From Bacteroidetes bacterium SB0662_bin_6 (GTDB lineage: Bacteria; Bacteroidota; Rhodothermia; Rhodothermales; VXPQ01): a DNA stretch of 64,000 bases. Under the pieces are notes generated by a model. It made no database searches. It saw only the letters and a list, made by a program, of their open reading frames with translations, and was not told the origin of the DNA. How positions within the stretch are numbered: position 1 is the first letter of the stretch; each line of letters opens with the position of its first letter. The stretch spans positions 1 to 64,000 of the forward strand of contig VXPQ01000058.1 of NCBI GenBank assembly GCA_009839485.1, written 5' to 3'. Both the position numbers and the translations under genes were made by a program. Below, in pieces: positions 1 through 64,000 of this stretch.

Positions 1-37
1 CACACTGCGCTCGCGGCGCCTGGCCTGGCAGAAAAAC

Positions 38-80
38 AGGCCCCGCAGAGCGCCGATGCATAGTGTCAACAGGCCCTAAT
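38..80 (-). repeat. Family B dispersed repeat, copy B1 (long form)
   Basis: This stretch matches the reverse complement of the repeat at 29168-29211 over about 43 bases with few differences. It has AGGCCCCGCAGAGCGC, then TGCATAGTG, then a variant of the AACAGACCCTAA end. It lies just upstream of the DUF4175 gene. The first 37 bases of the window show no gene I can support. Confidence 0.75.
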
Positions 81-164
81 TCCGGACCACAGAGGCGGCT
101 TCCCGGAAACCCTCCATGTGCGATACGGTACACAAAAAACCCGATCGCTGCGGTTCCCGGTGGC

Positions 165-3100
165 ATGCACGAAAAATCCTCTGAACTCCTGAAGCGCATT
201 CGTGGGCGCCTGCACGCCACGGCCCGGCGCATGACGCTGGCCGATTTTCTGTTCGGGTGCGTCCTGACCACCGGCGCCATCGCAGGGTTGTGGCTTGTCG
301 CCACCCTGATCGAAGCGGGGTGGCGGCTCGATGTGGCCCCCCGAACAGTACTTTTCCGGATTGTCGGGCTGGCGTCGCTCGGGCTATTGGCCTGGTTCCT
401 GATACGCCCCCTGTTGAAAATAGCGGGACTTCTGCGTGACCGGGGCCCGGAGGCGATTGCCCGCGAGATTGGCCGCCGGATGCCGCGCATCGGAGACCGC
501 CTCGTGAACCTGCTGGACCTTTCGGAAGGCCGCCACAGCGATACGCCCCAGCCCCTGCTTGATCAGGCCGTGCATATGCTGGGAACGGACGTCGAGTCGA
601 TCCCTTTCGAAACCGTCGCGGATTTTTCCAGAGCGAAGCGCACCATACGATTTGCCGCCGTTCCTGTCCTCTTGCTACTGTCCCTTCTTGCCGCGGCTCC
701 CGGAACATTCATGGGCGCCTCCGCCCGCCTGCTTGCACCAGGAATGCACTTTGACCGGCCGGCTCCGTTCCAGTTCTACGTAACACCGGGTTCCGTCGAA
801 ATAGCGCGGGGTTCCACATTGGCTATAGAGATTCGTACCGAAGGTGAAGAACAACCCGCTGCACTCGAAATATCCATCAACCGCGAAAGCGAAGACCACA
901 TCGAGCGTATCCGCCTGAGCGAGGATTCGAGCGGCGTCTTCCGACATGAACTCGCGAACATCCGGCGGTCCCTTCGCTATCGTGTCGCTGCGGCGCCCGT
1001 CACAAGCGCCTGGTACAGGGTATCCGTTACCGATTATCCACTGGTCCGCAGCCTCCAGGTCACATTGCGTCCCCCGGCTTATTCTGGCCTCCCCGTCCGG
1101 CGGCTCGATCCCAATGTGGGCGATGTAGCGGGATTGCCCGGCACACTGGTGGAACTCGATATCACCCTCGGCGGCTCCGGGATCACCAACGCCGGCATTG
1201 CATTCGACGACGGCGTCTACATGCCTCTCGAGTCGGACGGCCAACGCGCGGTGGGAAAATTCACGGTATCCCGGAAGGGTTCATACCGGATTCTGCTTGA
1301 AAACACCCGAGGCGCCCGCAACAGAGCCCCCATCGAGTACGCCATCGATGCAGAGGAAGATGCCGCGCCGTCTATCCTGCTCGTGCGCCCGGAGGCTGAT
1401 GACTTGCTTGACGAAACGCTCCAGCGGACGCTTGAAGGCAGCATCAGCGACGACTTCGGATTCCATGATCTGACGCTCTTCTACCGCCTTGCAGAAAGTC
1501 GTTTTGCCGAGCCGTCCGAGACGTTCGAACAAATAACGTTGCCCGCCCCGGATCCGCGAATGCCGGACCAGCAAATCGTGTACGACTGGCATATCGGCGC
1601 CACGACGTCCCTCGATCCCGTGCCGGGAGACGTCATCGAATACTTTGTACGCGTGCGGGACAACGATGCCTGGGCAGGATACAAGGCCGCCCAAACCCCT
1701 GCACGTCTGCTCCGGATGCCCTCGCTCGCCGAACGGTACGAATCCTTGCGTGAGGATCAGGAAGACGTTGAATCCCGGCTTCAGGACATACTGGACCAGG
1801 CTACGCAGCTGGACGAACGGTTTGACGAGTTACGCGACGAGGTGCGCCGTAAACAAAATGCGGACTGGGAAGACCAGCGTCAGATCGAACAGATTGAGCA
1901 ACAGCAGCAGCACATGGAGGAACAGGTAAACGACCTGGCCGAGCAGGTCGAATCCATGAACCGCACCGCCGAGCAAAACAATCTGCTAAGTGAAGAAACA
2001 CTCTCCCTGTATCGGGAAATGCAGCAGGTAATTGAAGAGATCGATTCGCCTGAATTGCGGCAAGCGCTTCAGCAACTTCAGGAATCCATCGCCAATATGG
2101 ACCTCGCACAGGTACAGGAAGCGATAGAGCGCTTTGAATTCAGCGAAACGCAGTACCGGCAGCGGCTCGAACGAACCCTGGATTTATTCAAAAATCTGCG
2201 CGCCCAGCAAAGTCTGGAAGAGGCGGCGCGAAGGGCTGAGGAACTGGCCCGCCAGCAAGCGCGCATGCAGGAAGAAACAACCGAATTACTGCAACAGCAG
2301 GAAACGGAAAACCGAACTGAAAATCCGGATATTTCCCCGGACTTCCCCCCTGAAACTCCGACCGGAACGTCCGAAGACGACCAAACGCCGGAAGAGATTT
2401 CCGATCAGGAACGACTCGCGCAACGTCAGGAAAGCTCCTGGGAAGAAATGGAACAGCTTGAGGAACTGATGGAAGAAGCGCAGGAGCGGATCAAAGAAAT
2501 GCAACGCGGCCCGGCTCGTGACATGCAACAACTGAACCGGTCGGTCAGGGAGCAGGATATGCAACAGCAACTGATGGAGAATGCCGACCAACTGCGTTCC
2601 GACCAGTTGAACAAGGCGCAATCCGGCCAGCAACGCATGCAGCAATGGTTCCGGCAACTCCGGAACGATCTTGTCAACATGCAACAAAGCATGCAGGGCG
2701 CGCAGCGACAAATAAACACAACCGGGCTGCGCCGGGCGCTCGGGGATGTCCTCACGCTCTCGCACGAACAGGAATCGCTCCGGAAAAACCTGCTTGAGCG
2801 CGCCTCGGATCAGTCGTCACTTCGTGAGGATGCCCGCCTTCAGGATGCGCTGTCGGCAGGGCTTGCGACCGTCATCGACTCCCTGCGCAGCCTTGAAAAA
2901 AACATTCCCCAACTCAGCCGGGAAGTACAACGGCTTTCCGGGCAGGCGCTCCTTGACATGGAACGGGCCACGAGCGCCATGACGGAGCGGGCTGGCAGAG
3001 AAGCCGGTAGCTACCAGACAGCCTCCATGATGCATCTGAACGAACTGGCCCTGCTACTCGCCGGCGTACTCGACCAACTCATGAACCAGCAGGGGTCCGG

Positions 3101-3665
3101 TGGGGGCAGCAGTATGCAGCAGGTCATCCGGCAGATGCAGCAAATGGCGCAGCAGCAGCAGCAACTGAACCAGCAAATCCAGCAGTTTCTGAACGACCTG
3201 CAGGGAAATCGCCTCGGAGCCAATATGGAGCAGCGGCTCCGGCAAATGCGTGCGCAGCAGCAAGCCATAAGGGAGCAACTCAGCCAGGTGCGCCGCAACC
3301 CGGAAGCCCGCGGCAGGTTACTGGGGGATCTGGACAAAATCGCCGAGGATATGGAAGAAACGCTTCGGGAATTGCAGGCGCGGCAGGTAGCCCCGCAAAT
3401 GATCGAGCGGCAACAACGGATTCTGCAACGTCTGCTCGATGCCCAGCGCTCCATGCAGGAACGGGGCCGCGAACGACGGCGCGAATCGCGGGAGGGAAGA
3501 AACATTCTGCGTGAGGGGCCGACCGATGCACCCCGCGACGAAATCGGGGAAAAGCTTCATCGCGATCTCATCCGCGCACTCGAAAGCGGCTACGCACCCG
3601 ATTTCGAGGAACGGATCAGGCGTTACTTCGAAGTCCTTCAACGCCAACAACAGGAACAGGAATAG
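165..3665 (+). CDS. DUF4175-family membrane protein with a long Gln/Glu-rich coiled coil
   Basis: Large envelope protein of about 1166 residues resembling the DUF4175 family found in Bacteroidota and relatives; its biochemical role is unknown. Hydrophobic segments lie near residues 23-51, 58-84 and 160-182, so the N-terminus is membrane-embedded. A beta-rich extracytoplasmic region follows. From about residue 540 to the end the protein is dominated by Gln, Glu and Arg heptad-like sequence typical of long coiled coils, with several runs of consecutive Gln. The ATG at 165 is preferred because the 34 codons upstream, read from a GTG at 63, are not family-like and run into a dispersed repeat. It is followed by a separate transcription unit with its own promoter. 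The family assignment rests on the N-terminal membrane pattern and overall architecture. Confidence 0.8.
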   Translation: MHEKSSELLKRIRGRLHATARRMTLADFLFGCVLTTGAIAGLWLVATLIEAGWRLDVAPRTVLFRIVGLASLGLLAWFLIRPLLKIAGLLRDRGPEAIAREIGRRMPRIGDRLVNLLDLSEGRHSDTPQPLLDQAVHMLGTDVESIPFETVADFSRAKRTIRFAAVPVLLLLSLLAAAPGTFMGASARLLAPGMHFDRPAPFQFYVTPGSVEIARGSTLAIEIRTEGEEQPAALEISINRESEDHIERIRLSEDSSGVFRHELANIRRSLRYRVAAAPVTSAWYRVSVTDYPLVRSLQVTLRPPAYSGLPVRRLDPNVGDVAGLPGTLVELDITLGGSGITNAGIAFDDGVYMPLESDGQRAVGKFTVSRKGSYRILLENTRGARNRAPIEYAIDAEEDAAPSILLVRPEADDLLDETLQRTLEGSISDDFGFHDLTLFYRLAESRFAEPSETFEQITLPAPDPRMPDQQIVYDWHIGATTSLDPVPGDVIEYFVRVRDNDAWAGYKAAQTPARLLRMPSLAERYESLREDQEDVESRLQDILDQATQLDERFDELRDEVRRKQNADWEDQRQIEQIEQQQQHMEEQVNDLAEQVESMNRTAEQNNLLSEETLSLYREMQQVIEEIDSPELRQALQQLQESIANMDLAQVQEAIERFEFSETQYRQRLERTLDLFKNLRAQQSLEEAARRAEELARQQARMQEETTELLQQQETENRTENPDISPDFPPETPTGTSEDDQTPEEISDQERLAQRQESSWEEMEQLEELMEEAQERIKEMQRGPARDMQQLNRSVREQDMQQQLMENADQLRSDQLNKAQSGQQRMQQWFRQLRNDLVNMQQSMQGAQRQINTTGLRRALGDVLTLSHEQESLRKNLLERASDQSSLREDARLQDALSAGLATVIDSLRSLEKNIPQLSREVQRLSGQALLDMERATSAMTERAGREAGSYQTASMMHLNELALLLAGVLDQLMNQQGSGGGSSMQQVIRQMQQMAQQQQQLNQQIQQFLNDLQGNRLGANMEQRLRQMRAQQQAIREQLSQVRRNPEARGRLLGDLDKIAEDMEETLRELQARQVAPQMIERQQRILQRLLDAQRSMQERGRERRRESREGRNILREGPTDAPRDEIGEKLHRDLIRALESGYAPDFEERIRRYFEVLQRQQQEQE

Positions 3666-3702
3666 GCAACGCGGCGCCGGAAGAAATCGCTCGTATCCTT
3701 AC

Positions 3703-3733
3703 TTGGAGAATTCATTCGTTTTTAGTATATTTG
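3703..3733 (+). promoter_or_regulatory. Candidate Bacteroidota-type promoter (TTG / TATATTTG)
   Basis: TATATTTG at 3726-3733 fits the Bacteroidota -7 consensus TAnnTTTG. A TTG at 3703-3705 lies 20 bases upstream, near the expected -33 position. It sits 42 bases before the ATG of the GT5-like gene, in an AT-rich pocket of an otherwise GC-rich sequence. The match is to a known consensus; activity is inferred. Confidence 0.5.
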
Positions 3734-3774
3734 TTGGCTACGTCTAACTTCATTTGATCGTTACAAATCCGGGC

Positions 3775-4554
3775 ATGACCAATCCAATGAGGATTCTCTT
3801 CGTATCCGATGAAGTAAATCCTTTCTCGCAATCTTCAAGCACAGCGACCATCGTCCGACACCTCCCCGAGCAACTCCACAACGAGGGAGGATACGAAATG
3901 CGCATCATGATGCCCCGATACGGCATCGTCAGCGAACGCAGGAACCGTCTTCACGAAGTAATCCGGCTTTCGGGAACGCGCATCCAAATGGGCAACCGCA
4001 CGGAAACACTCAAAGTGAAAGTGGCTTCCATCCCGGGGATACGCCTGCAGGTCTACTTCATGGACAATGATTATTATTTCAAACGGAAAGGCATCTATCA
4101 AACCGTCCAGAACGATCAGCTTTTTGAAGACAATCTGGAGCGGGCATTGTTTTTTGGACGGGCATCGCTCGAAACGATCCGGAAACTGGGATGGGCCCCG
4201 GATATTATCCATGCTTTCGGATGGATGAGCGGTTTTGTCCCTATGTTGTTGCAAACCGAATATGCCGGCGACGATATTTTCGGGGACACGCAAAGCGTGT
4301 TCACCCCGCATCCGGTTTCTTTCGATGCCGCAATCTGCGAAGCATTTGCCGAGGCCGAGGGCCTGACCGATACATTGCCTCTTTCCGGTAAGGACCTAAA
4401 CCACGTCGGCAACATGTTCGCCGACGCCACCATCTCCCTCCCGCAGATTGAAGAAAAGGCGGCGAGCGCATTATCCTTCGCCGACACGCCGGGAGAACAG
4501 TTCGAAATGGCCCGATCGGTCTATGAACAATTGCTGAGCAAGGTAGCAGCCTGA
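3775..4554 (+). CDS. Short glycogen/starch synthase-like (GT5 N-terminal domain) protein
   Basis: About 259 residues resembling only the N-terminal Rossmann half of GT5 glycogen/starch synthases (opening RILFVSDEVNPF, with APDIIHAFGWMSG in the middle). The C-terminal GT-B half is absent. The synthase K-TGGL motif that binds ADP-glucose is replaced by SQSSSTATIV, so ordinary glycogen synthesis is doubtful. Short proteins of this type next to DUF4270 lipoproteins are a known Bacteroidota arrangement, and here a DUF4270 gene follows after about 96 bases. The start could be the ATG at 3775 or the one at 3787; TTG at 3754 is less likely. A TAnnTTTG promoter lies just upstream. True function is unknown. 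Confidence 0.8.
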   Translation: MTNPMRILFVSDEVNPFSQSSSTATIVRHLPEQLHNEGGYEMRIMMPRYGIVSERRNRLHEVIRLSGTRIQMGNRTETLKVKVASIPGIRLQVYFMDNDYYFKRKGIYQTVQNDQLFEDNLERALFFGRASLETIRKLGWAPDIIHAFGWMSGFVPMLLQTEYAGDDIFGDTQSVFTPHPVSFDAAICEAFAEAEGLTDTLPLSGKDLNHVGNMFADATISLPQIEEKAASALSFADTPGEQFEMARSVYEQLLSKVAA

Positions 4555-4650
4555 ATACCTGAAAGGCTCGCTTGCATTGTGTACACACGGGGAACCCGTG
4601 GTGATTTTACGCATACGCGTTTTTTGTCCCCTCACAATAAAATCCGGTCG

Positions 4651-5895
4651 ATGACGTTCCTCATGCCACCGGATACCTTCTCCCAAAATCGAGCCTGCGT
4701 GAAGACGGCCCTGCCTACTCTGCTCGTATTCGTATGTATGGGCTTCCTGCTGGCAGCCTGCGACGATCCCGCAAACGTCGGCGGCAACCTGCTCGGCGCG
4801 GCCGGGGGAGACCCTGTCAACACGGTCGAGCCTCTTTCATCCCTGCGGGCTGTGGAGTTGAAACAATCCCCCGATAGTCCTCCACGTGTGCTTGCAGGCA
4901 TGGTGGACGATCCTGTACTCGGGCAATACGAAGTACAGGGATATTTCGACATTACGGCCGTCACATCGGATGATTTTCGGGCCGGTAACGTCGAGGCAGT
5001 CGAATTGCGTCTGCGGCGCACCTATGTATACGGTGATTCAACCAGCGAACTGCGAGCCGTGCTGAGGGAAATCAATGAAGATTGGGGCACGGACGATATA
5101 TCGATCGGCACCTCCTTTGCTACCGGGCCGATCCTCACGGAATTCACCTTTTCGGCCACGGATACGCTGGTTGTCGTTCCGCTGCCTGATTCCTGGGTTG
5201 CGGAGCGAGACCCTGTGCTCCGGGACCCCGATGTCGGTACTCTTTTCCATGGCTTCCGCATCGACCCGGTCGAAGGAAACGCGGTGGTCGGATTCGGCCC
5301 GATGGGTACAACACTGTTTGCAACCACCGGTTCGGACTCTCTTTTTTATCCGATTGGGAAAACCTACCCTTACGCTGAACGTTCGGCGTCCGTGGATATT
5401 CCCGAAAACCGGTTCCTCATGCAGGCAGGCATTGGACCTGTCCCCGAATTTTCGCTATCCGCATCGAGCGACATCTATACGTCCGGCGAACCGTTTTCCG
5501 TGAACCGGGCTACGCTCACGCTGTGGGCCGATACCCTGAGCTTCCGGCAAAACACGCCGACGCATTTCGAGCGTCCTCTTCTCCGAACGCTGGACCTCTA
5601 CGCGCGAGTATCCGGCGACAGCGCCTATACCCTGATAGGTCGAAGTACGATGGACGACCAGGGCCGGTTTGTATTCGAGGGTACTGCGCTCGTGCGTAAC
5701 ATCGAGGAGTATATCACGGAAGACATAGAGTTCGAAATCCGGATGCCTGACCCGGAAACGCTGCCCACCGCATTATCCTCGGACCAGGCAAGCTATTACT
5801 ATTATCACAGCTCCCTGAATCCCATGCTCTTTTATGATGCCGGCGACGGCGATAAGGCGCCTGCCGGGTTCATCACGCTCACCCCGATCTATTGA
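4651..5895 (+). CDS. DUF4270-family lipoprotein
   Basis: Predicted exported lipoprotein of about 414 residues. A hydrophobic stretch (LPTLLVFVCMGFLLAAC) ends in a lipobox cysteine at about residue 37, followed by DDPANVGGNLLG. The remainder is beta-rich with many Thr, Asp and Pro residues, as in DUF4270 proteins of Bacteroidota, whose role is not known. The ATG at 4651 places the signal peptide sensibly; an ATG at 4663 is also possible, and the upstream in-frame codons from 4579 look non-coding. It follows the GT5-like gene and ends almost against the next outer-membrane protein gene, so the three probably form one transcription unit. Confidence 0.82.
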   Translation: MTFLMPPDTFSQNRACVKTALPTLLVFVCMGFLLAACDDPANVGGNLLGAAGGDPVNTVEPLSSLRAVELKQSPDSPPRVLAGMVDDPVLGQYEVQGYFDITAVTSDDFRAGNVEAVELRLRRTYVYGDSTSELRAVLREINEDWGTDDISIGTSFATGPILTEFTFSATDTLVVVPLPDSWVAERDPVLRDPDVGTLFHGFRIDPVEGNAVVGFGPMGTTLFATTGSDSLFYPIGKTYPYAERSASVDIPENRFLMQAGIGPVPEFSLSASSDIYTSGEPFSVNRATLTLWADTLSFRQNTPTHFERPLLRTLDLYARVSGDSAYTLIGRSTMDDQGRFVFEGTALVRNIEEYITEDIEFEIRMPDPETLPTALSSDQASYYYYHSSLNPMLFYDAGDGDKAPAGFITLTPIY

Positions 5896-5915
5896 CCGTA
5901 CTCCGTCGAGCCAGG

Positions 5916-7286
5916 ATGCCATCTCTTCGTTTTCCCCGCATCGGATCCGGATCTGCCCGTTTTGGCAGACCCCTCGAGGTATGCGCTGTCCTGTACCTCG
6001 TCACGGCGATGCTTGCCGTATCGCCCGGGTTGGCGCAGGATGCCCGCGACGGATCTCTGTATTCCCGTTTCGGCATCGGCACATTACAACTTCATGCAGG
6101 GGGACAGGGCACGGGAATCGGCCACGCCGGATTTGGCCTTCATTCGCTGCAATATGTGAATCCGAACAACCCGGGAGCCTGGGCCGATCAGGTGCTTACC
6201 CGAATTTCAGCAGGATTCGCCTACCAGAGCCTTGTGACTTCTAATGAAAACAAGGAGACCAGTCGACTTGCATCAGGCCACTTGGGCGGCATACAGTTAG
6301 GTTTTCCCCTCATCGAACGGAAACTGGGGATAGCATTGGGGTTCGCTCCCTTTTCGCGGGTGAGCTACAATGTAGCGAATGAAGGTACGCTTCTCTCCGG
6401 AGACCCGGTCCGGCCCGACACGGTGGGGTATCGCGTGAATTTTTTCGGATCGGGAGGAATACAGCAGGTTACAGGGGGGCTCGGATACAGGTTCAGCCCG
6501 AATTTCAGTGCCGGCGCCTCACTCAACGCCCTGTTTGGCCTCATCGATGACGGGCGAGAGACCATTTTCCTGGAAGGATCTTCCGGGCCCTTGTTTCTGG
6601 ATACAAATCTTGAGACCTCAACAAGGTTAAACGGTTTGTCGGCTACGTTCGGAGCATTGTTCAGCGTACAAAACGTGTTTGCCGAAGAAGATTATATCAG
6701 TGTCGGCGGAGCCTTTACGCTCCCGACCACATTGTCGGCCAAACGGGTTACCGCCCTGGGGCAAAACCTCGACCGGGACACGTTGGGAACCACGATTTCC
6801 GGAAAAATCGACATGCCCTGGCAATTGGGCCTGGGCGTTGCGTATTATCCTGACAACCGGTGGACGGTATCGGCCGGCGGGAAATTCGCACCATGGACCA
6901 ACCTGCGGAGCACGATCCCCTTGCCCGGATATGACTCGGGAACGGCACAGGGGTTATCAGACGTAGTGCAGTTCGGGACCGGCGTTGAATTCCTGCCTGC
7001 AGGTAGCGATCTTCTTGCAGCGTGGCCGGCGCGCATTGCCTATCGCTTCGGAATTTCCTGGGACCGGGCTTATATTTCCCCTGACCGGAATATGAACATC
7101 GAAACCACTTCGATTTCAGCAGGATTTGGTTTACCGACCCTGATACCGGGTGCGCGCCTGGATATAAATATGCAGGTGGGCATACGCGGCGCTGCGAATG
7201 CTGATCTCGTGCGCGATGTGTTCTACCGGCTCTCCATGTCGGTAAATATAGGCGAACGATGGTTCCAGACCCCGAGACTACGTTAA
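5916..7286 (+). CDS. Outer-membrane beta-barrel protein
   Basis: About 456 residues with a signal peptide ending near SPGLAQ, then RDGSLYSRFGIGTLQLHAGG and alternating polar/hydrophobic strands typical of an outer-membrane barrel. It ends in a strand followed by a short basic tail. The layout (a Gly/Asn-rich N-terminal hatch-like segment, then about 14 strands) is reminiscent of FadL-like or Bacteroidota PorV-like barrels, but I cannot assign a substrate. The ATG at 5916 is preceded by a purine-rich stretch and lies 20 bases after the DUF4270 stop, so the genes are probably co-transcribed. The stop codon at 7284-7286 falls inside the left arm of repeat A1. Confidence 0.7.
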   Translation: MPSLRFPRIGSGSARFGRPLEVCAVLYLVTAMLAVSPGLAQDARDGSLYSRFGIGTLQLHAGGQGTGIGHAGFGLHSLQYVNPNNPGAWADQVLTRISAGFAYQSLVTSNENKETSRLASGHLGGIQLGFPLIERKLGIALGFAPFSRVSYNVANEGTLLSGDPVRPDTVGYRVNFFGSGGIQQVTGGLGYRFSPNFSAGASLNALFGLIDDGRETIFLEGSSGPLFLDTNLETSTRLNGLSATFGALFSVQNVFAEEDYISVGGAFTLPTTLSAKRVTALGQNLDRDTLGTTISGKIDMPWQLGLGVAYYPDNRWTVSAGGKFAPWTNLRSTIPLPGYDSGTAQGLSDVVQFGTGVEFLPAGSDLLAAWPARIAYRFGISWDRAYISPDRNMNIETTSISAGFGLPTLIPGARLDINMQVGIRGAANADLVRDVFYRLSMSVNIGERWFQTPRLR

Positions 7287-7355
7287 AGATACTCTGATCA
7301 AAACCACTTCGCTCAGCCCCTGAACTTTGCGGACTTAATCAGAGTATCCTTTAAC
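7282..7355. repeat. Family A inverted repeat, copy A1 (full length, 74 bp)
   Basis: The left arm GTTAAAGATACTCTGATCAA pairs with the right arm TTAATCAGAGTATCCTTTAAC. The asymmetric centre (CCACTTCGCTCAG ... AACTTTGCGGAC) is matched in reverse complement by the copy at 24566-24644. It overlaps the TAA stop of the outer-membrane protein gene and lies before the TPR gene. There is no T-tract after the stem, so it is not a standard intrinsic terminator. Confidence 0.85.
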
Positions 7356-7412
7356 ATCAAAAGGTGTAACTTTATTGGCAGGCGATCCCCCTTCACAAGA
7401 CAAGCTTTAATC

Positions 7413-8765
7413 ATGCGGCGCATCGTAAAGCATATCTCCCTGTGTAGCCAAGGGCTCATTGCATCCGTAATCCTTGCGGTTGCATGCACCACCGGACCAG
7501 TGCAGCCTGTCCTCGCGCAATCCGACGAGGCAAACGCAGTAAGCGACCAGGACAAAGGCGTGCACTACAGCCTCTACTACGAGGATTTCAAAAACAGGAA
7601 TTATCTGAGCGCCCTGCCGAACCTGCAATGGATCCTCCGGAACGCACCCGATTACCCACGGAATGACGACCGGAATTTCGAGCGAACCGTGGAACTCTAC
7701 ACAGCGCTGGCCACGGACTCGCCGAGTGAAGAGGGCAAACAAGCGCATCTCGACTCGGCGTACGTATGGTTCGATCGATCCATCGCAAACATGCGAGAAG
7801 GAGACATTGAATTCGACGAAGCCCAATGGCTGCTCCGAAAAGGGCGCTTCCTGCAAGAACACAGTCAATCGCTGAGCAGCGAGGCGCCTACATTCGCCTC
7901 GGTCTACAACGAAGTCTACACCATGATAGGGTGTAATATCGATGCATACTATGTACGTATTATCATCGACGACGCCGCCCGGAATGGCGACAAGCAGCGC
8001 GCCGTGAACCTGACGGACGAAGCCGAAACATGCTATCCCGACAATACGGATGTCGCTGCGTACCTCACGGAGATACGCAACGCCCTGTTCAGCACCCCGG
8101 AAGAACGCCTTGAGTTTCTCCAGACACGACTGGAAAACACCCCGGATAACATAGAGGTGGCCGCAGAACTCTTCGACATCTATCTCGAACTGGGCTACCG
8201 TGACGAGGCTGCAGAACTCGGCGACCGTCTGCTCGAAATGGATCCATCGCCCCTGACGTACCGCCGCCTTGGTCAACTTCATCTCCAGGATGGAAATGCA
8301 ACCCGGGCGCTGTCCTATTATGAGCAGGCCCTCGAACTCCTCGGCGACGACGCCGACGTCACGGTCCGGCGGGATATTTTGTACAATCTGGGAATCGCCC
8401 GGCAACAGGACGGCGCCGTTTCCCAGGCACGATCCTTTTTCCGGCAGGCCATCCAGGTGGATGCAAATTTCGGGCAGGCATACATCGCCATCGGCGACCT
8501 GTACGCCGCCGCCGTATCGAATTGCGGCACATTCGAGCGGGAAGACCGGGCCGTTTACTGGCTGGCGGTGGATTATTATCAGCAGGCCCGGGCAAGGGAC
8601 TCGAGTGTATCAGCGCAGGCGAATCAGAAAATCGCCACCTACCGGCGCAGTTTTCCGGATCAGGAAGCACTCTTTTTCCAAAACTGGGAGCCAGGGCAAC
8701 CCTATCGCGTGGATTACGGCTGTTACTCGTGGATCAACGAAACGACCACCGTGCGCGCCCCGTAG
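7413..8765 (+). CDS. Exported TPR-repeat protein
   Basis: About 450 residues with a signal peptide (hydrophobic LIASVILAVACTTG, cleavage probably after PVLAQ). At least two clear tetratricopeptide repeats lie in the middle and C-terminal half (NIEVAAELFDIYLELGYRDE, PLTYRRLGQLHLQDGNATRA, DILYNLGIARQQDG). A mature-region pattern with paired cysteines suggests a periplasmic or envelope-facing scaffold. The start ATG at 7413 is the first good candidate downstream of repeat A1. Proteins of this kind in Bacteroidota usually mediate protein-protein contacts; no partner is evident here. It lies 97 bases before enolase. Confidence 0.75.
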   Translation: MRRIVKHISLCSQGLIASVILAVACTTGPVQPVLAQSDEANAVSDQDKGVHYSLYYEDFKNRNYLSALPNLQWILRNAPDYPRNDDRNFERTVELYTALATDSPSEEGKQAHLDSAYVWFDRSIANMREGDIEFDEAQWLLRKGRFLQEHSQSLSSEAPTFASVYNEVYTMIGCNIDAYYVRIIIDDAARNGDKQRAVNLTDEAETCYPDNTDVAAYLTEIRNALFSTPEERLEFLQTRLENTPDNIEVAAELFDIYLELGYRDEAAELGDRLLEMDPSPLTYRRLGQLHLQDGNATRALSYYEQALELLGDDADVTVRRDILYNLGIARQQDGAVSQARSFFRQAIQVDANFGQAYIAIGDLYAAAVSNCGTFEREDRAVYWLAVDYYQQARARDSSVSAQANQKIATYRRSFPDQEALFFQNWEPGQPYRVDYGCYSWINETTTVRAP

Positions 8766-8838
8766 CGCCTCGCGTTCGGCCCCCCTTCCCCCTTTCCTGT
8801 CACACACTTAACGGCCCGCGCCCGCGGCCCGTTCGTAG

Positions 8839-10158
<1,320 letters not shown>

Positions 10159-10162
10159 CTGT

Positions 10163-10618
10163 ATGAAGAAGAAATCCTTCAACCGGTCGCCAAACCGAAG
10201 CGGAGCGGACATGCCGTCCTCCCGGTTATCTCTGTCTACGGACACGAAACGGCGCCTGGGTAAAATAATCCTGTGGGCTATTGTAGCAGCCGCCCTCGGC
10301 TCGTTCGTATTCCTTGACAGCCACAGCCTCCTCAAACGTATGACGTGGCGCAACGAATACACGGAAGTGCGCCAGGAAAACGAAAGGCTGCGTGCCGACA
10401 TCGAACAACTCGAAAAAGAAGTTAGCGAAGGTCTCTCCGACGAAGCAGTGGAAAAAATCGCGCGTGAGGAATATGGCATGCACCGTCCCGGCGAAACGGT
10501 GTACCCTGTCGAAGAGCGCACCCACGCCAAAACGGATGCGCCGGAAAGTCGGCAACATGAAACCATGAACGAATCTCCGGACCACGCATCCGAACGCCAG
10601 CGCACTGCAAACGATTGA
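10163..10618 (+). CDS. FtsB/DivIC-family septum formation protein
   Basis: About 151 residues: a basic cytoplasmic N-terminus, one transmembrane segment (ILWAIVAAALGSFVFL, about residues 33-50), then a short periplasmic coiled coil (EVRQENERLRADIEQLEKEV) and the GLSDEAVEKIAREEYGMHRPGE segment typical of FtsB/DivIC. These small bitopic proteins join the FtsQLB-type complex at the division septum. The gene begins 4 bases after the enolase stop, so it is almost certainly co-transcribed with eno. The last 35 residues are hydrophilic and unconserved-looking. Whether it is FtsB or DivIC in name is a matter of convention. Confidence 0.85.
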   Translation: MKKKSFNRSPNRSGADMPSSRLSLSTDTKRRLGKIILWAIVAAALGSFVFLDSHSLLKRMTWRNEYTEVRQENERLRADIEQLEKEVSEGLSDEAVEKIAREEYGMHRPGETVYPVEERTHAKTDAPESRQHETMNESPDHASERQRTAND

Positions 10619-10685
10619 CCCTTCCGGCACGCATTTTTCATAGATCTCCCGGAATGACCCGGCGCCTGCATCAAAAGACCTCGGC

Positions 10686-11675
10686 ATGAATCAGCTCGCA
10701 ATAGGGATCGATCTTGGAGGAACCATGATCAAGGCGGCCCTTGTCCGGCGTGATGAGGGATTCGTCGTCGAGAAAGCGCGCGACACCGAGGCAGTCCACG
10801 GCCCCGATCATGTACTGGACCGTATTGCGGACCTTATCCGTTCTGTCGCGGCCGAGGCCCCGGATGCGGCAATCAGCGGCATCGGCATCGGAGCGCCGGG
10901 GGCAATCAACTGGGAGCGTACGTCGGTCGTACAACCGCCCAACCTGCCTGGATGGGGGGTCGTCAATCTCCGGGAAGCGCTGCAGGCGCGTCTGGGCGAC
11001 GATTTCCCCGTATTCGTAGAAAACGACGCCAATCTGGCCGGGCTTGGTTCCGCACACTACGGTAGAGGACGCCCCTACCCTTCTTTCATCATGGTCACGC
11101 TGGGTACAGGGGTGGGCGGCGCCATCATTTACGACCGGAAGATATTCCGTGGAACCACCGGGGCCGCTGCGGAAATCGGGCATATGACGATCAATTTCGC
11201 AGGGGACATCGACCGATACGGCATCGCAGGTTCGATCGAGGCATACCTGGGGCAGAAGTACCTGTCCCGTTACGGACGCCACAAGTTGCTCACCCGGCAC
11301 GAAAGCATCATTCACCAGATGGCGGGGCAGGATCTGCAGAACCTAACCCCCCTCATGCTCTACGAAGCAGCGTGCAGTGGGGACGAACCCGCCCGGGAAA
11401 TCCTGAGATGGGCGGGCCACAAACTGGGCGTCGTGCTCGGGGCATCCATCAACCTTCTGGACATTCGTAAGGTAGTGGTAGGCGGCGGGCTTTCGGCCGC
11501 AGGGGATTTCATCATTGACGCAGCCCGGAAAAGCATTCGGGAATACGTCATCCCGGATCACCGGGACGAGATCGAAATCGTGCGAGAAACCCTCGGCAAC
11601 GAAGCGGGTATGCTCGGAGCCGCCCATCTGGTCTTTCAGTCTCTCGACGAAGAAGCGGTCAGGTCGCCCGCATAA
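10686..11675 (+). CDS. ROK-family sugar kinase (glucokinase-like)
   Basis: About 329 residues with the ROK/ASKHA phosphate-binding motif IGIDLGGTMIKAAL at the N-terminus, GIGIGAPGAIN, VENDANLAGLG with the catalytic Asp, LGTGVGGAII and a C-terminal VVVGGGLS adenosine motif. The expected zinc-binding CxCGxxGCxE motif after EIGHMTI is missing; the sequence there reads NFAGDIDRYGIAGSIEAYLG with no cysteine. Glucose is the likeliest substrate, but that is inferred. It lies 67 bases after the FtsB-like gene and before lptD, probably in the same transcription unit as eno. Confidence 0.85.
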   Translation: MNQLAIGIDLGGTMIKAALVRRDEGFVVEKARDTEAVHGPDHVLDRIADLIRSVAAEAPDAAISGIGIGAPGAINWERTSVVQPPNLPGWGVVNLREALQARLGDDFPVFVENDANLAGLGSAHYGRGRPYPSFIMVTLGTGVGGAIIYDRKIFRGTTGAAAEIGHMTINFAGDIDRYGIAGSIEAYLGQKYLSRYGRHKLLTRHESIIHQMAGQDLQNLTPLMLYEAACSGDEPAREILRWAGHKLGVVLGASINLLDIRKVVVGGGLSAAGDFIIDAARKSIREYVIPDHRDEIEIVRETLGNEAGMLGAAHLVFQSLDEEAVRSPA

Positions 11676-11739
11676 TCCCGGACATCCGGTAGCCGCCTGA
11701 ACCCGGAAGGGCTTGCATGTCCACCATCCGCCCTGTTTC

Positions 11740-14319
11740 ATGATCGGGGTTCGCCGACCATTTCTTGCTGCGCTGCTTTTCCTCGCGGGCAATGCCCTGC
11801 CCATCCCCTGCCTGGCCCAGAATGCAGACGCCCCTATCCGGTTTTCCGCGAAAGATTCGCTGGTGATATCCTTCAGCGAGGAGAACGATATAGGGAGATT
11901 GTACAATTATGCAGAAATTGCATACAAAGAGGCCGAACTATACGCATTTCGCATAGATATTCTTTTTGACCAGGATGAATTGCATGCATCCGGCTTCGAA
12001 AGCGATACCGGCGCGGTTGGCACTCCATCATTTACACAAGGATCGGAAGCCTTCGAGGGAGATCATATCTCCTTTAATGCGGCCACGGAGCGAGGAAGGG
12101 TAACTGGCGCCCGCACTACTCTCGATGAGGGATTCATACGGGCCAGTGTAGTAAAAGTCGGGGAAGACAGTACCCTGTATGTGGCGGAAGGGGCCTATAC
12201 GACGTGCGAATGCCTGGACGATCCTTCGTACTCGCTGCGGTCGAGCAAAATGAAAATCGTTGATCAGGAGTGGATCTACACGGGGCCTATTCGCCTCTAT
12301 CTGTTCAATATTCCCACCCCGCTGTGGCTGCCGTTTGGTTTTGTGCCTGCCCGCGAAGGCCGGCGCAGCGGTCCCCTGCCCCCCCGCTACGGGGAGGACG
12401 AACGAGGATTTTATCTGCGCAACTGGGGATGGTACCAGGCGATCAACGAATATATGGACGCCCGGGTTGAATTCGGCCTATGGACCCGAGGCAGTTTCCA
12501 GGTCACGCCGCAATTCCGTTACGCAAAGCGATACCGCTATTCCGGGCAGATTCTCGTGGACTACCTGAAAAACCGGAACGGGGAGCGAGGCGATCCCGAT
12601 TTTTCGGAATTCGGCACCGGGCGGCTGCGCTGGACCCATAATCAGGAACTGAACCCGACCACCAGGCTTCGCGCGAATGTCGATTTGTCTTCCTCAAGCT
12701 ACCTGCGCACCTCTTCGGAACGGTACGACGATCGTGTCCGGCAAACGGTCCAGTCGAGCGCAGGGTTCAGTAAAACCTGGCGTAGAGCAGGACGCAATCT
12801 GGCCCTGAACCTTAGCCACCACCAAAATCTCGAAAACGGTAATGTCCGTGTAGTGTTGCCCAGCCTCACATTCCGCCAGAGTGCCCGCAAGCCGTTTGAG
12901 CGGGAGAACAGACCGGGGGGAGGGCGCTGGTATGAACGTATCACGTACGATTACAGCCTGAATACGGACAACCGGTACAACTTTGTCCCGAACGACACGA
13001 CAGACATCGCATGGTACGAAGCACTGATCTCTCCCTCAAAATACCGGGAGGCGACCGGCGGGTCGGAACCCTTCGCCTTTAAAGCAGCACACCGGGTCAA
13101 CATTGGAGCCGGACTTCCGGCGCTTTCCCGGACCTTTCCCGTGCACCTCGTCCCGAATATCAATTACACGGAGGACTGGTTTATCCAGACGGAACGCCGG
13201 CAGGTGGACGAAACAGGCCGGGTCACGGTCGAAAAGGCCCCGGATTTCCTTGCCCTGCGGCAATTTTCGACCGGGGTTTCCATGAATACGACATTCTACG
13301 GGATTTTTCCTTTGCGGATTGGCCCCCTCGATGGGCTGCGCCATACCGTCCGCCCCAGCATGAGCTTCAATTACCGTCCCGATTTTTATGCGGATGCCTG
13401 GGGCTATACAGCCTCGTATACCGATGCGAACGGAGAACGTCAACGATATGCGCTCGTCCCCGGCGTACAGCGCTTCGGACAACAAAGCATGAGTTTTTCG
13501 GTCGATAATGTATTCGAGACACGCCATGTCTCCACCGACTCCACCGGAACAGAACACAGGAATGTGGTCCGGCTGTTAAACGCGGGGTTAGCAACCGGCT
13601 ACAACTTTGCCGCCGACTCGATGAAACTGGGGGATCTGCGCATGAACGCACGTACCCGGATCGCCGGCAATCTCAGCCTGAACATGGGCGCCACATTCTC
13701 TCCGTATGCCCTGAATACCGAAGGTACCCGGGTAGTCAATCGGTTCCTCTTCTCCGACCGGCCCTGGCTCCCCGTACGACCCACCTTGTTCAGGGTAAGC
13801 CTGAACACTTCGTTTCAAAGCGAACGAACCGGTCCGGAACGCCCCTTCAACAGGTTGCGCTCCCGTGATCTGCCCGCCGGTGCAGGTATGCCGGGAGGAG
13901 CGCTATTCACCGGAAACGACACGTTCCGGTCTCCATATTCGGGTACGTTAGACAGTTATGCCGACTTTGCCATCCCGTGGTCACTGCGCCTCGACTTGAG
14001 TTATAATTATTCCAAACTGTTCAGCGACTCGAGAAGAACCGCAGCGCTGAACGCCCAGTTCGATTTCAACCTGACACCGGACTGGAAAATACAGGGGCGC
14101 TCCGGATACGATTTCGAAGCGAAAAAACTCATCTATACCAGCGTGTCCGTTTTTCGCGATTTCGACTGCTGGGAAATGGCGATCAATTGGGTGCCCTTCG
14201 GGCCGTACCAGTCTTACAGCTTCGACCTGCACGTAAAAAGCGGGCAATTACGCGATCTTCTTCGCCTCCGGCAACCACGCTCCGACATAAGAGGGCGATT
14301 CGGAAGGCTGCGGAACTGA
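11740..14319 (+). CDS. lptD: LptD-like LPS-assembly outer-membrane protein
   Basis: About 859 residues: signal peptide (PFLAALLFLAGNALPIPCLAQ), an N-terminal OstA-type beta-jellyroll region (about residues 30-170, with the paired cysteines of TTCECLDD), then a long beta-barrel rich in aromatic strand ends (ERGFYLRNWGWYQAINEYMD, FRVSLNTSFQSE). The closing region has DFDCWEMAINWVPFGPYQSY, a signature of Bacteroidota LptD-like proteins. LptD inserts lipopolysaccharide into the outer leaflet. The ATG at 11740 is chosen over a TTG at 11713 because it gives a proper signal peptide. It ends 10 bases before repeat A2, in a convergent arrangement with the ABC ATPase gene. Confidence 0.85.
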   Translation: MIGVRRPFLAALLFLAGNALPIPCLAQNADAPIRFSAKDSLVISFSEENDIGRLYNYAEIAYKEAELYAFRIDILFDQDELHASGFESDTGAVGTPSFTQGSEAFEGDHISFNAATERGRVTGARTTLDEGFIRASVVKVGEDSTLYVAEGAYTTCECLDDPSYSLRSSKMKIVDQEWIYTGPIRLYLFNIPTPLWLPFGFVPAREGRRSGPLPPRYGEDERGFYLRNWGWYQAINEYMDARVEFGLWTRGSFQVTPQFRYAKRYRYSGQILVDYLKNRNGERGDPDFSEFGTGRLRWTHNQELNPTTRLRANVDLSSSSYLRTSSERYDDRVRQTVQSSAGFSKTWRRAGRNLALNLSHHQNLENGNVRVVLPSLTFRQSARKPFERENRPGGGRWYERITYDYSLNTDNRYNFVPNDTTDIAWYEALISPSKYREATGGSEPFAFKAAHRVNIGAGLPALSRTFPVHLVPNINYTEDWFIQTERRQVDETGRVTVEKAPDFLALRQFSTGVSMNTTFYGIFPLRIGPLDGLRHTVRPSMSFNYRPDFYADAWGYTASYTDANGERQRYALVPGVQRFGQQSMSFSVDNVFETRHVSTDSTGTEHRNVVRLLNAGLATGYNFAADSMKLGDLRMNARTRIAGNLSLNMGATFSPYALNTEGTRVVNRFLFSDRPWLPVRPTLFRVSLNTSFQSERTGPERPFNRLRSRDLPAGAGMPGGALFTGNDTFRSPYSGTLDSYADFAIPWSLRLDLSYNYSKLFSDSRRTAALNAQFDFNLTPDWKIQGRSGYDFEAKKLIYTSVSVFRDFDCWEMAINWVPFGPYQSYSFDLHVKSGQLRDLLRLRQPRSDIRGRFGRLRN

Positions 14320-14328
14320 GGTGCTCCG

Positions 14329-14365
14329 GGATACTCCGATGAAGTCCGCTTCGATCAGAGTATCC
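14329..14365. repeat. Family A inverted repeat, copy A2 (short form, 37 bp)
   Basis: The arm GGATACTCCGATGAAG pairs with CTTCGATCAGAGTATCC around a short TCCG loop. It lies between two convergent genes, lptD ending at 14319 and the ABC ATPase ending at 14369, where it could act as a bidirectional transcription stop. No T-tract follows. Confidence 0.8.
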
Positions 14366-14368
14366 CTG

Positions 14369-15388
14369 CTATTCCTGGCCCGGCCGGCCGGTTTCCTCCC
14401 GGTCGTCGAGGACCCACCGCGCCGACGAGGGCCGCAGGGTTACGACTTCCGAAAAGGTCTCCTGCGGATCCAGCCACGCCCGCAAGAGATGTCCGTCCAT
14501 CTCCACCCACCACTCGGTCAGGGTGCCCAGGAACTGCCGGCTTACAAGCCGCGCCTCGATACCCTCCGGAGACACCTCGAAATGCTCCGGCCGGATAGAC
14601 AAAACGCATCCCGGCGGCGGCTTCTCCTGCGGCGCCAGCCGCGCCGAAAGGCGGCGATCCCTCACGATATTGCTCCCCCCAAGAAACTCGGCCACATACG
14701 CCGTCTGCGGCTCCCGGTACAAGCGCTCGGGATCGCCCGATTGCACCAGGCGCCCCGCTCTCATGACCCCGATTCGATCCGACAACGCCAGGGCCTCCTG
14801 CTGGTCATGGGTGACATAGATACTGGTAATGCCCAAGCGATGCTGAAGCACCTTCAATTCCCGTCGAGTTTGCTCGCGGAGCGCAATGTCGAGGTTGGAA
14901 AGAGGCTCGTCGAACAGCAGTACATCCGGCTCCACGGCTACGGCGCGCGCCAGAGCCACCCGTTGCTGTTGCCCGCCGGAAAGCTCCGTAACAGGCCGGT
15001 CTGTCAACGCGTCCATCTCCACTCGCCGGAGTGCTTCGCGCACGCGCTCCCGGCGGCGAGCCAGTGGCACTTTGCGTACACGCAACCCGTACGCCACATT
15101 CTCTCCAACGGTCATATTGGGGAAAAGCGCGTAGTTCTGGAACACCATAGCGGTGGGCCGGCGACGCGGGGGCATGCTGGTCATATCGCGGCCGGCAATG
15201 CGCACCGTGCCCGCATCAGGCCGCTCGAAACCGCCTATTACACGCAATAAGGTGGTCTTGCCGCACCCGGAAGGACCAAGCAACGAGAAGAATTCGCCCG
15301 CCCTTACTTCCAGCGATACGTTATCCACCGCCACCGTAGTGCCGTACCGCTTCGTAACGCCTTCAAGCGTCACGGCCGATTCAACCAT
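14369..15388 (-). CDS. ABC transporter ATP-binding protein, PotA/FbpC/CysA type
   Basis: About 339 residues. The ATPase domain has Walker A ([11 protein letters not shown]), Q-loop ([20 protein letters not shown]), signature ([14 protein letters not shown]), Walker B ([12 protein letters not shown]) and H-loop ([15 protein letters not shown]). A C-terminal TOBE-type beta domain follows from about residue 235. This class energises import of polyamines, ferric iron, sulfate or other small solutes. No permease or binding-protein gene lies beside it, so the substrate is unknown. A GTG at 15406 is an alternative start. It is convergent with lptD; repeat B2 lies between its start region and sucC. 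Confidence 0.88.
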
Positions 15389-15423
15389 CCGATCTGTCTG
15401 ATTCACCGCACCGATGCGTACTG

Positions 15424-15450
15424 ATTAGGGTCTGTTAACACTATGCAGCA
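15424..15450 (+). repeat. Family B dispersed repeat, copy B2 (core form)
   Basis: ATTAGGGTCTGTTAACACTA followed by TGCAGCA, the best representative of the family B core. It lies between sucC and the ABC ATPase gene, which are both on the minus strand. The long-form extension GCGCTCTGCGGGGCCT seen at 29 kb is absent here. Confidence 0.75.
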
Positions 15451-15470
15451 AAACCGGAAAACGGCGCAAT

Positions 15471-16649
15471 TCACGCCGTCCCGTGGAGTGCGTGCGTAAC
15501 CCTTGCAGCAGCCTCCTTCAGCAACACCGCCGTCTCCAGTTCGAGACCGCTCTCCTGTAGAATTTTCTGCCCTTCTTCCGCATTCGTACCCTGAAGGCGC
15601 ACGATAAGCGGCACCGTAATGTTCACATTCGCCGCGGCCTCCACAATGCCTGCCGCCACCCGGTCACACCGTACGATGCCGCCGAAAATATTCACGAGCA
15701 CTGCTTTGACATTGGGGTCTTTCAGGATGATCCGAAAGCCCTGCTCCACGGTTTCCACGCCGGCGGCGCCGCCCACATCAAGAAAGTTGGCCGGTTCTCC
15801 CCCGGCCAATTTGATCATGTCCATGGTAGCCATGGCAAGGCCGGCGCCATTGACCATACACCCTACATCGCCGTCGAGGCGAATATAGTTGAGGCGATGC
15901 TCGGCCGCCTCTACCTCGAGCGGATCCTCTTCGTGCAAATCGCGCAGTGCAGCAAGATCCGCATGGCGATACAGTGCATTGTCGTCGAGATTTATTTTGG
16001 CGTCGATGGCCAGCAGGTCTCCACTCCCTGTCCGCACAAGGGGGTTGATCTCCGCCAGCGAGGCGTCTATGCCGGTATACGCTTCATACAGGGCGGCAAT
16101 AAACCGGACGCCCTGCTTGAAAGCCGCTCCTTCAAGCCCCAATGCGAACGCTGCGGCCCGCGCCTGAAACGGTTGCAGGCCGGTCATGGGATCCACCCAC
16201 ACCTTGCTTATCTTGTCGGGGGTTTCTTCCGCAACCTTCTCGATTTCAACGCCCCCCTCGGTAGAAACCATAATCACGTTCATGCTCCGCTGTCTGTCAA
16301 GCGTCACACCTGCATAATATTCCTTCGCGATATCGGCAGCTGCGGTGATCAATACCGCCCGCACCCGCTGTCCCTCAGGCCCGGTTTGCGGGGTAACCAG
16401 TTGCATCCCAAGAATAGCTTCCGCCTGCTCACGCACCTCTTCAATCCCTTTGGCCAGTTTGACTCCTCCTCCCTTTCCCCGTCCGCCTGCATGTATCTGG
16501 GCCTTTACGACAAACAGGGATACGCCCTCTTTTTGCAGCGCCTCCGCAGCAGCCACTGCTTCCTCGACAGTGTACGCTACGCTCCCCGGCGATACGGCAA
16601 CGCCGTATCCTTCGAGGATATCCTTGGCCTGATATTCGTGCAGTTTCAT
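15471..16649 (-). CDS. sucC: Succinyl-CoA ligase (ADP-forming) beta subunit
   Basis: TCA-cycle enzyme subunit that binds nucleotide and couples succinyl-CoA cleavage to substrate-level phosphorylation, working with a SucD alpha subunit. 392 residues, the usual size. Visible are the N-terminal MKLHEYQAKDILEGYGV, the ATP-grasp Gly-rich HAGGRGKGGGVKLAK, AEINPLVRT for metal/nucleotide binding, CMVNGAGLAMATMD and the C-terminal VLVNIFGGIVRCDRVA. No sucD is adjacent, so the alpha subunit must be encoded elsewhere. It is divergent from the LptF/G gene, with about 120 bases of shared upstream sequence. Confidence 0.96.
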   Translation of the reverse strand: MKLHEYQAKDILEGYGVAVSPGSVAYTVEEAVAAAEALQKEGVSLFVVKAQIHAGGRGKGGGVKLAKGIEEVREQAEAILGMQLVTPQTGPEGQRVRAVLITAAADIAKEYYAGVTLDRQRSMNVIMVSTEGGVEIEKVAEETPDKISKVWVDPMTGLQPFQARAAAFALGLEGAAFKQGVRFIAALYEAYTGIDASLAEINPLVRTGSGDLLAIDAKINLDDNALYRHADLAALRDLHEEDPLEVEAAEHRLNYIRLDGDVGCMVNGAGLAMATMDMIKLAGGEPANFLDVGGAAGVETVEQGFRIILKDPNVKAVLVNIFGGIVRCDRVAAGIVEAAANVNITVPLIVRLQGTNAEEGQKILQESGLELETAVLLKEAAARVTHALHGTA

Positions 16650-16748
16650 GGTGTGTATACCCTAAATTGAAATACGCAGCACAGCACGGCAGTTAGCAAG
16701 GTACGGCACACGTTCGAAGAATCCATCCCGCCTCTGCAAAGTACCTGT

Positions 16749-16767
16749 GGATGCTCTGATCAATTCC
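16749..16767 (+). repeat. Family A half-site, copy A3
   Basis: GGATGCTCTGATCAATTCC matches one arm of family A; no partner arm is visible nearby. It runs directly up to the GTG start codon of the LptF/G gene at 16769, so it occupies that gene's ribosome-binding region. Confidence 0.6.
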
Positions 16768-16768
16768 C

Positions 16769-17851
16769 GTGAACCGATTCGACCGTCATATTGTTTTCCG
16801 GCTTCTGAGCGGTTTTGCGGCGCTCATCGCGGCGCTCATCGTGTTCTTCATTGTCCTGCATTACGTTGAATTCATTGACGATTTCCTGGATCGCGGCGCT
16901 ACGATGCGTGAGGTTTTTCTTGTTTATTATCCCAATTACATCCCGGAAATCGCCCGACTTACGGCGCCGCTGGCGCTTTTTCTGTCCTGCGTGTACCTGA
17001 CCGGGCGCCTGTCCCAAAGCCTGCAACTCTCCACACTTCAGACCAGCGGCGTTTCGCTCTACCGGTTGCTGGTTCCATATCTCGCCACGGGCATCGCCGT
17101 GACCGCGTGCATGTTCTGGTTCAACGGTTGGGTAGTGCCCGAAACCAACCGCACCGTGCTCGAATTCGAGTTGCGCTTCCTGAAAGATGCTCCCCGGGTC
17201 ATAGAAACGAACAACATCCATCGGCAACACAGCCCGGGGTCATACATCTCCGTGGGATATTACGATCGACGCAACGAGACCGCCCATCGAATCTCCCTGC
17301 AGCATTTCAATGAAGCGAACCGTCTTGTACAGCGCATTGACGGGGTACGTATGAGCTGGATCGATTCCCTGTCGATCTGGCAGATTCACCAACCCGTCGT
17401 ACGCACGTTTTCGAAGGACGTCGAGACGCGGCAGGTGCTGACCCGAATCGACACAACTCTGACGATTCTCCCGCGCGACCTCGCCCGCACCGAGCGTGAT
17501 GTGGAATCCATGACGATTCCCGACGCGGCAAGATACATTCGTGACATCGAGCGTTCCGGCGCCGGTGGGCTCGGACGTACGCAAGTCGGATATTACGCCA
17601 AATTCGCCTGGCCTTTCGCGAACCTTATTCTCGTCCTGATCGGCATGCCGCTCGCAGCAACTCGGCGGCAAGGCGGGCAAGCCATGCAGATTGGCATCGG
17701 ACTCTTTGTCGCCTTCCTGTACCTTACCGTGCAGAAGATCACAGAGCCGCTGGGGTATACCGGGGTGCTACCTCCTTCCGTAGCGGTATGGCTGCCGCAC
17801 GCATTGTTCCTTGCCGCGGCTATTTTCCTGCTGGTGCGGGTGCGGAAATAA
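16769..17851 (+). CDS. LptF/LptG-family permease (YjgP/YjgQ)
   Basis: About 360 residues with the family layout: a first transmembrane segment (VFRLLSGFAALIAALIVFFIV), a second and third before residue 110, a large periplasmic beta-jellyroll (about residues 120-260) and three transmembrane segments near the C-terminus (FAWPFANLILVLIGMPLAAT, IGLFVAFLYLTVQ, ALFLAAAIFLLVRV). LptF and LptG form the inner-membrane part of the LPS extractor that feeds the LptD bridge; which of the two this is cannot be told. The start is GTG at 16769, giving the typical NRFDRHIVFRLL opening. It has no obvious Shine-Dalgarno because a family A half-site occupies the upstream 20 bases. Confidence 0.9.
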   Translation: MNRFDRHIVFRLLSGFAALIAALIVFFIVLHYVEFIDDFLDRGATMREVFLVYYPNYIPEIARLTAPLALFLSCVYLTGRLSQSLQLSTLQTSGVSLYRLLVPYLATGIAVTACMFWFNGWVVPETNRTVLEFELRFLKDAPRVIETNNIHRQHSPGSYISVGYYDRRNETAHRISLQHFNEANRLVQRIDGVRMSWIDSLSIWQIHQPVVRTFSKDVETRQVLTRIDTTLTILPRDLARTERDVESMTIPDAARYIRDIERSGAGGLGRTQVGYYAKFAWPFANLILVLIGMPLAATRRQGGQAMQIGIGLFVAFLYLTVQKITEPLGYTGVLPPSVAVWLPHALFLAAAIFLLVRVRK

Positions 17852-17861
17852 GCCGCCTTCG

Positions 17862-18182
17862 TTACGCCTGTCCGGCCATACCGCCAAACCGGATGGACTG
17901 CCCGGGCTGCTCCCGCTCCTCGATCTCGCCGTGCATCGCCTCGTACTTTTCGATGTTGTCGTGCAACGCCCGCAACAACCTGCGCGCATGATGCGGGGTT
18001 ACGATGACCCGGTTCTTTACGCGCGCCGTCGGAACGCCTGGCATCACCCGGATGAAATCCAGAATGAATTCTTCGGGAGAATGAGAAATCATCACCAGAT
18101 TCGCATAGACACCCTCCGCCGTCTTTTCATCCAGTTCTATGTTGAGTTGATTGTCCGCCTTCTGGTTATCTGTGTCGTTCAT
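17862..18182 (-). CDS. DUF3467-family small protein
   Basis: About 106 residues with the DUF3467 pattern: NQLNIELDEKTAEGVYANLV, then MISHSPEEFILDFIRVMPG, AKNRVIVT-like basic residues and HHARRLLRALHDNIEKYE. The family is widespread in bacteria and its function is unknown. The ATG at 18182 has a strong GGAGG about 8 bases upstream, so in-frame codons further upstream to 18275 are not used. It lies 52 bases downstream of iolB on the same strand and could be read by the iol transcript, but nothing links it to inositol metabolism. Confidence 0.85.
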   Translation of the reverse strand: MNDTDNQKADNQLNIELDEKTAEGVYANLVMISHSPEEFILDFIRVMPGVPTARVKNRVIVTPHHARRLLRALHDNIEKYEAMHGEIEEREQPGQSIRFGGMAGQA

Positions 18183-18234
18183 TGCAAACCTCCGATGAAT
18201 ATCGATGCTTTTCGTCGTATGCCGCCCTACCCTG

Positions 18235-19041
18235 TCAGACAGCACGCCTGGAAATCCACGCGTGCTTCGGGTCATCTCTGAAAACCCATACGCGCTGGGG
18301 ACCGGCCATTACATTAAGGTAATAGAGATCGTACCCATGAGGGGCGCCCACAGGATGGTAACCACGGGGCACCATCACGCAGTCGCCGTCGTGTACCGAG
18401 ACAGTTTCGTCCAGCGATCGATCGTCGGTATAAACACGCTGAAATGCGAACCCCTGTTTCGGGCGGAGCCGGTGGTAATACGTCTCCTCAAGCAAGGACT
18501 CCTCCGGCAGCGCGTCTACATCGTGTTTATGCGGCGGGTAGCTGGACCAGTGTCCAGCGGGAGTAATCACTTCCACCACCAGCAGGCTATGCGCCGGCGC
18601 TGACTCCGGGAGAATGTCCTGTACGTGCCGCGTATTCGTTCCCGACCCGCGAATCTCGACCGGGTGTTCACCCGGCGCAATCAGCCGGGGTTCGTAATCG
18701 CCGCCGCCGGGCGCCGTGCATAACGCCACCTCCAGATCGGTCTCCGGCGTGATCGAGAATGCGGTCTTATGAGGAACATACACGGCGGTGGGCGGACCAT
18801 CGAATACGTCACTGCGCCCCCCAAGCTCCGTGAACGATTTTTCTCCCGCAACGACCGTCGCCTTTCCGGACAAGAGGACGATACAGGTTTCCTGCTCGTT
18901 TGCCTCTATATCCAGGGTTTGCCCGGGCAGCAAATTATACACCGCAAATCCCACGTATTCCCAACCAGCGGATTGGGGGGTGACGCTTAGCACCTGTCCG
19001 TCCGCGTTTCGTTCACCCGTTGATACTACTAACTTGCTCAT
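18235..19041 (-). CDS. iolB: 5-deoxy-glucuronate isomerase
   Basis: Inositol catabolism enzyme converting 5-deoxy-glucuronate to 2-deoxy-5-keto-gluconate. About 268 residues of a bicupin fold. Visible are QTLDIEANEQETCIVLLSG in the first cupin, then TPAGHWSSYPPHKHD with likely metal-binding His residues, LEETYYHRLRPKQGFAFQRV, and VMVPRGYHPVGAPHGYDLYY with further conserved His residues. The ATG at 19041 has GGAG just upstream. It starts 17 bases after the iolE stop and is the last recognised enzyme in the iolG-D-E-B block. Confidence 0.95.
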   Translation of the reverse strand: MSKLVVSTGERNADGQVLSVTPQSAGWEYVGFAVYNLLPGQTLDIEANEQETCIVLLSGKATVVAGEKSFTELGGRSDVFDGPPTAVYVPHKTAFSITPETDLEVALCTAPGGGDYEPRLIAPGEHPVEIRGSGTNTRHVQDILPESAPAHSLLVVEVITPAGHWSSYPPHKHDVDALPEESLLEETYYHRLRPKQGFAFQRVYTDDRSLDETVSVHDGDCVMVPRGYHPVGAPHGYDLYYLNVMAGPQRVWVFRDDPKHAWISRRAV

Positions 19042-19057
19042 TGTCGTTTGCTCCGTG

Positions 19058-19945
19058 TTACTGAGATACCGCTCGGACGGATGCGCGCAGGGCCGCCAAT
19101 CCGGCTTCGGCATACTGTCTTGGGTCTGCTTTCCCGGGATCTTGTTCGGCCTCCACCACCACCCAGCCCCGATACCCGATTTCGTTCAACGCACTGGTCA
19201 CAGGGTCGAACGAAATCACGCCGTCCCCGGGAACCGTGAACATCCCCTCGATCACGCCGGTCAGGAAGCTGGCATTCTTCGCACGGATATCCGCCAGAAC
19301 CGCCGGACGGACGTCCTTGTAATGCACATGCGCAACCCGTTGCGGGAATGCAAAGACTATTTCCACCGGATCGATAGCGCCCACGTATGCGTGACCGGTA
19401 TCCAGCACGATACCGACTGAATTCGAAGTCTCGGCGAAAAAGCGCCGAAGTTCCGATGCCGTCTCAACCACAGTGCCTGTGTGATGATGATAGGCGAAGC
19501 GCAATCCTTGCTTCCGGATATAGTCCGCCACTTCGCTTAAACGTTGTCCGAAAAGCGGCCAGGTTTCGTCATTCAGGACCGGCTTATCCTGCATGCCCTT
19601 ATCGATGTCAGAATGAATCGTGTTGCTGCATTCCGCATAGATGAACACCTCGCAATGCAGCGCTTTCAACAACGCAAGGTGATCCTGGAGGCTGGCAATT
19701 TCCGACTCGGCATCGTCCTGCAGAATGTTGCCCGAATACCAGCCGCCAATCAGGGCAAGTCCGTATTGGTCGAGAATCGGCCGAAGTTCCGTCGCATTAC
19801 GTGGAAATTTATTGCCCAACTCAATACCATCGAAGCCGAGTTCCGCCGTATCGGTAAGGCAGGTCTCAAGTGGCGTTTCGCCGCCCAACCACAGCAAGTC
19901 ATCATTCGACCATGCAATGGGATTGACGCCAAACCGTATTTCCAT
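19058..19945 (-). CDS. iolE: Myo-inosose-2 dehydratase
   Basis: TIM-barrel enzyme that dehydrates scyllo-inosose (2-keto-myo-inositol) in the inositol pathway. About 295 residues opening with RFGVNPIAWSNDDLLWLGG, followed by ELGFDGIELGNKFPRN, FAYHHHTGTVVET with metal-site His residues, VLDTGHAYVGAIDPVEI, HVHYKDVRP and VVVEAEQDPG, all typical of IolE. The start at 19945 lies 4 bases beyond the iolD stop; an in-frame ATG at 19957 would overlap iolD. The tight spacing indicates translational coupling in the iol operon. Confidence 0.95.
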   Translation of the reverse strand: MEIRFGVNPIAWSNDDLLWLGGETPLETCLTDTAELGFDGIELGNKFPRNATELRPILDQYGLALIGGWYSGNILQDDAESEIASLQDHLALLKALHCEVFIYAECSNTIHSDIDKGMQDKPVLNDETWPLFGQRLSEVADYIRKQGLRFAYHHHTGTVVETASELRRFFAETSNSVGIVLDTGHAYVGAIDPVEIVFAFPQRVAHVHYKDVRPAVLADIRAKNASFLTGVIEGMFTVPGDGVISFDPVTSALNEIGYRGWVVVEAEQDPGKADPRQYAEAGLAALRASVRAVSQ

Positions 19946-19949
19946 ACCG

Positions 19950-21788
19950 CTACCCATCCACGCGCTGTTTCCTTGTGGCGGTGTCATAAGCTGCGCGGGC
20001 AGTGATGACCGTCTTCAGATCGGATACCGCGGGGACCGCCACATCCCACCAGGCGCCGCCAATATCGCCGCTTCCGTCACGTCCGACAGCAACGGAAATT
20101 ACCGTCGAGCGTTCGGACGCCCGTGCGTCCTGCAACGATGAGCCAAGCGCGTCGATGGAATCCACGTGCACCGCATCGGCGCCCATACTTTCCGCATGAG
20201 CCACGAAATCGATGGCCGGCAGCACTTCGTGCACCGTGTCTTCGAACATATTATTGAAGCTGGGCGAGCCGGCGCTGCGCTGCAGATTGTCGATGCAGCC
20301 ATAGCCCTGGTTGTCAAACAGGACGACGATGATCTTATGGCCCATCATTACTGCTGTGGCCAGTTCGGAATTCATCATCATGTAGCTGCCATCCCCGACG
20401 ACGACAAGTACTTCGCGGTCAGGCAGGGCCATTTTTACGCCGAGGCCGCCCGCGATCTCATACCCCATGCAGGAATACGCATACTCGACGTGGTATCCAC
20501 CAGGCTTCGGCGTACGCCATAATTTGTGAAGTTCACCGGGCAGCGAGCCTGCTGCACAAACCACCACCGAGTCCTCGTCTGCGACCCTGTCGATGGCCCC
20601 CAGTACCTGCGCATAGGAGAAGGGCGGACCGCCGGGGGCGGTAAGCGCACCGTGAACAACGGCCCGCCATTCATCGGCCCTTTGCATGGACAGCGACCGC
20701 CAGGTGTCATCGACTGCGTACCCGTGCAGAGCAGATTGAAGGCTTGACAGCAAACGCTTCGCATCGGAAAAAATCGGTATCGCGCCGTGCTTGCTGGCGT
20801 CCAGCGGATTCACATTGACCTGCACCAGTTCCCGATCCGGATTGCTGAACAGGGATCTCGACGCAGTGGTGAAGTCCTGCAGCCTTGTGCCGATGCCGAT
20901 GATCAGGTCGGCTTCCGCCGCCGCTGCATTGGCCGCGGACGATCCGGTCACGCCAATCGCACCCAGATTGAGCGGGTTTTCCCAATGCAATGCGCCTTTG
21001 CCGGCCTGCGTTTCGGTGCATGGGATACCGACCGCGTCAATGAAAGAGGCTAATGCATCGCTTGCCTTGCTGTAGAGCACGCCGCCGCCGGAAATGATCA
21101 ATGGGCGCTTCGACGATCTCACGCGCTGTGCGAGGTCGTGGACTTCTGACATCGCTGCGTCAGGCACCTGCACTTTCCATATCCGTTTTTCAAAAAACGC
21201 TTCCGGATAATCATAGGCCTCCGCCTGCACGTCCTGGCATAACGCAAGCGTGACCGGGCCGCAGCGGGATGCATTCATAAATGTGGTCATCGCCCGGGGC
21301 AGCGCGGTGATAATCTGTTCGGGTCGCGTGATCCGGTCAAAGTATCTGGATACGGGACGAAAACAGTCATTCGCACTCACCGTGCCGTCGCTAAAACTTT
21401 CGATTTGCTGCAGTACAGGGTCCGGCCGCCGATTGGCAAAAACATCCCCGGGCAAAAAAAGCACCGGCAGGCGGTTGGCATGCGCAAGCGCTGCAGCCGT
21501 GACCAGATTCGTGGCGCCGGGTCCAATGGATGTCGTGCAGGCCATTGCTCCCCGACGCATCAACGCCTTTGCGTACGCGATGGCGGCCAGCGCCATGCCC
21601 TGCTCGTTGTGGGCGCGGTAGGTCGGCAGGGTATTCTTGCTTGCGAAAAGGGCTTCGCCTATCGCCGCCACATTGCCATGGCCGAAAATGGCCCAGACTC
21701 CGGCAAAATACGGGCGGATATCCCCATCGTCATCGATGTATTGATTGGCGAGATACCGCACCAGTGCTTGTGACATTGTCAACCGCAT
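19950..21788 (-). CDS. iolD: 3D-(3,5/4)-trihydroxycyclohexane-1,2-dione hydrolase
   Basis: Thiamine-diphosphate enzyme that opens the inositol-derived ring to 5-deoxy-glucuronate. 612 residues, the usual size, in the acetolactate-synthase fold: the N-terminal Pyr domain has YRAHNEQGMALAAIAYAKA with the ThDP-activating Glu and SIGPGATNLVTAAALAH; the middle domain follows; the C-terminal PP domain has the ThDP motif VVGDGSYMMMNSELATA and LFDNQGYGCI. A GGGAG lies upstream of the ATG. It starts 89 bases after the iolG stop and its product is passed to IolB. Confidence 0.96.
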   Translation of the reverse strand: MRLTMSQALVRYLANQYIDDDGDIRPYFAGVWAIFGHGNVAAIGEALFASKNTLPTYRAHNEQGMALAAIAYAKALMRRGAMACTTSIGPGATNLVTAAALAHANRLPVLFLPGDVFANRRPDPVLQQIESFSDGTVSANDCFRPVSRYFDRITRPEQIITALPRAMTTFMNASRCGPVTLALCQDVQAEAYDYPEAFFEKRIWKVQVPDAAMSEVHDLAQRVRSSKRPLIISGGGVLYSKASDALASFIDAVGIPCTETQAGKGALHWENPLNLGAIGVTGSSAANAAAAEADLIIGIGTRLQDFTTASRSLFSNPDRELVQVNVNPLDASKHGAIPIFSDAKRLLSSLQSALHGYAVDDTWRSLSMQRADEWRAVVHGALTAPGGPPFSYAQVLGAIDRVADEDSVVVCAAGSLPGELHKLWRTPKPGGYHVEYAYSCMGYEIAGGLGVKMALPDREVLVVVGDGSYMMMNSELATAVMMGHKIIVVLFDNQGYGCIDNLQRSAGSPSFNNMFEDTVHEVLPAIDFVAHAESMGADAVHVDSIDALGSSLQDARASERSTVISVAVGRDGSGDIGGAWWDVAVPAVSDLKTVITARAAYDTATRKQRVDG

Positions 21789-21877
21789 AGATGTGTCTCC
21801 CGATGGTTCAAGATGCTCGATTTCAGGCGCTTGTCGGCGCGTGAATCAATGTACGAAAATTCTCATGGAGCCGTGGG

Positions 21878-22879
21878 CTACCGAACGTACCGCACTTGAA
21901 TAGTTCTTTTTTCTTTCAGCGCCTGCGCCGCAGCATCGGCGAGCTCCAGCGCCCGCAAGCCATCCAGGACGGTGGTCCGCGGCGTCTCATTACCCATTAT
22001 TACGGAGACAAAGTGCCTCATCTCCATGCGATATGCCTCCGCATAACGATCATGAAAGAAGTGCTTGTTCCTGGAGCCGGTGCTTCCCTCATCCCCGGAA
22101 ATGAGCAACTGTGTTTCCGGTTGATTTTCAACGCGCGCGGTCCGCAAGGAACCGTGTACCTCGACACGCTGGTCATATCCATACGAGGTGCGTCGACTGT
22201 TACTGATACTGCATAGTCGGCCGCCGGGCGTCCGAAGGGTGATCAAGGCGGTATCGATGTCACCGGCTTCGCCAATCGCAGGATCCACGATGCTGCTGCC
22301 ACTGGCGCTGACTTCGTCGGGCTCTTCTCCCAACAGCCAGCGGGCCACATCGAAATCATGAATCGCCATGTCACGAAACAGACCCCCGCTGGCCCGAATG
22401 TAGTCCAGCGATGGAGGCGAAGGATCCCGACTGATGATCTGGATAGACTCGACATTGCCTAACACCCCATCTCTTACCAATGCGTGCAGTCGTACAAAGT
22501 CAGGGTCATAGCGCCGGTTGAAGCCGATGACGAAAGGAATATCATTCTTTGTCACCGCGTCGACGCAAGCCTGGGCGCGGGTTGTCGAAAGATCCAGAGG
22601 CTTCTCACAAAAAATCGGGATGCCAAGACCGGCAATGCGTTCGATGAGGTCCGCATGGGTATGCGTGGCGCTGGCAATCACGACGCCGGCAAGCTCCTTG
22701 TCGTCCAGCGCCTCATTCAGAGATACGGCTTTGGCTCCGGTCACGCCGGACAATTCTGCGGCTGCCTCCCCGTCCGGATCCACGATATACCGCAACGCTA
22801 TGCGATGGTCCGCACGGACATTTGCCCCGTGAATCCGTCCAATGCGACCGGCCCCAATCAACGCAATCGGTAACCTCAT
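21878..22879 (-). CDS. iolG: Inositol 2-dehydrogenase
   Basis: NAD-dependent Gfo/Idh/MocA-family enzyme oxidising myo-inositol to 2-keto-myo-inositol, the first step of the pathway. 333 residues: Rossmann motif ALIGAGRIGRIHGANV at the N-terminus, then IFCEKPLDLS with the conserved EKP, FVIGFNRRYDPDF and the catalytic DMAIHDFDVARWLLGEEP. It is the first gene of the iolG-D-E-B block. The transport gene, iolC, iolJ and iolA are not in the window. A hairpin-forming palindrome lies about 26-40 bases upstream. Other Gfo/Idh substrates are possible, but the context makes inositol very likely. Confidence 0.93.
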   Translation of the reverse strand: MRLPIALIGAGRIGRIHGANVRADHRIALRYIVDPDGEAAAELSGVTGAKAVSLNEALDDKELAGVVIASATHTHADLIERIAGLGIPIFCEKPLDLSTTRAQACVDAVTKNDIPFVIGFNRRYDPDFVRLHALVRDGVLGNVESIQIISRDPSPPSLDYIRASGGLFRDMAIHDFDVARWLLGEEPDEVSASGSSIVDPAIGEAGDIDTALITLRTPGGRLCSISNSRRTSYGYDQRVEVHGSLRTARVENQPETQLLISGDEGSTGSRNKHFFHDRYAEAYRMEMRHFVSVIMGNETPRTTVLDGLRALELADAAAQALKEKRTIQVRYVR

Positions 22880-22904
22880 CCTGTATTCACACGATGTGAG
22901 AGAT

Positions 22905-22918
22905 GGTTCGAAAGAACC
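22905..22918. promoter_or_regulatory. Palindrome upstream of iolG (possible operator or hairpin)
   Basis: GGTTC and GAACC surround a GAAA centre, 26 bases before the iolG start. A related GATGGTTCAAGATG lies upstream of iolD near 21804-21817 and shares GATGGTTC with this site. It could be an operator for a local iol regulator or a small hairpin at the end of the cystathionine beta-synthase transcript. Confidence 0.3.
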
Positions 22919-22926
22919 GGCAGTCC

Positions 22927-23061
22927 TTTAGGGCCCCGATCAGGTTGTTTTTTTATGACGGCGCCAGGGCCCCGAGCGGGTCGTTTTTCATGACGGCGCT
23001 AAAGCGCCGAGCGGGTTGTTTCCTTATGACGGCGCCAAGGCGCCGATCAGGTCGCTTTTGG
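22927..23061 (-). repeat. Tandem 35-36 bp repeats copied from the 3' end of the cystathionine beta-synthase gene
   Basis: Three imperfect units (about 22927-22954 partial, 22955-22989, 22990-23025) follow the coding copy at 23026-23061. On the minus strand each reads as a variant of the gene's last codons (DLIGALAPS then stop), for example NNPLGALAPS followed by a stop. Each unit contains a small GGCGC/GCGCC hairpin, so the array could act as a series of weak transcription stops between this gene and iolG. Confidence 0.8.
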
Positions 23062-24409
23062 TGATGATCTGATACGTTTCTCCCGGTTCCGCCTTCACGA
23101 GCACGGCTCCGCCGCCCCGCTCAAGGTACATGGAAAGATGCTCAAGGCCAAGTGAACGCGGAACCACAGGGAAAGGAGCATCCATGATGCCTTCTACAGG
23201 CTGGTCTCGCGTTTCCGGATCCTTGATGAGGCGATCGATAATCACGCTTTCGGTAAGGCTTCCAATAAGCTCATCGTTTTGCATCACGGGCATCTGTGAG
23301 ATGCCGCGCTCGGCCATGACCCCGATTACCGAACCAAGGGTGTCTTCAGGCAGGGCAAACGCCAACTCGTCGTTACCATTCCGGGCGTCCAGAACCCGAT
23401 CGACGGTAACCTCCGGCATACTTGACAGAAAACCGTGGTTGCGCATCCAATTGTCATTGAATGTCTTCGAAAGATACCGGAAGCCCGAATCGGGCAAAAG
23501 CAACACGAACACATCGTCGCTGGAAAGCTGCCCGGCGTGCGCTTCGATCCACGACAGGGCGCCTGCAAGCGCCATACCGGAAGACTGTCCGCAAAACAGG
23601 CCTTCTTCCGCGGCAAGCCGCCGCGCCATCTGCATCGCTTCTCTATCCGTTACCTGCACAAAATCGTCCAGCACGTCGAAATCCATGTTTGCCGCCAGCA
23701 GGTCCTCTCCGACCCCTTCGGTCAGATAGGGATAAATGTCGCCCGGATCAACCTTCCCGGTATGAAAATACCCATGATAGATCGAGCCATACGGATCCAC
23801 GCCTATAACCTGCACGTTCGGATTCCGCTCTTTCAGATAGCGCGATACGCCGGAAAGCGTTCCGCCCGTGCCTGCCCCGCCTACATAATGGGTGATCCGC
23901 CCATCCGTGCCTTCCCATATCTCGGGCCCGGTCGTTTCGTAATGGGCGGCTCGATTTGCGGGGTTGTCATACTGGTTCAGGTATACCGCACCAGGAATTT
24001 CTTCGGCAAGACGCTGCGCGACGGAATAGTAGGACCTTGGATCCTCCGGGGCTACGTTGGTAGGACATACAATCACCTCGGCGCCCAACGCCCGCAAAAC
24101 ATCCAGTTTTTCCTGACTCTGTTTGTCGGTGGTCGTAAAAATGCACCGGTACCCGCGCGTCACGGCAGTCATGGCCAACGCAGCGCCCGTATTGCCGCTC
24201 GTGCCTTCGACGATGGTGCCCCCCGGCCCTAACAGACCGTTCTGCTCGGCCTCTTCGATCATGGCCACGCCGATACGATCCTTAACGGATCCGCCCGGAT
24301 TGAAATATTCCAGCTTGGCCAGCACCGTACAAGGACAGTCCGCCGTAATGCTGCGAAGCTGTACGAGAGGTGTCTTGCCTATTGTGCCGGTGATATTTTC
24401 GTGCCACAT
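23024..24409 (-). CDS. Cystathionine beta-synthase (PLP domain plus CBS-domain pair)
   Basis: PLP enzyme condensing serine with homocysteine in transsulfuration. About 461 residues. The fold-type II catalytic domain has ITGTIGKTPLVQL, the PLP lysine in NPGGSVKDRIG (residue ~43), EGTSGNTGAALAMTA, VGGAGTGGTLSGVSRYLKE and GQSSGMALAG. Two CBS modules occupy about residues 350-461, as in the eukaryotic-type enzyme, without the N-terminal heme domain. An O-acetylserine sulfhydrylase role is less likely given the CBS modules. The ATG at 24409 follows GGAAAG. The last codons are repeated downstream in tandem. Confidence 0.9.
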   Translation of the reverse strand: MWHENITGTIGKTPLVQLRSITADCPCTVLAKLEYFNPGGSVKDRIGVAMIEEAEQNGLLGPGGTIVEGTSGNTGAALAMTAVTRGYRCIFTTTDKQSQEKLDVLRALGAEVIVCPTNVAPEDPRSYYSVAQRLAEEIPGAVYLNQYDNPANRAAHYETTGPEIWEGTDGRITHYVGGAGTGGTLSGVSRYLKERNPNVQVIGVDPYGSIYHGYFHTGKVDPGDIYPYLTEGVGEDLLAANMDFDVLDDFVQVTDREAMQMARRLAAEEGLFCGQSSGMALAGALSWIEAHAGQLSSDDVFVLLLPDSGFRYLSKTFNDNWMRNHGFLSSMPEVTVDRVLDARNGNDELAFALPEDTLGSVIGVMAERGISQMPVMQNDELIGSLTESVIIDRLIKDPETRDQPVEGIMDAPFPVVPRSLGLEHLSMYLERGGGAVLVKAEPGETYQIITKSDLIGALAPS

Positions 24410-24565
24410 AATGCTGCTTTCCGATGGTACTGTCTTGCGCGTGTGGTACGCATAAGATCCCGTTTTGCTCGCTTCTTGCATGCCCCCTATTGTAAAATTC
24501 TTGCAACGAAAAGGGCTGACGAAAAAAACAAACGGGGTGGAGCAGAATAGGAACAGGCTTGCAAA

Positions 24566-24644
24566 GGATACTCTGAATAGCGCTAACAGACCCTAAGTCC
24601 GCAAAGCTCAGAGGCTGAGAGAGGTGGGTTTGATCAGAGTATCC
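24566..24644. repeat. Family A inverted repeat, copy A4, containing a family B fragment
   Basis: The left end GGATACTCTGA and right end TTTGATCAGAGTATCC bound the element. From TAAGTCCGCAAAG onward it aligns base by base with the reverse complement of A1 with about five differences. Between the left end and that point there is an extra stretch of about 17 bases, part of a family B match (24577-24596). Confidence 0.8.
24577..24596 (-). repeat. Family B fragment, copy B3, nested in A4
   Basis: ATAGCGCTAACAGACCCTAA differs at only two positions from the reverse complement of the B2 core (ATAGTGTTAACAGACCCTAA). It is shorter than the other B copies and lies inside a family A element. Confidence 0.7.
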
Positions 24645-24826
24645 TTAAAAATACCCGCATATTGGCAGACAACACAGTTGGCCCGGTTTTTGATGATACT
24701 CCATTTTCCCCACTCGCTTTTCGCCTTCAGGGGTATGATTGCACACATAGACCTGGCGCGTCGTATTTTCTACTTGTACTGACCGAGGCGCCTGCTGCCT
24801 GCTGCCTCGCACACCGGAACGCCTTT

Positions 24827-27373
24827 ATGCCCGCACGGGAAACATATCCGTATACAAGCAACCACAGCGCCCGCGACGTCGATGACGCCGAGCAATTCAT
24901 TCCATTCCCGACGCCCGCCGAAGAAAAGCAAATGGGCATGTCGGACATACCGGAAGAGTTGCCCGTGCTGGCGCTCCGCAATACCGTGCTGTATCCGGGA
25001 GTGGTACTGCCTATCACGCTCGGCCGGGATGCGTCCATGCAGCTTGTAAAGGATGCTTTTGACGGAAAACGTATCATCGGGGCTGTTGCACAGAAACGGA
25101 GCGAGGTGGAAACGCCCGGTACGGAAGACCTGTACCGTCTCGGCACCGTGGCCGATATTCTAAAGTTGATCAAGATTCCGGGTGGCCCCAACTCAATGAT
25201 CATCCAGGGGAAACGCCGCTTTGAAATAAATGAGTACATACAAACCGAGCCGTATTTCAGGGCCAGTGTGTCCCCGATCGCAGAGGATTGGGCCACGGAT
25301 GAGGTAGAACTCAAAGCTCGTATCCGATCCGTCAAGGAACTGGCCATCCAGTTCATCAATCTTTCGCCCCATTTGCCGGGGGAAGCCGCCCTTGCCATTC
25401 AGCAGATCGATTCGCCGCCCCTGCTCATCCATTTTATCGCCTCGAATCTTCAGATCAGCGTAGAGGAAAAACAGGCGCTCCTCGAACTCAACGAACTGAC
25501 CCTGCGAGCCGATAAACTAATGGAGTACCTGAATCGCGAGATCCAGGTACTGCAAGTTTCTGAAGACATCCGCAGCCGCGTGCGGACGGACGTGGACAAG
25601 CAGCAGCGCGAATATCTGCTGCGCCAGCAGATGAAAATCATCCAGGACGAACTGGGCGAAAGCGAAAGCGCCGGCGACGACGTGCAGGAACTTCGCAGCC
25701 GGGCCGAAAAGAAAGAACTTCCGGACTATGTGCGAGAAACGCTGGACAAGGAAATAACGCGTCTGGCGCGCTCCAACCCTGCCTCCCCGGATTATGCCGT
25801 CACGCGCAACTACCTGGACTGGTTGCTGGAACTGCCGTGGCTCGAATATTCGAAAGATGACCTGGATATTACACGGGCCGCCGAGGTACTCGACGAAGAT
25901 CACTACGGACTGGATCAGGTCAAAAAGCGTATTCTGGAATATCTCGCGGTCCTGCACCTGAAAGGCGACATGAAAGCGCCCATTCTTTGCCTGCACGGCC
26001 CCCCCGGGGTCGGCAAAACGAGTCTGGGCAAAAGCATTGCCCGCGCCATCGGGCGCGAATTCGTGCGGATGAGCCTCGGCGGGATCCGGGACGAGGCGGA
26101 AATTCGCGGTCACCGGCGCACCTACGTGGCAGCGCTTCCCGGACGGATCATCCAGGGAATCAAAAAGGCGGGAGTCAACAACCCCGTCTTCATGCTGGAC
26201 GAAGTAGACAAGATAGGGGCGGATTTTCGGGGCGATCCGTCAAGCGCCCTTCTTGAAGTGTTGGATCCGGAGCAAAACGACAATTTCAACGACCACTACA
26301 TAGAACTGGACTACGACCTGTCAAAGGTCTTCTTCATCGCGACGGCGAATTTTCCGGAAATGATTCCCGGCCCCCTTCGGGACCGCATGGAGAGTATCGA
26401 AATCACCGGATACACCCAGGAAGAGAAGCTCCGGATCGCGAAGCAATACCTCGTGCCCCGTCAATTGGAGCATAACGGCCTCACGGCGGAACAAATGACC
26501 TTCGAAGATGAGGCCATCGGCACCATCATCGATGGATACACCCGCGAATCGGGCGTGCGCAAGCTGGAACGCACGATAGGCGCCGTAGCCCGGGGAGTCG
26601 CCAAGCAGATAGCCACGGGTGAAGCAGCCTCCGCAACGATCCGGGCGAAGGATCTTGAAAATTACCTGGGTGGGCGCAAGCATTTTCCGGAGGTTGCCCA
26701 ACGCACGGAAGTCCCCGGCGTGGCAACGGGTTTGGCCTGGACTCCGGTAGGCGGAGATATTCTTTTTATAGAAGCATCCGTATCCCGGGGAAACGGGAAA
26801 CAGGTCCTGACCGGCAAACTGGGCGAAGTAATGAAAGAATCCGCCCAGGCCGCTCTTTCGTATGTCAAATCACGCGCAGATACGCTCGGCATTCCGGAAG
26901 ATGCGTTCCGGCACTGGGACGTACACGTCCATGTGCCTGCAGGGGCGGTGCCGAAAGACGGGCCGTCTGCCGGCGCCGCCATGCTGAGCGCACTGGTATC
27001 TATCTATACACAGCGACGTGTCCGGCATGATGTGGCCATGACCGGTGAAATCACCCTGCGCGGACTGGTTCTGCCGGTTGGAGGCATCAAGGAGAAAGTA
27101 CTGGCTGCAAGACGTGCAGGTATCCGAACCGTGGTGCTTCCGGACAAGAACGAAAAGGACATCAAGGAAATTGCCGACGGCGCGCTGGAAGGCCTGGAAA
27201 TCCTTTTTGCCCATCGGGTAGAGGATGTTCTCGATCAGGTGCTGGAGGAAAAACCGGTCACTGATGTGCAGGAGATGTTCTGCATCTCTCCTGAGGAGAA
27301 GCATGCCGAAAAACCGACTGCACAGGATGCCAATGGCTCGACAGTGGTGGATGTGGACGTAGAGATTGCCTGA
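24827..27373 (+). CDS. lon: ATP-dependent protease Lon
   Basis: Cytosolic AAA+ serine protease that degrades misfolded and regulatory proteins. About 848 residues: N-terminal substrate domain beginning [20 protein letters not shown], coiled-coil linker, AAA+ module with Walker [10 protein letters not shown] (about residues 391-399) and Walker [14 protein letters not shown], then the C-terminal protease domain with the catalytic Ser714 in [10 protein letters not shown] and Lys757 in [10 protein letters not shown]. Codons between 24662 and 24827 are open but not Lon-like, so the ATG at 24827 is preferred. An ATG at 24932 would still give a complete catalytic core. The final 40 residues are acidic and variable. 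Confidence 0.96.
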
Positions 27374-27420
27374 CGGGACATCTCACCCGTTCGGCAAACG
27401 GATGCCCTGAAAATATCGTG

Positions 27421-27645
27421 TCATTCCTCGTCAAGGACCCGGGCATCCTCGATATTCGGATCCCGTCCCTCTTTGAAGGCTTTTTCAGCATCCGTGTAGA
27501 TGTCGGCAGCCCGCCGGGCCGCAGCGCTGATCGCGCCGGTAGTAAGTCGGGCGGCAAGACCGCCAAGACATACGAGTCTGCCGAGCATATTGAGCTGCTC
27601 GAACTCGACCAGACGCTCTTCCGGACGTTCTTCCGCCTCGCTCAT
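27421..27645 (-). CDS. Small hypothetical protein, translationally coupled
   Basis: 74 residues, with an acidic N-terminus (SEAEERPEERLVEFEQL), a weakly hydrophobic middle (LGRLVCLGGLAARLTTGAIS) and a polar acidic tail. Its start overlaps the stop of the upstream small gene by four bases (ATGA), implying coupled translation. No domain was recognised. The overlap and shared strand support it as a real gene rather than chance. Confidence 0.5.
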   Translation of the reverse strand: MSEAEERPEERLVEFEQLNMLGRLVCLGGLAARLTTGAISAAARRAADIYTDAEKAFKEGRDPNIEDARVLDEE

Positions 27646-28028
27646 GACGACGCGGGGTCGGCATCAACGGCCTGTTCCTCGTCTCCCTCTGAATCCTCTT
27701 CCCCGGAAGCAGCGTCTCCGCTCGAACGCTTTCTGAACATATCCTCGACTTCGTGCGAGAGCGCCTGCCCTAACTGCTGAAGACTGCACACTACCGCAGC
27801 CGCCGCATCCGACGCCGACATATCCTCCTCACGCCCTTCCGAACGCTTGCTGAGAATATCTTCGATTTCCTGTGAGAGCGCCTGCCCGAATTGCTGAAAA
27901 CCCCGCACTACCGTAGACGATGCAGCCTCCGCAAGAAAAACAACCTTTTCCTGAGGGGAAAGCGCATCGAAATCGGAGCGGATGCGTTGATACTCTTCGT
28001 TCCTGTTCTCTTTGCCGTTGTCGCTCAT
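27642..28028 (-). CDS. Small acidic hypothetical protein with an internal duplication
   Basis: 128 residues, highly acidic at the C-terminus. A segment of about 33 residues occurs twice: VVRGFQQFGQALSQEIEDIL near residue 40 and VVCSLQQLGQALSHEVEDMF near residue 82, both followed by KRS and a Gly/Glu-rich linker. Each repeat looks like an amphipathic helix. No known domain was recognised. It is divergent from rsgA and overlaps the next small gene by four bases. The duplicated helices suggest a helical bundle or an oligomerising adaptor, which is inference. Confidence 0.6.
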   Translation of the reverse strand: MSDNGKENRNEEYQRIRSDFDALSPQEKVVFLAEAASSTVVRGFQQFGQALSQEIEDILSKRSEGREEDMSASDAAAAVVCSLQQLGQALSHEVEDMFRKRSSGDAASGEEDSEGDEEQAVDADPASS

Positions 28029-28142
28029 GACCTTTTTCAGAAGATAGATGTTACAGCGCCTTTACACGATGAGTCTACCTGCCTTTTGTAGACAGAAGAT
28101 ATACGCACAGGTTCCACAACCGCCTCCCTATGCCCGGCGCCC

Positions 28143-29129
28143 ATGAATGCTTCGCCTGACACGGATAGCGCCCGGAATACGTCCCCTGTCGACCTTGTAG
28201 CGGGGACGGTTATTCGATCGACAGGCAGCTGGTGCGACGTACGCACCGGCGAGGAAACGATTCCTGCAAGAGTGCGGGGACGGTTTCAACTCGGAGAACA
28301 GGGCGCTACCAGCCCGGTCGCTGTCGGAGACCGGGTCATGGTGAAGCGAAATGCGGACGCCACCGGGGTCATCACACAGATTCATGAGCGCAAGAATCAG
28401 CTCGGGCGGCGCGCCGCCGGACGCCGCGTGGGACGCGAGCATATTCTGGTCGCGAATATCGATTGCGTATGGATCGTACAATCAATCCGGTTACCCCGCC
28501 CGAATCCGGGTTTTGTCGACCGGGTGCTGGTTACGGCGGAAGCGAACGAAATTCCGGCGGGTATTGTACTCAACAAGTCGGATCTGATCCAGGAGGAACA
28601 CGCCGGGATCATTGCGGAACTGCGCAATAACTACGCCCGCATCGGGTATCCCATCCTGACGGTCAGCGCCAAAACCGGGGAAGGCATGGAAGCGCTCAGA
28701 GAGCATCTTGCCGGAAAAACAAGCGTATTCACCGGACCGTCCGGGGTTGGAAAATCTTCGCTGATCAATGTGCTCGAACCCGGTCTCGATATCAAAACGT
28801 CGCATGTCAGCACAAAAACGCAAAAAGGGCGTCATACGACCGCCTACGCCACGCTCTTCTCCCTGAAAAGCGGCGGCTACATTGTCGACACCCCGGGCAT
28901 CCGTGAGTTCGGTGTCCTGTATATAGATCCCTGGGAGTTGTCGCACTATTTTATCGAGTTCAAGCCCTACCTCGAGGCTTGCCGATTTCCCACCTGTACC
29001 CATGATCACGAACCGGACTGCACGGTCAAGCAAGGCGTAACGGAAGGCGGCATTTCCGAGCAACGCTACCGGAGCTACCTGAATATCCTCGACACCATCC
29101 GTCTCGGGGACAAGGATGTAGGGCGCTAA
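28143..29129 (+). CDS. rsgA: Ribosome small subunit-dependent GTPase A
   Basis: Circularly permuted GTPase that helps late maturation of the 30S subunit. 328 residues: an N-terminal OB fold (about 15-80), then G motifs in the permuted order, with G4 VLNKSDL before G1 GPSGVGKSSLINVL and G3 VDTPGIREFG, and a C-terminal zinc site with Cys and His in CRFPTCTHDHEPDC. The ATG at 28143 is the first codon of the frame. It lies divergent from the two small acidic genes and convergent with topA, with repeat B4 in between. Confidence 0.96.
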   Translation: MNASPDTDSARNTSPVDLVAGTVIRSTGSWCDVRTGEETIPARVRGRFQLGEQGATSPVAVGDRVMVKRNADATGVITQIHERKNQLGRRAAGRRVGREHILVANIDCVWIVQSIRLPRPNPGFVDRVLVTAEANEIPAGIVLNKSDLIQEEHAGIIAELRNNYARIGYPILTVSAKTGEGMEALREHLAGKTSVFTGPSGVGKSSLINVLEPGLDIKTSHVSTKTQKGRHTTAYATLFSLKSGGYIVDTPGIREFGVLYIDPWELSHYFIEFKPYLEACRFPTCTHDHEPDCTVKQGVTEGGISEQRYRSYLNILDTIRLGDKDVGR

Positions 29130-29167
29130 ACGGCAAGGGCCGCATCCGGATTTTCCGATCCCGGTTA

Positions 29168-29211
29168 CTTAGGGTCTGTTACCACTATGCAGCAGCGCTC
29201 TGCGGGGCCTA
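29168..29211 (+). repeat. Family B dispersed repeat, copy B4 (long form)
   Basis: ACTTAGGGTCTGTTACCACT, then ATGCAGCAGCGC and TCTGCGGGGCCTAC. Its reverse complement aligns with B1 at the window start over the whole length. The last bases include the TAG stop codon of topA at 29209-29211. It lies between convergent rsgA and topA. Confidence 0.8.
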
Positions 29212-31803
29212 CTTCTTTGCCGGCCGCTTTTTGCGTGATCCACCCCGTGCGCCTTTTTTGGCGCCCGCCTTTGCGGCCAGCAGTTCGAGCGCCTTTTCCA
29301 GAGTGATTTCCTCAGGAGATACGCCTTTCGGGAGCGAGGCATTGGTCTTGCCGTGCTTCACATAGGGACCGTACCGCCCTTCCCGCACATCGACCGGATC
29401 GCCGCTTTCCGGATGATTTCCCAACACCCGAAGCGGACCCGCCGCCTTCCCGGATTGCGCCAGAAGGGCAAGGGCGCGATCCAGTCCTACAACAAGGACG
29501 TCGTCCGCTTCCGTAAGCGAAACGAAGGCTCGTTCGTGCTGCACATAGGGGCCATACCGACCGATATTTGCGAGAACCGGTTTGCCCGTCCCGGGATGCT
29601 TGCCCAGCGCCCGCGGCAACTCCAGGAGCGCAAGCGCCATCTCCGGATCCACGGCATCCATAGGCGTTCCCTTGGGCAACGAAACACGCCTGGGCTTGCC
29701 TTTCACCTCCTCTGTCCGGCCCAGTTGCACGTAGGGACCATAGGGACCGCTGCGAACCAGTACATCCAGCCCTTCATCCGGATGCTTGCAGATCGTACGC
29801 TCTTCGTTTCCCTCGGAGGACGTCTCAAGCAAGGCGCGCAGATCTTCTGCAGCGATATCGCCAGGCGGTAACTCCCTGGGCACAGAGGCGCGAACGGAGG
29901 CACCGTCCACCTCCCCTTCCACGTACGGACCGTATCTTCCTACCCGTACGACCATTCCATCCCATTTCGGCGAACGGACCGTCGATATCTTTCGGGGGTC
30001 AATACCCTCCTGCCCGGCCTGCACCTGCTCGACAAGTCCCCCATCACCGAGATAAAAATGCTCAAGCCACCCCGCCGATGTACGATCTCCCGTCGCAATG
30101 TCATCCAGAATCTGTTCCATGCCTGCAGTAAATCCCACATCGACCAGTTGTTCAAACTGGTCTTCGAGTAGCTGGACGGCTGCAAACGCCGTAAACGTGG
30201 GCGCCAGCTGCGACCCGTTGCGGCGCACATAGTCGCGGCGGACAATCGTTTCGATAATCGAAGCATAGGTGCTGGGCCGTCCGATACCCTCCTTTTCAAG
30301 CATCCGGACCAGCGTGGCCTCCGTGTAGCGGGCAGGAGGCTTCGTCTCGTGCGCTACGGTTTCCACCTTGCGGCAATCCGGCTGGTCGCCTTCGGCCATC
30401 TGCGGCAATGGATTGTCGCGGTCCTCGAGCGCAGCCTCCGGATCGTCGGACCCTTCCACATAGGCCCGGTAGAACCCGGGAAATTCGATCCGCTTTCCTG
30501 ATGCCCGGAACCGGGCCGCTTCTTCTCCTTCACCGGCTTCGATACGAACCGTCACCCTGCGCACCCGCGCATCGGCCATCTGGCCGGCTACCGTACGTTT
30601 CCAGATAAGATCGTACAGGGCGCCCTCGGCGCCGCTCAAACCCAGTTCGTCCCTGGTTTTCATGGCGCTGCCGGCAGGTCGAATCGCCTCATGCGCTTCC
30701 TGGGCATTCGCGACCTTGCTCCGATAGCGTCTGGGTTTCGGACTCAGATATTCCTTGCCGTACCGCCTTTCGACCGCCTTCCGGCTTCCACGTATGGCCT
30801 CGTCCGAAAGCTGGGTCGAGTCGGTCCGCATATAGGTGATCAGTCCCTGCTCGTAGAGGCGCTGCGCGATTTGCATGGTCCGGCGCGCAGAAAGGCCCAG
30901 TTTGCGGCTTCCTTCCTGTTGCAGCGTGGACGTGATAAAAGGGGGATAAGGAGATTGGGAAGATACCCGATCCTCTACCCGGACCACGCGCCATGTCCGG
31001 TTCGGCAGCGAGGCAACCAGCGCCCCGGCCTGCTCTTCCCCCAGCAGAAGCAGATCCTTACCGGGAACGAGGCCCTCCCTGAGTTGTCCGGTATGATCGT
31101 CGAAGTCCTTGCCCACGGCGAGCCGGACCCCTCCGTAATGCGTCATCTCCGCGGTGAATGTCTCCCCCCGTACCGCGAGAAGAGCCTTCAGGTCAAGCCA
31201 GAGCGCCGGTACAAAAGCCATCCGCTCTTTCTCCCGATTCACAAGCAACCGGGTCGCCACGCTCTGTACGCGCCCGGCCGACAGGCCCTTGGCGATTTTG
31301 CGCCAGAGAAGCGGGGATATGCTGTATCCGACCAGACGATCGAGTATACGGCGCGTCTCTTGCGCATCCACAAGGCTTCGATCGATGCCTCTCGTTTCCT
31401 CCAGTGCGCGCTGGATGGCAGACCGCGTGATTTCGTGAAACACCATGCGCCGCACGGGAATCGTGGGCGCCAGCACCTCGACGATATGCCACCCTATCGA
31501 TTCGCCTTCACGGTCTTCGTCCGTAGCGATATACAACTCATCAGCCGACTTGATCGCCTTGCGCAACCGCTCCACGACCTTTTTTTTCTCGGGCGAAACC
31601 ACATAAACGGGAGCAAACCCTTTGGTCACGTCCACACCGTAGTGCTCCCACAGTTGCTCCCGGCGGGCCTTCGGTATTTCGGAGGCGGACTGGGGCAGAT
31701 CCCGTATGTGCCCCATGCTTGCCTCCACCTGGCAATCCGCCGGCAGAAAATTCCGGATTGTCCGGGCTTTGGTGGGAGATTCGACGACAACCAGTCGCTT
31801 CAT
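29209..31803 (-). CDS. topA: DNA topoisomerase I
   Basis: Type IA enzyme that relaxes negative supercoils. 864 residues: N-terminal Toprim domain (VVVESPTKARTIRNFL, then TDEDREGESIGWHI with acidic metal ligands), the catalytic tyrosine in YMRTDSTQLS (Tyr324), and PSTYASIIETIVRRDYV. The C-terminal third carries several topoisomerase C-terminal repeats, each with a GRYGPYV-type motif, instead of Cys4 zinc fingers. It ends in a Lys/Arg-rich tail. The stop codon lies inside repeat B4. It is divergent from ppdK. Confidence 0.97.
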   Translation of the reverse strand: MKRLVVVESPTKARTIRNFLPADCQVEASMGHIRDLPQSASEIPKARREQLWEHYGVDVTKGFAPVYVVSPEKKKVVERLRKAIKSADELYIATDEDREGESIGWHIVEVLAPTIPVRRMVFHEITRSAIQRALEETRGIDRSLVDAQETRRILDRLVGYSISPLLWRKIAKGLSAGRVQSVATRLLVNREKERMAFVPALWLDLKALLAVRGETFTAEMTHYGGVRLAVGKDFDDHTGQLREGLVPGKDLLLLGEEQAGALVASLPNRTWRVVRVEDRVSSQSPYPPFITSTLQQEGSRKLGLSARRTMQIAQRLYEQGLITYMRTDSTQLSDEAIRGSRKAVERRYGKEYLSPKPRRYRSKVANAQEAHEAIRPAGSAMKTRDELGLSGAEGALYDLIWKRTVAGQMADARVRRVTVRIEAGEGEEAARFRASGKRIEFPGFYRAYVEGSDDPEAALEDRDNPLPQMAEGDQPDCRKVETVAHETKPPARYTEATLVRMLEKEGIGRPSTYASIIETIVRRDYVRRNGSQLAPTFTAFAAVQLLEDQFEQLVDVGFTAGMEQILDDIATGDRTSAGWLEHFYLGDGGLVEQVQAGQEGIDPRKISTVRSPKWDGMVVRVGRYGPYVEGEVDGASVRASVPRELPPGDIAAEDLRALLETSSEGNEERTICKHPDEGLDVLVRSGPYGPYVQLGRTEEVKGKPRRVSLPKGTPMDAVDPEMALALLELPRALGKHPGTGKPVLANIGRYGPYVQHERAFVSLTEADDVLVVGLDRALALLAQSGKAAGPLRVLGNHPESGDPVDVREGRYGPYVKHGKTNASLPKGVSPEEITLEKALELLAAKAGAKKGARGGSRKKRPAKK

Positions 31804-31953
31804 TCGGAAAAAACGTTATGCGTGTGAACTTCTATGGGATGCGCGCCCTCTCACGCCATCCCCCCTGCATCGTTCCCGGATACAGCAAACGGACAAATCC
31901 ACGAAGACATGGCTGCTCGACTGTTTACAAGATATTTCGTAATTTACCGGGAT

Positions 31954-31971
31954 AGGCCTTTTTTTCGGCCT
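31954..31971. other. Short hairpin between topA and ppdK
   Basis: AGGCC and GGCCT surround an eight-base T-rich loop in the 264-base divergent region between topA and ppdK. An AT-rich stretch lies just upstream at 31921-31946 and may hold promoter elements, but none matches a consensus well. Confidence 0.3.
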
Positions 31972-32067
31972 GGCAGCAGGGACACTTCTGCGGCAACCCG
32001 TACAAAAACCCTGGGCGGGGCCTGGATATCCGCCTGAAACGCTTGATTTGCAACCAGCCTTCTGCAC

Positions 32068-34734
32068 ATGAAAACGAACGCACAAACCGATACCGCGCAA
32101 GCAATCAAATATGTATACAGTTTCGGGGGAGGCCGTGCGGAAGGCGACCGAAGCATGAAATCCCTGTTGGGGGGCAAGGGAGCCAACCTGGCTGAGATGA
32201 GCGCCATCGGCCTGCCGGTGCCCCCGGGATGCACCATCTCCACCGAGGCCTGCCAGTATTATTCCTCGGAGGGACACACCTGGCCCGAGGGATTGGAAGA
32301 ACAAATCGAAGAAGCTATTGCCCGTCTCGAGGACGACATGCAGGCCGGGCTGGGCGATCCGGATAATCCGCTGCTTGTTTCCGTCCGCAGCGGCGCCGCG
32401 ATCTCCATGCCGGGCATGATGGATACCGTGCTGAATCTGGGCATGAACGACGAGGTCGCGGAAGGACTGGCCCGCCGCACCGGCAACGTGCGTTTCGCCT
32501 ATGACGCCTATCGCCGGTTCATCGATATGTTTGGCGATGTCGTGGTCGGCGTCCCGCACGAACATTTCGAGGAAGCGATCGAAGCGCTCAAGAAAGAGCG
32601 GGGCGTCGAAAACGATGTGGACCTCTCGGGCGACGACCTTAAGGTGCTGGTGGAGCGCTACAAGGCGATCTACCGGCAGAACACAAGCCACATGTTTCCC
32701 GAGGACCCCCGGGAGCAACTCCGATTCGCCGTCAACGCCGTCTTTTCTTCCTGGGATGCGGAACGGGCTGTCAAATACCGGCGCATCAACAAGATCTCGG
32801 GATTGCTGGGCACCGCGGTAAACGTGCAGGCCATGGTCTACGGCAATATGGGGCCGAACAGCGGAACGGGTGTTTGCTTTACGCGCGACCCCTCCACCGG
32901 AGAGCACGTCCTGTACGGCGAATTCCTGGTGAATGCGCAGGGGGAGGATGTCGTAGCCGGTATCCGTACGCCCGAAGACATCAGCCGGATGGCGGATCAT
33001 TTTCCCGACGCCTACAAGGAACTGCTCGAAGTCACCGACGGGCTCGAAAAACATTATCAGGACATGCAGGATATCGAGTTCACGGTGCAGGATAACCGGC
33101 TCTTCATCCTGCAAACGCGCAGCGGGAAACGGACCGGTACGGCTGCGGTGACCATTGCGGTGGATATGGTGCGGGAAGGACTGGTAGACAAGAAAACGGC
33201 GGTGCGGGACCTTGTGGAACCGAATCATCTGAATCAGGTGCTGCATCCGCAATTCAAGGACATGGATGCCTACAAGAGCGACGTGATCGGACAGGGGCTG
33301 CCGGCATCGCCGGGCGCCGCCGTCGGCCAGGTCGTTTTTTCCGCCGACGAGGCCGAAGCCTGGAAAGCGGACGGCAAACAGGTCATCCTGGTGCGCATCG
33401 AGACCAGCCCGGAAGATGTGGGGGGCATGGACGCCGCCGAGGGTATCCTGACATCGCGGGGCGGTATGACCTCGCACGCCGCCGTCGTAGCCCGGGGCTG
33501 GGGCAAACCCTGTGTGGCGGGCTGTAACGAGATTGTGATCAACTACCGGGAGAAATCCTTCACGAACGGCAAGGCCACTTTTGAGGAAGGCGACTGGCTC
33601 TCCATCAACGGAACCACCGGCGAAGTGATTTCCGGGAAGCAGCCGCTGGTCGAACCGGAGATGGGCGGCGCCTTCGGGCAGTTCATGGAATGGGCCGACG
33701 AATTCCGCACCATGAAGGTGCGTACGAACGCCGACGCGCCGGCGGACGCCGCCAAGGCGATCGAGTTTGGCGCCGAGGGGATCGGCCTGTGCCGTACCGA
33801 GCACATGTTCTTCGAAGGAGGACGCATTCAGGCGGTCCGGGAAATGATCCTGGCGGAATCCGAAAAGGACCGGCGCAAGGCGCTGGCCAAGCTCCTTCCC
33901 TACCAGAAAGAAGATTTTCTGGGGATTTTCCGGGCCATGGCCGGCAAGCCGGTGACGGTACGTCTGCTGGACCCGCCCCTGCACGAATTCCTGCCGCACG
34001 ACGAAGCCGGGGAGAAAGAGATGGCGGACAGTCTCGGCATCAGTCTTGAGGACGTAAAGGCGAAAGTGGCGTTTCTGCACGAATTCAATCCCATGTTGGG
34101 ACACCGGGGTTGCCGCCTGGGCATCACCTACCCGGAAATCACGGAGATGCAAACCCGCGCCATTCTGGAAGCAGCAGTCGAGCTCGCGGAAGAAGGTATC
34201 GAAGTGCTTCCCGAAATCATGGTGCCTCTCACCGGTACGCTGGAGGAGTTTGCGAATCAGAAGGCGGTGATCAACCGGACCGCGGCGGATATCTTCGCTG
34301 CAAAGGGCGCCTCCGTCGATTACCTGGTGGGCACCATGATCGAGGTGCCACGCGCCGCGCTGGTCGCCGACGAAATCGCCCGGGAAGCGGATTTCTTCTC
34401 CTTCGGGACAAACGACCTGACCCAGATGGGCTTCGGGTACAGCCGGGACGACGCCGGGAAATTCCTGCCCTACTATGTGGAATCCAAAATTCTCCCGGAC
34501 GATCCGTTCCAGTCGCTGGACCAGAAGGGAATCGGGCAGCTCGTGCAAATGGGCACCGAACGCGGGCGGGCAACACGCAGCGATCTCAAGGTCGGCATCT
34601 GCGGCGAACACGGCGGCGAGCCTTCCTCGATCGGATTCTGCTACCGGATCGGACTCGACTATGTCTCCTGCTCGCCTTTCCGCGTGCCCATAGCCCGGCT
34701 TGCGGCGGCGCAGGAAGCGCTGAACGAGGCATAA
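32068..34734 (+). CDS. ppdK: Pyruvate, phosphate dikinase
   Basis: Interconverts pyruvate, ATP and phosphate with PEP, AMP and pyrophosphate. 888 residues, the usual size. Order: N-terminal nucleotide-binding domain ([42 protein letters not shown]), the swivelling phosphohistidine domain with catalytic His470 in [15 protein letters not shown], and the C-terminal PEP/pyruvate barrel ([39 protein letters not shown] with its conserved Cys). With enolase and PEP carboxylase in this window it suggests a reversible PEP/pyruvate node. Confidence 0.98.
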
Positions 34735-34774
34735 ACAGGTAAGGAAAGGTACGCGCAGCGGCGGAATTCAACCG

Positions 34775-35986
34775 CTATCCCTCGTTGCCCCGGGGCACGA
34801 AGGCCTGGATGCCGGTCAGTTCGCGGCCCAGAATGAGGCCGTGGATGTCGTACGTGCCTTCGTAGGTATTGACGCTCTCGAGGTTCACCATGTGGTGAAT
34901 CACGCGGTATTCCCCGGAAATCCCATTGCCTCCCAGCATGTCGCGCGCCATCCGGGCGATCTCGAGGGCCTTGTTGCAATTGTTGCGCTTGGCCAGCGAA
35001 ATCATGGCGGGCGCCAGCCGCCCCTCGTCCTTGAGCGCTCCCAAACGCCAGGCCAGCAACTGCATCTGGGTAATTTCCGTCAGCATGTGCGCCAGCTTCG
35101 TCTGGACGAGCTGCATGGAAGCAAGCGAATGGCCGAATTGCCGCCGCTCGCTCACGTAGCGGCGAGCGCGCCGGAAACAATCTTCCGCAGCGCCCAGCGC
35201 TCCGAACACGATGCCGAACCGGGCGCTGTTCAAGCATTCGAACGGCCCGCGCAACCCCTCGATATCCGGAAACGCATTCTCGTCGGGGACAAACACATCT
35301 TCCATCACAATCTCTCCCGTGATGGAGGCGCGCAACGACATCTTGTGGTGCGTTTTCGGCGTGGAAAACCCCTCCATGCCGCGTTCGAGCAGAAATCCCC
35401 GGATACGTCCCTGCTCTCCCTTGTTTTCGCGGGCTTTCGCCCATACCACCGCAATATCCGCAACGGATGCATTCGTGATCCATGCCTTGGCGCCATTCAG
35501 CACCCAGCCCCCGCTCGTCCTGAGCGCCGACGCCTCCATGGAGCCGGGGTCCGAACCATGATCCGGTTCGGTCAACCCGAAACAGCCAACGTACTCGCCG
35601 GACGCCAGCAGCGGCAGAAGTCGCTGCCGCTGTTCCTCCGTGCCGAAAAGCCAGATGGGGTGCATGACGAGCGAACTCTGTACCGACGCAAACGAGCGAT
35701 AGGCCGAATCCACCCGTTCGAGTTCGCGCGCAATGAGGCCGTACGCCGTATGGCTCGCGCCCGCGCCGCCGTATTCCTCCGGGATGGCGGCGCCGAGAAG
35801 GCCAAGCTCTCCCATCTCGCGGGCAATTTCCTCATGAAACACCTCGTCCTGATTGCCTTCGAGGGCGCGCGGTTCCAGTTGCGACTGCGCATACTCCCGG
35901 GCCGATTCCATGATCAGACGGTCTTCCTCCGCCAGCAGGGACTCGAGGAGATACGCGTCGTCGGGGTTCAGAGGTGGAGAGGGCAT
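34775..35986 (-). CDS. Acyl-CoA dehydrogenase, glutaryl-CoA dehydrogenase-like
   Basis: FAD flavoenzyme of 403 residues. It has the family's N-terminal helices ([19 protein letters not shown]), [16 protein letters not shown] in the FAD/substrate site, [20 protein letters not shown], and a C-terminal [20 protein letters not shown] in which the Glu of YEGT is the expected catalytic base of glutaryl-CoA dehydrogenases, followed by [11 protein letters not shown]. It would act in lysine/tryptophan degradation and pass electrons to ETF, encoded about 4.5 kb away. Substrate specificity is inferred from the C-terminal motif. It is convergent with ppdK. Confidence 0.88.
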
Positions 35987-36172
35987 GTAAATACCTTCGC
36001 TCAGAGTTCAGAAAAAACGATGTCTGGCCAAAGGCATAAGCACCATGTCCCGCCGGGTTTCCGCAAAATGTACAAAAAAGTGGATGGGTGACCTCTTTTG
36101 CGCCTTGACCTGTACCGGACGGGGCGCGCTGTGGCATATCCCCGGGTGATATCCCGCCGCGTTCCGTGAGGG

Positions 36173-36763
36173 TTATCGACGCCCCCGCCCTCGTGAGGAA
36201 CCCTTGTTCGACGTGCGTTTCGACCGTGTCCGGTTCGCCTTGCCTCCGGAACGCCCGCTGCTCCGACGGGACTTCCCGGAGACTTTTTTCTTACTCCCCG
36301 ACAACGATTCTATTAATATGCCTCCGCCCCAATCAATCAGATCAAAAATAACCGGAATCATGTAATCAAGGAAGCCGCTTCTCTCGATCCACGTCGGGCC
36401 TGCAGGATAATCCGTCATGAGTTCTCGCGGCTGCTCAGGCGTTGGCAAAGGCGTCACCGGGCCTTCCGGTTCGATCGAGAGCAGGCTGATAGCCTGATAG
36501 TTCTCGTCAAGGAAAGCCTCGTCCGGAATATCCGCAGAGGGGGAATCCTGTGCGGCAACCCGGGTGACCAATGCCTTTTTCGGATACTCGGACAGCCTGG
36601 CCTGCAGATCGTCGTTGTCCACAGCCGTAGACGTTATGTGTCTACCGTCTGCTTCAGGCGCCACCCGATGAATGTATGCCGGCATTTCCTCTGTTCCGGA
36701 TGTAGCCAGCGTCCCGCAACCGGTGCAGAGAATCAATAACACAGGAAAAAGCGCGTATTTCAT
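36173..36763 (-). CDS. Hypothetical lipoprotein with a strongly basic C-terminal tail
   Basis: About 196 residues. The signal peptide is YALFPVLLILCTGC with a lipobox cysteine at about residue 17. A polar middle region follows, then an amphipathic or hydrophobic segment (FLDYMIPVIFDLIDWGGGIL) near residues 130-150. The last 40 or so residues are almost entirely Lys, Arg, Ser and Gly (KKKVSGKSRRSSGRSGGK and on). The frame continues upstream to 37162 but that stretch is antisense to nothing convincing and is ignored. A basic tail on an envelope lipoprotein could bind LPS, cell-wall polymer or DNA; this is inference. No family was recognised. Confidence 0.6.
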   Translation of the reverse strand: MKYALFPVLLILCTGCGTLATSGTEEMPAYIHRVAPEADGRHITSTAVDNDDLQARLSEYPKKALVTRVAAQDSPSADIPDEAFLDENYQAISLLSIEPEGPVTPLPTPEQPRELMTDYPAGPTWIERSGFLDYMIPVIFDLIDWGGGILIESLSGSKKKVSGKSRRSSGRSGGKANRTRSKRTSNKGSSRGRGRR

Positions 36764-36908
36764 GGGGCGTGCGTTCAGGGTTGCCTGCAAATGCAATGAC
36801 CGGAGCAAGCGCGGAGCCTGCAAGACATGGAGCCGCAGGCCGACCGGCGCTAAAAAACTTCCGCTTCTTCTTGCATTTGCCAACAAATACCGTGCCGGGG
36901 ACCGGTCC

Positions 36909-37628
36909 CTACATTTCGACAACCGCTTGCGGCAAAACCACGCCGCAAGCCGTCTGCGTATCCGTTCCGCACGCCGACAACAGCGCAGCGAACTCTTCGC
37001 ACATTTCCTGCAGTGCCTCTTCAGACATTGCTGCAGACGGGGCATACACACAGGCAGCGATGCGACGCGTGTCCGGGGTCGTCTTCGTAGCCATGCTGTC
37101 CCGAACGGGATTGACGATGGGTTCTCCGTCGGATGAGGCAGCATCAGAATCGTTTCCCGCAACGCGGCATCCGCAAAGCAGGTCCTTCACATCGATCCGC
37201 TGCCCGGCATGATTGAACGCGAACCCCTCCCCTTCCCGGCCCAGCCGGAAAACGTACTGGTCCGAAGCTGCCCGGTCGAGGTCCCATAAGGATATAGGCA
37301 GGACGCACCGGAGGCTGAGGTAGTTGCATATATCCACCGGAGCATTGATGCGCGGAAACACATATTCCGGTTGCGAGGCAGCACGCAAAAGATATTCGGA
37401 AGCCGGTTTGCCCCGACCCGTGGGTTTGTAGGACCCGTTCCGAAGGATATTGCGGGCTGCGGCGCGCCTTGCTTCTTCGATCTCGCCAAGAGGAGCCGCC
37501 CGCTCGGCAACCACTTGCTGCAAACGGGCATCGAAATCTTCCGGGTACCGGGCTGTTTCGATCCCTTCGGCGCGGACCATGCCGAGGAATACATCGTCGC
37601 GGGAGATAGCGTGCCGGATAATCAACAT
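36909..37628 (-). CDS. B3/4 (PheT tRNA-binding-like) domain protein
   Basis: About 239 residues resembling stand-alone B3/4-domain proteins, which share a fold with the B3/B4 module of phenylalanyl-tRNA synthetase beta. Typical are DVFLGMVRAEGIE at the N-terminus, GRGKPASEYLLRAASQPEYV, RINAPVDICNYLSLRCVLPI, YVFRLGREGEGF and GEPIVNPVRDSMATKTTPDT. These proteins are thought to bind or hydrolyse mischarged tRNA or free amino-acid derivatives, but this is not well established. The start could be the ATG at 37628 or further upstream at 37733 or 37817; the upstream residues look unconserved. The last 55 residues are Cys- and Ala-rich. Confidence 0.7.
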   Translation of the reverse strand: MLIIRHAISRDDVFLGMVRAEGIETARYPEDFDARLQQVVAERAAPLGEIEEARRAAARNILRNGSYKPTGRGKPASEYLLRAASQPEYVFPRINAPVDICNYLSLRCVLPISLWDLDRAASDQYVFRLGREGEGFAFNHAGQRIDVKDLLCGCRVAGNDSDAASSDGEPIVNPVRDSMATKTTPDTRRIAACVYAPSAAMSEEALQEMCEEFAALLSACGTDTQTACGVVLPQAVVEM

Positions 37629-37923
37629 GGGTAATACTTTGGTCAAGGTCTTCTCTGTATCCGCCGAAATCAGGCAGAAAGGATTGCATGCAATGCTTTC
37701 GGCGGATAAAAACGCGCCCGGAAAAATAAGCATTTCGTCCCGGCGTGTTTCCAAAGTACAGGCAATGCCCGAAGCCTGCTCCATATTCCCGCACATTCCA
37801 ATCAGTACAGACCGCATCTTTCACACGGCATGCCTTGCGCTTGTGTGCGGAAGCGTTTTTATTGTTTGCGCCTTTCGATGCACATCCATCTTATCTATCC
37901 GGTAAAACGAACGGGAGAACACT

Positions 37924-38472
37924 ATGAAAAACCTTGCTTTGGGAGCCCTTCTCGCCGCTGTCGTTCTGTTCGCATGGGGATTCGTTTTCTGGGGCCTGAT
38001 CCCCACTCCCGGGATGCACATCCACCCCGATCAGGCGGCACTGCAGCAATACCTCTCCGAAAGCATCCCCGAAACGGGCGCGTATTACGTACCCTATCCC
38101 GCAGGCGCCGACGACGCCGAAGCCGTAGCGCGACATGAAGCCGGGCCGCTCGCTTTCCTGTTCATTCGCATGCAGGGCGAATCCATGATGCCCCCTTCCA
38201 TGATGATCGGCGGCTTCATACACATGCTCATTACGGCGCTGCTCATCGGCATGTTGCTGCGCATGCTCTTGCCGAGCCTGCCGACCTGGCGGAATCGGGT
38301 GCTGTTTGTGGTATTGGCGGGAGTTGCCGTTGCATTCTGGTCCGATCTGGCATGGCCGATATGGTGGCGCACCCCGTGGACCTTCTTCGTCTGGATGGCA
38401 GCGTACGACATCATCGCCTGGACGCTTGCCGGAGCGATCCTTGCGCGTTTTGTGCGGCCGGCGAGAGCGTAG
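37924..38472 (+). CDS. Small integral membrane protein of unknown function
   Basis: 182 residues with about four transmembrane segments: ALGALLAAVVLFAWGFVFWG at the N-terminus, GFIHMLITALLIGMLLRMLL, VLFVVLAGVAVAFWSDLAWP and MAAYDIIAWTLAGAILARFV. A polar loop of about 60 residues between the first and second segments probably faces the periplasm. An AT-rich region precedes the ATG. No family was recognised with confidence. It is convergent with hemW, with about 100 bases between them. Confidence 0.65.
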   Translation: MKNLALGALLAAVVLFAWGFVFWGLIPTPGMHIHPDQAALQQYLSESIPETGAYYVPYPAGADDAEAVARHEAGPLAFLFIRMQGESMMPPSMMIGGFIHMLITALLIGMLLRMLLPSLPTWRNRVLFVVLAGVAVAFWSDLAWPIWWRTPWTFFVWMAAYDIIAWTLAGAILARFVRPARA

Positions 38473-38520
38473 ATGCCAAAAATGAAGGGGTTCAGGTAAC
38501 CTGCTCCACCGTTATGGCTC

Positions 38521-38533
38521 AGGAGTAATACTC
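38521..38533. terminator. Possible weak terminator hairpin between convergent genes
   Basis: GGAGTAATACTCC is a near-perfect inverted repeat between the membrane protein gene ending at 38472 and hemW ending at 38572. There is no T-tract, so the call is tentative. Confidence 0.25.
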
Positions 38534-38571
38534 CCAGGACCGGAAGCCACGCATTGCCGGTATGGATCTCC

Positions 38572-39834
38572 TCACCCCACCAACCCCTCCACCACCGAAT
38601 CGCACACCAGTTTCCCTGCATCCGTGAGGCAGAGATAGCCGTTCCCGGACCACTCGATATAGCCTTCAGCCTCAAGCGCGGTCAGCAGGTCAGGCTTTCC
38701 GGATAAAAGATCCATACCGTATATCCGTTTCAGCCGGTGTACGTCCAGCCCGTCCGAGGTACGCAGCCGCAGAAAGATATACTCGTTCGCCAGCATTTCC
38801 AGCGACAGGGCATCCTCGCCCCCTACAGGAGGTACGCGCTGCTGCACAAGCGCTTCGTACTTTCGCAGGTTGGCCTCGTTGTACCACCGGCGGGCGCCCG
38901 TAACAGGTTGGCGGGCCGATCCGTTCTCCGTACCCGTTTGGACCGCTCCATTACCCGCTTCCTCTCCATCCGTCCCGGTCTGTTCCGCAGACCCTGATCC
39001 CCCGCCTGCTTCACTCCGTCCATCCCACCAGAACGAATGGGCGGACGGACCGAATCCGAGATAATTGGCGTGCCGCCAGTATATCTCGTTGTGACGGGAT
39101 CGCATGCCCGGCAGGGCAAAGCTCGATATTTCGTAGTGCTCATAGCCGCGCTCCCGCATAAAATCCATCGTGAACCGGTATCGCGCCGCGAATTCCTCCT
39201 CCGGAGCAGGCATCACGCGCCCCTGCGTCACCATCTTGTAAAGCGGCGTGCGTTCCTCTATGGTGAGCCCGTACGTGGAGAGATGCGGTACGCCCAGCCG
39301 GCTCAGTTTCTGTACATTGGCGTACCAGTATTCCTCCGGCTGGTCGGGGATACCGAAAATCAGATCGACGGACAGATTGTCGAAACCCGCCTCCTGCGCC
39401 TGTTCTATAGCCTGTACGGCCTGTTCCGGGGTATGACTCCGGTTCAGGAACGTCAGATCCGTCTCGTAAAAAGATTGTACGCCGATGCTCAGCCGGTCGA
39501 ACCCGAGGGAACGGAGCGCCCGCAGATAGTCGGGCTCCGCATCGTCGGGATTCATCTCCAGCGTCGTTTCGCACACATCACTGGTTTGGAAAGAACGGCG
39601 AATCGTATCCAGCAAATCGGCCAGATCGCGGGCGGGCAGAAGCGACGGGGTGCCGCCTCCGAAATAAATGGTTTCGATGGGTTCGCGCCAGGCATATTCC
39701 GCCGCATAATGCGCCAGTTCGGTATGCATGGCCTTCAGAAAAGGCGTCCGGGACGATCGCGTCGTCGTAAAATAGAAATCGCAGTAGATGCAGCGTTGCG
39801 TGCAGAAAGGGATATGGAGGTATAAAGACGCCAC
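38572..39834 (-). CDS. hemW: Radical SAM heme chaperone HemW
   Basis: 420 residues of the HemN-like radical-SAM family. The 4Fe-4S cysteines are Cys11, Cys15 and Cys18 in FCTQRCIYCDFYF, without the extra Cys that marks true coproporphyrinogen dehydrogenase. It then has IYFGGGTPSLL, TLEMNPDD, DRLSIGVQSFYETDLTFLNR and NLSVDLIFGIPDQ. HemW binds heme and delivers it to target enzymes. A low-complexity stretch of about 40 Gly, Ser, Glu and Thr residues (near residues 275-315) is inserted before RRWYNEANLRKYEAL, lengthening the protein beyond the usual ~380. The start abuts the stop of the upstream outer-membrane gene. Confidence 0.92.
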   Translation of the reverse strand: MASLYLHIPFCTQRCIYCDFYFTTTRSSRTPFLKAMHTELAHYAAEYAWREPIETIYFGGGTPSLLPARDLADLLDTIRRSFQTSDVCETTLEMNPDDAEPDYLRALRSLGFDRLSIGVQSFYETDLTFLNRSHTPEQAVQAIEQAQEAGFDNLSVDLIFGIPDQPEEYWYANVQKLSRLGVPHLSTYGLTIEERTPLYKMVTQGRVMPAPEEEFAARYRFTMDFMRERGYEHYEISSFALPGMRSRHNEIYWRHANYLGFGPSAHSFWWDGRSEAGGGSGSAEQTGTDGEEAGNGAVQTGTENGSARQPVTGARRWYNEANLRKYEALVQQRVPPVGGEDALSLEMLANEYIFLRLRTSDGLDVHRLKRIYGMDLLSGKPDLLTALEAEGYIEWSGNGYLCLTDAGKLVCDSVVEGLVG

Positions 39835-40362
39835 TCAAAAGATGATGCCTAACCGTACAGGCAACAGAAAACCCAGTTTCTCGCTGCCGATGATAAGCGC
39901 CGGATTGATTTCGTAAAACACGGCGGATTCTCCAAATCCATGCGCACGCCCGAGCCCGATATGAATGGTAGGACCGCTCGTGTCCCTGTTGCCGGCAAGC
40001 GGCAGATAGCCGCCCATCCCAAGGAAAATATACCCTGCGCGCAGCCGGGTCGGCGGCGGAGTGATAATAAGGGATATCTGCGGTTCGAAAAGATAATCGG
40101 CGCCGCGCCATCCTTCGAGTACGAACCCCGTGAAACCGAGATCCAGCCCAGTGGAAATGTTCGCGTTGATCGGCATGGAAGCCCGCCCCCGGATACCCAG
40201 GCCCACGCCCTGCGGGGTACTGTACAGGGCATTGATACTCATTCCGTAACGGGGGGACTTTGCCGGAGCCGGATCCGCATCCTGCGCACAAGCGCGCGGA
40301 GCGGCGATCAGTACGGAAACCGCACAAACGGCAAGGACAAACAGGAAACGAACTATCTTCAT
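39835..40362 (-). CDS. Small outer-membrane beta-barrel protein
   Basis: 175 residues with a signal peptide (RFLFVLAVCAVSVLIAAPRACAQ) and about eight short amphipathic strands rich in Gly and aromatic residues, such as VGLGIRGRASMPINANISTG, ending FLLPVRLGIIF with a terminal Phe as is common in barrels. Size and pattern fit a small OmpA- or OmpW-like porin-fold protein, but no family was firmly recognised. It stops one base before hemW starts, so the two are probably co-transcribed. It is divergent from etfB. Confidence 0.7.
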   Translation of the reverse strand: MKIVRFLFVLAVCAVSVLIAAPRACAQDADPAPAKSPRYGMSINALYSTPQGVGLGIRGRASMPINANISTGLDLGFTGFVLEGWRGADYLFEPQISLIITPPPTRLRAGYIFLGMGGYLPLAGNRDTSGPTIHIGLGRAHGFGESAVFYEINPALIIGSEKLGFLLPVRLGIIF

Positions 40363-40456
40363 GGTCGGGTTGTGTCAGGGGCTGCATGAACAGGCATGGT
40401 ACGAACACGGGGCCATTCGTGTCGTTCATGGTTTTATTGGTCAAAAGATAGCGGAT

Positions 40457-41254
40457 ATGAAGTTTATTGTTTGCGTCAAACAGGTGCCCGATGTGACGTC
40501 CCCACTGCGCCTGCAGGAAGGGCGCATCGATACGAGCGCCGGACGCATGGTGCTGAATGCGTATGACGCCTCGGCGGCGGAAGGCGCCATCGCCTTTACC
40601 GAAAAATACGGCGGCGAAGTACACGCCGTGTTGATAGGTCCGCCCGAGGCGCAGGAAGCGTTGCGCAAGGTGCTTGCGATGGGAGCCGCATCCGCAGTGC
40701 ATATCCAGGTCAAGGACCGTGCGACGCCCCCCGAGGCTGTGCCGGACACCCTTCCTGACGCACAGGCCTGTGCACGGCTTCTTGCGGACCACTTCAGTAA
40801 GGAGACGTTCGACGTCATCGCGTGCGGCAAGCAGGCGCAGGACACCGATGCAGGGTTGACCCCCGCCATGCTCGCCGAATTACTGGGGCTTCCCTTCATC
40901 GGAAATGTCATTGCGCTGGAGAGGGACGGAGATGAACGCGGCGGAAAAGGTCTCCTTGTAACCAGGCAAGGAGACGCAAACCAGGAAATTACGCGTATAG
41001 AGACGCCCTGCATAGTGTCCTGCTCCAACAATATGTGTGATCCGCGCATTCCGAATATAAAGGGAATCATGGGAGCGCGGAAGAAGCCGATCGATGTAAA
41101 AATTGTCTCGCTGCCTGCCGGAATCCCCCGAGTGCAGGTGCAGCGCTACGACGCGATGCCCGGTCGCCCGGAGGTCCGCATGCTGGAAGAAGGGTGGGAT
41201 GAAGCAATCGAGGTCCTTGTACCTTTCGTAAAAAGCGGCCCGCCCGCAGCATAA
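40457..41254 (+). CDS. etfB: Electron transfer flavoprotein beta subunit
   Basis: About 265 residues opening FIVCVKQVPDVTSPL, the usual EtfB start, with NAYDASAAEGAIAFTEKYGG, the AMP-binding ACGKQAQDTDAGLTPAMLAE and a C-terminal GARKKPIDVKIVSL recognition loop region. With EtfA it carries electrons from acyl-CoA dehydrogenases to the quinone pool. The ATG at 40457 gives the canonical N-terminus; 32 upstream in-frame codons are unlikely. The gene ends two bases before etfA, so the two are coupled. Confidence 0.95.
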   Translation: MKFIVCVKQVPDVTSPLRLQEGRIDTSAGRMVLNAYDASAAEGAIAFTEKYGGEVHAVLIGPPEAQEALRKVLAMGAASAVHIQVKDRATPPEAVPDTLPDAQACARLLADHFSKETFDVIACGKQAQDTDAGLTPAMLAELLGLPFIGNVIALERDGDERGGKGLLVTRQGDANQEITRIETPCIVSCSNNMCDPRIPNIKGIMGARKKPIDVKIVSLPAGIPRVQVQRYDAMPGRPEVRMLEEGWDEAIEVLVPFVKSGPPAA

Positions 41255-41255
41255 G

Positions 41256-42260
41256 ATGGCGCGCCTGCTCACCTTTGCTGAAATCCGCGCCGGCCGCATC
41301 ACGCGCCTGTCGCTGGAAGCGCTCTCGCGCTGCCGGGAAATCGCCGGGAAACGTCATGGAAGTACGGTAGCTGCTGCCGTCATGTCCGATAATCCCGGTG
41401 CGTATTTCGAGGAATTGGCCCGTTACGGAGTAGAGGAGGTGTTCGCCGTAACCGATACGGCATTTGCATCTCCACCCGGAATGCCCCTGAGTGCGCCTCT
41501 GACCGCGGCGCTCGCCGGCATTATCGGACAGGCTGCCCCTGATGTGGTCGTGCTTCCTTCCGAGGAAAGCGTGAAGGAAATCCTGGGGGCGCTGGCTGTA
41601 CGGATTTCTGCACCGGCGCTTCCTGATGTATCCGGCTTCGACGTACTTGATGGTGCGGTTACGGCGCAACGCCCCGTATTCACCGCCGGTTTCATAGCTC
41701 ATGTTCGGGCAGAAGGCAGCCCCGTGCTGGTATCGCTGCGGGCCGGTTCGTACGCCGCCTCCGAGAAGTCTGAGCCCTCCTCCCAGCACGTCCGGAATGT
41801 CCCGTTCGCATTCGATGAGAAGGTTTCCGGGAAAACATTACGCGAGGTAGTAAAAGCAGCTTCCGGGGGGATTGACTTGTCGGAAGCATCCGTGGTGGTG
41901 GCCGCGGGGCGCGGGGTGCGCGACAAGGAAGGCAAACGGCTGGTCGAAGAACTTGCGGCGCTTTTGGGAGCAGCAATCGGCGCGTCGCGAGGCGCCATCG
42001 AGGCCGGACTTTTTCCACCCTCGTCCCTGATCGGACAAACCGGAAAAACCGTTTCTCCGGACGTGTACATTGCGGTTGGCATCTCAGGAGCCCTGCAACA
42101 TGTGGCAGGGATGTCCGGCAGCCGAGCCGTGATCGCCATTAACAAGGACGCCGACGCACCCGTTTTTCGTCATGCGACCTATGGAATTACAGGTGATCTG
42201 TATGAGGTACTGCCCGCCTTTATCGAGGCACTGAAGAAAAAATCCTCAACGGCCAACTAG
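41256..42260 (+). CDS. etfA: Electron transfer flavoprotein alpha subunit
   Basis: 334 residues: an N-terminal domain (RAGRITRLSLEALSRCREIA) and the C-terminal FAD domain with VVVAAGRGVRDKEGKRLVEE, GASRGAIEAGLFP, IGQTGKTVSPDVYIAVGISG and INKDADAPVFRHATYGITGD, which hold the FAD. It forms the heterodimer with EtfB. Its TAG stop at 42258-42260 lies inside repeat B5. It is the natural electron acceptor for the GcdH-like dehydrogenase in this window. Confidence 0.95.
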   Translation: MARLLTFAEIRAGRITRLSLEALSRCREIAGKRHGSTVAAAVMSDNPGAYFEELARYGVEEVFAVTDTAFASPPGMPLSAPLTAALAGIIGQAAPDVVVLPSEESVKEILGALAVRISAPALPDVSGFDVLDGAVTAQRPVFTAGFIAHVRAEGSPVLVSLRAGSYAASEKSEPSSQHVRNVPFAFDEKVSGKTLREVVKAASGGIDLSEASVVVAAGRGVRDKEGKRLVEELAALLGAAIGASRGAIEAGLFPPSSLIGQTGKTVSPDVYIAVGISGALQHVAGMSGSRAVIAINKDADAPVFRHATYGITGDLYEVLPAFIEALKKKSSTAN

Positions 42261-42280
42261 GGCCTTTTAATACTATGCAG
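42257..42280 (+). repeat. Family B dispersed repeat, copy B5 (diverged)
   Basis: CTAGGGCCTTTTAATACTAT followed by GCAG matches the B core with several substitutions. It starts at the TAG stop codon of etfA. Confidence 0.55.
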
Positions 42281-42300
42281 GATAATCGTCATTCATACGC

Positions 42301-42325
42301 ACTCCATCAGGAAGCGTCATGGAGT
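42301..42325. terminator. Possible hairpin downstream of etfBA
   Basis: ACTCCAT and ATGGAGT are separated by 11 bases, giving a seven-base-pair stem between the convergent etfA and a small minus-strand gene. No T-tract follows. Confidence 0.3.
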
Positions 42326-42371
42326 CGAGCGGTCGACACAGAAAGGATCCGCAAAAACCAATCCCGCACTA

Positions 42372-42662
42372 TCAGGAAGCAAGAAAGATAAATCCCGTAA
42401 AGGTGCCCTCTTTACCGGTTGATGCAGTCTTGAGCACATATTTGTCTTCAAATTTTTTCCGGAGATATGTACGCAACGGCTGCACCTCTTTCTTCTCCAG
42501 TTTGACCTTGAGCACCGTGTCCCCCGTCAGGCGTTCCGCAGCACGCCCGATGGAATCATACTTGGAAGAACGGCCCTTCCTCGTGGCGCGGGACATTTCT
42601 GCCTTTGCCTGTTCGGAAGATAGAACCTCGACGGAAAATTGGCCGGCTTTTTTCTTTGCCAT
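42372..42662 (-). CDS. Small basic protein, paralog of the gene at 43069
   Basis: 96 residues. The central block GRSSKYDSIGRAAERLTGDT then VLKVKLEKKEVQPLRTYLRK lines up with GRSSKFDPLVKHIEGLSGND and VLRIEALSVTDVTNLRGYVA in the divergent gene at 43069. Both have an acidic/basic helix before GRSSK and a final beta-like strand. The protein is rich in Lys and could bind nucleic acid or join oligomers. I do not recognise a named family. It has its own upstream region shared with its paralog. Confidence 0.7.
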   Translation of the reverse strand: MAKKKAGQFSVEVLSSEQAKAEMSRATRKGRSSKYDSIGRAAERLTGDTVLKVKLEKKEVQPLRTYLRKKFEDKYVLKTASTGKEGTFTGFIFLAS

Positions 42663-43068
42663 TGTGCAGTATGCAGGTTGGTTGGGGGTTGGCGATACAG
42701 TGCGGACAGGATACTCTGATTAAGTCCTACAAAAAAACGGGGCGACGCTAAGAAGCTACCTGCATACGCAGAATCCATCTTAATTGGTAACATCCCTCCG
42801 TGGTTTATGAGTATAGGTAACGAAATACAAATACACAAGGCAAGAAATCATCGACTACAACAAATAATTTGGATTATTTCGGAATGCACGAATGCTCTTC
42901 GTTCTTGCACTGCGTACTTTACATACCTATATTATCGGAAAAGAAGCGGTGGTTTGACGCATTTTCGATGCGCGATAAGGCAGCGGAATTGTTCTGTCAA
43001 GACTATTTACGCTCATTTAGCCGCTTCCTGGATTCGCATGTTCCTTATGATTACACCGGCCATCTCCT
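42663..43068. other. AT-rich divergent intergenic region between the small paralogs
   Basis: About 406 bases, clearly more AT-rich than the neighbours from about 42770 onward. It carries family A half-site A5 at 42709. Short open frames at 42807-43193 and 42869-43072 are unconvincing. It probably holds promoters for both small genes, but no consensus element was convincing. Confidence 0.55.
42709..42727 (+). repeat. Family A half-site, copy A5
   Basis: GGATACTCTGATTAAGTCC is identical to the left arm of the family A reverse-orientation consensus (as in A1). The right arm is not recognisable downstream. It lies 47 bases upstream of the start of the small minus-strand gene ending at 42372. Confidence 0.7.
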
Positions 43069-43371
43069 ATGACATTCTATACAACAACCATGTACAAGGA
43101 CGAAGCCGACGCGCTTCTGAGCAAACTCCGTTCCAGGGCCGATTCAGGCCGGGGGCGCAGTTCCAAATTCGATCCGCTCGTAAAGCATATTGAAGGGTTA
43201 TCAGGAAACGATGTGCTGCGCATAGAGGCCCTATCCGTAACGGACGTAACGAATCTGCGGGGCTATGTAGCGCGCAACGTCAAAGGAGGTAAGCACCTGA
43301 AGATCCAATCCCGCCGGCTGCGCGGTTCAGACGCGAAGAAATTCCGCGTGTACGTTTCCCGCGTAAAATAG
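43069..43371 (+). CDS. Small basic protein, paralog of the gene at 42372
   Basis: 100 residues with ADALLSKLRSRADSG, then GRSSKFDPLVKHIEGLSGND, VTNLRGYVARNVKGGKHLKI and a basic C-terminus ending KKFRVYVSRVK. The GRSSK(F/Y)D, L(S/T)G and LRxY positions are shared with the protein encoded at 42372-42662. The shared predicted order is helix, GRSSK loop, helix, strand, helix, strand. Function is unknown. An alternative start is the ATG at 43090. It is followed closely by the DUF192 lipoprotein gene. Confidence 0.7.
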   Translation: MTFYTTTMYKDEADALLSKLRSRADSGRGRSSKFDPLVKHIEGLSGNDVLRIEALSVTDVTNLRGYVARNVKGGKHLKIQSRRLRGSDAKKFRVYVSRVK

Positions 43372-43396
43372 AAATAACATTTCGCAGATTGTGTCG

Positions 43397-43906
43397 ATGA
43401 CACGATATATTTGCTTCTTTCTGCTGGCCGTAACGATCGCGGCCTGCGGCAATGAGTCGTCTTCCCGCGCCACAGAATACGCGGAAGAAAACTTCCCTTC
43501 CATCCCGTTCCGGGATGACGGCGACCTGACGTTTTTTCGAGGCGGGGAAGAGGTGGTCACCATCGACATAGAAATCGCCGAATCGGACTCCGCACGTATA
43601 CGAGGGCTTATGCAACGGCCTTCCCTGCCCGAAAAGAGCGGCATGCTCTTTCTTTTCGAACGGGAAACCATGCAGATTTTTCACATGTCGAACACGCCGC
43701 TCGCACTGGACTTGCTGTTCACAGGAAGCGACTCGACGGTGGTCGATATCGATAAATACAATCGCCCCTTTACATCCGACCTCATTCGCTCGGACGTTCC
43801 GGCACAATATGTAATCGAGGTGCCGGCAGGGTTTGCGGATCGCTACGGCCTCGTGGAAGGGGAACGCGTGCATTGGATTCGACACGATGCGGAAACCGGC
43901 TTGTAG
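43397..43906 (+). CDS. DUF192-family lipoprotein
   Basis: About 169 residues. The signal sequence YICFFLLAVTIAACG carries a lipobox Cys near residue 17. The rest is the DUF192 fold, with VTIDIEIAESDSARIRGLMQ, RPSLPEKSGMLFLFE, and MSNTPLALDLLF and VIEVPAGFADRYGLVEGERV. DUF192 proteins are small extracytoplasmic proteins of uncertain function. The ATG at 43397 is preferred to an upstream GTG at 43391. The gene lies 25 bases after the small paralog and is convergent with the A-type carrier gene. Confidence 0.85.
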   Translation: MTRYICFFLLAVTIAACGNESSSRATEYAEENFPSIPFRDDGDLTFFRGGEEVVTIDIEIAESDSARIRGLMQRPSLPEKSGMLFLFERETMQIFHMSNTPLALDLLFTGSDSTVVDIDKYNRPFTSDLIRSDVPAQYVIEVPAGFADRYGLVEGERVHWIRHDAETGL

Positions 43907-43940
43907 CGAGATTATTCGCCGGCGCCTTTCACCCTATTGG

Positions 43941-43960
43941 CGGACTTGATCAGAGTATTT
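43941..43960 (-). repeat. Family A half-site, copy A6
   Basis: CGGACTTGATCAGAGTATTT corresponds to one family A arm with a changed end. It lies between convergent genes and touches the TAA stop codon of the A-type carrier gene at 43960-43962. Confidence 0.6.
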
Positions 43961-44295
43961 TATAATCCAAAACTTTCACCGCATGCACAGGTCCGGGCCG
44001 CTTGCGGATTGGTAAAATAAAATCCTTTTCCTTCGAGGCCGTCCGTAAAATCAAGCTCGGTGCCATCCAGACAAGCCGCGCTGCGCCGATCAAGGACGAC
44101 GGATAAGCCGTCCACCTCGATTACCTGGTCGCCTTGCTGCCGAACCGTATCCCAACCCAGATCGTACGTAAGTCCCGAGCACCCGCCCGGAACTACGGCA
44201 ACCCGCAGCATCGTTGCGGACAAGTCCACTCCCTCTCCTTCGGCTACGGTGAGGAGTTGTGTCAGGGCGCGCTCGGTAATGCGTACAGATTCCAT
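43960..44295 (-). CDS. A-type iron-sulfur carrier protein (SufA/ErpA/HesB family)
   Basis: About 111 residues with the three conserved cysteines of A-type carriers: one in VVPGGCSGLTYDLG and two in the C-terminal TCACGESF. The pattern RITERALTQLLTVAEGEG and GKGFYFTNPQA also fits. These proteins accept clusters from the SUF scaffold and pass them to apoproteins. The ATG at 44295 is chosen because the preceding in-frame residues are unusual. It is divergent from sufB; its context favours SufA, but ErpA is possible. Confidence 0.9.
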   Translation of the reverse strand: MESVRITERALTQLLTVAEGEGVDLSATMLRVAVVPGGCSGLTYDLGWDTVRQQGDQVIEVDGLSVVLDRRSAACLDGTELDFTDGLEGKGFYFTNPQAARTCACGESFGL

Positions 44296-44327
44296 GGAAA
44301 CGACGAATGCGATAAGCAGCAAGTCAC

Positions 44328-44374
44328 GTTAAGACGCTCTGATCAATTCCACTTTGATCAAAGCATCCGTTAAC
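44328..44374. repeat. Family A inverted repeat, copy A7
   Basis: GTTAAGACGCTCTGATCAA and TTTGATCAAAGCATCCGTTAAC form an inverted repeat around a six-base spacer. GTTAA occurs on both sides of the GACGCTCT...AGCATCC core, a possible short target duplication. The right flank GTTAACACT is also the centre of the family B core. It lies in the divergent region between the A-type carrier gene and sufB. Confidence 0.75.
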
Positions 44375-44479
44375 ACTCGGTGAAGACAGGAACGAAACGA
44401 ACCCTGTTCGGTTGCAAACGTACTTGTTTTTTCCCTGTTCTTGCGCGGTTCGCGCCCAACGATTTTTCTCTGCTGATCC

Positions 44480-45946
44480 ATGCCCACCACGCAAACAGAG
44501 TTTCTGCACGAAGTCGCTGCCGGTGAGTACAAATACGGCTGGGAAACGAACGTCGAGGCCGATACGATACCGAAAGGCCTTGACGAAGAGGTTATTCGTC
44601 TGATTTCCGCCAAGAAAGACGAGCCGGAGTGGCTGCTTGAATGGCGTTTGCGGGCATGGCGGCATTGGGAAAAACTGGCCTCCAATCCGGCGGAAAAATA
44701 CCCGCGCTGGCCGCATTTGAAGTATACGGCACCGGATTTCCGGAATATCACGTATTACTCGTCGCCGAGCAAGAAGCCGCGGTATGAAAGCCTCGACGAG
44801 GTCGATCCGGATTTGCTGGAAACGTTCGAGCGGCTGGGTATCCCGTTGGCCGAACAGGAAAAACTGGCCGGCGTAGCGGTGGATGCCGTCCTCGATAGCG
44901 TGTCTGTCCACACGACCTTCAAAGAGGAACTGGCCGAGCAGGGCATTATCTTCTGCTCGTTTGGAGAAGCCGTACAGGAGCATCCCGAACTGGTGCAGAA
45001 ATACATGGGGTCCGTGGTCCCGTACACGGATAACTTCTATGCCTCGCTGAACGCGGCAGTGTTCTCCGACGGTTCCTTTTGCTACATCCCGAAAGGCGTC
45101 CGCTGCCCCATGGAGCTTTCGACGTATTTCCGGATCAATCAGGCAGGTACGGGGCAATTCGAGCGTACGCTCATCGTGGCCGAAGAAGGCAGCTACGTAA
45201 GCTATCTCGAAGGTTGCACGGCCCCGATGCGCGACGAAAACCAGTTGCATGCCGCAGTCGTGGAAATCGTTGCCGAGGCCCACGCAGAAGTGAAATACTC
45301 GACCATTCAGAATTGGTATCCCGGCGACAATGAGGGGCGCGGGGGAGTGTTCAACTTTGTCACCAAGCGGGGTATCTGCAAGGGTGACCACGCAAAGATA
45401 TCCTGGACGCAGCTTGAAACCGGATCGGCCATCACATGGAAATATCCCAGCGTGATTCTGAAAGGAGACCGGTCTGTGGGAGAATTCTACTCGGTGGCTT
45501 TCACCAAAGGACGGCAGCAGGCCGATACGGGCACCAAGATGGTGCATCTGGGAAAAAATACGAAAAGCACCATTATCTCGAAGGGGATATCCGGGGGGCG
45601 CAGCAATAACTCCTACCGGGGGCTGGTAAAAATCAACAAGGGCGCCGAAAATGCGCGGAATTTCTCCCAATGCGACTCGATGCTGCTTGGAGATCGGTGC
45701 GGAGCGCATACCTTCCCCTATATAGAAATCAAAAATCCCTCGGCACAGGTGGAACATGAAGCCACCACCTCGAAAATAGGGGAAGACCAGATGTTCTACT
45801 GCTTCCAGCGGGGCATCGGAGAAGAAGCCGCCATCAAACTCATCGTCAATGGATTTTGCAAGGAAATTCTTGCAAAACTTCCCATGGAGTTTGCCGTAGA
45901 GGCGCAAAAACTGCTGGACATCGAGCTTGAAGGATCGGTAGGATAA
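44480..45946 (+). CDS. sufB: Fe-S cluster assembly scaffold protein SufB
   Basis: Core of the SufBC2D scaffold on which Fe-S clusters form. 488 residues, the usual length. Seen are [100 protein letters not shown] and the C-terminal [20 protein letters not shown]. It leads a sufB-C-D-S-E cluster; gaps are 84 bases to sufC and smaller afterwards. No IscR- or Fur-type regulator gene is present. Confidence 0.97.
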
Positions 45947-46030
45947 GCAATGCCTGCGCGGTGATTCTTCCTGCATGACGCCCGCCCCCTTTCATACATA
46001 AGATGCGCGAAACGCGGAAATCATTCAAAC

Positions 46031-46792
46031 ATGGCAATTCTTCAAATCAATAATCTGCATGCCCGAATCGAGGAGCAGAACATCCTCAAGGGGGTCGATC
46101 TGACGGTCGCCGCAGGCGAAGTGCATGCAATCATGGGGCCGAACGGGTCGGGAAAAAGTACGCTCGCGTCTGTGCTTGCCGGACGAGAAGAATTCGAGGT
46201 GACGGACGGGAACGTCCTGTACCAGGGGCAAGACCTGCTGGAGATGGAGCCTGACGAACGCGCCCTCGAGGGGGTTTTTCTGGCCTTTCAATATCCGGTC
46301 GAATTGCCGGGGGTCAGCATGAATAACTTCCTGCGGCAGGCGCTCAACCAGCAGCGGGAATACCGTGGGGAAGAACCGCTTTCGGCAGGCGCGTTCCTGA
46401 AGCAAATGAAAGAATGCGCCGCCCTCGTAGACCTGGACCCGCAACTCATGAGCCGTTCAGTAAACGACGGTTTTTCGGGTGGGGAGAAAAAACGAAACGA
46501 GATTTTCCAACTCGCCATGCTCGCACCGCGTCTCGCGATCATGGATGAAACGGATTCGGGACTGGATATCGATGCATTGCGGACCGTTGCGGACGGCGTC
46601 AATGCGCTCCGGCGCAGCGACCGGTCCTTTGTCGTCATTACCCATTACCAGCGGCTTCTCAATTACATCATTCCCGATGCGGTTCATGTGATGGTGGATG
46701 GCCGAATCGTCCGGTCCGGAGGCAAGGAGCTCGCCCTTGATCTGGAGGAAAAAGGGTACGACTGGATTCGGGAAGAAACCGTGGCGGTATAG
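46031..46792 (+). CDS. sufC: Fe-S cluster assembly ATPase SufC
   Basis: ABC-type ATPase that drives conformational change in the SufBC2D complex. 253 residues: Walker A MGPNGSGKSTLASVLAG, Q-loop ALEGVFLAFQYPVELPGVSM, signature FSGGEKKRNEIFQLA, Walker B LAIMDETDSGLDIDAL and a C-terminal YDWIREETVAV. The signature SGGEKKRNE and the ETDSGLD Walker B are characteristic of SufC rather than transport ATPases. It is the second gene of the suf cluster. Confidence 0.97.
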   Translation: MAILQINNLHARIEEQNILKGVDLTVAAGEVHAIMGPNGSGKSTLASVLAGREEFEVTDGNVLYQGQDLLEMEPDERALEGVFLAFQYPVELPGVSMNNFLRQALNQQREYRGEEPLSAGAFLKQMKECAALVDLDPQLMSRSVNDGFSGGEKKRNEIFQLAMLAPRLAIMDETDSGLDIDALRTVADGVNALRRSDRSFVVITHYQRLLNYIIPDAVHVMVDGRIVRSGGKELALDLEEKGYDWIREETVAV

Positions 46793-46832
46793 CTCCGGCA
46801 ACCGATCGTACACATTTTGACAGGTTGCTACT

Positions 46833-48191
46833 ATGTCGAATTCCCGTAAAATCACATCCCTTGAAGCATCGTTCGTGGATGCATTCGAAGCATATGCAGG
46901 TCCTGCGCCGCCGGGAAATGCATCGGTGGCTGTAAACGGCCTGGCGCCCCTCAATGCCATGCAGGGGTTCCAGCGACGGGCTATTGAGCGCTTTCAGGAA
47001 TTGGGCATTCCCTCCCGGAAGAACGAAGCCTGGAAGTATACGCACATTCCGGAGGTGCTTGCTCGCGGCTTTGCCGTATCTGCCGGAGATTCAACGCCCG
47101 ATCCCGAGGCCGCTGAAACCGTGCAGTGCGCGCTCGCCGGGCTCGATGCACATATCGTCGTACTCGTCAATGGGCGTTTTGCTGGCGAACATGCCCTTAT
47201 CGGCAACCTCCCGGAGGGTGTTGCGATCAGCGGACTGGGAACGGCTGCATCCACGCACCCGGATATCCTGCGCAGGCATTTCGGGCACTACGCGGCCTGG
47301 GAAGAGGAAAGCTTTACCGCGCTCAACACAGCGTTCGCGAGCGATGGACTTTTCATATATGTCCCCAAAGGAAAGATCATCGAAAAACCAATCCACGTAA
47401 TCAATCTGCAGAAGACGAACGAGCGCCTGTTCCTGCAGCCCCGCCACCTGCTCGTATTCGAGGAAAACGCGCAAGCGAAGATTATCGACACCTCCTGCAC
47501 CCTCACCAGCGAAGCAACCTTCACGAATGTCGTCACCGAGGCATTCGTCGGCGAGCGGGCCATGGTGGAAATGTATCTCGTGCAGGATCCGGGCAATGAC
47601 AATGCCGTCGTTTCGACCACGCATGTCTACCAGGAAACGGCAAGTACCTTCACGGCAACGACCGTAACGCTTACCGGCGCCGTGGTCCGGAACAATCTGA
47701 ATGTGCTGCCCAATGCCCCGCATTGCGAAACGCACCTGTATGGCCTGTTCCTGCCCGGCGGCAACACGCAAGTGGACAACCGTACCCTCGTGGATCATGC
47801 CCAGCCGGACTGCGTCAGCAACGAACTATACAAGGGTATCCTGAATGACCGCGCTTCCGGCGTATTCAATGGCAAGGTCTTCGTGCGGCAGGACGCACAG
47901 CGCATCAATGCCTTTCAGGAAAACAAAACCATCGTGCTCACAAACGAGGCCACGATGAACGCCAAACCGGAACTGGAGATTTACGCGGATGACGTAAAAT
48001 GCAGCCACGGCGCCACCACGGGCCAACTTGATCCCGAAGCCTTGTTTTACCTGCGTTCCCGGGGAATGACCAAACAACAGGCGCAGGGCCTCCTGCTGCA
48101 TGCGTTTGCGGGAGATATTCTTGACCGCATATCCATCGAGCCGCTTCGCAGAATGCTCGACCAACGCGTTACCCGCCTTTTTGGCGAATAA
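46833..48191 (+). CDS. sufD: Fe-S cluster assembly protein SufD
   Basis: Third part of the scaffold complex, partner of SufB and SufC. 452 residues: variable N-terminus with RAIERFQELGIPSRKNEAWK and YTHIPEVLARG, then the SufBD right-handed beta-helix (VYQETASTFTATTVTLTGAV, CETHLYGLFLPGGNTQVDNR) and the C-terminal KCSHGATTGQLDPEALFYLR with the conserved His, plus SRGMTKQQAQGLLLHAFAGD. Spacing to sufC is 40 bases. SufD is diverged from SufB, with which it shares the fold. Confidence 0.96.
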   Translation: MSNSRKITSLEASFVDAFEAYAGPAPPGNASVAVNGLAPLNAMQGFQRRAIERFQELGIPSRKNEAWKYTHIPEVLARGFAVSAGDSTPDPEAAETVQCALAGLDAHIVVLVNGRFAGEHALIGNLPEGVAISGLGTAASTHPDILRRHFGHYAAWEEESFTALNTAFASDGLFIYVPKGKIIEKPIHVINLQKTNERLFLQPRHLLVFEENAQAKIIDTSCTLTSEATFTNVVTEAFVGERAMVEMYLVQDPGNDNAVVSTTHVYQETASTFTATTVTLTGAVVRNNLNVLPNAPHCETHLYGLFLPGGNTQVDNRTLVDHAQPDCVSNELYKGILNDRASGVFNGKVFVRQDAQRINAFQENKTIVLTNEATMNAKPELEIYADDVKCSHGATTGQLDPEALFYLRSRGMTKQQAQGLLLHAFAGDILDRISIEPLRRMLDQRVTRLFGE

Positions 48192-48286
48192 TGCGGGGAA
48201 ATCCGGACGTATACCGGGTTGCCAGACACCGTGTATTCGTCGCCATTTTGTAAACCGGCCTTGTCCATAAGACGAAAGCGGCATCC

Positions 48287-49543
48287 ATGAATGCCACCGG
48301 CGCAATACAAGACCATATCCCGGAAAAGTTCGACCCGGCGGAGGTGCGCAACCTGTTCCCGGCGCTCGCACGCGAAGTGTACGGGAAACCCCTTGTGTAT
48401 CTGGATAACGCGGCCAGTTCACAGAAGCCCCAGGCTGTCATTGACCGGCTGGTCCGATACTATTCCTCGGAGCACAGTAACGTGCATCGCGGAGTACATC
48501 TCCTGAGCCGGGAAGCTACGGATGCATACGAAGCTGCTCGCAAGCGCGTCGTAGCGTTCATCAACGCCCCTTCCGAACCCGAAGTACTGTACACCCGGGG
48601 AACCACGGAAGGCATCAATCTCGTGGCATCCTCCTTCGGTCCCCTGCATGTCGGAAAAGGCGATGTGGTGCTGGTTTCGCACATGGAACATCATTCCAAC
48701 ATCGTTCCGTGGCAAATGCTCTGCGAGGCGCAGGGCGCCCGGGTACGGGCCATCCCCGTATCGGACACCGGCGAAATTATCTATGAGGAATTCGAGCGGC
48801 TGCTTTCCGAGCGGGTCCGTCTTCTGGCCATTGCCCATGTGTCAAATACTCTCGGAACCATCAATCCGCTGAAGCGCATGATCCGGCATGCGCACGACAT
48901 GGGCGTGCCCGTAGTCGTTGACGGAGCGCAGGCGGCGCCGCACATGAAAATAGATGTGCAGGAACTCGACTGCGATTTCTATGCGTTTTCCTCACACAAG
49001 ATGTTCGGTCCCACCGGTATCGGCATCCTTTATGCAAAAGCGGAACATCTGGAAACCATGCCCCCCTGGCAGGGCGGCGGCGATATGATCGAAACGGTCG
49101 CGTTCGAGAAAACGACGTACAACGACCCGCCGCACAAATTCGAGGCCGGCACACCGAACATCGCCGATGTGCTGGGATTCGCCTCGGCCATAGACTTTCT
49201 GGAAGGCGTGGGGCAAAACCGCGTGGCGGCATACGAACAGGACCTCCTCGCTTATGCGACCGAGCGGTTGTCGGAGATCGAAGGCGTTCGCCTGATCGGA
49301 ACCGCAACGGACAAGGCGAGTGTGCTTTCTTTCCTGATCGGCGACATACACCCCTACGATGCAGGAACCATCCTGGACAGGTTGGGCATTGCCGTGCGAA
49401 CGGGGCATCATTGCACGCAACCGCTGATGAGGCGGTTCGACATACCGGGTACGGTACGGGCTTCCTTTGCGTTGTACAATACTTTCGACGAAGTGGACGC
49501 GCTGGCCGCCGGCGTACGGCGCGTCAAGGAAATGCTTGGCTGA
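48287..49543 (+). CDS. sufS: Cysteine desulfurase SufS
   Basis: PLP enzyme releasing sulfur from cysteine for cluster assembly. 418 residues of the group II class: VYLDNAASSQKPQAVIDRLV at the N-terminus, YTRGTTEGINLVASSF, HMEHHSNIVPWQM, DFYAFSSHKMFGPTGIGIL with the PLP lysine, and RTGHHCTQPLMRRF with the catalytic cysteine. Its sulfur is handed to the SufE-type protein encoded next. It follows sufD by 95 bases, and the sufE frame begins shortly after its stop. Confidence 0.97.
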   Translation: MNATGAIQDHIPEKFDPAEVRNLFPALAREVYGKPLVYLDNAASSQKPQAVIDRLVRYYSSEHSNVHRGVHLLSREATDAYEAARKRVVAFINAPSEPEVLYTRGTTEGINLVASSFGPLHVGKGDVVLVSHMEHHSNIVPWQMLCEAQGARVRAIPVSDTGEIIYEEFERLLSERVRLLAIAHVSNTLGTINPLKRMIRHAHDMGVPVVVDGAQAAPHMKIDVQELDCDFYAFSSHKMFGPTGIGILYAKAEHLETMPPWQGGGDMIETVAFEKTTYNDPPHKFEAGTPNIADVLGFASAIDFLEGVGQNRVAAYEQDLLAYATERLSEIEGVRLIGTATDKASVLSFLIGDIHPYDAGTILDRLGIAVRTGHHCTQPLMRRFDIPGTVRASFALYNTFDEVDALAAGVRRVKEMLG

Positions 49544-49566
49544 GCGCCGGAACATGGCTGGCGAAC

Positions 49567-49998
49567 ATGGTGGTAAACGGAACGATTCGGGAACGCGCCC
49601 ACGACATCGTGGAAGAGTTCGGGCTGTTCGACGACTGGATGGGGAAGTATGAATATCTCATCGAGATCGGCCAGGCACTGCCGCCGCTCGATAACCGGTA
49701 TAAAACGGAAGCCCACCGGATTCATGGCTGTCAGGCCCAGGTATGGGTCCGTCCGGAGATGAAAAACGGCCTGGTCTTCTACGAAGGCGACAGCGATGCG
49801 CTCATTACGAAGGGCCTGGTGGCGTTATTGATCCGCGTACTGTCCGGCCAACCCCCACAGGAGATCGTCCAGGCCGACCTGGAGTTTCTCGACGAGATCG
49901 GGATGAAGGATCATCTTTCGTCCACGCGCAGAAACGGGCTCGCTTCCATGGTCAAACAACTCAAACTCTTTGCGCTGGCGCACACGGGAAGCGCATAA
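49567..49998 (+). CDS. sufE: SufE-family sulfur acceptor
   Basis: About 143 residues: ERAHDIVEEFGLFDDWMGKY at the N-terminus, YLIEIGQALPPL, then the active-site Cys in HRIHGCQAQVWV and ITKGLVALLIRVLSGQPPQE. SufE takes the persulfide from SufS and passes it to SufB. The ATG at 49567 gives the usual length; the codons further upstream in this frame, within sufS, are not used. It lies 23 bases after sufS and 88 before the DUF59 gene. Confidence 0.95.
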   Translation: MVVNGTIRERAHDIVEEFGLFDDWMGKYEYLIEIGQALPPLDNRYKTEAHRIHGCQAQVWVRPEMKNGLVFYEGDSDALITKGLVALLIRVLSGQPPQEIVQADLEFLDEIGMKDHLSSTRRNGLASMVKQLKLFALAHTGSA

Positions 49999-50086
49999 AA
50001 CGCAACCGGGTGCGATACTACCGGGTAAACAGGGCAGGAATACAGAGTAGACCGGCAAACCACGGCAATTACCCACAGGCGGACCC

Positions 50087-50413
50087 ATGGAAGAAACCAC
50101 ATCCATAGCGCAGGAAGACCTGGAAGCGAAGGTCATCGAGGTGCTGAAGAGCATCTACGACCCGGAGATTCCGGTGAACATTTACGATCTCGGACTCATC
50201 TACGAGATCCGGGTGAAGGAGCGGTCTGTCTTCGTCAGGATGACCCTGACTGCACCAAATTGCCCGGTCGCCGACATTCTCCCGCAACAGGTCGAGGCCG
50301 CCGTCGGCATGCTCCCGGAAGTGGACGAATCGACGGTATTTTTGACCTTCGATCCGCCTTTCACCCCGGACATGATGTCCGAGGAGGCGCGGCTCGAATT
50401 GGGCTTCATGTAA
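50087..50413 (+). CDS. DUF59/MIP18-family Fe-S assembly protein (SufT-like)
   Basis: 108 residues of the MIP18 family: KVIEVLKSIYDPEIPVNIYD, LGLIYEIRVKERSVFVRMTL, TAPNCPVADILPQQVEAAVG and VFLTFDPPFTPDMMSEEARL. The DPEIPVNIYDLGLIY motif is typical of SufT-like proteins, which are required in some bacteria for Fe-S protein maturation. It is the last gene of the suf cluster, just before repeat A8. Confidence 0.92.
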   Translation: MEETTSIAQEDLEAKVIEVLKSIYDPEIPVNIYDLGLIYEIRVKERSVFVRMTLTAPNCPVADILPQQVEAAVGMLPEVDESTVFLTFDPPFTPDMMSEEARLELGFM

Positions 50414-50418
50414 ATAAA

Positions 50419-50455
50419 GGATACCCTGATTAAGTCCACAAAGATCAGAGTATCC
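50419..50455. repeat. Family A inverted repeat, copy A8 (short form)
   Basis: GGATACCCTGATTAAGTCC and GATCAGAGTATCC form an inverted repeat around ACAAA. It starts 6 bases after the stop of the SufT-like gene. It separates the suf cluster from modB and overlaps the upstream GTG-frame of modB. Confidence 0.8.
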
Positions 50456-50486
50456 TAAAGTGAACCCGCATCTTTTGACAGGCGCC

Positions 50487-51182
50487 ATGCTCACGCTGGC
50501 CGAATGGGAAGCGGTCGGACTTTCGTTGCGCGTTGCTGCGGTTGCCGTCCTGATTACGGCGCCGATCGGGGTGGCGCTGGCGTATCTGCTTGCACGGAAT
50601 CGGTTGCCTCTATCATTTGTGGTGGAGAATCTCGTCCAGCTGCCGCTTGTGCTTCCACCGGTGGTCACGGGATGGGTACTGCTTATTCTTCTGAGTCCGG
50701 AATCGGTCTTCGGGGGCTGGCTGGAAGCAACCTTCGGGCTTCGCATCGCCTTCGGATGGTTCGGCGCCGCAGTGGCGGCAGGCATTATCGCCTTTCCCCT
50801 GATGGTGCAGACCATGCGCGTTGGCTTCGAGCAGATAGACCCTTCCTGGGAAGAAGCCGGATACGTATACGGCGGTACGCGCGCGGCGGTCTTTCGCCAT
50901 GTAACGGCCCCTCTTGCGGGCAGGGCCATTGCTGCGGGCATCGTGCTCGCTTTTGCCCGTGCACTGGGCGAATTCGGCGCCACCATTGTACTTGCGGGCA
51001 ACATTCCGTCCGAAACACGTACGCTTCCATTGGCTATCTTTACCGAAATACACCGTATGGGCGGCGAACTTGCGGTACTGCGTCTGGTCCTGGTGGCAAT
51101 CCTGTTGTCTGCCGCCAGCCTCACGGTGCATGCCTTGCTGCGTCGCCGTTTGCCGAGCCGGACCGATCGTCCAGGCACTTGA
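50487..51182 (+). CDS. modB: Molybdate ABC transporter permease ModB
   Basis: Inner-membrane permease of a high-affinity molybdate importer. About 231 residues with five or six transmembrane segments: ALLTL-type opening (LTLAEWEAVGLSLRVAAVAV), VLPPVVTGWVLLILL, and the cytoplasmic EAA loop with GARALGEFGATIVLAGN-like residues. The ATG at 50487 is preferred: it gives the usual ModB N-terminus with an AGGCG just upstream, whereas the GTG at 50460 is at the very edge of repeat A8. No modC lies nearby. It is 86 bases upstream of the TPM gene. Confidence 0.88.
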   Translation: MLTLAEWEAVGLSLRVAAVAVLITAPIGVALAYLLARNRLPLSFVVENLVQLPLVLPPVVTGWVLLILLSPESVFGGWLEATFGLRIAFGWFGAAVAAGIIAFPLMVQTMRVGFEQIDPSWEEAGYVYGGTRAAVFRHVTAPLAGRAIAAGIVLAFARALGEFGATIVLAGNIPSETRTLPLAIFTEIHRMGGELAVLRLVLVAILLSAASLTVHALLRRRLPSRTDRPGT

Positions 51183-51268
51183 CAGACGATCCGGGATTTT
51201 TTCGTTCCCCTGCGTCCATCAACTAAAACAATTTATCTGAACACCCCCACACAGGCGGGCAGGTTGTC

Positions 51269-51925
51269 ATGAAAGAATGGCTATCGAACGAGGACCTTGA
51301 GCGCATCCGGCAGGCAGTAGCCGAGGCCGAGCGCCTTACTTCGGGCGAAATCGTCCCGTATGTCGTACCGCGCAGCGATACGTATGACGGGATTGCATGG
51401 AAAGGCGCAGGTATTGCGGCTGCACTGGCGCTGGCTTTCACTGCCGTCGTATTCCAATTCTATGAGGGCTGGGGACTGGGGTGGCTTCACACGGGATGGG
51501 GCACGGCCACGCTGGCGCTTGCCGCCGGCATAGCCGGAGGGGTATTAAGTGCTTTCGTACCGCCGATTGGACGGGTGCTTGCAGGTCGCGAGTGCATCAT
51601 CCGGACGGTGCATCGCCGTGCGATGAAGGCATTCGTTGAAGAAGAGGTGTTCGCTACGCGGGAGCGCACCGGCGTCCTGATCTTCGTATCCCTATGGGAA
51701 CATCGTATCGAAGTGCTTGGCGATGCGGGCATCAATGCAAGGGTGTCCGCGGATGACTGGACAGATATGGTGGCGCGCATCCGGGACGGGGTACGAAGCG
51801 GTCACTTTGCGGACGGCCTGATCGATGCGATCGGCATGTGCGGGACGTTACTCGAAGGCAGCGGCGTCGAGCGGCGCGACGACGATTCCAATGAATTGTC
51901 CGATGCGCTGCGGGTGGAATCGTAG
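51269..51925 (+). CDS. TPM-domain membrane protein
   Basis: 218 residues: an N-terminal block (RIRQAVAEAERLTSGEIVPY, VVPRSDTYDGIAWKG), two transmembrane segments (IAAALALAFTAVVFQFYEGW; LALAAGIAGGVLSAFV), then the second block of a TPM-type domain (FVEEEVFATRERTGVLIFVS, LWEHRIEVLGDAGINARVS). TPM proteins are thought to act as membrane-linked phosphatases or chaperones, but the role is not certain. Its last ~124 bases overlap the antisense 3' end of modA. Confidence 0.75.
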   Translation: MKEWLSNEDLERIRQAVAEAERLTSGEIVPYVVPRSDTYDGIAWKGAGIAAALALAFTAVVFQFYEGWGLGWLHTGWGTATLALAAGIAGGVLSAFVPPIGRVLAGRECIIRTVHRRAMKAFVEEEVFATRERTGVLIFVSLWEHRIEVLGDAGINARVSADDWTDMVARIRDGVRSGHFADGLIDAIGMCGTLLEGSGVERRDDDSNELSDALRVES

Positions 51926-52692
51926 CCGAAACCAAACCGCTGCCAGAGTTGCGCCGCCGCCGGATTATGCATCAGCGCCAGGAAGCGCAGGGCGTCTTCC
52001 TGAAGCGCACTACCCGACACAACCGCCGCCGTGTACCGTATCTGTGGATCGCACCGTTCCGAAACCACATCCTCCACCTGTAATTTCGGCGCCATGGCGG
52101 CGTCGGAAGCATACACGATAGCCGAGCCCGCCGCCCCTGCCTCTACGGCGGCAACCGCCGCGCGAACATCAAGCGTCGGCACGAGACGAGGCGCGAGTAT
52201 GGCCCACCGGCCTTCGCACAGCAACGCCTCCCGTGCATACATCCCCGCGGGCACATGTTCCGGGTCGGCCAGCGCAATGCGTTCGTTTTCGGAAGGATTT
52301 CCATTCTGACGCCGGACCTGTACAAGCCGATTGGCGACAGGTAGTTCGACGGGCGGCGAAATGCGGCGTTTTGCATACAGGTATTCCGTCCAGTCGGGGT
52401 GTGCGGATACGAACAGGTCGGCGCCTGCCCCACGCTCGATCTGACGGGCAAGCAGCGAACTGCCGGCCACATTCACCGTGACCCGCACGCCCCCCGGCAT
52501 GACGCGAAACGTATCGGCCAGGGCTTCCATGACATCCGTCAGCGAAGCCGCGGCATATACGTCGAGGGCGCGGGCTTGCGGCGGGGGTCGGCATCCCGTC
52601 AGGAGCACCCCGACACACCACAGCAAAGCAAACCCGGAAATCAGGCGAGGCGCAGAACCTTTCGGAAACCGGCTATCAGGATGCTTCCGCAT
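51802..52692 (-). CDS. modA: Molybdate-binding protein ModA with an extended antisense tail
   Basis: Periplasmic component of a molybdate importer, about 296 residues. A lipobox (SGFALLWCVGVLLTGC) precedes the ModA core: LDVYAAASLTDVMEALADTF, VNVAGSSLLARQIERGAGAD, LFVSAHPDWTEYL and YASDAAMAPKLQVEDVV. The normal C-terminus ends near LWQRFGFG; here the frame continues ~38 Ser/Arg-rich residues to 51802, entirely antisense to the 3' end of the TPM gene. Its start overlaps the upstream zinc-ribbon gene by 17 bases. It may bind tungstate. The stop of the ancestral gene was probably lost. Confidence 0.85.
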   Translation of the reverse strand: MRKHPDSRFPKGSAPRLISGFALLWCVGVLLTGCRPPPQARALDVYAAASLTDVMEALADTFRVMPGGVRVTVNVAGSSLLARQIERGAGADLFVSAHPDWTEYLYAKRRISPPVELPVANRLVQVRRQNGNPSENERIALADPEHVPAGMYAREALLCEGRWAILAPRLVPTLDVRAAVAAVEAGAAGSAIVYASDAAMAPKLQVEDVVSERCDPQIRYTAAVVSGSALQEDALRFLALMHNPAAAQLWQRFGFGYDSTRSASDNSLESSSRRSTPLPSSNVPHMPIASIRPSAK

Positions 52693-53578
52693 TCTCGCGA
52701 ATAGTGCGTATCCAGGCTTCGGCTTGCCGCTCATATACAGAACCGTCTTCAGCCAGGGCCACGACTCGACCGAATTGCTCCAGGGCTTCGTTGATCCGGT
52801 TGATGCGCAGCAGAAAAACGGCCCGGTTGTAATTGGCGGCGAGATGATCCGGGTCCTGTTCGAGGGCCAGGTTCGTTTGCCGGATCGCTTCCATGGGATT
52901 TTGCGGATCGTACTGATAGGCCCAGCCAAGATCGGCCCGTATATCCACATCGTCCGGGTTCTGTTCGAGCACCTTGCCGAATGCCTCGATGGCAAGTAGC
53001 GCCACGTCGGTCTTGCGCTCATTATAGACCGCTTCCATCCATGCATACAAAAGCGTGCCGGCATGCCGCCAGTCGGCCGTCATCCCGGTACGGCGGGCCA
53101 GGCGCTGTTGCTCGATGGCAGCCCGGTCGATGCGTCCGATCTCGGCCATGAAACGGACGAGTTCCCGCTGCGCCTCCAGGGTTATGGTTCCGTTTCCAGA
53201 GCGTACCAGCGCCTGAAGCGAATCCACCACGGGAGCATACTGACCGGCGACAGGAATAGACTCGAACTCATCGATTACGGCGGCGCTCCGCATTTCGGCA
53301 GGCATGGCGGCCGTGGGAGCCACTTCAGGCTGGACCTGCTGCCTGGACATCTCGGTGATCATGAAAAGGGCAATCACGATCAGCACAGGAATGCCCACCA
53401 GCATAGCCACCCGCACTCCGAGAGAGCCCAACCTCGCTTCTTCGGAAGTACCGGAAGCACCGGAATTTCCGGATTGCGGGGCGGCAACGGTGTCGGAACG
53501 CAACGATCCGCACAATTCGCACCGGTCAGTATCCGCCGCGATCCGGGCGCCGCAATCCATACAAACCAGGTTACCCAT
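52676..53578 (-). CDS. Zinc-ribbon, transmembrane, TPR protein
   Basis: 300 residues. An N-terminal zinc ribbon has Cys pairs in CMDCGARIAADTDRCELCG. A Gly/Ser linker leads to one transmembrane segment (VAMLVGIPVLIVIALFMITE, residues ~58-77). After that comes a periplasmic helical part with TPR repeats (TDVALLAIEAFGKVLEQNPD, DVDIRADLGWAYQYDPQNPM, PDHLAANYNRAVFLLRINRI). The order places the ribbon in the cytoplasm and the TPRs outside. Its start overlaps the HU gene by eight bases and its end overlaps modA by 17, so the three are co-transcribed. No close family was recognised. Confidence 0.75.
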   Translation of the reverse strand: MGNLVCMDCGARIAADTDRCELCGSLRSDTVAAPQSGNSGASGTSEEARLGSLGVRVAMLVGIPVLIVIALFMITEMSRQQVQPEVAPTAAMPAEMRSAAVIDEFESIPVAGQYAPVVDSLQALVRSGNGTITLEAQRELVRFMAEIGRIDRAAIEQQRLARRTGMTADWRHAGTLLYAWMEAVYNERKTDVALLAIEAFGKVLEQNPDDVDIRADLGWAYQYDPQNPMEAIRQTNLALEQDPDHLAANYNRAVFLLRINRINEALEQFGRVVALAEDGSVYERQAEAWIRTIRENAEAS

Positions 53579-53891
53579 GGGATCGGCCCATCTCGCTTCC
53601 CTGGCTGAGCCTTACCGCCGTATCCACCCTGCTGCGCAGGCTTCTGGAAGGACGGAACATCGGCATATACCGCGCCGCGACCGGAACTTCCTCGTTCGTG
53701 CGCGGATTACGCGCCTTGCGAGGCTGCCGGTACTTGACATGGAAGGTCCCGAACCCCCGAAGTTCAATACCTTCCCCTGATTCCAGAGCCTCCGAAACAC
53801 AGGAAATAAAGCCGTTGATGACCGCTTCCGTTTCAATTCTGGTCATTCCCGTACCTGTGGCAATGCGTTCGATGATATCAGATTTCGTCAC
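53571..53891 (-). CDS. HU/IHF-family DNA-binding protein
   Basis: 106 residues of the DNA-bending family: SDIIERIATGTGMTRIETEA, then GIELRGFGTFHVKYRQPRKA, RNPRTNEEVPVAARYMPMFR. The Pro-containing beta-arm that contacts DNA is in RKARNPRTNEEVPV. It is longer than typical HU (90) because of a tail of ~14 polar residues, and the usual PGK near the C-terminus is replaced by RPSRSL. It could act as an IHF- or HU-type architectural protein. It begins the gene group that includes the TPR protein and modA. Confidence 0.93.
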   Translation of the reverse strand: MTKSDIIERIATGTGMTRIETEAVINGFISCVSEALESGEGIELRGFGTFHVKYRQPRKARNPRTNEEVPVAARYMPMFRPSRSLRSRVDTAVRLSQGSEMGRSHG

Positions 53892-54080
53892 CGTCGTGGA
53901 AGGTTGTTTCAGAAAAATGCGATACGTCGTATACCCGCTTCCTTAACGCCGTGCCGGGCACGTCGTTTCCGGTGGTTCGGACTGCAACGCACGCCTGGTT
54001 CAGGAACAAGCATCCTGGGGAGGCATACGCCCTTCGTGGTGTTTCGGCGTCTTGCGCCGCACCGCCGCCACCCATTTCGC

Positions 54081-57000
54081 ATGACGTACCGCCTATCGAT
54101 TTACCCGATGATCCGTATTTCACCCGCCGTTTCGCTGTTTCTCATCGGTTTGTTGTCGGCGTCAAGCGGGCAGGCCCACCAACCATCGGACCCGATTTCG
54201 CTGCCATCGCACTCCGACTCGAAGAGGCAAAGCCCCAATCCAACTGTCCATTACGAAATGGACATCACCGTCCATCCGGACCGGCACGCCATGGAGGGCC
54301 GTCAGCGCCTTACATATACCAACACCTCTCCGGACACGCTCTCCCGCGTATTCTATCATCTCTATTTCAATGCCTTTCAGCCTCATTCCATGATGGCCGA
54401 AAGGAACCGGGAGTTGCCGGATCCCGACCCGCGTACGGCGCCCCGCATTTTTAACCTCGGGCCGGACGAAACAGGCTATCACCGCATCGAATCGCTTACA
54501 CAGGACGGGAATACCGTTTCGCATCGGATATTCGACACCGTCATGGAGGTAACGTTGGCACAGCCCCTCCCACCGGGCGGGCAGGCCGTTTTCGACATGA
54601 CGTTCGCTTCGCAAATTCCCCTCCAGACCCGCCGCAGCGGGCGGGACAGCCGGGAAGGAATCGATTATTCCATGACGCAATGGTATCCGAAACTCGCACA
54701 ATACGATGCGCGCGGATGGCATGCAGACCCTTATGTCGGCCGGGAGTTTTACGCTCCGTTCGGAACCTTCGACGTACGCATCACCCTGCCTTCCGAATAC
54801 ATCGTCGGGGCCACGGGAACCCTGCGGAACCCGGACGAGGTCGGCCACGGCTATGTAAGCGATTCGCTAAATATGGATATCCCTGCGGCGCAAACCGATT
54901 CGCTGACCTGGCATTTTTTCGCGGAAAATGTCCATGACTTCGCCTGGTCCGCCGACCCGGACTACATCCATGATGTACTCGAAACGGAGGCGGGCTACAC
55001 GATTCACCTGCTCTACCAGCCGGATGTAGCCGAGGTATGGCAAACGCTCCACGAAGCCGCCCCGAAGATTATGGCGTTCTTCGAGGAACGCTACGGTCCC
55101 TATCTCTATCCGCAGATGACCATTGCGCAAGGTGGAGACGGCGGGATGGAATACCCGATGATTACCCTCGTAACGGGTAGGCGCTCTCCCCCCTCCCTCC
55201 ATGGCGTAACGGCCCACGAAGTGGCGCATATGTGGTTTTACGGAATGATCGGGTCGAACGAAGCCGACCATGCGTGGATGGATGAAGGATTCACGAATTA
55301 CGCAACGCGTGAAGCGCTGGCGCACCTTCGCGGACAACCGCGGCCGTCGCATGCGGGCGCGCTGGCCGGGGTCCTGAACATGAAGCGCCTGGGGCTCTTC
55401 GAGCCGTTGAACACCCCCAGTGACTGGTTCGATACGAACGTCGCCTACGGCGTGTCCTCCTATTCCGGGGGCGCAATGATGCTCGATATGCTGGGCTACG
55501 TCATCTCCGATTCGTTGCGTGACCGGTTTCTGCTCGAATACCACCGGCGGTTCGCGTTCCGGCACGCCGGTCCACACGATGTGGAGCACGTAGCCGAGCA
55601 GGTATCGGGCATTCGCCTCGACTGGTATTTCCAGCAATTCGGGGACGTAAACTGGGAATTGGACTACGCGGTGCAGAGGTTCAGACAGACCCGGGACGGG
55701 ACCGCATGGCGCACCACCATGACGCTGAAAAGGCTTGGGCGCGCCGTCATGCCCATCGATCTGCAAATCACGCTCGAAGACGGGTCGGTGCAGTGGGTGC
55801 ATATCCCGCTGGGCATCATGCAGGGGCACAAGCCCGTTCCGGAGGACTGGATCGTGGCGGCCCCCTGGGCCTGGACCTCGCCGGAATACGCGCTGGAAGT
55901 CATGCTGCCGGTCAGGCCGCGCAGCGCCGAAATCGACCCGTACGTACGAACTCCGGAATCGGACCGGCTCAACAACACCACGGCGCGACCGATCGAAATT
56001 TCTTTCCTGAAACCCCCTTCCCCGAACATGCGCCGGTACAATTATGGATGGCGTCCTCTCGTACAGGTTTCACAATTCTGGGGTCTCGGTGCAGGGGTGC
56101 AATACCGCGGGGCGTATCCCCTCACCGGAAAAGAAAGAAAGGGTATGGTGAAGATTTGGCCGCAGGTGCTCTTCAGCGGAGGAAACGAACCGGACGTCAG
56201 TTATTTCCTGGCGGATCACGAGCCGTCGAATCTTAGAGCGCTCAACGGCATCGATTACGACTTCTCTAACTCGGAAGAGTATCTGAAGGGCTACATGATA
56301 AAGTGGTCGGCCCGGGCACAGAAACAGTTGGGCGTTGACCAGAACGACTTATGGGTGTCCTTTTCGGATCCGGACGATCTCCTGCTCCCGAGAAGCCGCC
56401 GCCTTACGGTCGGCGTAAACGGCCGTTTCCTGACAAGCGACCGCGCCAGAACCCGGTACACGTCCAGCCTCCACCTGCAGGACATGCTTTCCGTCTACTG
56501 GCATCTGGAAGGAGCAAGCGACTGGTACCGATACGCCCTTTTCGTGGAAACAGGTGTGGAAGACGATGGGCCCTACACGGCCAACCGGATGTCGATGGAT
56601 CTAGCTGTCGGCATGCCGATCGGACCGTTCACAGGATCCGTGCGTCTGTTCTTCGGGGGCGGAGAGCCGGATGTCCTCTCTCCGGACAAGCGATTCCGTT
56701 TCGGGGGCGTATCGATCGAGGACCAGTGGAACGATGCGGCGTACCGGACGGTGGAAGGGCTCTTCGAAGAACCGTTCCGCGATGCGCCTTGGGTGGCTTT
56801 CGGCGCACCCGGCCCGGTTGCTTACATGCGTCAGACGGAGCCGTATGCCCACAGCGAGCACATACACCACGATCAGGATACCGATGCGCACGCGCACCGG
56901 AACGGCGATTCGGACATTCACCCGGACGAGGAAAATATCCCTTTCAGCGTCACGGAAATGACCGCCTTCAGCGCAAGGCTGCTCACGCCCCGGTTGCAGG

Positions 57001-57311
57001 GGCCTGCGCTCCTGCGCCCTCTCCGGCTGGAACTGTTTATGGGCATCGGGCATGTAGGAGACCTGAACGAGGAAGAGCGTGACGAGCGCCGGAAGCGCAC
57101 CCTGATGGACGCCGGAATCGGCGTGCGGTACGATCTGAATCGCCTGCGGGGATTCGACCGATGGGTCAGACAGTCCGACTTCCTGTCGGACCTCGTGCTC
57201 GTGGCGCGCTTTCCCCTGTGGGCGAACGATTACGAATATGCAGACAGCGACGCCCCCTTCGCCTTTCGCTGGCTGCTCGGCGTACAACTGGACCGCCTCC
57301 CCTGGGACTGA
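54081..57311 (+). CDS. M1-family metallopeptidase fused to a probable outer-membrane barrel
   Basis: About 1076 residues. A signal peptide (LFLIGLLSASSGQAH) is followed by an M1 N-terminal beta domain (VHYEMDITVHPDRHAMEGRQ). The catalytic domain has GGDGGMEYPMITLV (exopeptidase motif) and HEVAHMW (His379, Glu380, His383) with the third zinc ligand Glu402 in WMDEGFTNY. From about residue 660 the sequence turns into repeating amphipathic strands (VQYRGAYPLTGKERKGMVKI, FRFGGVSIEDQWNDAAYRTV) ending in RWLLGVQL, which suggests a C-terminal beta-barrel. A His/Asp-rich loop lies near residues 920-950. The start could also be the ATG at 54108. Confidence 0.85.
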   Translation: MTYRLSIYPMIRISPAVSLFLIGLLSASSGQAHQPSDPISLPSHSDSKRQSPNPTVHYEMDITVHPDRHAMEGRQRLTYTNTSPDTLSRVFYHLYFNAFQPHSMMAERNRELPDPDPRTAPRIFNLGPDETGYHRIESLTQDGNTVSHRIFDTVMEVTLAQPLPPGGQAVFDMTFASQIPLQTRRSGRDSREGIDYSMTQWYPKLAQYDARGWHADPYVGREFYAPFGTFDVRITLPSEYIVGATGTLRNPDEVGHGYVSDSLNMDIPAAQTDSLTWHFFAENVHDFAWSADPDYIHDVLETEAGYTIHLLYQPDVAEVWQTLHEAAPKIMAFFEERYGPYLYPQMTIAQGGDGGMEYPMITLVTGRRSPPSLHGVTAHEVAHMWFYGMIGSNEADHAWMDEGFTNYATREALAHLRGQPRPSHAGALAGVLNMKRLGLFEPLNTPSDWFDTNVAYGVSSYSGGAMMLDMLGYVISDSLRDRFLLEYHRRFAFRHAGPHDVEHVAEQVSGIRLDWYFQQFGDVNWELDYAVQRFRQTRDGTAWRTTMTLKRLGRAVMPIDLQITLEDGSVQWVHIPLGIMQGHKPVPEDWIVAAPWAWTSPEYALEVMLPVRPRSAEIDPYVRTPESDRLNNTTARPIEISFLKPPSPNMRRYNYGWRPLVQVSQFWGLGAGVQYRGAYPLTGKERKGMVKIWPQVLFSGGNEPDVSYFLADHEPSNLRALNGIDYDFSNSEEYLKGYMIKWSARAQKQLGVDQNDLWVSFSDPDDLLLPRSRRLTVGVNGRFLTSDRARTRYTSSLHLQDMLSVYWHLEGASDWYRYALFVETGVEDDGPYTANRMSMDLAVGMPIGPFTGSVRLFFGGGEPDVLSPDKRFRFGGVSIEDQWNDAAYRTVEGLFEEPFRDAPWVAFGAPGPVAYMRQTEPYAHSEHIHHDQDTDAHAHRNGDSDIHPDEENIPFSVTEMTAFSARLLTPRLQGPALLRPLRLELFMGIGHVGDLNEEERDERRKRTLMDAGIGVRYDLNRLRGFDRWVRQSDFLSDLVLVARFPLWANDYEYADSDAPFAFRWLLGVQLDRLPWD

Positions 57312-57343
57312 TATTACCCTGACCCTTACATCCTATCGAAGAA

Positions 57344-58135
57344 ATGCTTCGTTTATCAACCCGTACGATTACAACCCTGATGGGCGCTGCGCTTCTTGCC
57401 CTTGCGGCATGCGGCGGCGGACAACCCGAACAAGAACCCGCCCAAAACAAGGCTGCGGATATCATACGGCAGGCTGTCGCTGCGCACGGCGGTGAGCACG
57501 CGGACCGGGTGAAGATCAGTTACGACTTCCGGGAATACCACTACACCATCATACTGAACGGGGGAATGTTCCAGTATGAACGCGAGCGCCCGGACTCGGC
57601 CGGGTATATCCGGGACGTACTGAACAACGACGGATTCTACCGGGAAATCGACGGCGTGCGTGTGGACCTCCCTGAGGAGACAGCAGCCGATTATTCCTTC
57701 TCCCTCAACGCCGTCTCCTATTTCATGCTGCTGCCCTTCAAATTGACGGACACCGCCGTACAGGCCAGGTACCTTTCCGAGGCAACCGTCAAGGGCGAAC
57801 CGTATCACGAAATTGAAGTCACCTTCCGACAGGAAGGGGGAGGACGGGACTACCAGGACCGGTTCGTGTACTGGTTCCACCGTGACCGCCACACCATGGA
57901 CTATTTCGCCTACGATTACGAAACAGGCGATTCAGGAACGCGCTTCCGGGAGGCATACAATGCGCGTACCTTAGGCGGCATCCGCTTCCAGGACTACCTG
58001 AATTTCACCTCGCCGGTTATCGCGGCGCCGGGAGACCCCATCGAACAAATGGACAGCCTGCTGGATATCCAGGAACTGGATACGGTATCCGTCATCGAAA
58101 AGACCGGTATCGTCGTAGAGGAAATTGACGAATAG
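57344..58135 (+). CDS. Lipoprotein, DUF6503-like
   Basis: 263 residues. The signal peptide TTLMGAALLALAACGGG carries a lipobox Cys near residue 23. The mature part has AAHGGEHADRVKISYDFREY, VRVDLPEETAADYSFSLNAV, FRQEGGGRDYQDRFVYWFHR and MDYFAYDYETGDSGTRFREA, resembling DUF6503 proteins found in Bacteroidota. It probably acts in the periplasm as a lipid- or ligand-binding protein (LolA-like fold) by analogy, but this is not known. It follows the M1 peptidase by 32 bases. Confidence 0.78.
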   Translation: MLRLSTRTITTLMGAALLALAACGGGQPEQEPAQNKAADIIRQAVAAHGGEHADRVKISYDFREYHYTIILNGGMFQYERERPDSAGYIRDVLNNDGFYREIDGVRVDLPEETAADYSFSLNAVSYFMLLPFKLTDTAVQARYLSEATVKGEPYHEIEVTFRQEGGGRDYQDRFVYWFHRDRHTMDYFAYDYETGDSGTRFREAYNARTLGGIRFQDYLNFTSPVIAAPGDPIEQMDSLLDIQELDTVSVIEKTGIVVEEIDE

Positions 58136-58187
58136 ATACCATTCCGGTCGTATATTCCATCACTTATCCATACAAAACAATCACACC

Positions 58188-58757
58188 ATGACCGCAACCA
58201 TGCATCGCACCTTGCTTCCCCTGCTCATCGCAGCAGGCCTTCTCGTTTTCGGCGCCAATTCCGTTGCCGCACAGGACATCATTCCGCCGCCTAATCCGGC
58301 GAGTCCACGGGCCATTACACAGACCTCTTTCAGCGACGGAACCTACGCCAGCATCCACTACGGATCGCCCCGCAAGCGCGACCGGGAAATTTTCGGCGGC
58401 CTGGTGCCGTTCGGCGCAGTATGGCGACTGGGCGCCAACGAAGCGACAGAAATGACCGTGACGCAAGACATTCAGCTCGGAGGCATGGATCTGGCCGCAG
58501 GCACCTATGCCGTTCTCGCCATCCCGAACGAGGAAACATGGACTTTGATCGTGAATGCAGGCCTGGGCATGTGGGGCGCCTTTTCCTACTCGGACGAGCA
58601 CGATGTCCTGCGCCTGGAAACTCCGGTAAGCATGACCGACGACATCCACGAGGCGTTCACCATCACCCTCGAAGCGAACGAGGAAGGCTCTGCCGGCATG
58701 CTTTCCATGATGTGGGATCAGACGAGCGTGTCCATTCCCGTAACGCCGGTGGAATAA
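58188..58757 (+). CDS. DUF2911-family exported protein
   Basis: About 189 residues with a signal peptide (LLPLLIAAGLLVFGANSVAAQ) and the DUF2911 features SPRKRDREIFGGLVPFGAVW, RLGANEATEMTVTQDIQLGG, DLAAGTYAVLAIPNEETWTL and a C-terminal TLEANEEGSAGMLSMMWDQT. DUF2911 proteins are common in Bacteroidota and relatives and have no known function. The ATG at 58188 gives a proper signal peptide; codons from 58125 are not used. It follows the DUF6503-like gene by 52 bases and is likely in the same transcript. Confidence 0.88.
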   Translation: MTATMHRTLLPLLIAAGLLVFGANSVAAQDIIPPPNPASPRAITQTSFSDGTYASIHYGSPRKRDREIFGGLVPFGAVWRLGANEATEMTVTQDIQLGGMDLAAGTYAVLAIPNEETWTLIVNAGLGMWGAFSYSDEHDVLRLETPVSMTDDIHEAFTITLEANEEGSAGMLSMMWDQTSVSIPVTPVE

Positions 58758-58829
58758 TTCGCCGGATATTCTCCCGGAAAGACGATGCCTCGCAAGGTTG
58801 CCTCGTCAAAATCATGATGCGGACACGCC

Positions 58830-61670
58830 ATGCAGCTTTCGGGGCTTGACGTCGAGGCAGAGGGCACGGGCATATCGCGCCCGTTGAGCCGGCAGGTCAA
58901 TCTCCTTGGCATGCTTCTTGGGCAGGCTATACGCCAGCAGGCAGGGCAGGGCACCCTCGACCTGGTGGAAGAGTTGCGAATGCTCTGCAAGCAATCGGTG
59001 ACGGAGAATACCCCGGCGCCCCGTATACAGGCGAAAAACCGCATTGCGCAACTCGACGATGAGGAAGTTCTTTGGCTGCTTCGCGCCTACACCGCATTCT
59101 TCCATCTGGTAAATCAGGCGGAGCAGGAAGAAATCATCCGCATCAACCGGGACCGGGCCCGTGACGGATCGCCGGAACAGCCCCGGGCAGAGTCCATCCT
59201 CGAGGCAATCCACTATCTGAAGAAAGAGGGATACTCCTGTGAGGAAGTGCTTGCGCTCCTCCGCCAACTGGATATCCAGCCGACGCTGACGGCACATCCC
59301 ACCGAGGCCCGGCGGCTCAGCATCCTGTACAAGCAACAGCACATCTCCCGGGCTCTGTCGCGTCTCAACCGGGAGCAACTGACCCCGAGGGAAAAAGAAC
59401 GCGCCCTATCGGATATCCGAAACCAGATCGCCCTGCTCCTGTCCACCGACGAGATTCGCGCGGACAGGCCCAGCGTGGACGATGAGGTGGACCAAGGGCT
59501 TTATTTCCTGCGCAATGCGATCCGGGAAACCATACCGGACATCTATGACGACGTACGACGGGGACTGCATGCCTATTACGGGACATCGGGGGACATCCCC
59601 GTCTTCCTGAAATACCGCACCTGGATCGGCAGCGACCGGGACGGCAACCCGAATGTCACGGCGGCCGTAACGCGGCGGACCTTCGCAAAACAGCGCCTCA
59701 CCGCCATCAATATCTTTTACGAAGAATTGGTGGAGCTGCGCCATGAACTCAGCGTTTCGAGCCGCCAGGCATCCGTCCCCCGCGCGTTGTACGATGCGAT
59801 CGCCGCAGATGCAAAGAATATCGATCTCGACGCAAGGGCCAAACGGATATACCGCCACGAGCCCTACCGGCTCAAGATAAGTTATATGATGGAGCGCCTG
59901 CTGCGGCTCGCACAGCAAGCGCAGGCCGAACTGGACCGGGATCAGTCACACCGGGACCGTCAGAAAACGGACAGTGCAGAAAGCTACAGCGGCGCGGCTT
60001 TTGTCCAGGACCTGGAGATGCTCCGCGAATGCCTCGATGAGACGGGCTACGAAACATATGCCGAAGCCGGTCACCTGCAGCGCATTCTTGTCCGAGCGCG
60101 CACGTTCGGCTTTCACATGGCGGCGCTGGACGTACGACAGCACAGCCGCATCCACGAGCAGGCCGTAACGGCTATCCTGCACGCTGCAAACGTGCATGAC
60201 GACTACGCCAGCCTCGACGAATCCGATAAAATCGATCTTCTTGCCGGCGAGTTGGAAAACCCGCGCGCTCTGTCGCCGCGCCGCGCCGAATTGCCCGACA
60301 TGGCGCAGCAAGTCGTGGAAAGCTTCGAGGTGATTCGGGAAATCCTCGAGCGGGAGCCGTCCGCCATGGGCAGTTACGTCATCAGCATGACGCATACCGT
60401 AAGCGACGTGCTGGAAGCCATGTTGCTGGCCAAGGTGGTTGGACTCTGGCGTATACAGGACGGGGAATTGTATTGCCCGCTCGATATCGTACCTCTCTTC
60501 GAAACGATTGAAGATCTGGCAGACTCGGATGCGCTCATGCGCGCTCTCTTTTCCAATCCGGTGTACAACAAGCACCTCGAATCCCGCGGGCGTTTCCAGG
60601 AAATCATGCTTGGTTACTCGGATTCGAATAAGGACGGCGGATACTGGATGGCTAACTGGGCCCTGCACAAGGCGCAAAAAGACCTGGGCGTCGTTTGCAG
60701 AGACCATCAGGTAACTTTGCGGCTTTTCCACGGCCGGGGCGGCACGGTCGGGCGCGGAGGCGGCCGGGCTAATCAGGCTATTCTTGCCATGCCGCCCGTC
60801 GTGCATAACGGGCAAATCCGGTTTACCGAGCAGGGAGAGGTCATCTCGTTCCGGTATGCGCTGCCGGACATCGCCCGACGGCACCTGGAGCAGATTGTCA
60901 GTGCAATGATCGTGAGCACAGCTTCCGGATCGCGGCGGAACGGAAAGAACGACTACGGAACGGCGCCTGAAAATGTCGAGGTGCTGGACCGCATCGCCGG
61001 GAACTCCATGAAGGCCTATCGGGCGCTCATCGAAGACAGCGCGCTCTGGCCGTGGTATACGCAAATCACCCCGATTGAGCAAATAAGCCGGCTCCCCATT
61101 GCTTCGCGCCCCGTTTCGCGCGGTTCCGCGCATGAGGTGCATTTTGAATCGTTGCGGGCCATCCCGTGGGTTTTCGCATGGACCCAGACACGGTATACCC
61201 TGCCGGGCTGGTTCGGAACGGGACACGGCCTGGCCTCACTCGTGGAAGAAGATCCGAAAATGGTATCCCAACTCCGGACGCTCTTCCGGGAATGGACCTT
61301 CTTCCGGGCCGTCGTAAACAGCGCCCAACGGGAAATGGCGCGGGCGCGGTTCGATATCTCTCAGCACTACAGAGAACTGGAAAACTCCTCGCAAGGCGCC
61401 CATGTCCACGAACGGATCGCGGAAGATTTTGACAGGGCACGCGACATGATTCTCCGGATCACCGGGCAAAGCGAACTGCTCGACAGCAATCCGGTCATCC
61501 AGAAATCCATTTTCCTGCGCAATCCCTATACGGACGTACTCAATCTGCTGCAGGTCGAACTCATCAAGCGGTACCGGGCCTCCGACCAGGAGGAAACCCG
61601 GGATGCGCTGCGGCAGGCGCTGTTCCTGAGTATCAATGGGATTGCAGCGGCAATGCAGAGTACGGGATAA
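58830..61670 (+). CDS. ppc: Phosphoenolpyruvate carboxylase
   Basis: Anaplerotic enzyme fixing bicarbonate onto PEP to make oxaloacetate. 946 residues: catalytic His in QPTLTAHPTEARRLSILYK, RTWIGSDRDGNPNVTAAVT, FHMAALDVRQHSRIHEQAVT, the Lys motif MLGYSDSNKDGGYWMANWAL, HGRGGTVGRGGGRANQAILA, and the C-terminal NGIAAAMQSTG near the usual QNTG/RNTG end. It is complete. With enolase and PPDK in this window it controls the flow of PEP. Confidence 0.97.
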   Translation: MQLSGLDVEAEGTGISRPLSRQVNLLGMLLGQAIRQQAGQGTLDLVEELRMLCKQSVTENTPAPRIQAKNRIAQLDDEEVLWLLRAYTAFFHLVNQAEQEEIIRINRDRARDGSPEQPRAESILEAIHYLKKEGYSCEEVLALLRQLDIQPTLTAHPTEARRLSILYKQQHISRALSRLNREQLTPREKERALSDIRNQIALLLSTDEIRADRPSVDDEVDQGLYFLRNAIRETIPDIYDDVRRGLHAYYGTSGDIPVFLKYRTWIGSDRDGNPNVTAAVTRRTFAKQRLTAINIFYEELVELRHELSVSSRQASVPRALYDAIAADAKNIDLDARAKRIYRHEPYRLKISYMMERLLRLAQQAQAELDRDQSHRDRQKTDSAESYSGAAFVQDLEMLRECLDETGYETYAEAGHLQRILVRARTFGFHMAALDVRQHSRIHEQAVTAILHAANVHDDYASLDESDKIDLLAGELENPRALSPRRAELPDMAQQVVESFEVIREILEREPSAMGSYVISMTHTVSDVLEAMLLAKVVGLWRIQDGELYCPLDIVPLFETIEDLADSDALMRALFSNPVYNKHLESRGRFQEIMLGYSDSNKDGGYWMANWALHKAQKDLGVVCRDHQVTLRLFHGRGGTVGRGGGRANQAILAMPPVVHNGQIRFTEQGEVISFRYALPDIARRHLEQIVSAMIVSTASGSRRNGKNDYGTAPENVEVLDRIAGNSMKAYRALIEDSALWPWYTQITPIEQISRLPIASRPVSRGSAHEVHFESLRAIPWVFAWTQTRYTLPGWFGTGHGLASLVEEDPKMVSQLRTLFREWTFFRAVVNSAQREMARARFDISQHYRELENSSQGAHVHERIAEDFDRARDMILRITGQSELLDSNPVIQKSIFLRNPYTDVLNLLQVELIKRYRASDQEETRDALRQALFLSINGIAAAMQSTG

Positions 61671-61760
61671 AACGGATCATCAGGGCCTGCCGAGAGGTCA
61701 TGTGCTCTCATTTCACCGCACCAGCGTCATGTACCCTTTCGACATTGCGTGTTTTCGGAT

Positions 61761-62498
61761 CTATAAGCCTTCCACCTCACCCCACAAGCCCCGCCCTTCC
61801 TCGCGAGCCTCCCGCTCGTATTCGAGGTATTCGTCGCTGTATTCAAACGGAATTCCCGAGTAAATATTCGCATATCCGTCAGCGACAAGGCGGTCATTTA
61901 CCCGGTACAGGCGCCGGCCGTACTCATCCAGCACCCATACGTACGCCAGGGTTCTGCCGTACCGGTCCGTCCTGCGTCCGGAACCGTATTCAAGTTCGAC
62001 CGGCTTGCCGAGCGCCAACTCCGCGGCATACGCACTGGCGCGGCGGCCCAACTCCCGGATCGTTTCCCGGTCCATGTCGCTGCGCTCCGCATCCCTGCTC
62101 AGTTTGGGAGAAGGATGCACCTCAGGCGTATCTATGCCTATCAGACGCAGCATCGTGCCGTCCGAGAGTTCGAACGTATCCCCATCGACAATGCGCGCAA
62201 CGGTCGGCGTTGCAGCATGGTCATAGAGATCAGGCACAAGCGTAAAGTCCGCATCGGCAGGGAGAGCACCTTGAAATTCTTCATGGAAAGGAAGCGGCAG
62301 CCCAGGATCGTAGTAATACGACGGGGGCAGGACGCCAGCGTTGTCATCATAATACTGCGGATCGTACAGGAACGGGGCCGGAGCAAGCGCATCCTCCGAT
62401 GGAGAGGCCTGCGGAGGATCCATACGATACCATATCTCCATGCCGAGATTGGCGGCAAGAAGAACGATCAGCACTACAAGCAGCACCCGCACAGACAT
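61761..62498 (-). CDS. Membrane-anchored or exported thermonuclease (SNase) family protein
   Basis: 245 residues. An N-terminal hydrophobic helix (VLLVVLIVLLAANLGMEIWY) may be a signal anchor. A Pro- and Tyr-rich linker (PQYYDDNAGVLPPSYYYDPG) of about 60 residues follows, then the staphylococcal-nuclease-like domain with RIVDGDTFELSDGTMLRLIG, IDTPEVHPSPKLSRDAER, GRRTDRYGRTLAYVWV and ADGYANIYSGIP. The Asp of IDTPE and the Arg of YGR match the metal and phosphate ligands of SNase. It probably acts in the periplasm or at the cell surface. Confidence 0.85.
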   Translation of the reverse strand: MSVRVLLVVLIVLLAANLGMEIWYRMDPPQASPSEDALAPAPFLYDPQYYDDNAGVLPPSYYYDPGLPLPFHEEFQGALPADADFTLVPDLYDHAATPTVARIVDGDTFELSDGTMLRLIGIDTPEVHPSPKLSRDAERSDMDRETIRELGRRASAYAAELALGKPVELEYGSGRRTDRYGRTLAYVWVLDEYGRRLYRVNDRLVADGYANIYSGIPFEYSDEYLEYEREAREEGRGLWGEVEGL

Positions 62499-62542
62499 GA
62501 TGCGACGATACGTAAAGGGTACAAAGCACGGGAAAACCCGGA

Positions 62543-63544
62543 CTACTTCCTCACATCCACCAGCAGCCTGCCGCGGATCTCACCGGCCAGGAGCCGTTGG
62601 CTATATGATGGAAGATCGCCCAGCCCGATCGTATCCGCAAGAAGATGCTCCACCAGATCATCGGTCATCCACCGGGCAAGCTGCGCCCAGGCTTGCCGCC
62701 GCACAGGAACAGGGCATGTGTTCGTATCCACCCCGATCAGACGCACGCCTCGCAGGATGAACGGAAACACCGTAGTGTGCAGGGCATGCCCCCCGGCCAG
62801 CCCGCACGCCACGGCGGTCCCGTGACGCTTCAGGCGGGACAGGAGCGCTTCCAGCGTTTTCCCGCCCACGACATCCACGGCGCCGGCCCATTCCCCCGAA
62901 TCCAGCGGGCGCGCAGCGCCTGCGGCAAGCGCCTCGCGTTCAATGATCCGGTCCGCGCCGAAGCGCCCCAACCAGTCATGCGCATCCGGACTCCCTGTCG
63001 ACGCCGCTACACGGTATCCTGCTTCATGCAACAACCCTACGGCAAAACTCCCCACCCCACCCGATGCACCGGTCACAAGCACCTCGCCCTTTCCCGGTCC
63101 CACGCCATGCGCTTCCAGTTCCATCACGGAAAGCATGGCCGTAAGCCCCGCCGTCCCGGCCAGCATGGCTTTTTCAAGGGACATTCCCTCAGGGAGCGGG
63201 AGCAATTTGGCCGCGTCCACACGCTGCACCTCGGCATACCCGCCCCAGTGGGATTCTCCCAGCCCCCACCCGGTACCGATCACCAGGTCTCCCGGCTTGT
63301 AGGCCTCCGAATCGGAAGCGCGCACTTTCCCGGCAAGATCGATCCCCGGCACAAACGGCCAGGCGCCGCGAATAATTTTGCCCCGTCCGGTAATCGCCAG
63401 GGCATCCTTGTAGTTGAGCCCCGAATACCACACGTCCAGCAGCACGTCTCCTTCCGGCAAACGGGATTCGTCCAGCTCGCAGACCGATGCCTCCACTTCG
63501 CCATCCCGGCGATCCAGCAAAAGCACTCTCGACATGCCGCTCAC
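62543..63544 (-). CDS. AcuI/YhdH-type zinc-independent MDR oxidoreductase
   Basis: 333 residues of the medium-chain dehydrogenase/reductase class: [75 protein letters not shown] (NADPH site) and [20 protein letters not shown], all as in acryloyl-CoA reductase (AcuI) and YhdH. It probably reduces an enoyl-CoA such as acryloyl-CoA with NADPH, but substrate is inferred. It starts with GTG at 63544, overlapping the msrB stop, with GAGG about seven bases upstream; an ATG lies at 63535. Confidence 0.88.
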
Positions 63545-63942
63545 TTTGTATCCTCTTCAAAATCGAGCGCCGCGGAATTGATGCAATACCGTAACCCGGT
63601 GGGGTTGGGGCCATCTTCAAACACATGTCCGAGGTGGGAATCGCACCGGGAACACAACACCTCCGTGCGCACCCTGCCCAAACTGCGGTCCTCTTCCGTT
63701 TCGACAGCGTCTTCATTCGCCGGCTGGTAAAAACTGGGCCATCCGCTGCCGGAATCGTACTTGGTGTCGGAGCCGAAGAGCGGCTGACCGCAGGCCGCAC
63801 AGACATAAGACCCTGGGCCCTTATGATCGCAATAAGCGCCGGAGAACGCCGGTTCGGTGCCCTTTTTCCGAAGTATTCTGTACTGTTCGGGGGAAAGGTC
63901 GGCTTTCCACTCTGCTTCTGACTTGCTGATTTTCCTGCTCAT
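63541..63942 (-). CDS. msrB: Peptide-methionine (R)-S-oxide reductase
   Basis: Repairs oxidised methionine (R-sulfoxide form). 133 residues: [20 protein letters not shown], zinc cysteines in [16 protein letters not shown] and [25 protein letters not shown], and the catalytic Cys near residue 120 in [13 protein letters not shown]. The zinc-site pairs are both present. Its stop codon overlaps the start of the oxidoreductase gene by four bases, so the two are translationally coupled. It is complete; its upstream region runs to the window edge. Confidence 0.96.
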
Positions 63943-64000
63943 GAATCGTAAAACCGGATTGGTGAAGAAAGCGCATCCGTGCGCAAAGACCGCTCGTGAA

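Follow-up and report, generated by a model that had tools for sequence, protein, structure and literature searches.

The 79-bp stretch at positions 24566-24644 of the window (the whole 64,000-nucleotide stretch analysed, on contig C58 of the 2.92-Mb draft genome G000) can be read with good confidence as the trace of one MITE inserted into another. A family A element of 63 bp (the A63 form) was in place first, a family B element inserted into the TA of its end, and B would later have been lost to a short scar, likely via nearly precise excision. With similar assurance, A is taken as a MITE family of IS5 type, old within a genus of Rhodothermales and made up of short non-coding elements; B is taken as a younger family of MITEs whose driver is another IS5-type element with TA, and by preference TTA, as insertion site. 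The original prediction, made from the DNA of the window, had described a B fragment nested inside an A element; beyond it, only one terminal repeat of B is left, as a scar.

The split A63 element (24566-24644, minus strand) occupies the spacer between a PALP/CBS gene (23024-24481, minus strand) and lon (24662-27373, plus strand). Its ends are GGATACTCTGA and TGATCAGAGTATCC. In comparison with 63-bp A copies, among them the intact A63 copy at 7287-7349 (plus strand), whose target GTTAAC is still empty in G003, it carries exactly 16 additional bp; the presence of extra bases had been recognized before, and their number, given as about 17, is corrected here. The insert is made up of a 14-bp B tip, GGGTCTGTTAGCGC in the minus-strand reading (24580-24593, minus strand), and a duplicated TA adjoining the outer B end (24594-24595), the partner of which lies at 24578-24579. 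The scar is flanked by TA on both sides and is placed in the TA of the terminal GACTTAATC of A. Base 24577 is A, the other A copies having T at this position. The minus strand of 24573-24596 differs from TTAGGGTCTGTTAACACTATGCAG at three positions; two lie within the 20-base B core, as the original prediction had counted, and the third falls outside it. The scar is one terminal repeat of the B parent, since the inverted repeat of that parent is GGGCCTGTTAACACTA. Downstream of the PALP/CBS gene, three direct repeats of 35-36 bp (GCGCCGA..GGTCGTTTTT type) were observed at 22933-23064.

The order of events at the lon site was read from related genomes. In G004, the corresponding position upstream of lon has an A63 copy and no B; A therefore arrived first and B second. 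This comparison with a locus carrying A only had been proposed together with the suggestion that B inserted into A, which it bears out; about a dozen composites in G000 show the same pattern. No A was found at the lon site of G003, G002 and G005. The identity of Lon to that of the window genome is 95% in G005, 92% in G004, 90% in G003 and 85% in G002; the nearest genome, G005, is A-less, and A was therefore presumably lost there, a loss that is considered probable. No full-length B was found at this site in the genomes compared, and we infer a full insertion followed by loss. In the lon orthologues of G004, G003 and G002 (L101, L102 and L103), the reported open stretch is broken by one or two in-frame stops, which are perhaps located upstream of the true start, or reflect assembly errors or decay.

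A ends were present in all six genomes searched within the genus. When 34 further genomes of the order were searched with the 13-base A pattern, two of them gave one or two stray matches. The sizes of A include 37, 63, 187 and 253-255 bp, its ends contain TTAA, and its target duplication is 4 bp (57 elements, z 6.9). The element folds as a hairpin over nearly its full length, better than shuffled sequence (z -8.7). Three 37-bp forms are found on the plus strand of the window: at 14329-14365, where the orthologous site of G002, G003 and G004 is without such an element; at 44332-44368, with GTTA on each side as target duplication; and at 50419-50455, with TAAA on each side. The end GTTAACACT of the copy called A7 in the original prediction (taken as 44332-44368) had been read as a hint of a junction shared with B. 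This string consists of the 4-bp target duplication and flank and needs no B, because A makes a 4-bp duplication and the copy has GTTA on both flanks. An odd symmetry of the flanks outside A, with complementary bases at -1 and +1, was likewise accounted for by the 4-bp target duplication, of YNNR type.

B ends were abundant in two of the six genus genomes (90 in G000 and 77 in G005), with one divergent match in G002 and none in the 34 other genomes of the order. Equal coordinates of its matches suggest that G005 is the MAG Rhodothermales bacterium IP30a_bin.15. The junction was TA at 66, CA at 18 and AA at four of 88 ends outside A in G000. Counted from the outer A of one end to that of the other, full-length B measures 267 bp; shorter forms also exist. 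Contig-edge ends were left out of the length classes, and the 14-bp and 38-bp forms were classed by direct reading; automatic classing caught one 14-bp copy and called some longer copies 38 bp. Like other MITEs, B is short, non-coding, bounded by paired terminal inverted repeats and multicopy; G000 has 267-bp full pairs and 98 ends in total, a full copy being counted twice. It also folds as a hairpin over nearly its full length (z -8.8, versus shuffled sequence). Further B ends of the window are located at its contig edge (56-77, minus strand, a match to the B pattern), at 15427-15448 (plus strand, outside A) and at 42259-42280 (plus strand), where the fragment provides the TAG stop of the ORF at 41256-42260. 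At 15427 about 7 bp of the G003/G004 sequence was replaced, and therefore not every remnant is exact.

B insertions were often observed in stop codons, with 42258-42260 as a case in the window. At 26 of 97 B ends, a frame that stays open for 100 codons or more ends just before the junction codon, the other two frames giving 9 and 14; these 26 junction codons comprise 23 TAG, one TAA and two CAG. With the 14-bp scar in either orientation, TA followed by G restores TAG. The 38-bp form of B at 29171-29211 borders the stop codon of topoisomerase I (gene 29209-31803, minus strand), which it apparently altered from TAA, the state in G005, to TAG.

A PF01609 profile search of the genus yielded nine matches in four of the six genomes and none in G000 or G005, which are both rich in B and both drafts, so that absence is not proof. 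B-type ends were found in five of the nine loci and A ends in three, all of G004; L331 has neither. The B parent is represented with both ends by L330 (G002, 854 bp) and L326 (G003, 853 bp), with TA flanks on both sides. Its terminal repeat GGGCCTGTTAACACTA is present at both ends (GGGCGTG.. in G003), and the B MITE shares only the outer 16 bases with this 853/854-bp parent. DUF4096 and DDE domains are found in its two ORFs, which in L330 match NF033580 (IS5_3) with 113.7 and 135.8 bits (cut-off 110). The candidate parent of A, L325, scores 142.9 bits to NF033581 (IS5_4, cut-off 140) and has an A end at 2098-2113; the left A end was not found within the locus. In all, pieces of two of the A-end loci of G004 match NF033581, the copies being broken or degraded. 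Six transposase-sized pairs of A or B ends, judged by ORF starts only, were taken for separate elements with genes between them. In G003, the B parent (L326, 1446-2298) was observed inside a solo A-type end, with ..GCGGACTTAATTA before it and TAGAGTATC.. after it; the A end is also a landing site for the full-length B parent in this genome.

Bacterial MITEs of the IS5 family are short, non-coding and multicopy, and their terminal inverted repeats and target-duplication size are those of the parent. A and B resemble them in being short and non-coding, in sharing terminal inverted repeats with a parent, in the parent-sized target duplication and in their many copies. Unlike in typical cases, two separate families are nested here at a recurrent site. 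The parents of B and A match the IS5-family models NF033580 (IS5_3) and NF033581 (IS5_4), respectively; a point of difference is that the A parent is seen only as broken copies in G004 and that the B parent was not found in G000.

Copies of B are retained at several lengths. Comparison with relatives covered eight 14-bp copies outside A. Four of them proved to be exact 14+TA insertions (C32:61062; C32:284782, with CA in relatives; C47:75313; and C24:16061, with TG in G003); in two others a few bp were replaced, and a two-sided alignment failed for the remaining two. Exact longer insertions were of 25 bp (C46:43895), 27 bp (C23:66168) and 39 bp (C48:5606). Shrinkage in place is seen at two sites: at C20:6390 G000 has the full 267 bp where G005 retains a 5-bp scar, and the copy at C35:35076, about 150 bp long in G005, measures 57 bp in G000. 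The microhomology near the tip amounts to four bases at a retained length of 38, and to three bases each at 14, 5 and 46. The observed lengths 5, 14 and 38 are among the best in a descriptive ranking by microhomology. Other T1 arm lengths with microhomology of at least three bases are 46, 80, 126, 127 and 131, which went unnoticed among the copies in the course of a non-systematic inspection. Read by eye, the junction is ACAG in the 25-bp form and GCATA in the 57-bp form.

That scar lengths appear to match short direct repeats close to both ends of the element would point to nearly precise excision. At the lon site, the A63 element was in place first, as G004 shows; B then entered the TA of its end, as its position and its absence in G004 show; and B would later have been lost, most likely by replication slippage, except for a single 14-bp terminal repeat and the duplicated TA. 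In DNA that is single-stranded during replication, the arms of B would pair as a hairpin, and synthesis could jump from a short repeat of the left arm (the CTA that follows position 13 or the GGCCTA that ends the 38-bp form) to the CCCTA of the right end. One point against this explanation is that the microhomology at length 14 is only three bases, which is weak for so many recurrences; the missing A in G005 and the missing full-length B at the lon site are others. Tn10-related elements of E. coli undergo nearly precise excision between short direct repeats near their ends and leave a small remnant, and a hairpin of the inverted repeats is proposed, according to the account of d'Alencon et al. 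given in PMC12524634. The B scars resemble that process, as described there, in the apparent loss between short end repeats, the proposed hairpin and the small remnant. Unlike the products of the plasmid assay, they arose naturally, at sizes of 5 to 57 bp and in two species, and the mechanism behind them is deduced.

The B transposase itself could have made the scar, with a correct cut at one end of B and, at the other end, a cut at the inner TA (position 15-16) of the terminal repeat, which would take out everything else and leave a single repeat. This would suit the repeat of L330, which is exactly GGGCCTGTTAACACTA at both ends, with 14+TA amounting to one whole repeat, and the recurrence of the same scar at eight well-evidenced loci (four in A and four outside). 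It is nevertheless rather unlikely, as the lengths of 5, 25, 27, 39 and 57 bp need different cuts and follow short repeats, and the PF01609 transposase was not found in the B-rich drafts. It is a little more doubtful still that the 16-bp single repeats are a regular enzyme-made product of this IS5-type system, arising by excision at the inner TA, so that one-repeat scars would slowly fill a genome and gather in A ends as a preferred landing site. Direct insertion of the 14-bp piece as a mobile micro-element is improbable: empty TA sites outside A that gained exactly 14+TA do look as if a 14-bp unit had transposed, but the piece has one terminal repeat only, and a single insertion can be full-length in one species and a scar at the same site in another.

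A fixed criterion places 10 of the 98 B ends of G000 at the TA of an A end, and two further composites were found by hand, at 29171 in the window and at C38:75319. In G005, a junction pattern that required at least 5 bases between B tip and A end, and was thus blind to the 14-bp form, had no match, which carries no weight as evidence. The expected number is 0.04 to 1.2, versus the ten observed, assuming 35-120 A-end sites among about 89,100 TAs, or among 9,460 outside ORFs with a crude coding mask. B thus lands in the TAs of A ends far above chance, and it does so repeatedly because A ends contain TTAA and B inserts at TA, preferably TTA. The second composite of the window holds a 38-bp form of B (29171-29209, plus strand) at what is an A end in G005 and G004 (ACTTAATCA..GTATCC). 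At C38:75319 B lies at another site in A63, and G004 has the A63 there without B. A without B was found in at least one relative at six composites other than that of lon (C9:84547, C32:332536, C53:37843, C35:16254, C38:75319 and C58:29171), which makes seven with the lon site included. At C38:55984 and C9:113401 the relatives compared are without A, so the order is unreadable; C47:83525 and C34:14855 were ambiguous in the comparison, C1:96 stood outside it, and the possible composites C9:14720 and C39:9841 were excluded from the count as unclear. An identical 14+TA insert at the same A position occurs at four loci (C58:24580, C9:113401, C53:37843 and C35:16254), so that the genome-wide search for composites with the same junction, called for in the original prediction, was successful.

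The identical junction in these four composites might reflect an A+B element that was formed once and then spread as a unit. This is very improbable, since the host A copies differ in size and flank, and a relative holds A without B at C58, C53 and C35. Nor did the alternative offered in the original prediction, that both families derive from one larger element, hold up, as A and B differ in their ends, target duplication (4 bp versus TA), distribution in the genus and parent transposases. That the 16 extra bp resemble B by chance, the match being short, can practically be discarded, because the B pattern has 74 matches genome-wide in G000 and the reversed-B control none, and three other A copies have inserts of like length and kind at this position. 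The match of 24573-24596 to B is beyond chance, and A and B are recurrently adjacent, the opposite of the two findings that had been named as evidence against the nesting.

B-type ends were also found in gammaproteobacterial MAGs, namely of Lysobacterales (3), a Lamellibrachia endosymbiont (11) and Competibacteraceae (25, with pairs of 268-269 bp). Interiors of the MITE from G000, Lysobacterales and Competibacteraceae align with 69-70% identity (z about 13 versus shuffles), and B is therefore a family that crosses phyla. The 267-269-bp B-type MITE or its ends in these three MAGs (L169, L173 and L192; G040-G042) was noted as a jump between phyla. Two viral matches to B ends (L199 and L200) were the same sequence in two records with no second end nearby, and were dropped as chance. 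A literature search with the terminal-repeat strings of A and B returned no relevant paper, its matches being solely to a 12-base piece of A and none concerning mobile elements by title, and no paper combining Rhodothermales with 'miniature inverted' was found.

A MITE inserted in a MITE and then lost to a scar is a known kind of event; the comparative record is here unusually complete. The related genomes, in which orthologous sites are empty, filled or scarred, form a natural record of nested insertion followed by shrinkage to scars of a few bases. This offers a reason for the 'solo end' repeats that litter such genomes, and it cautions against reading them as regulatory motifs.
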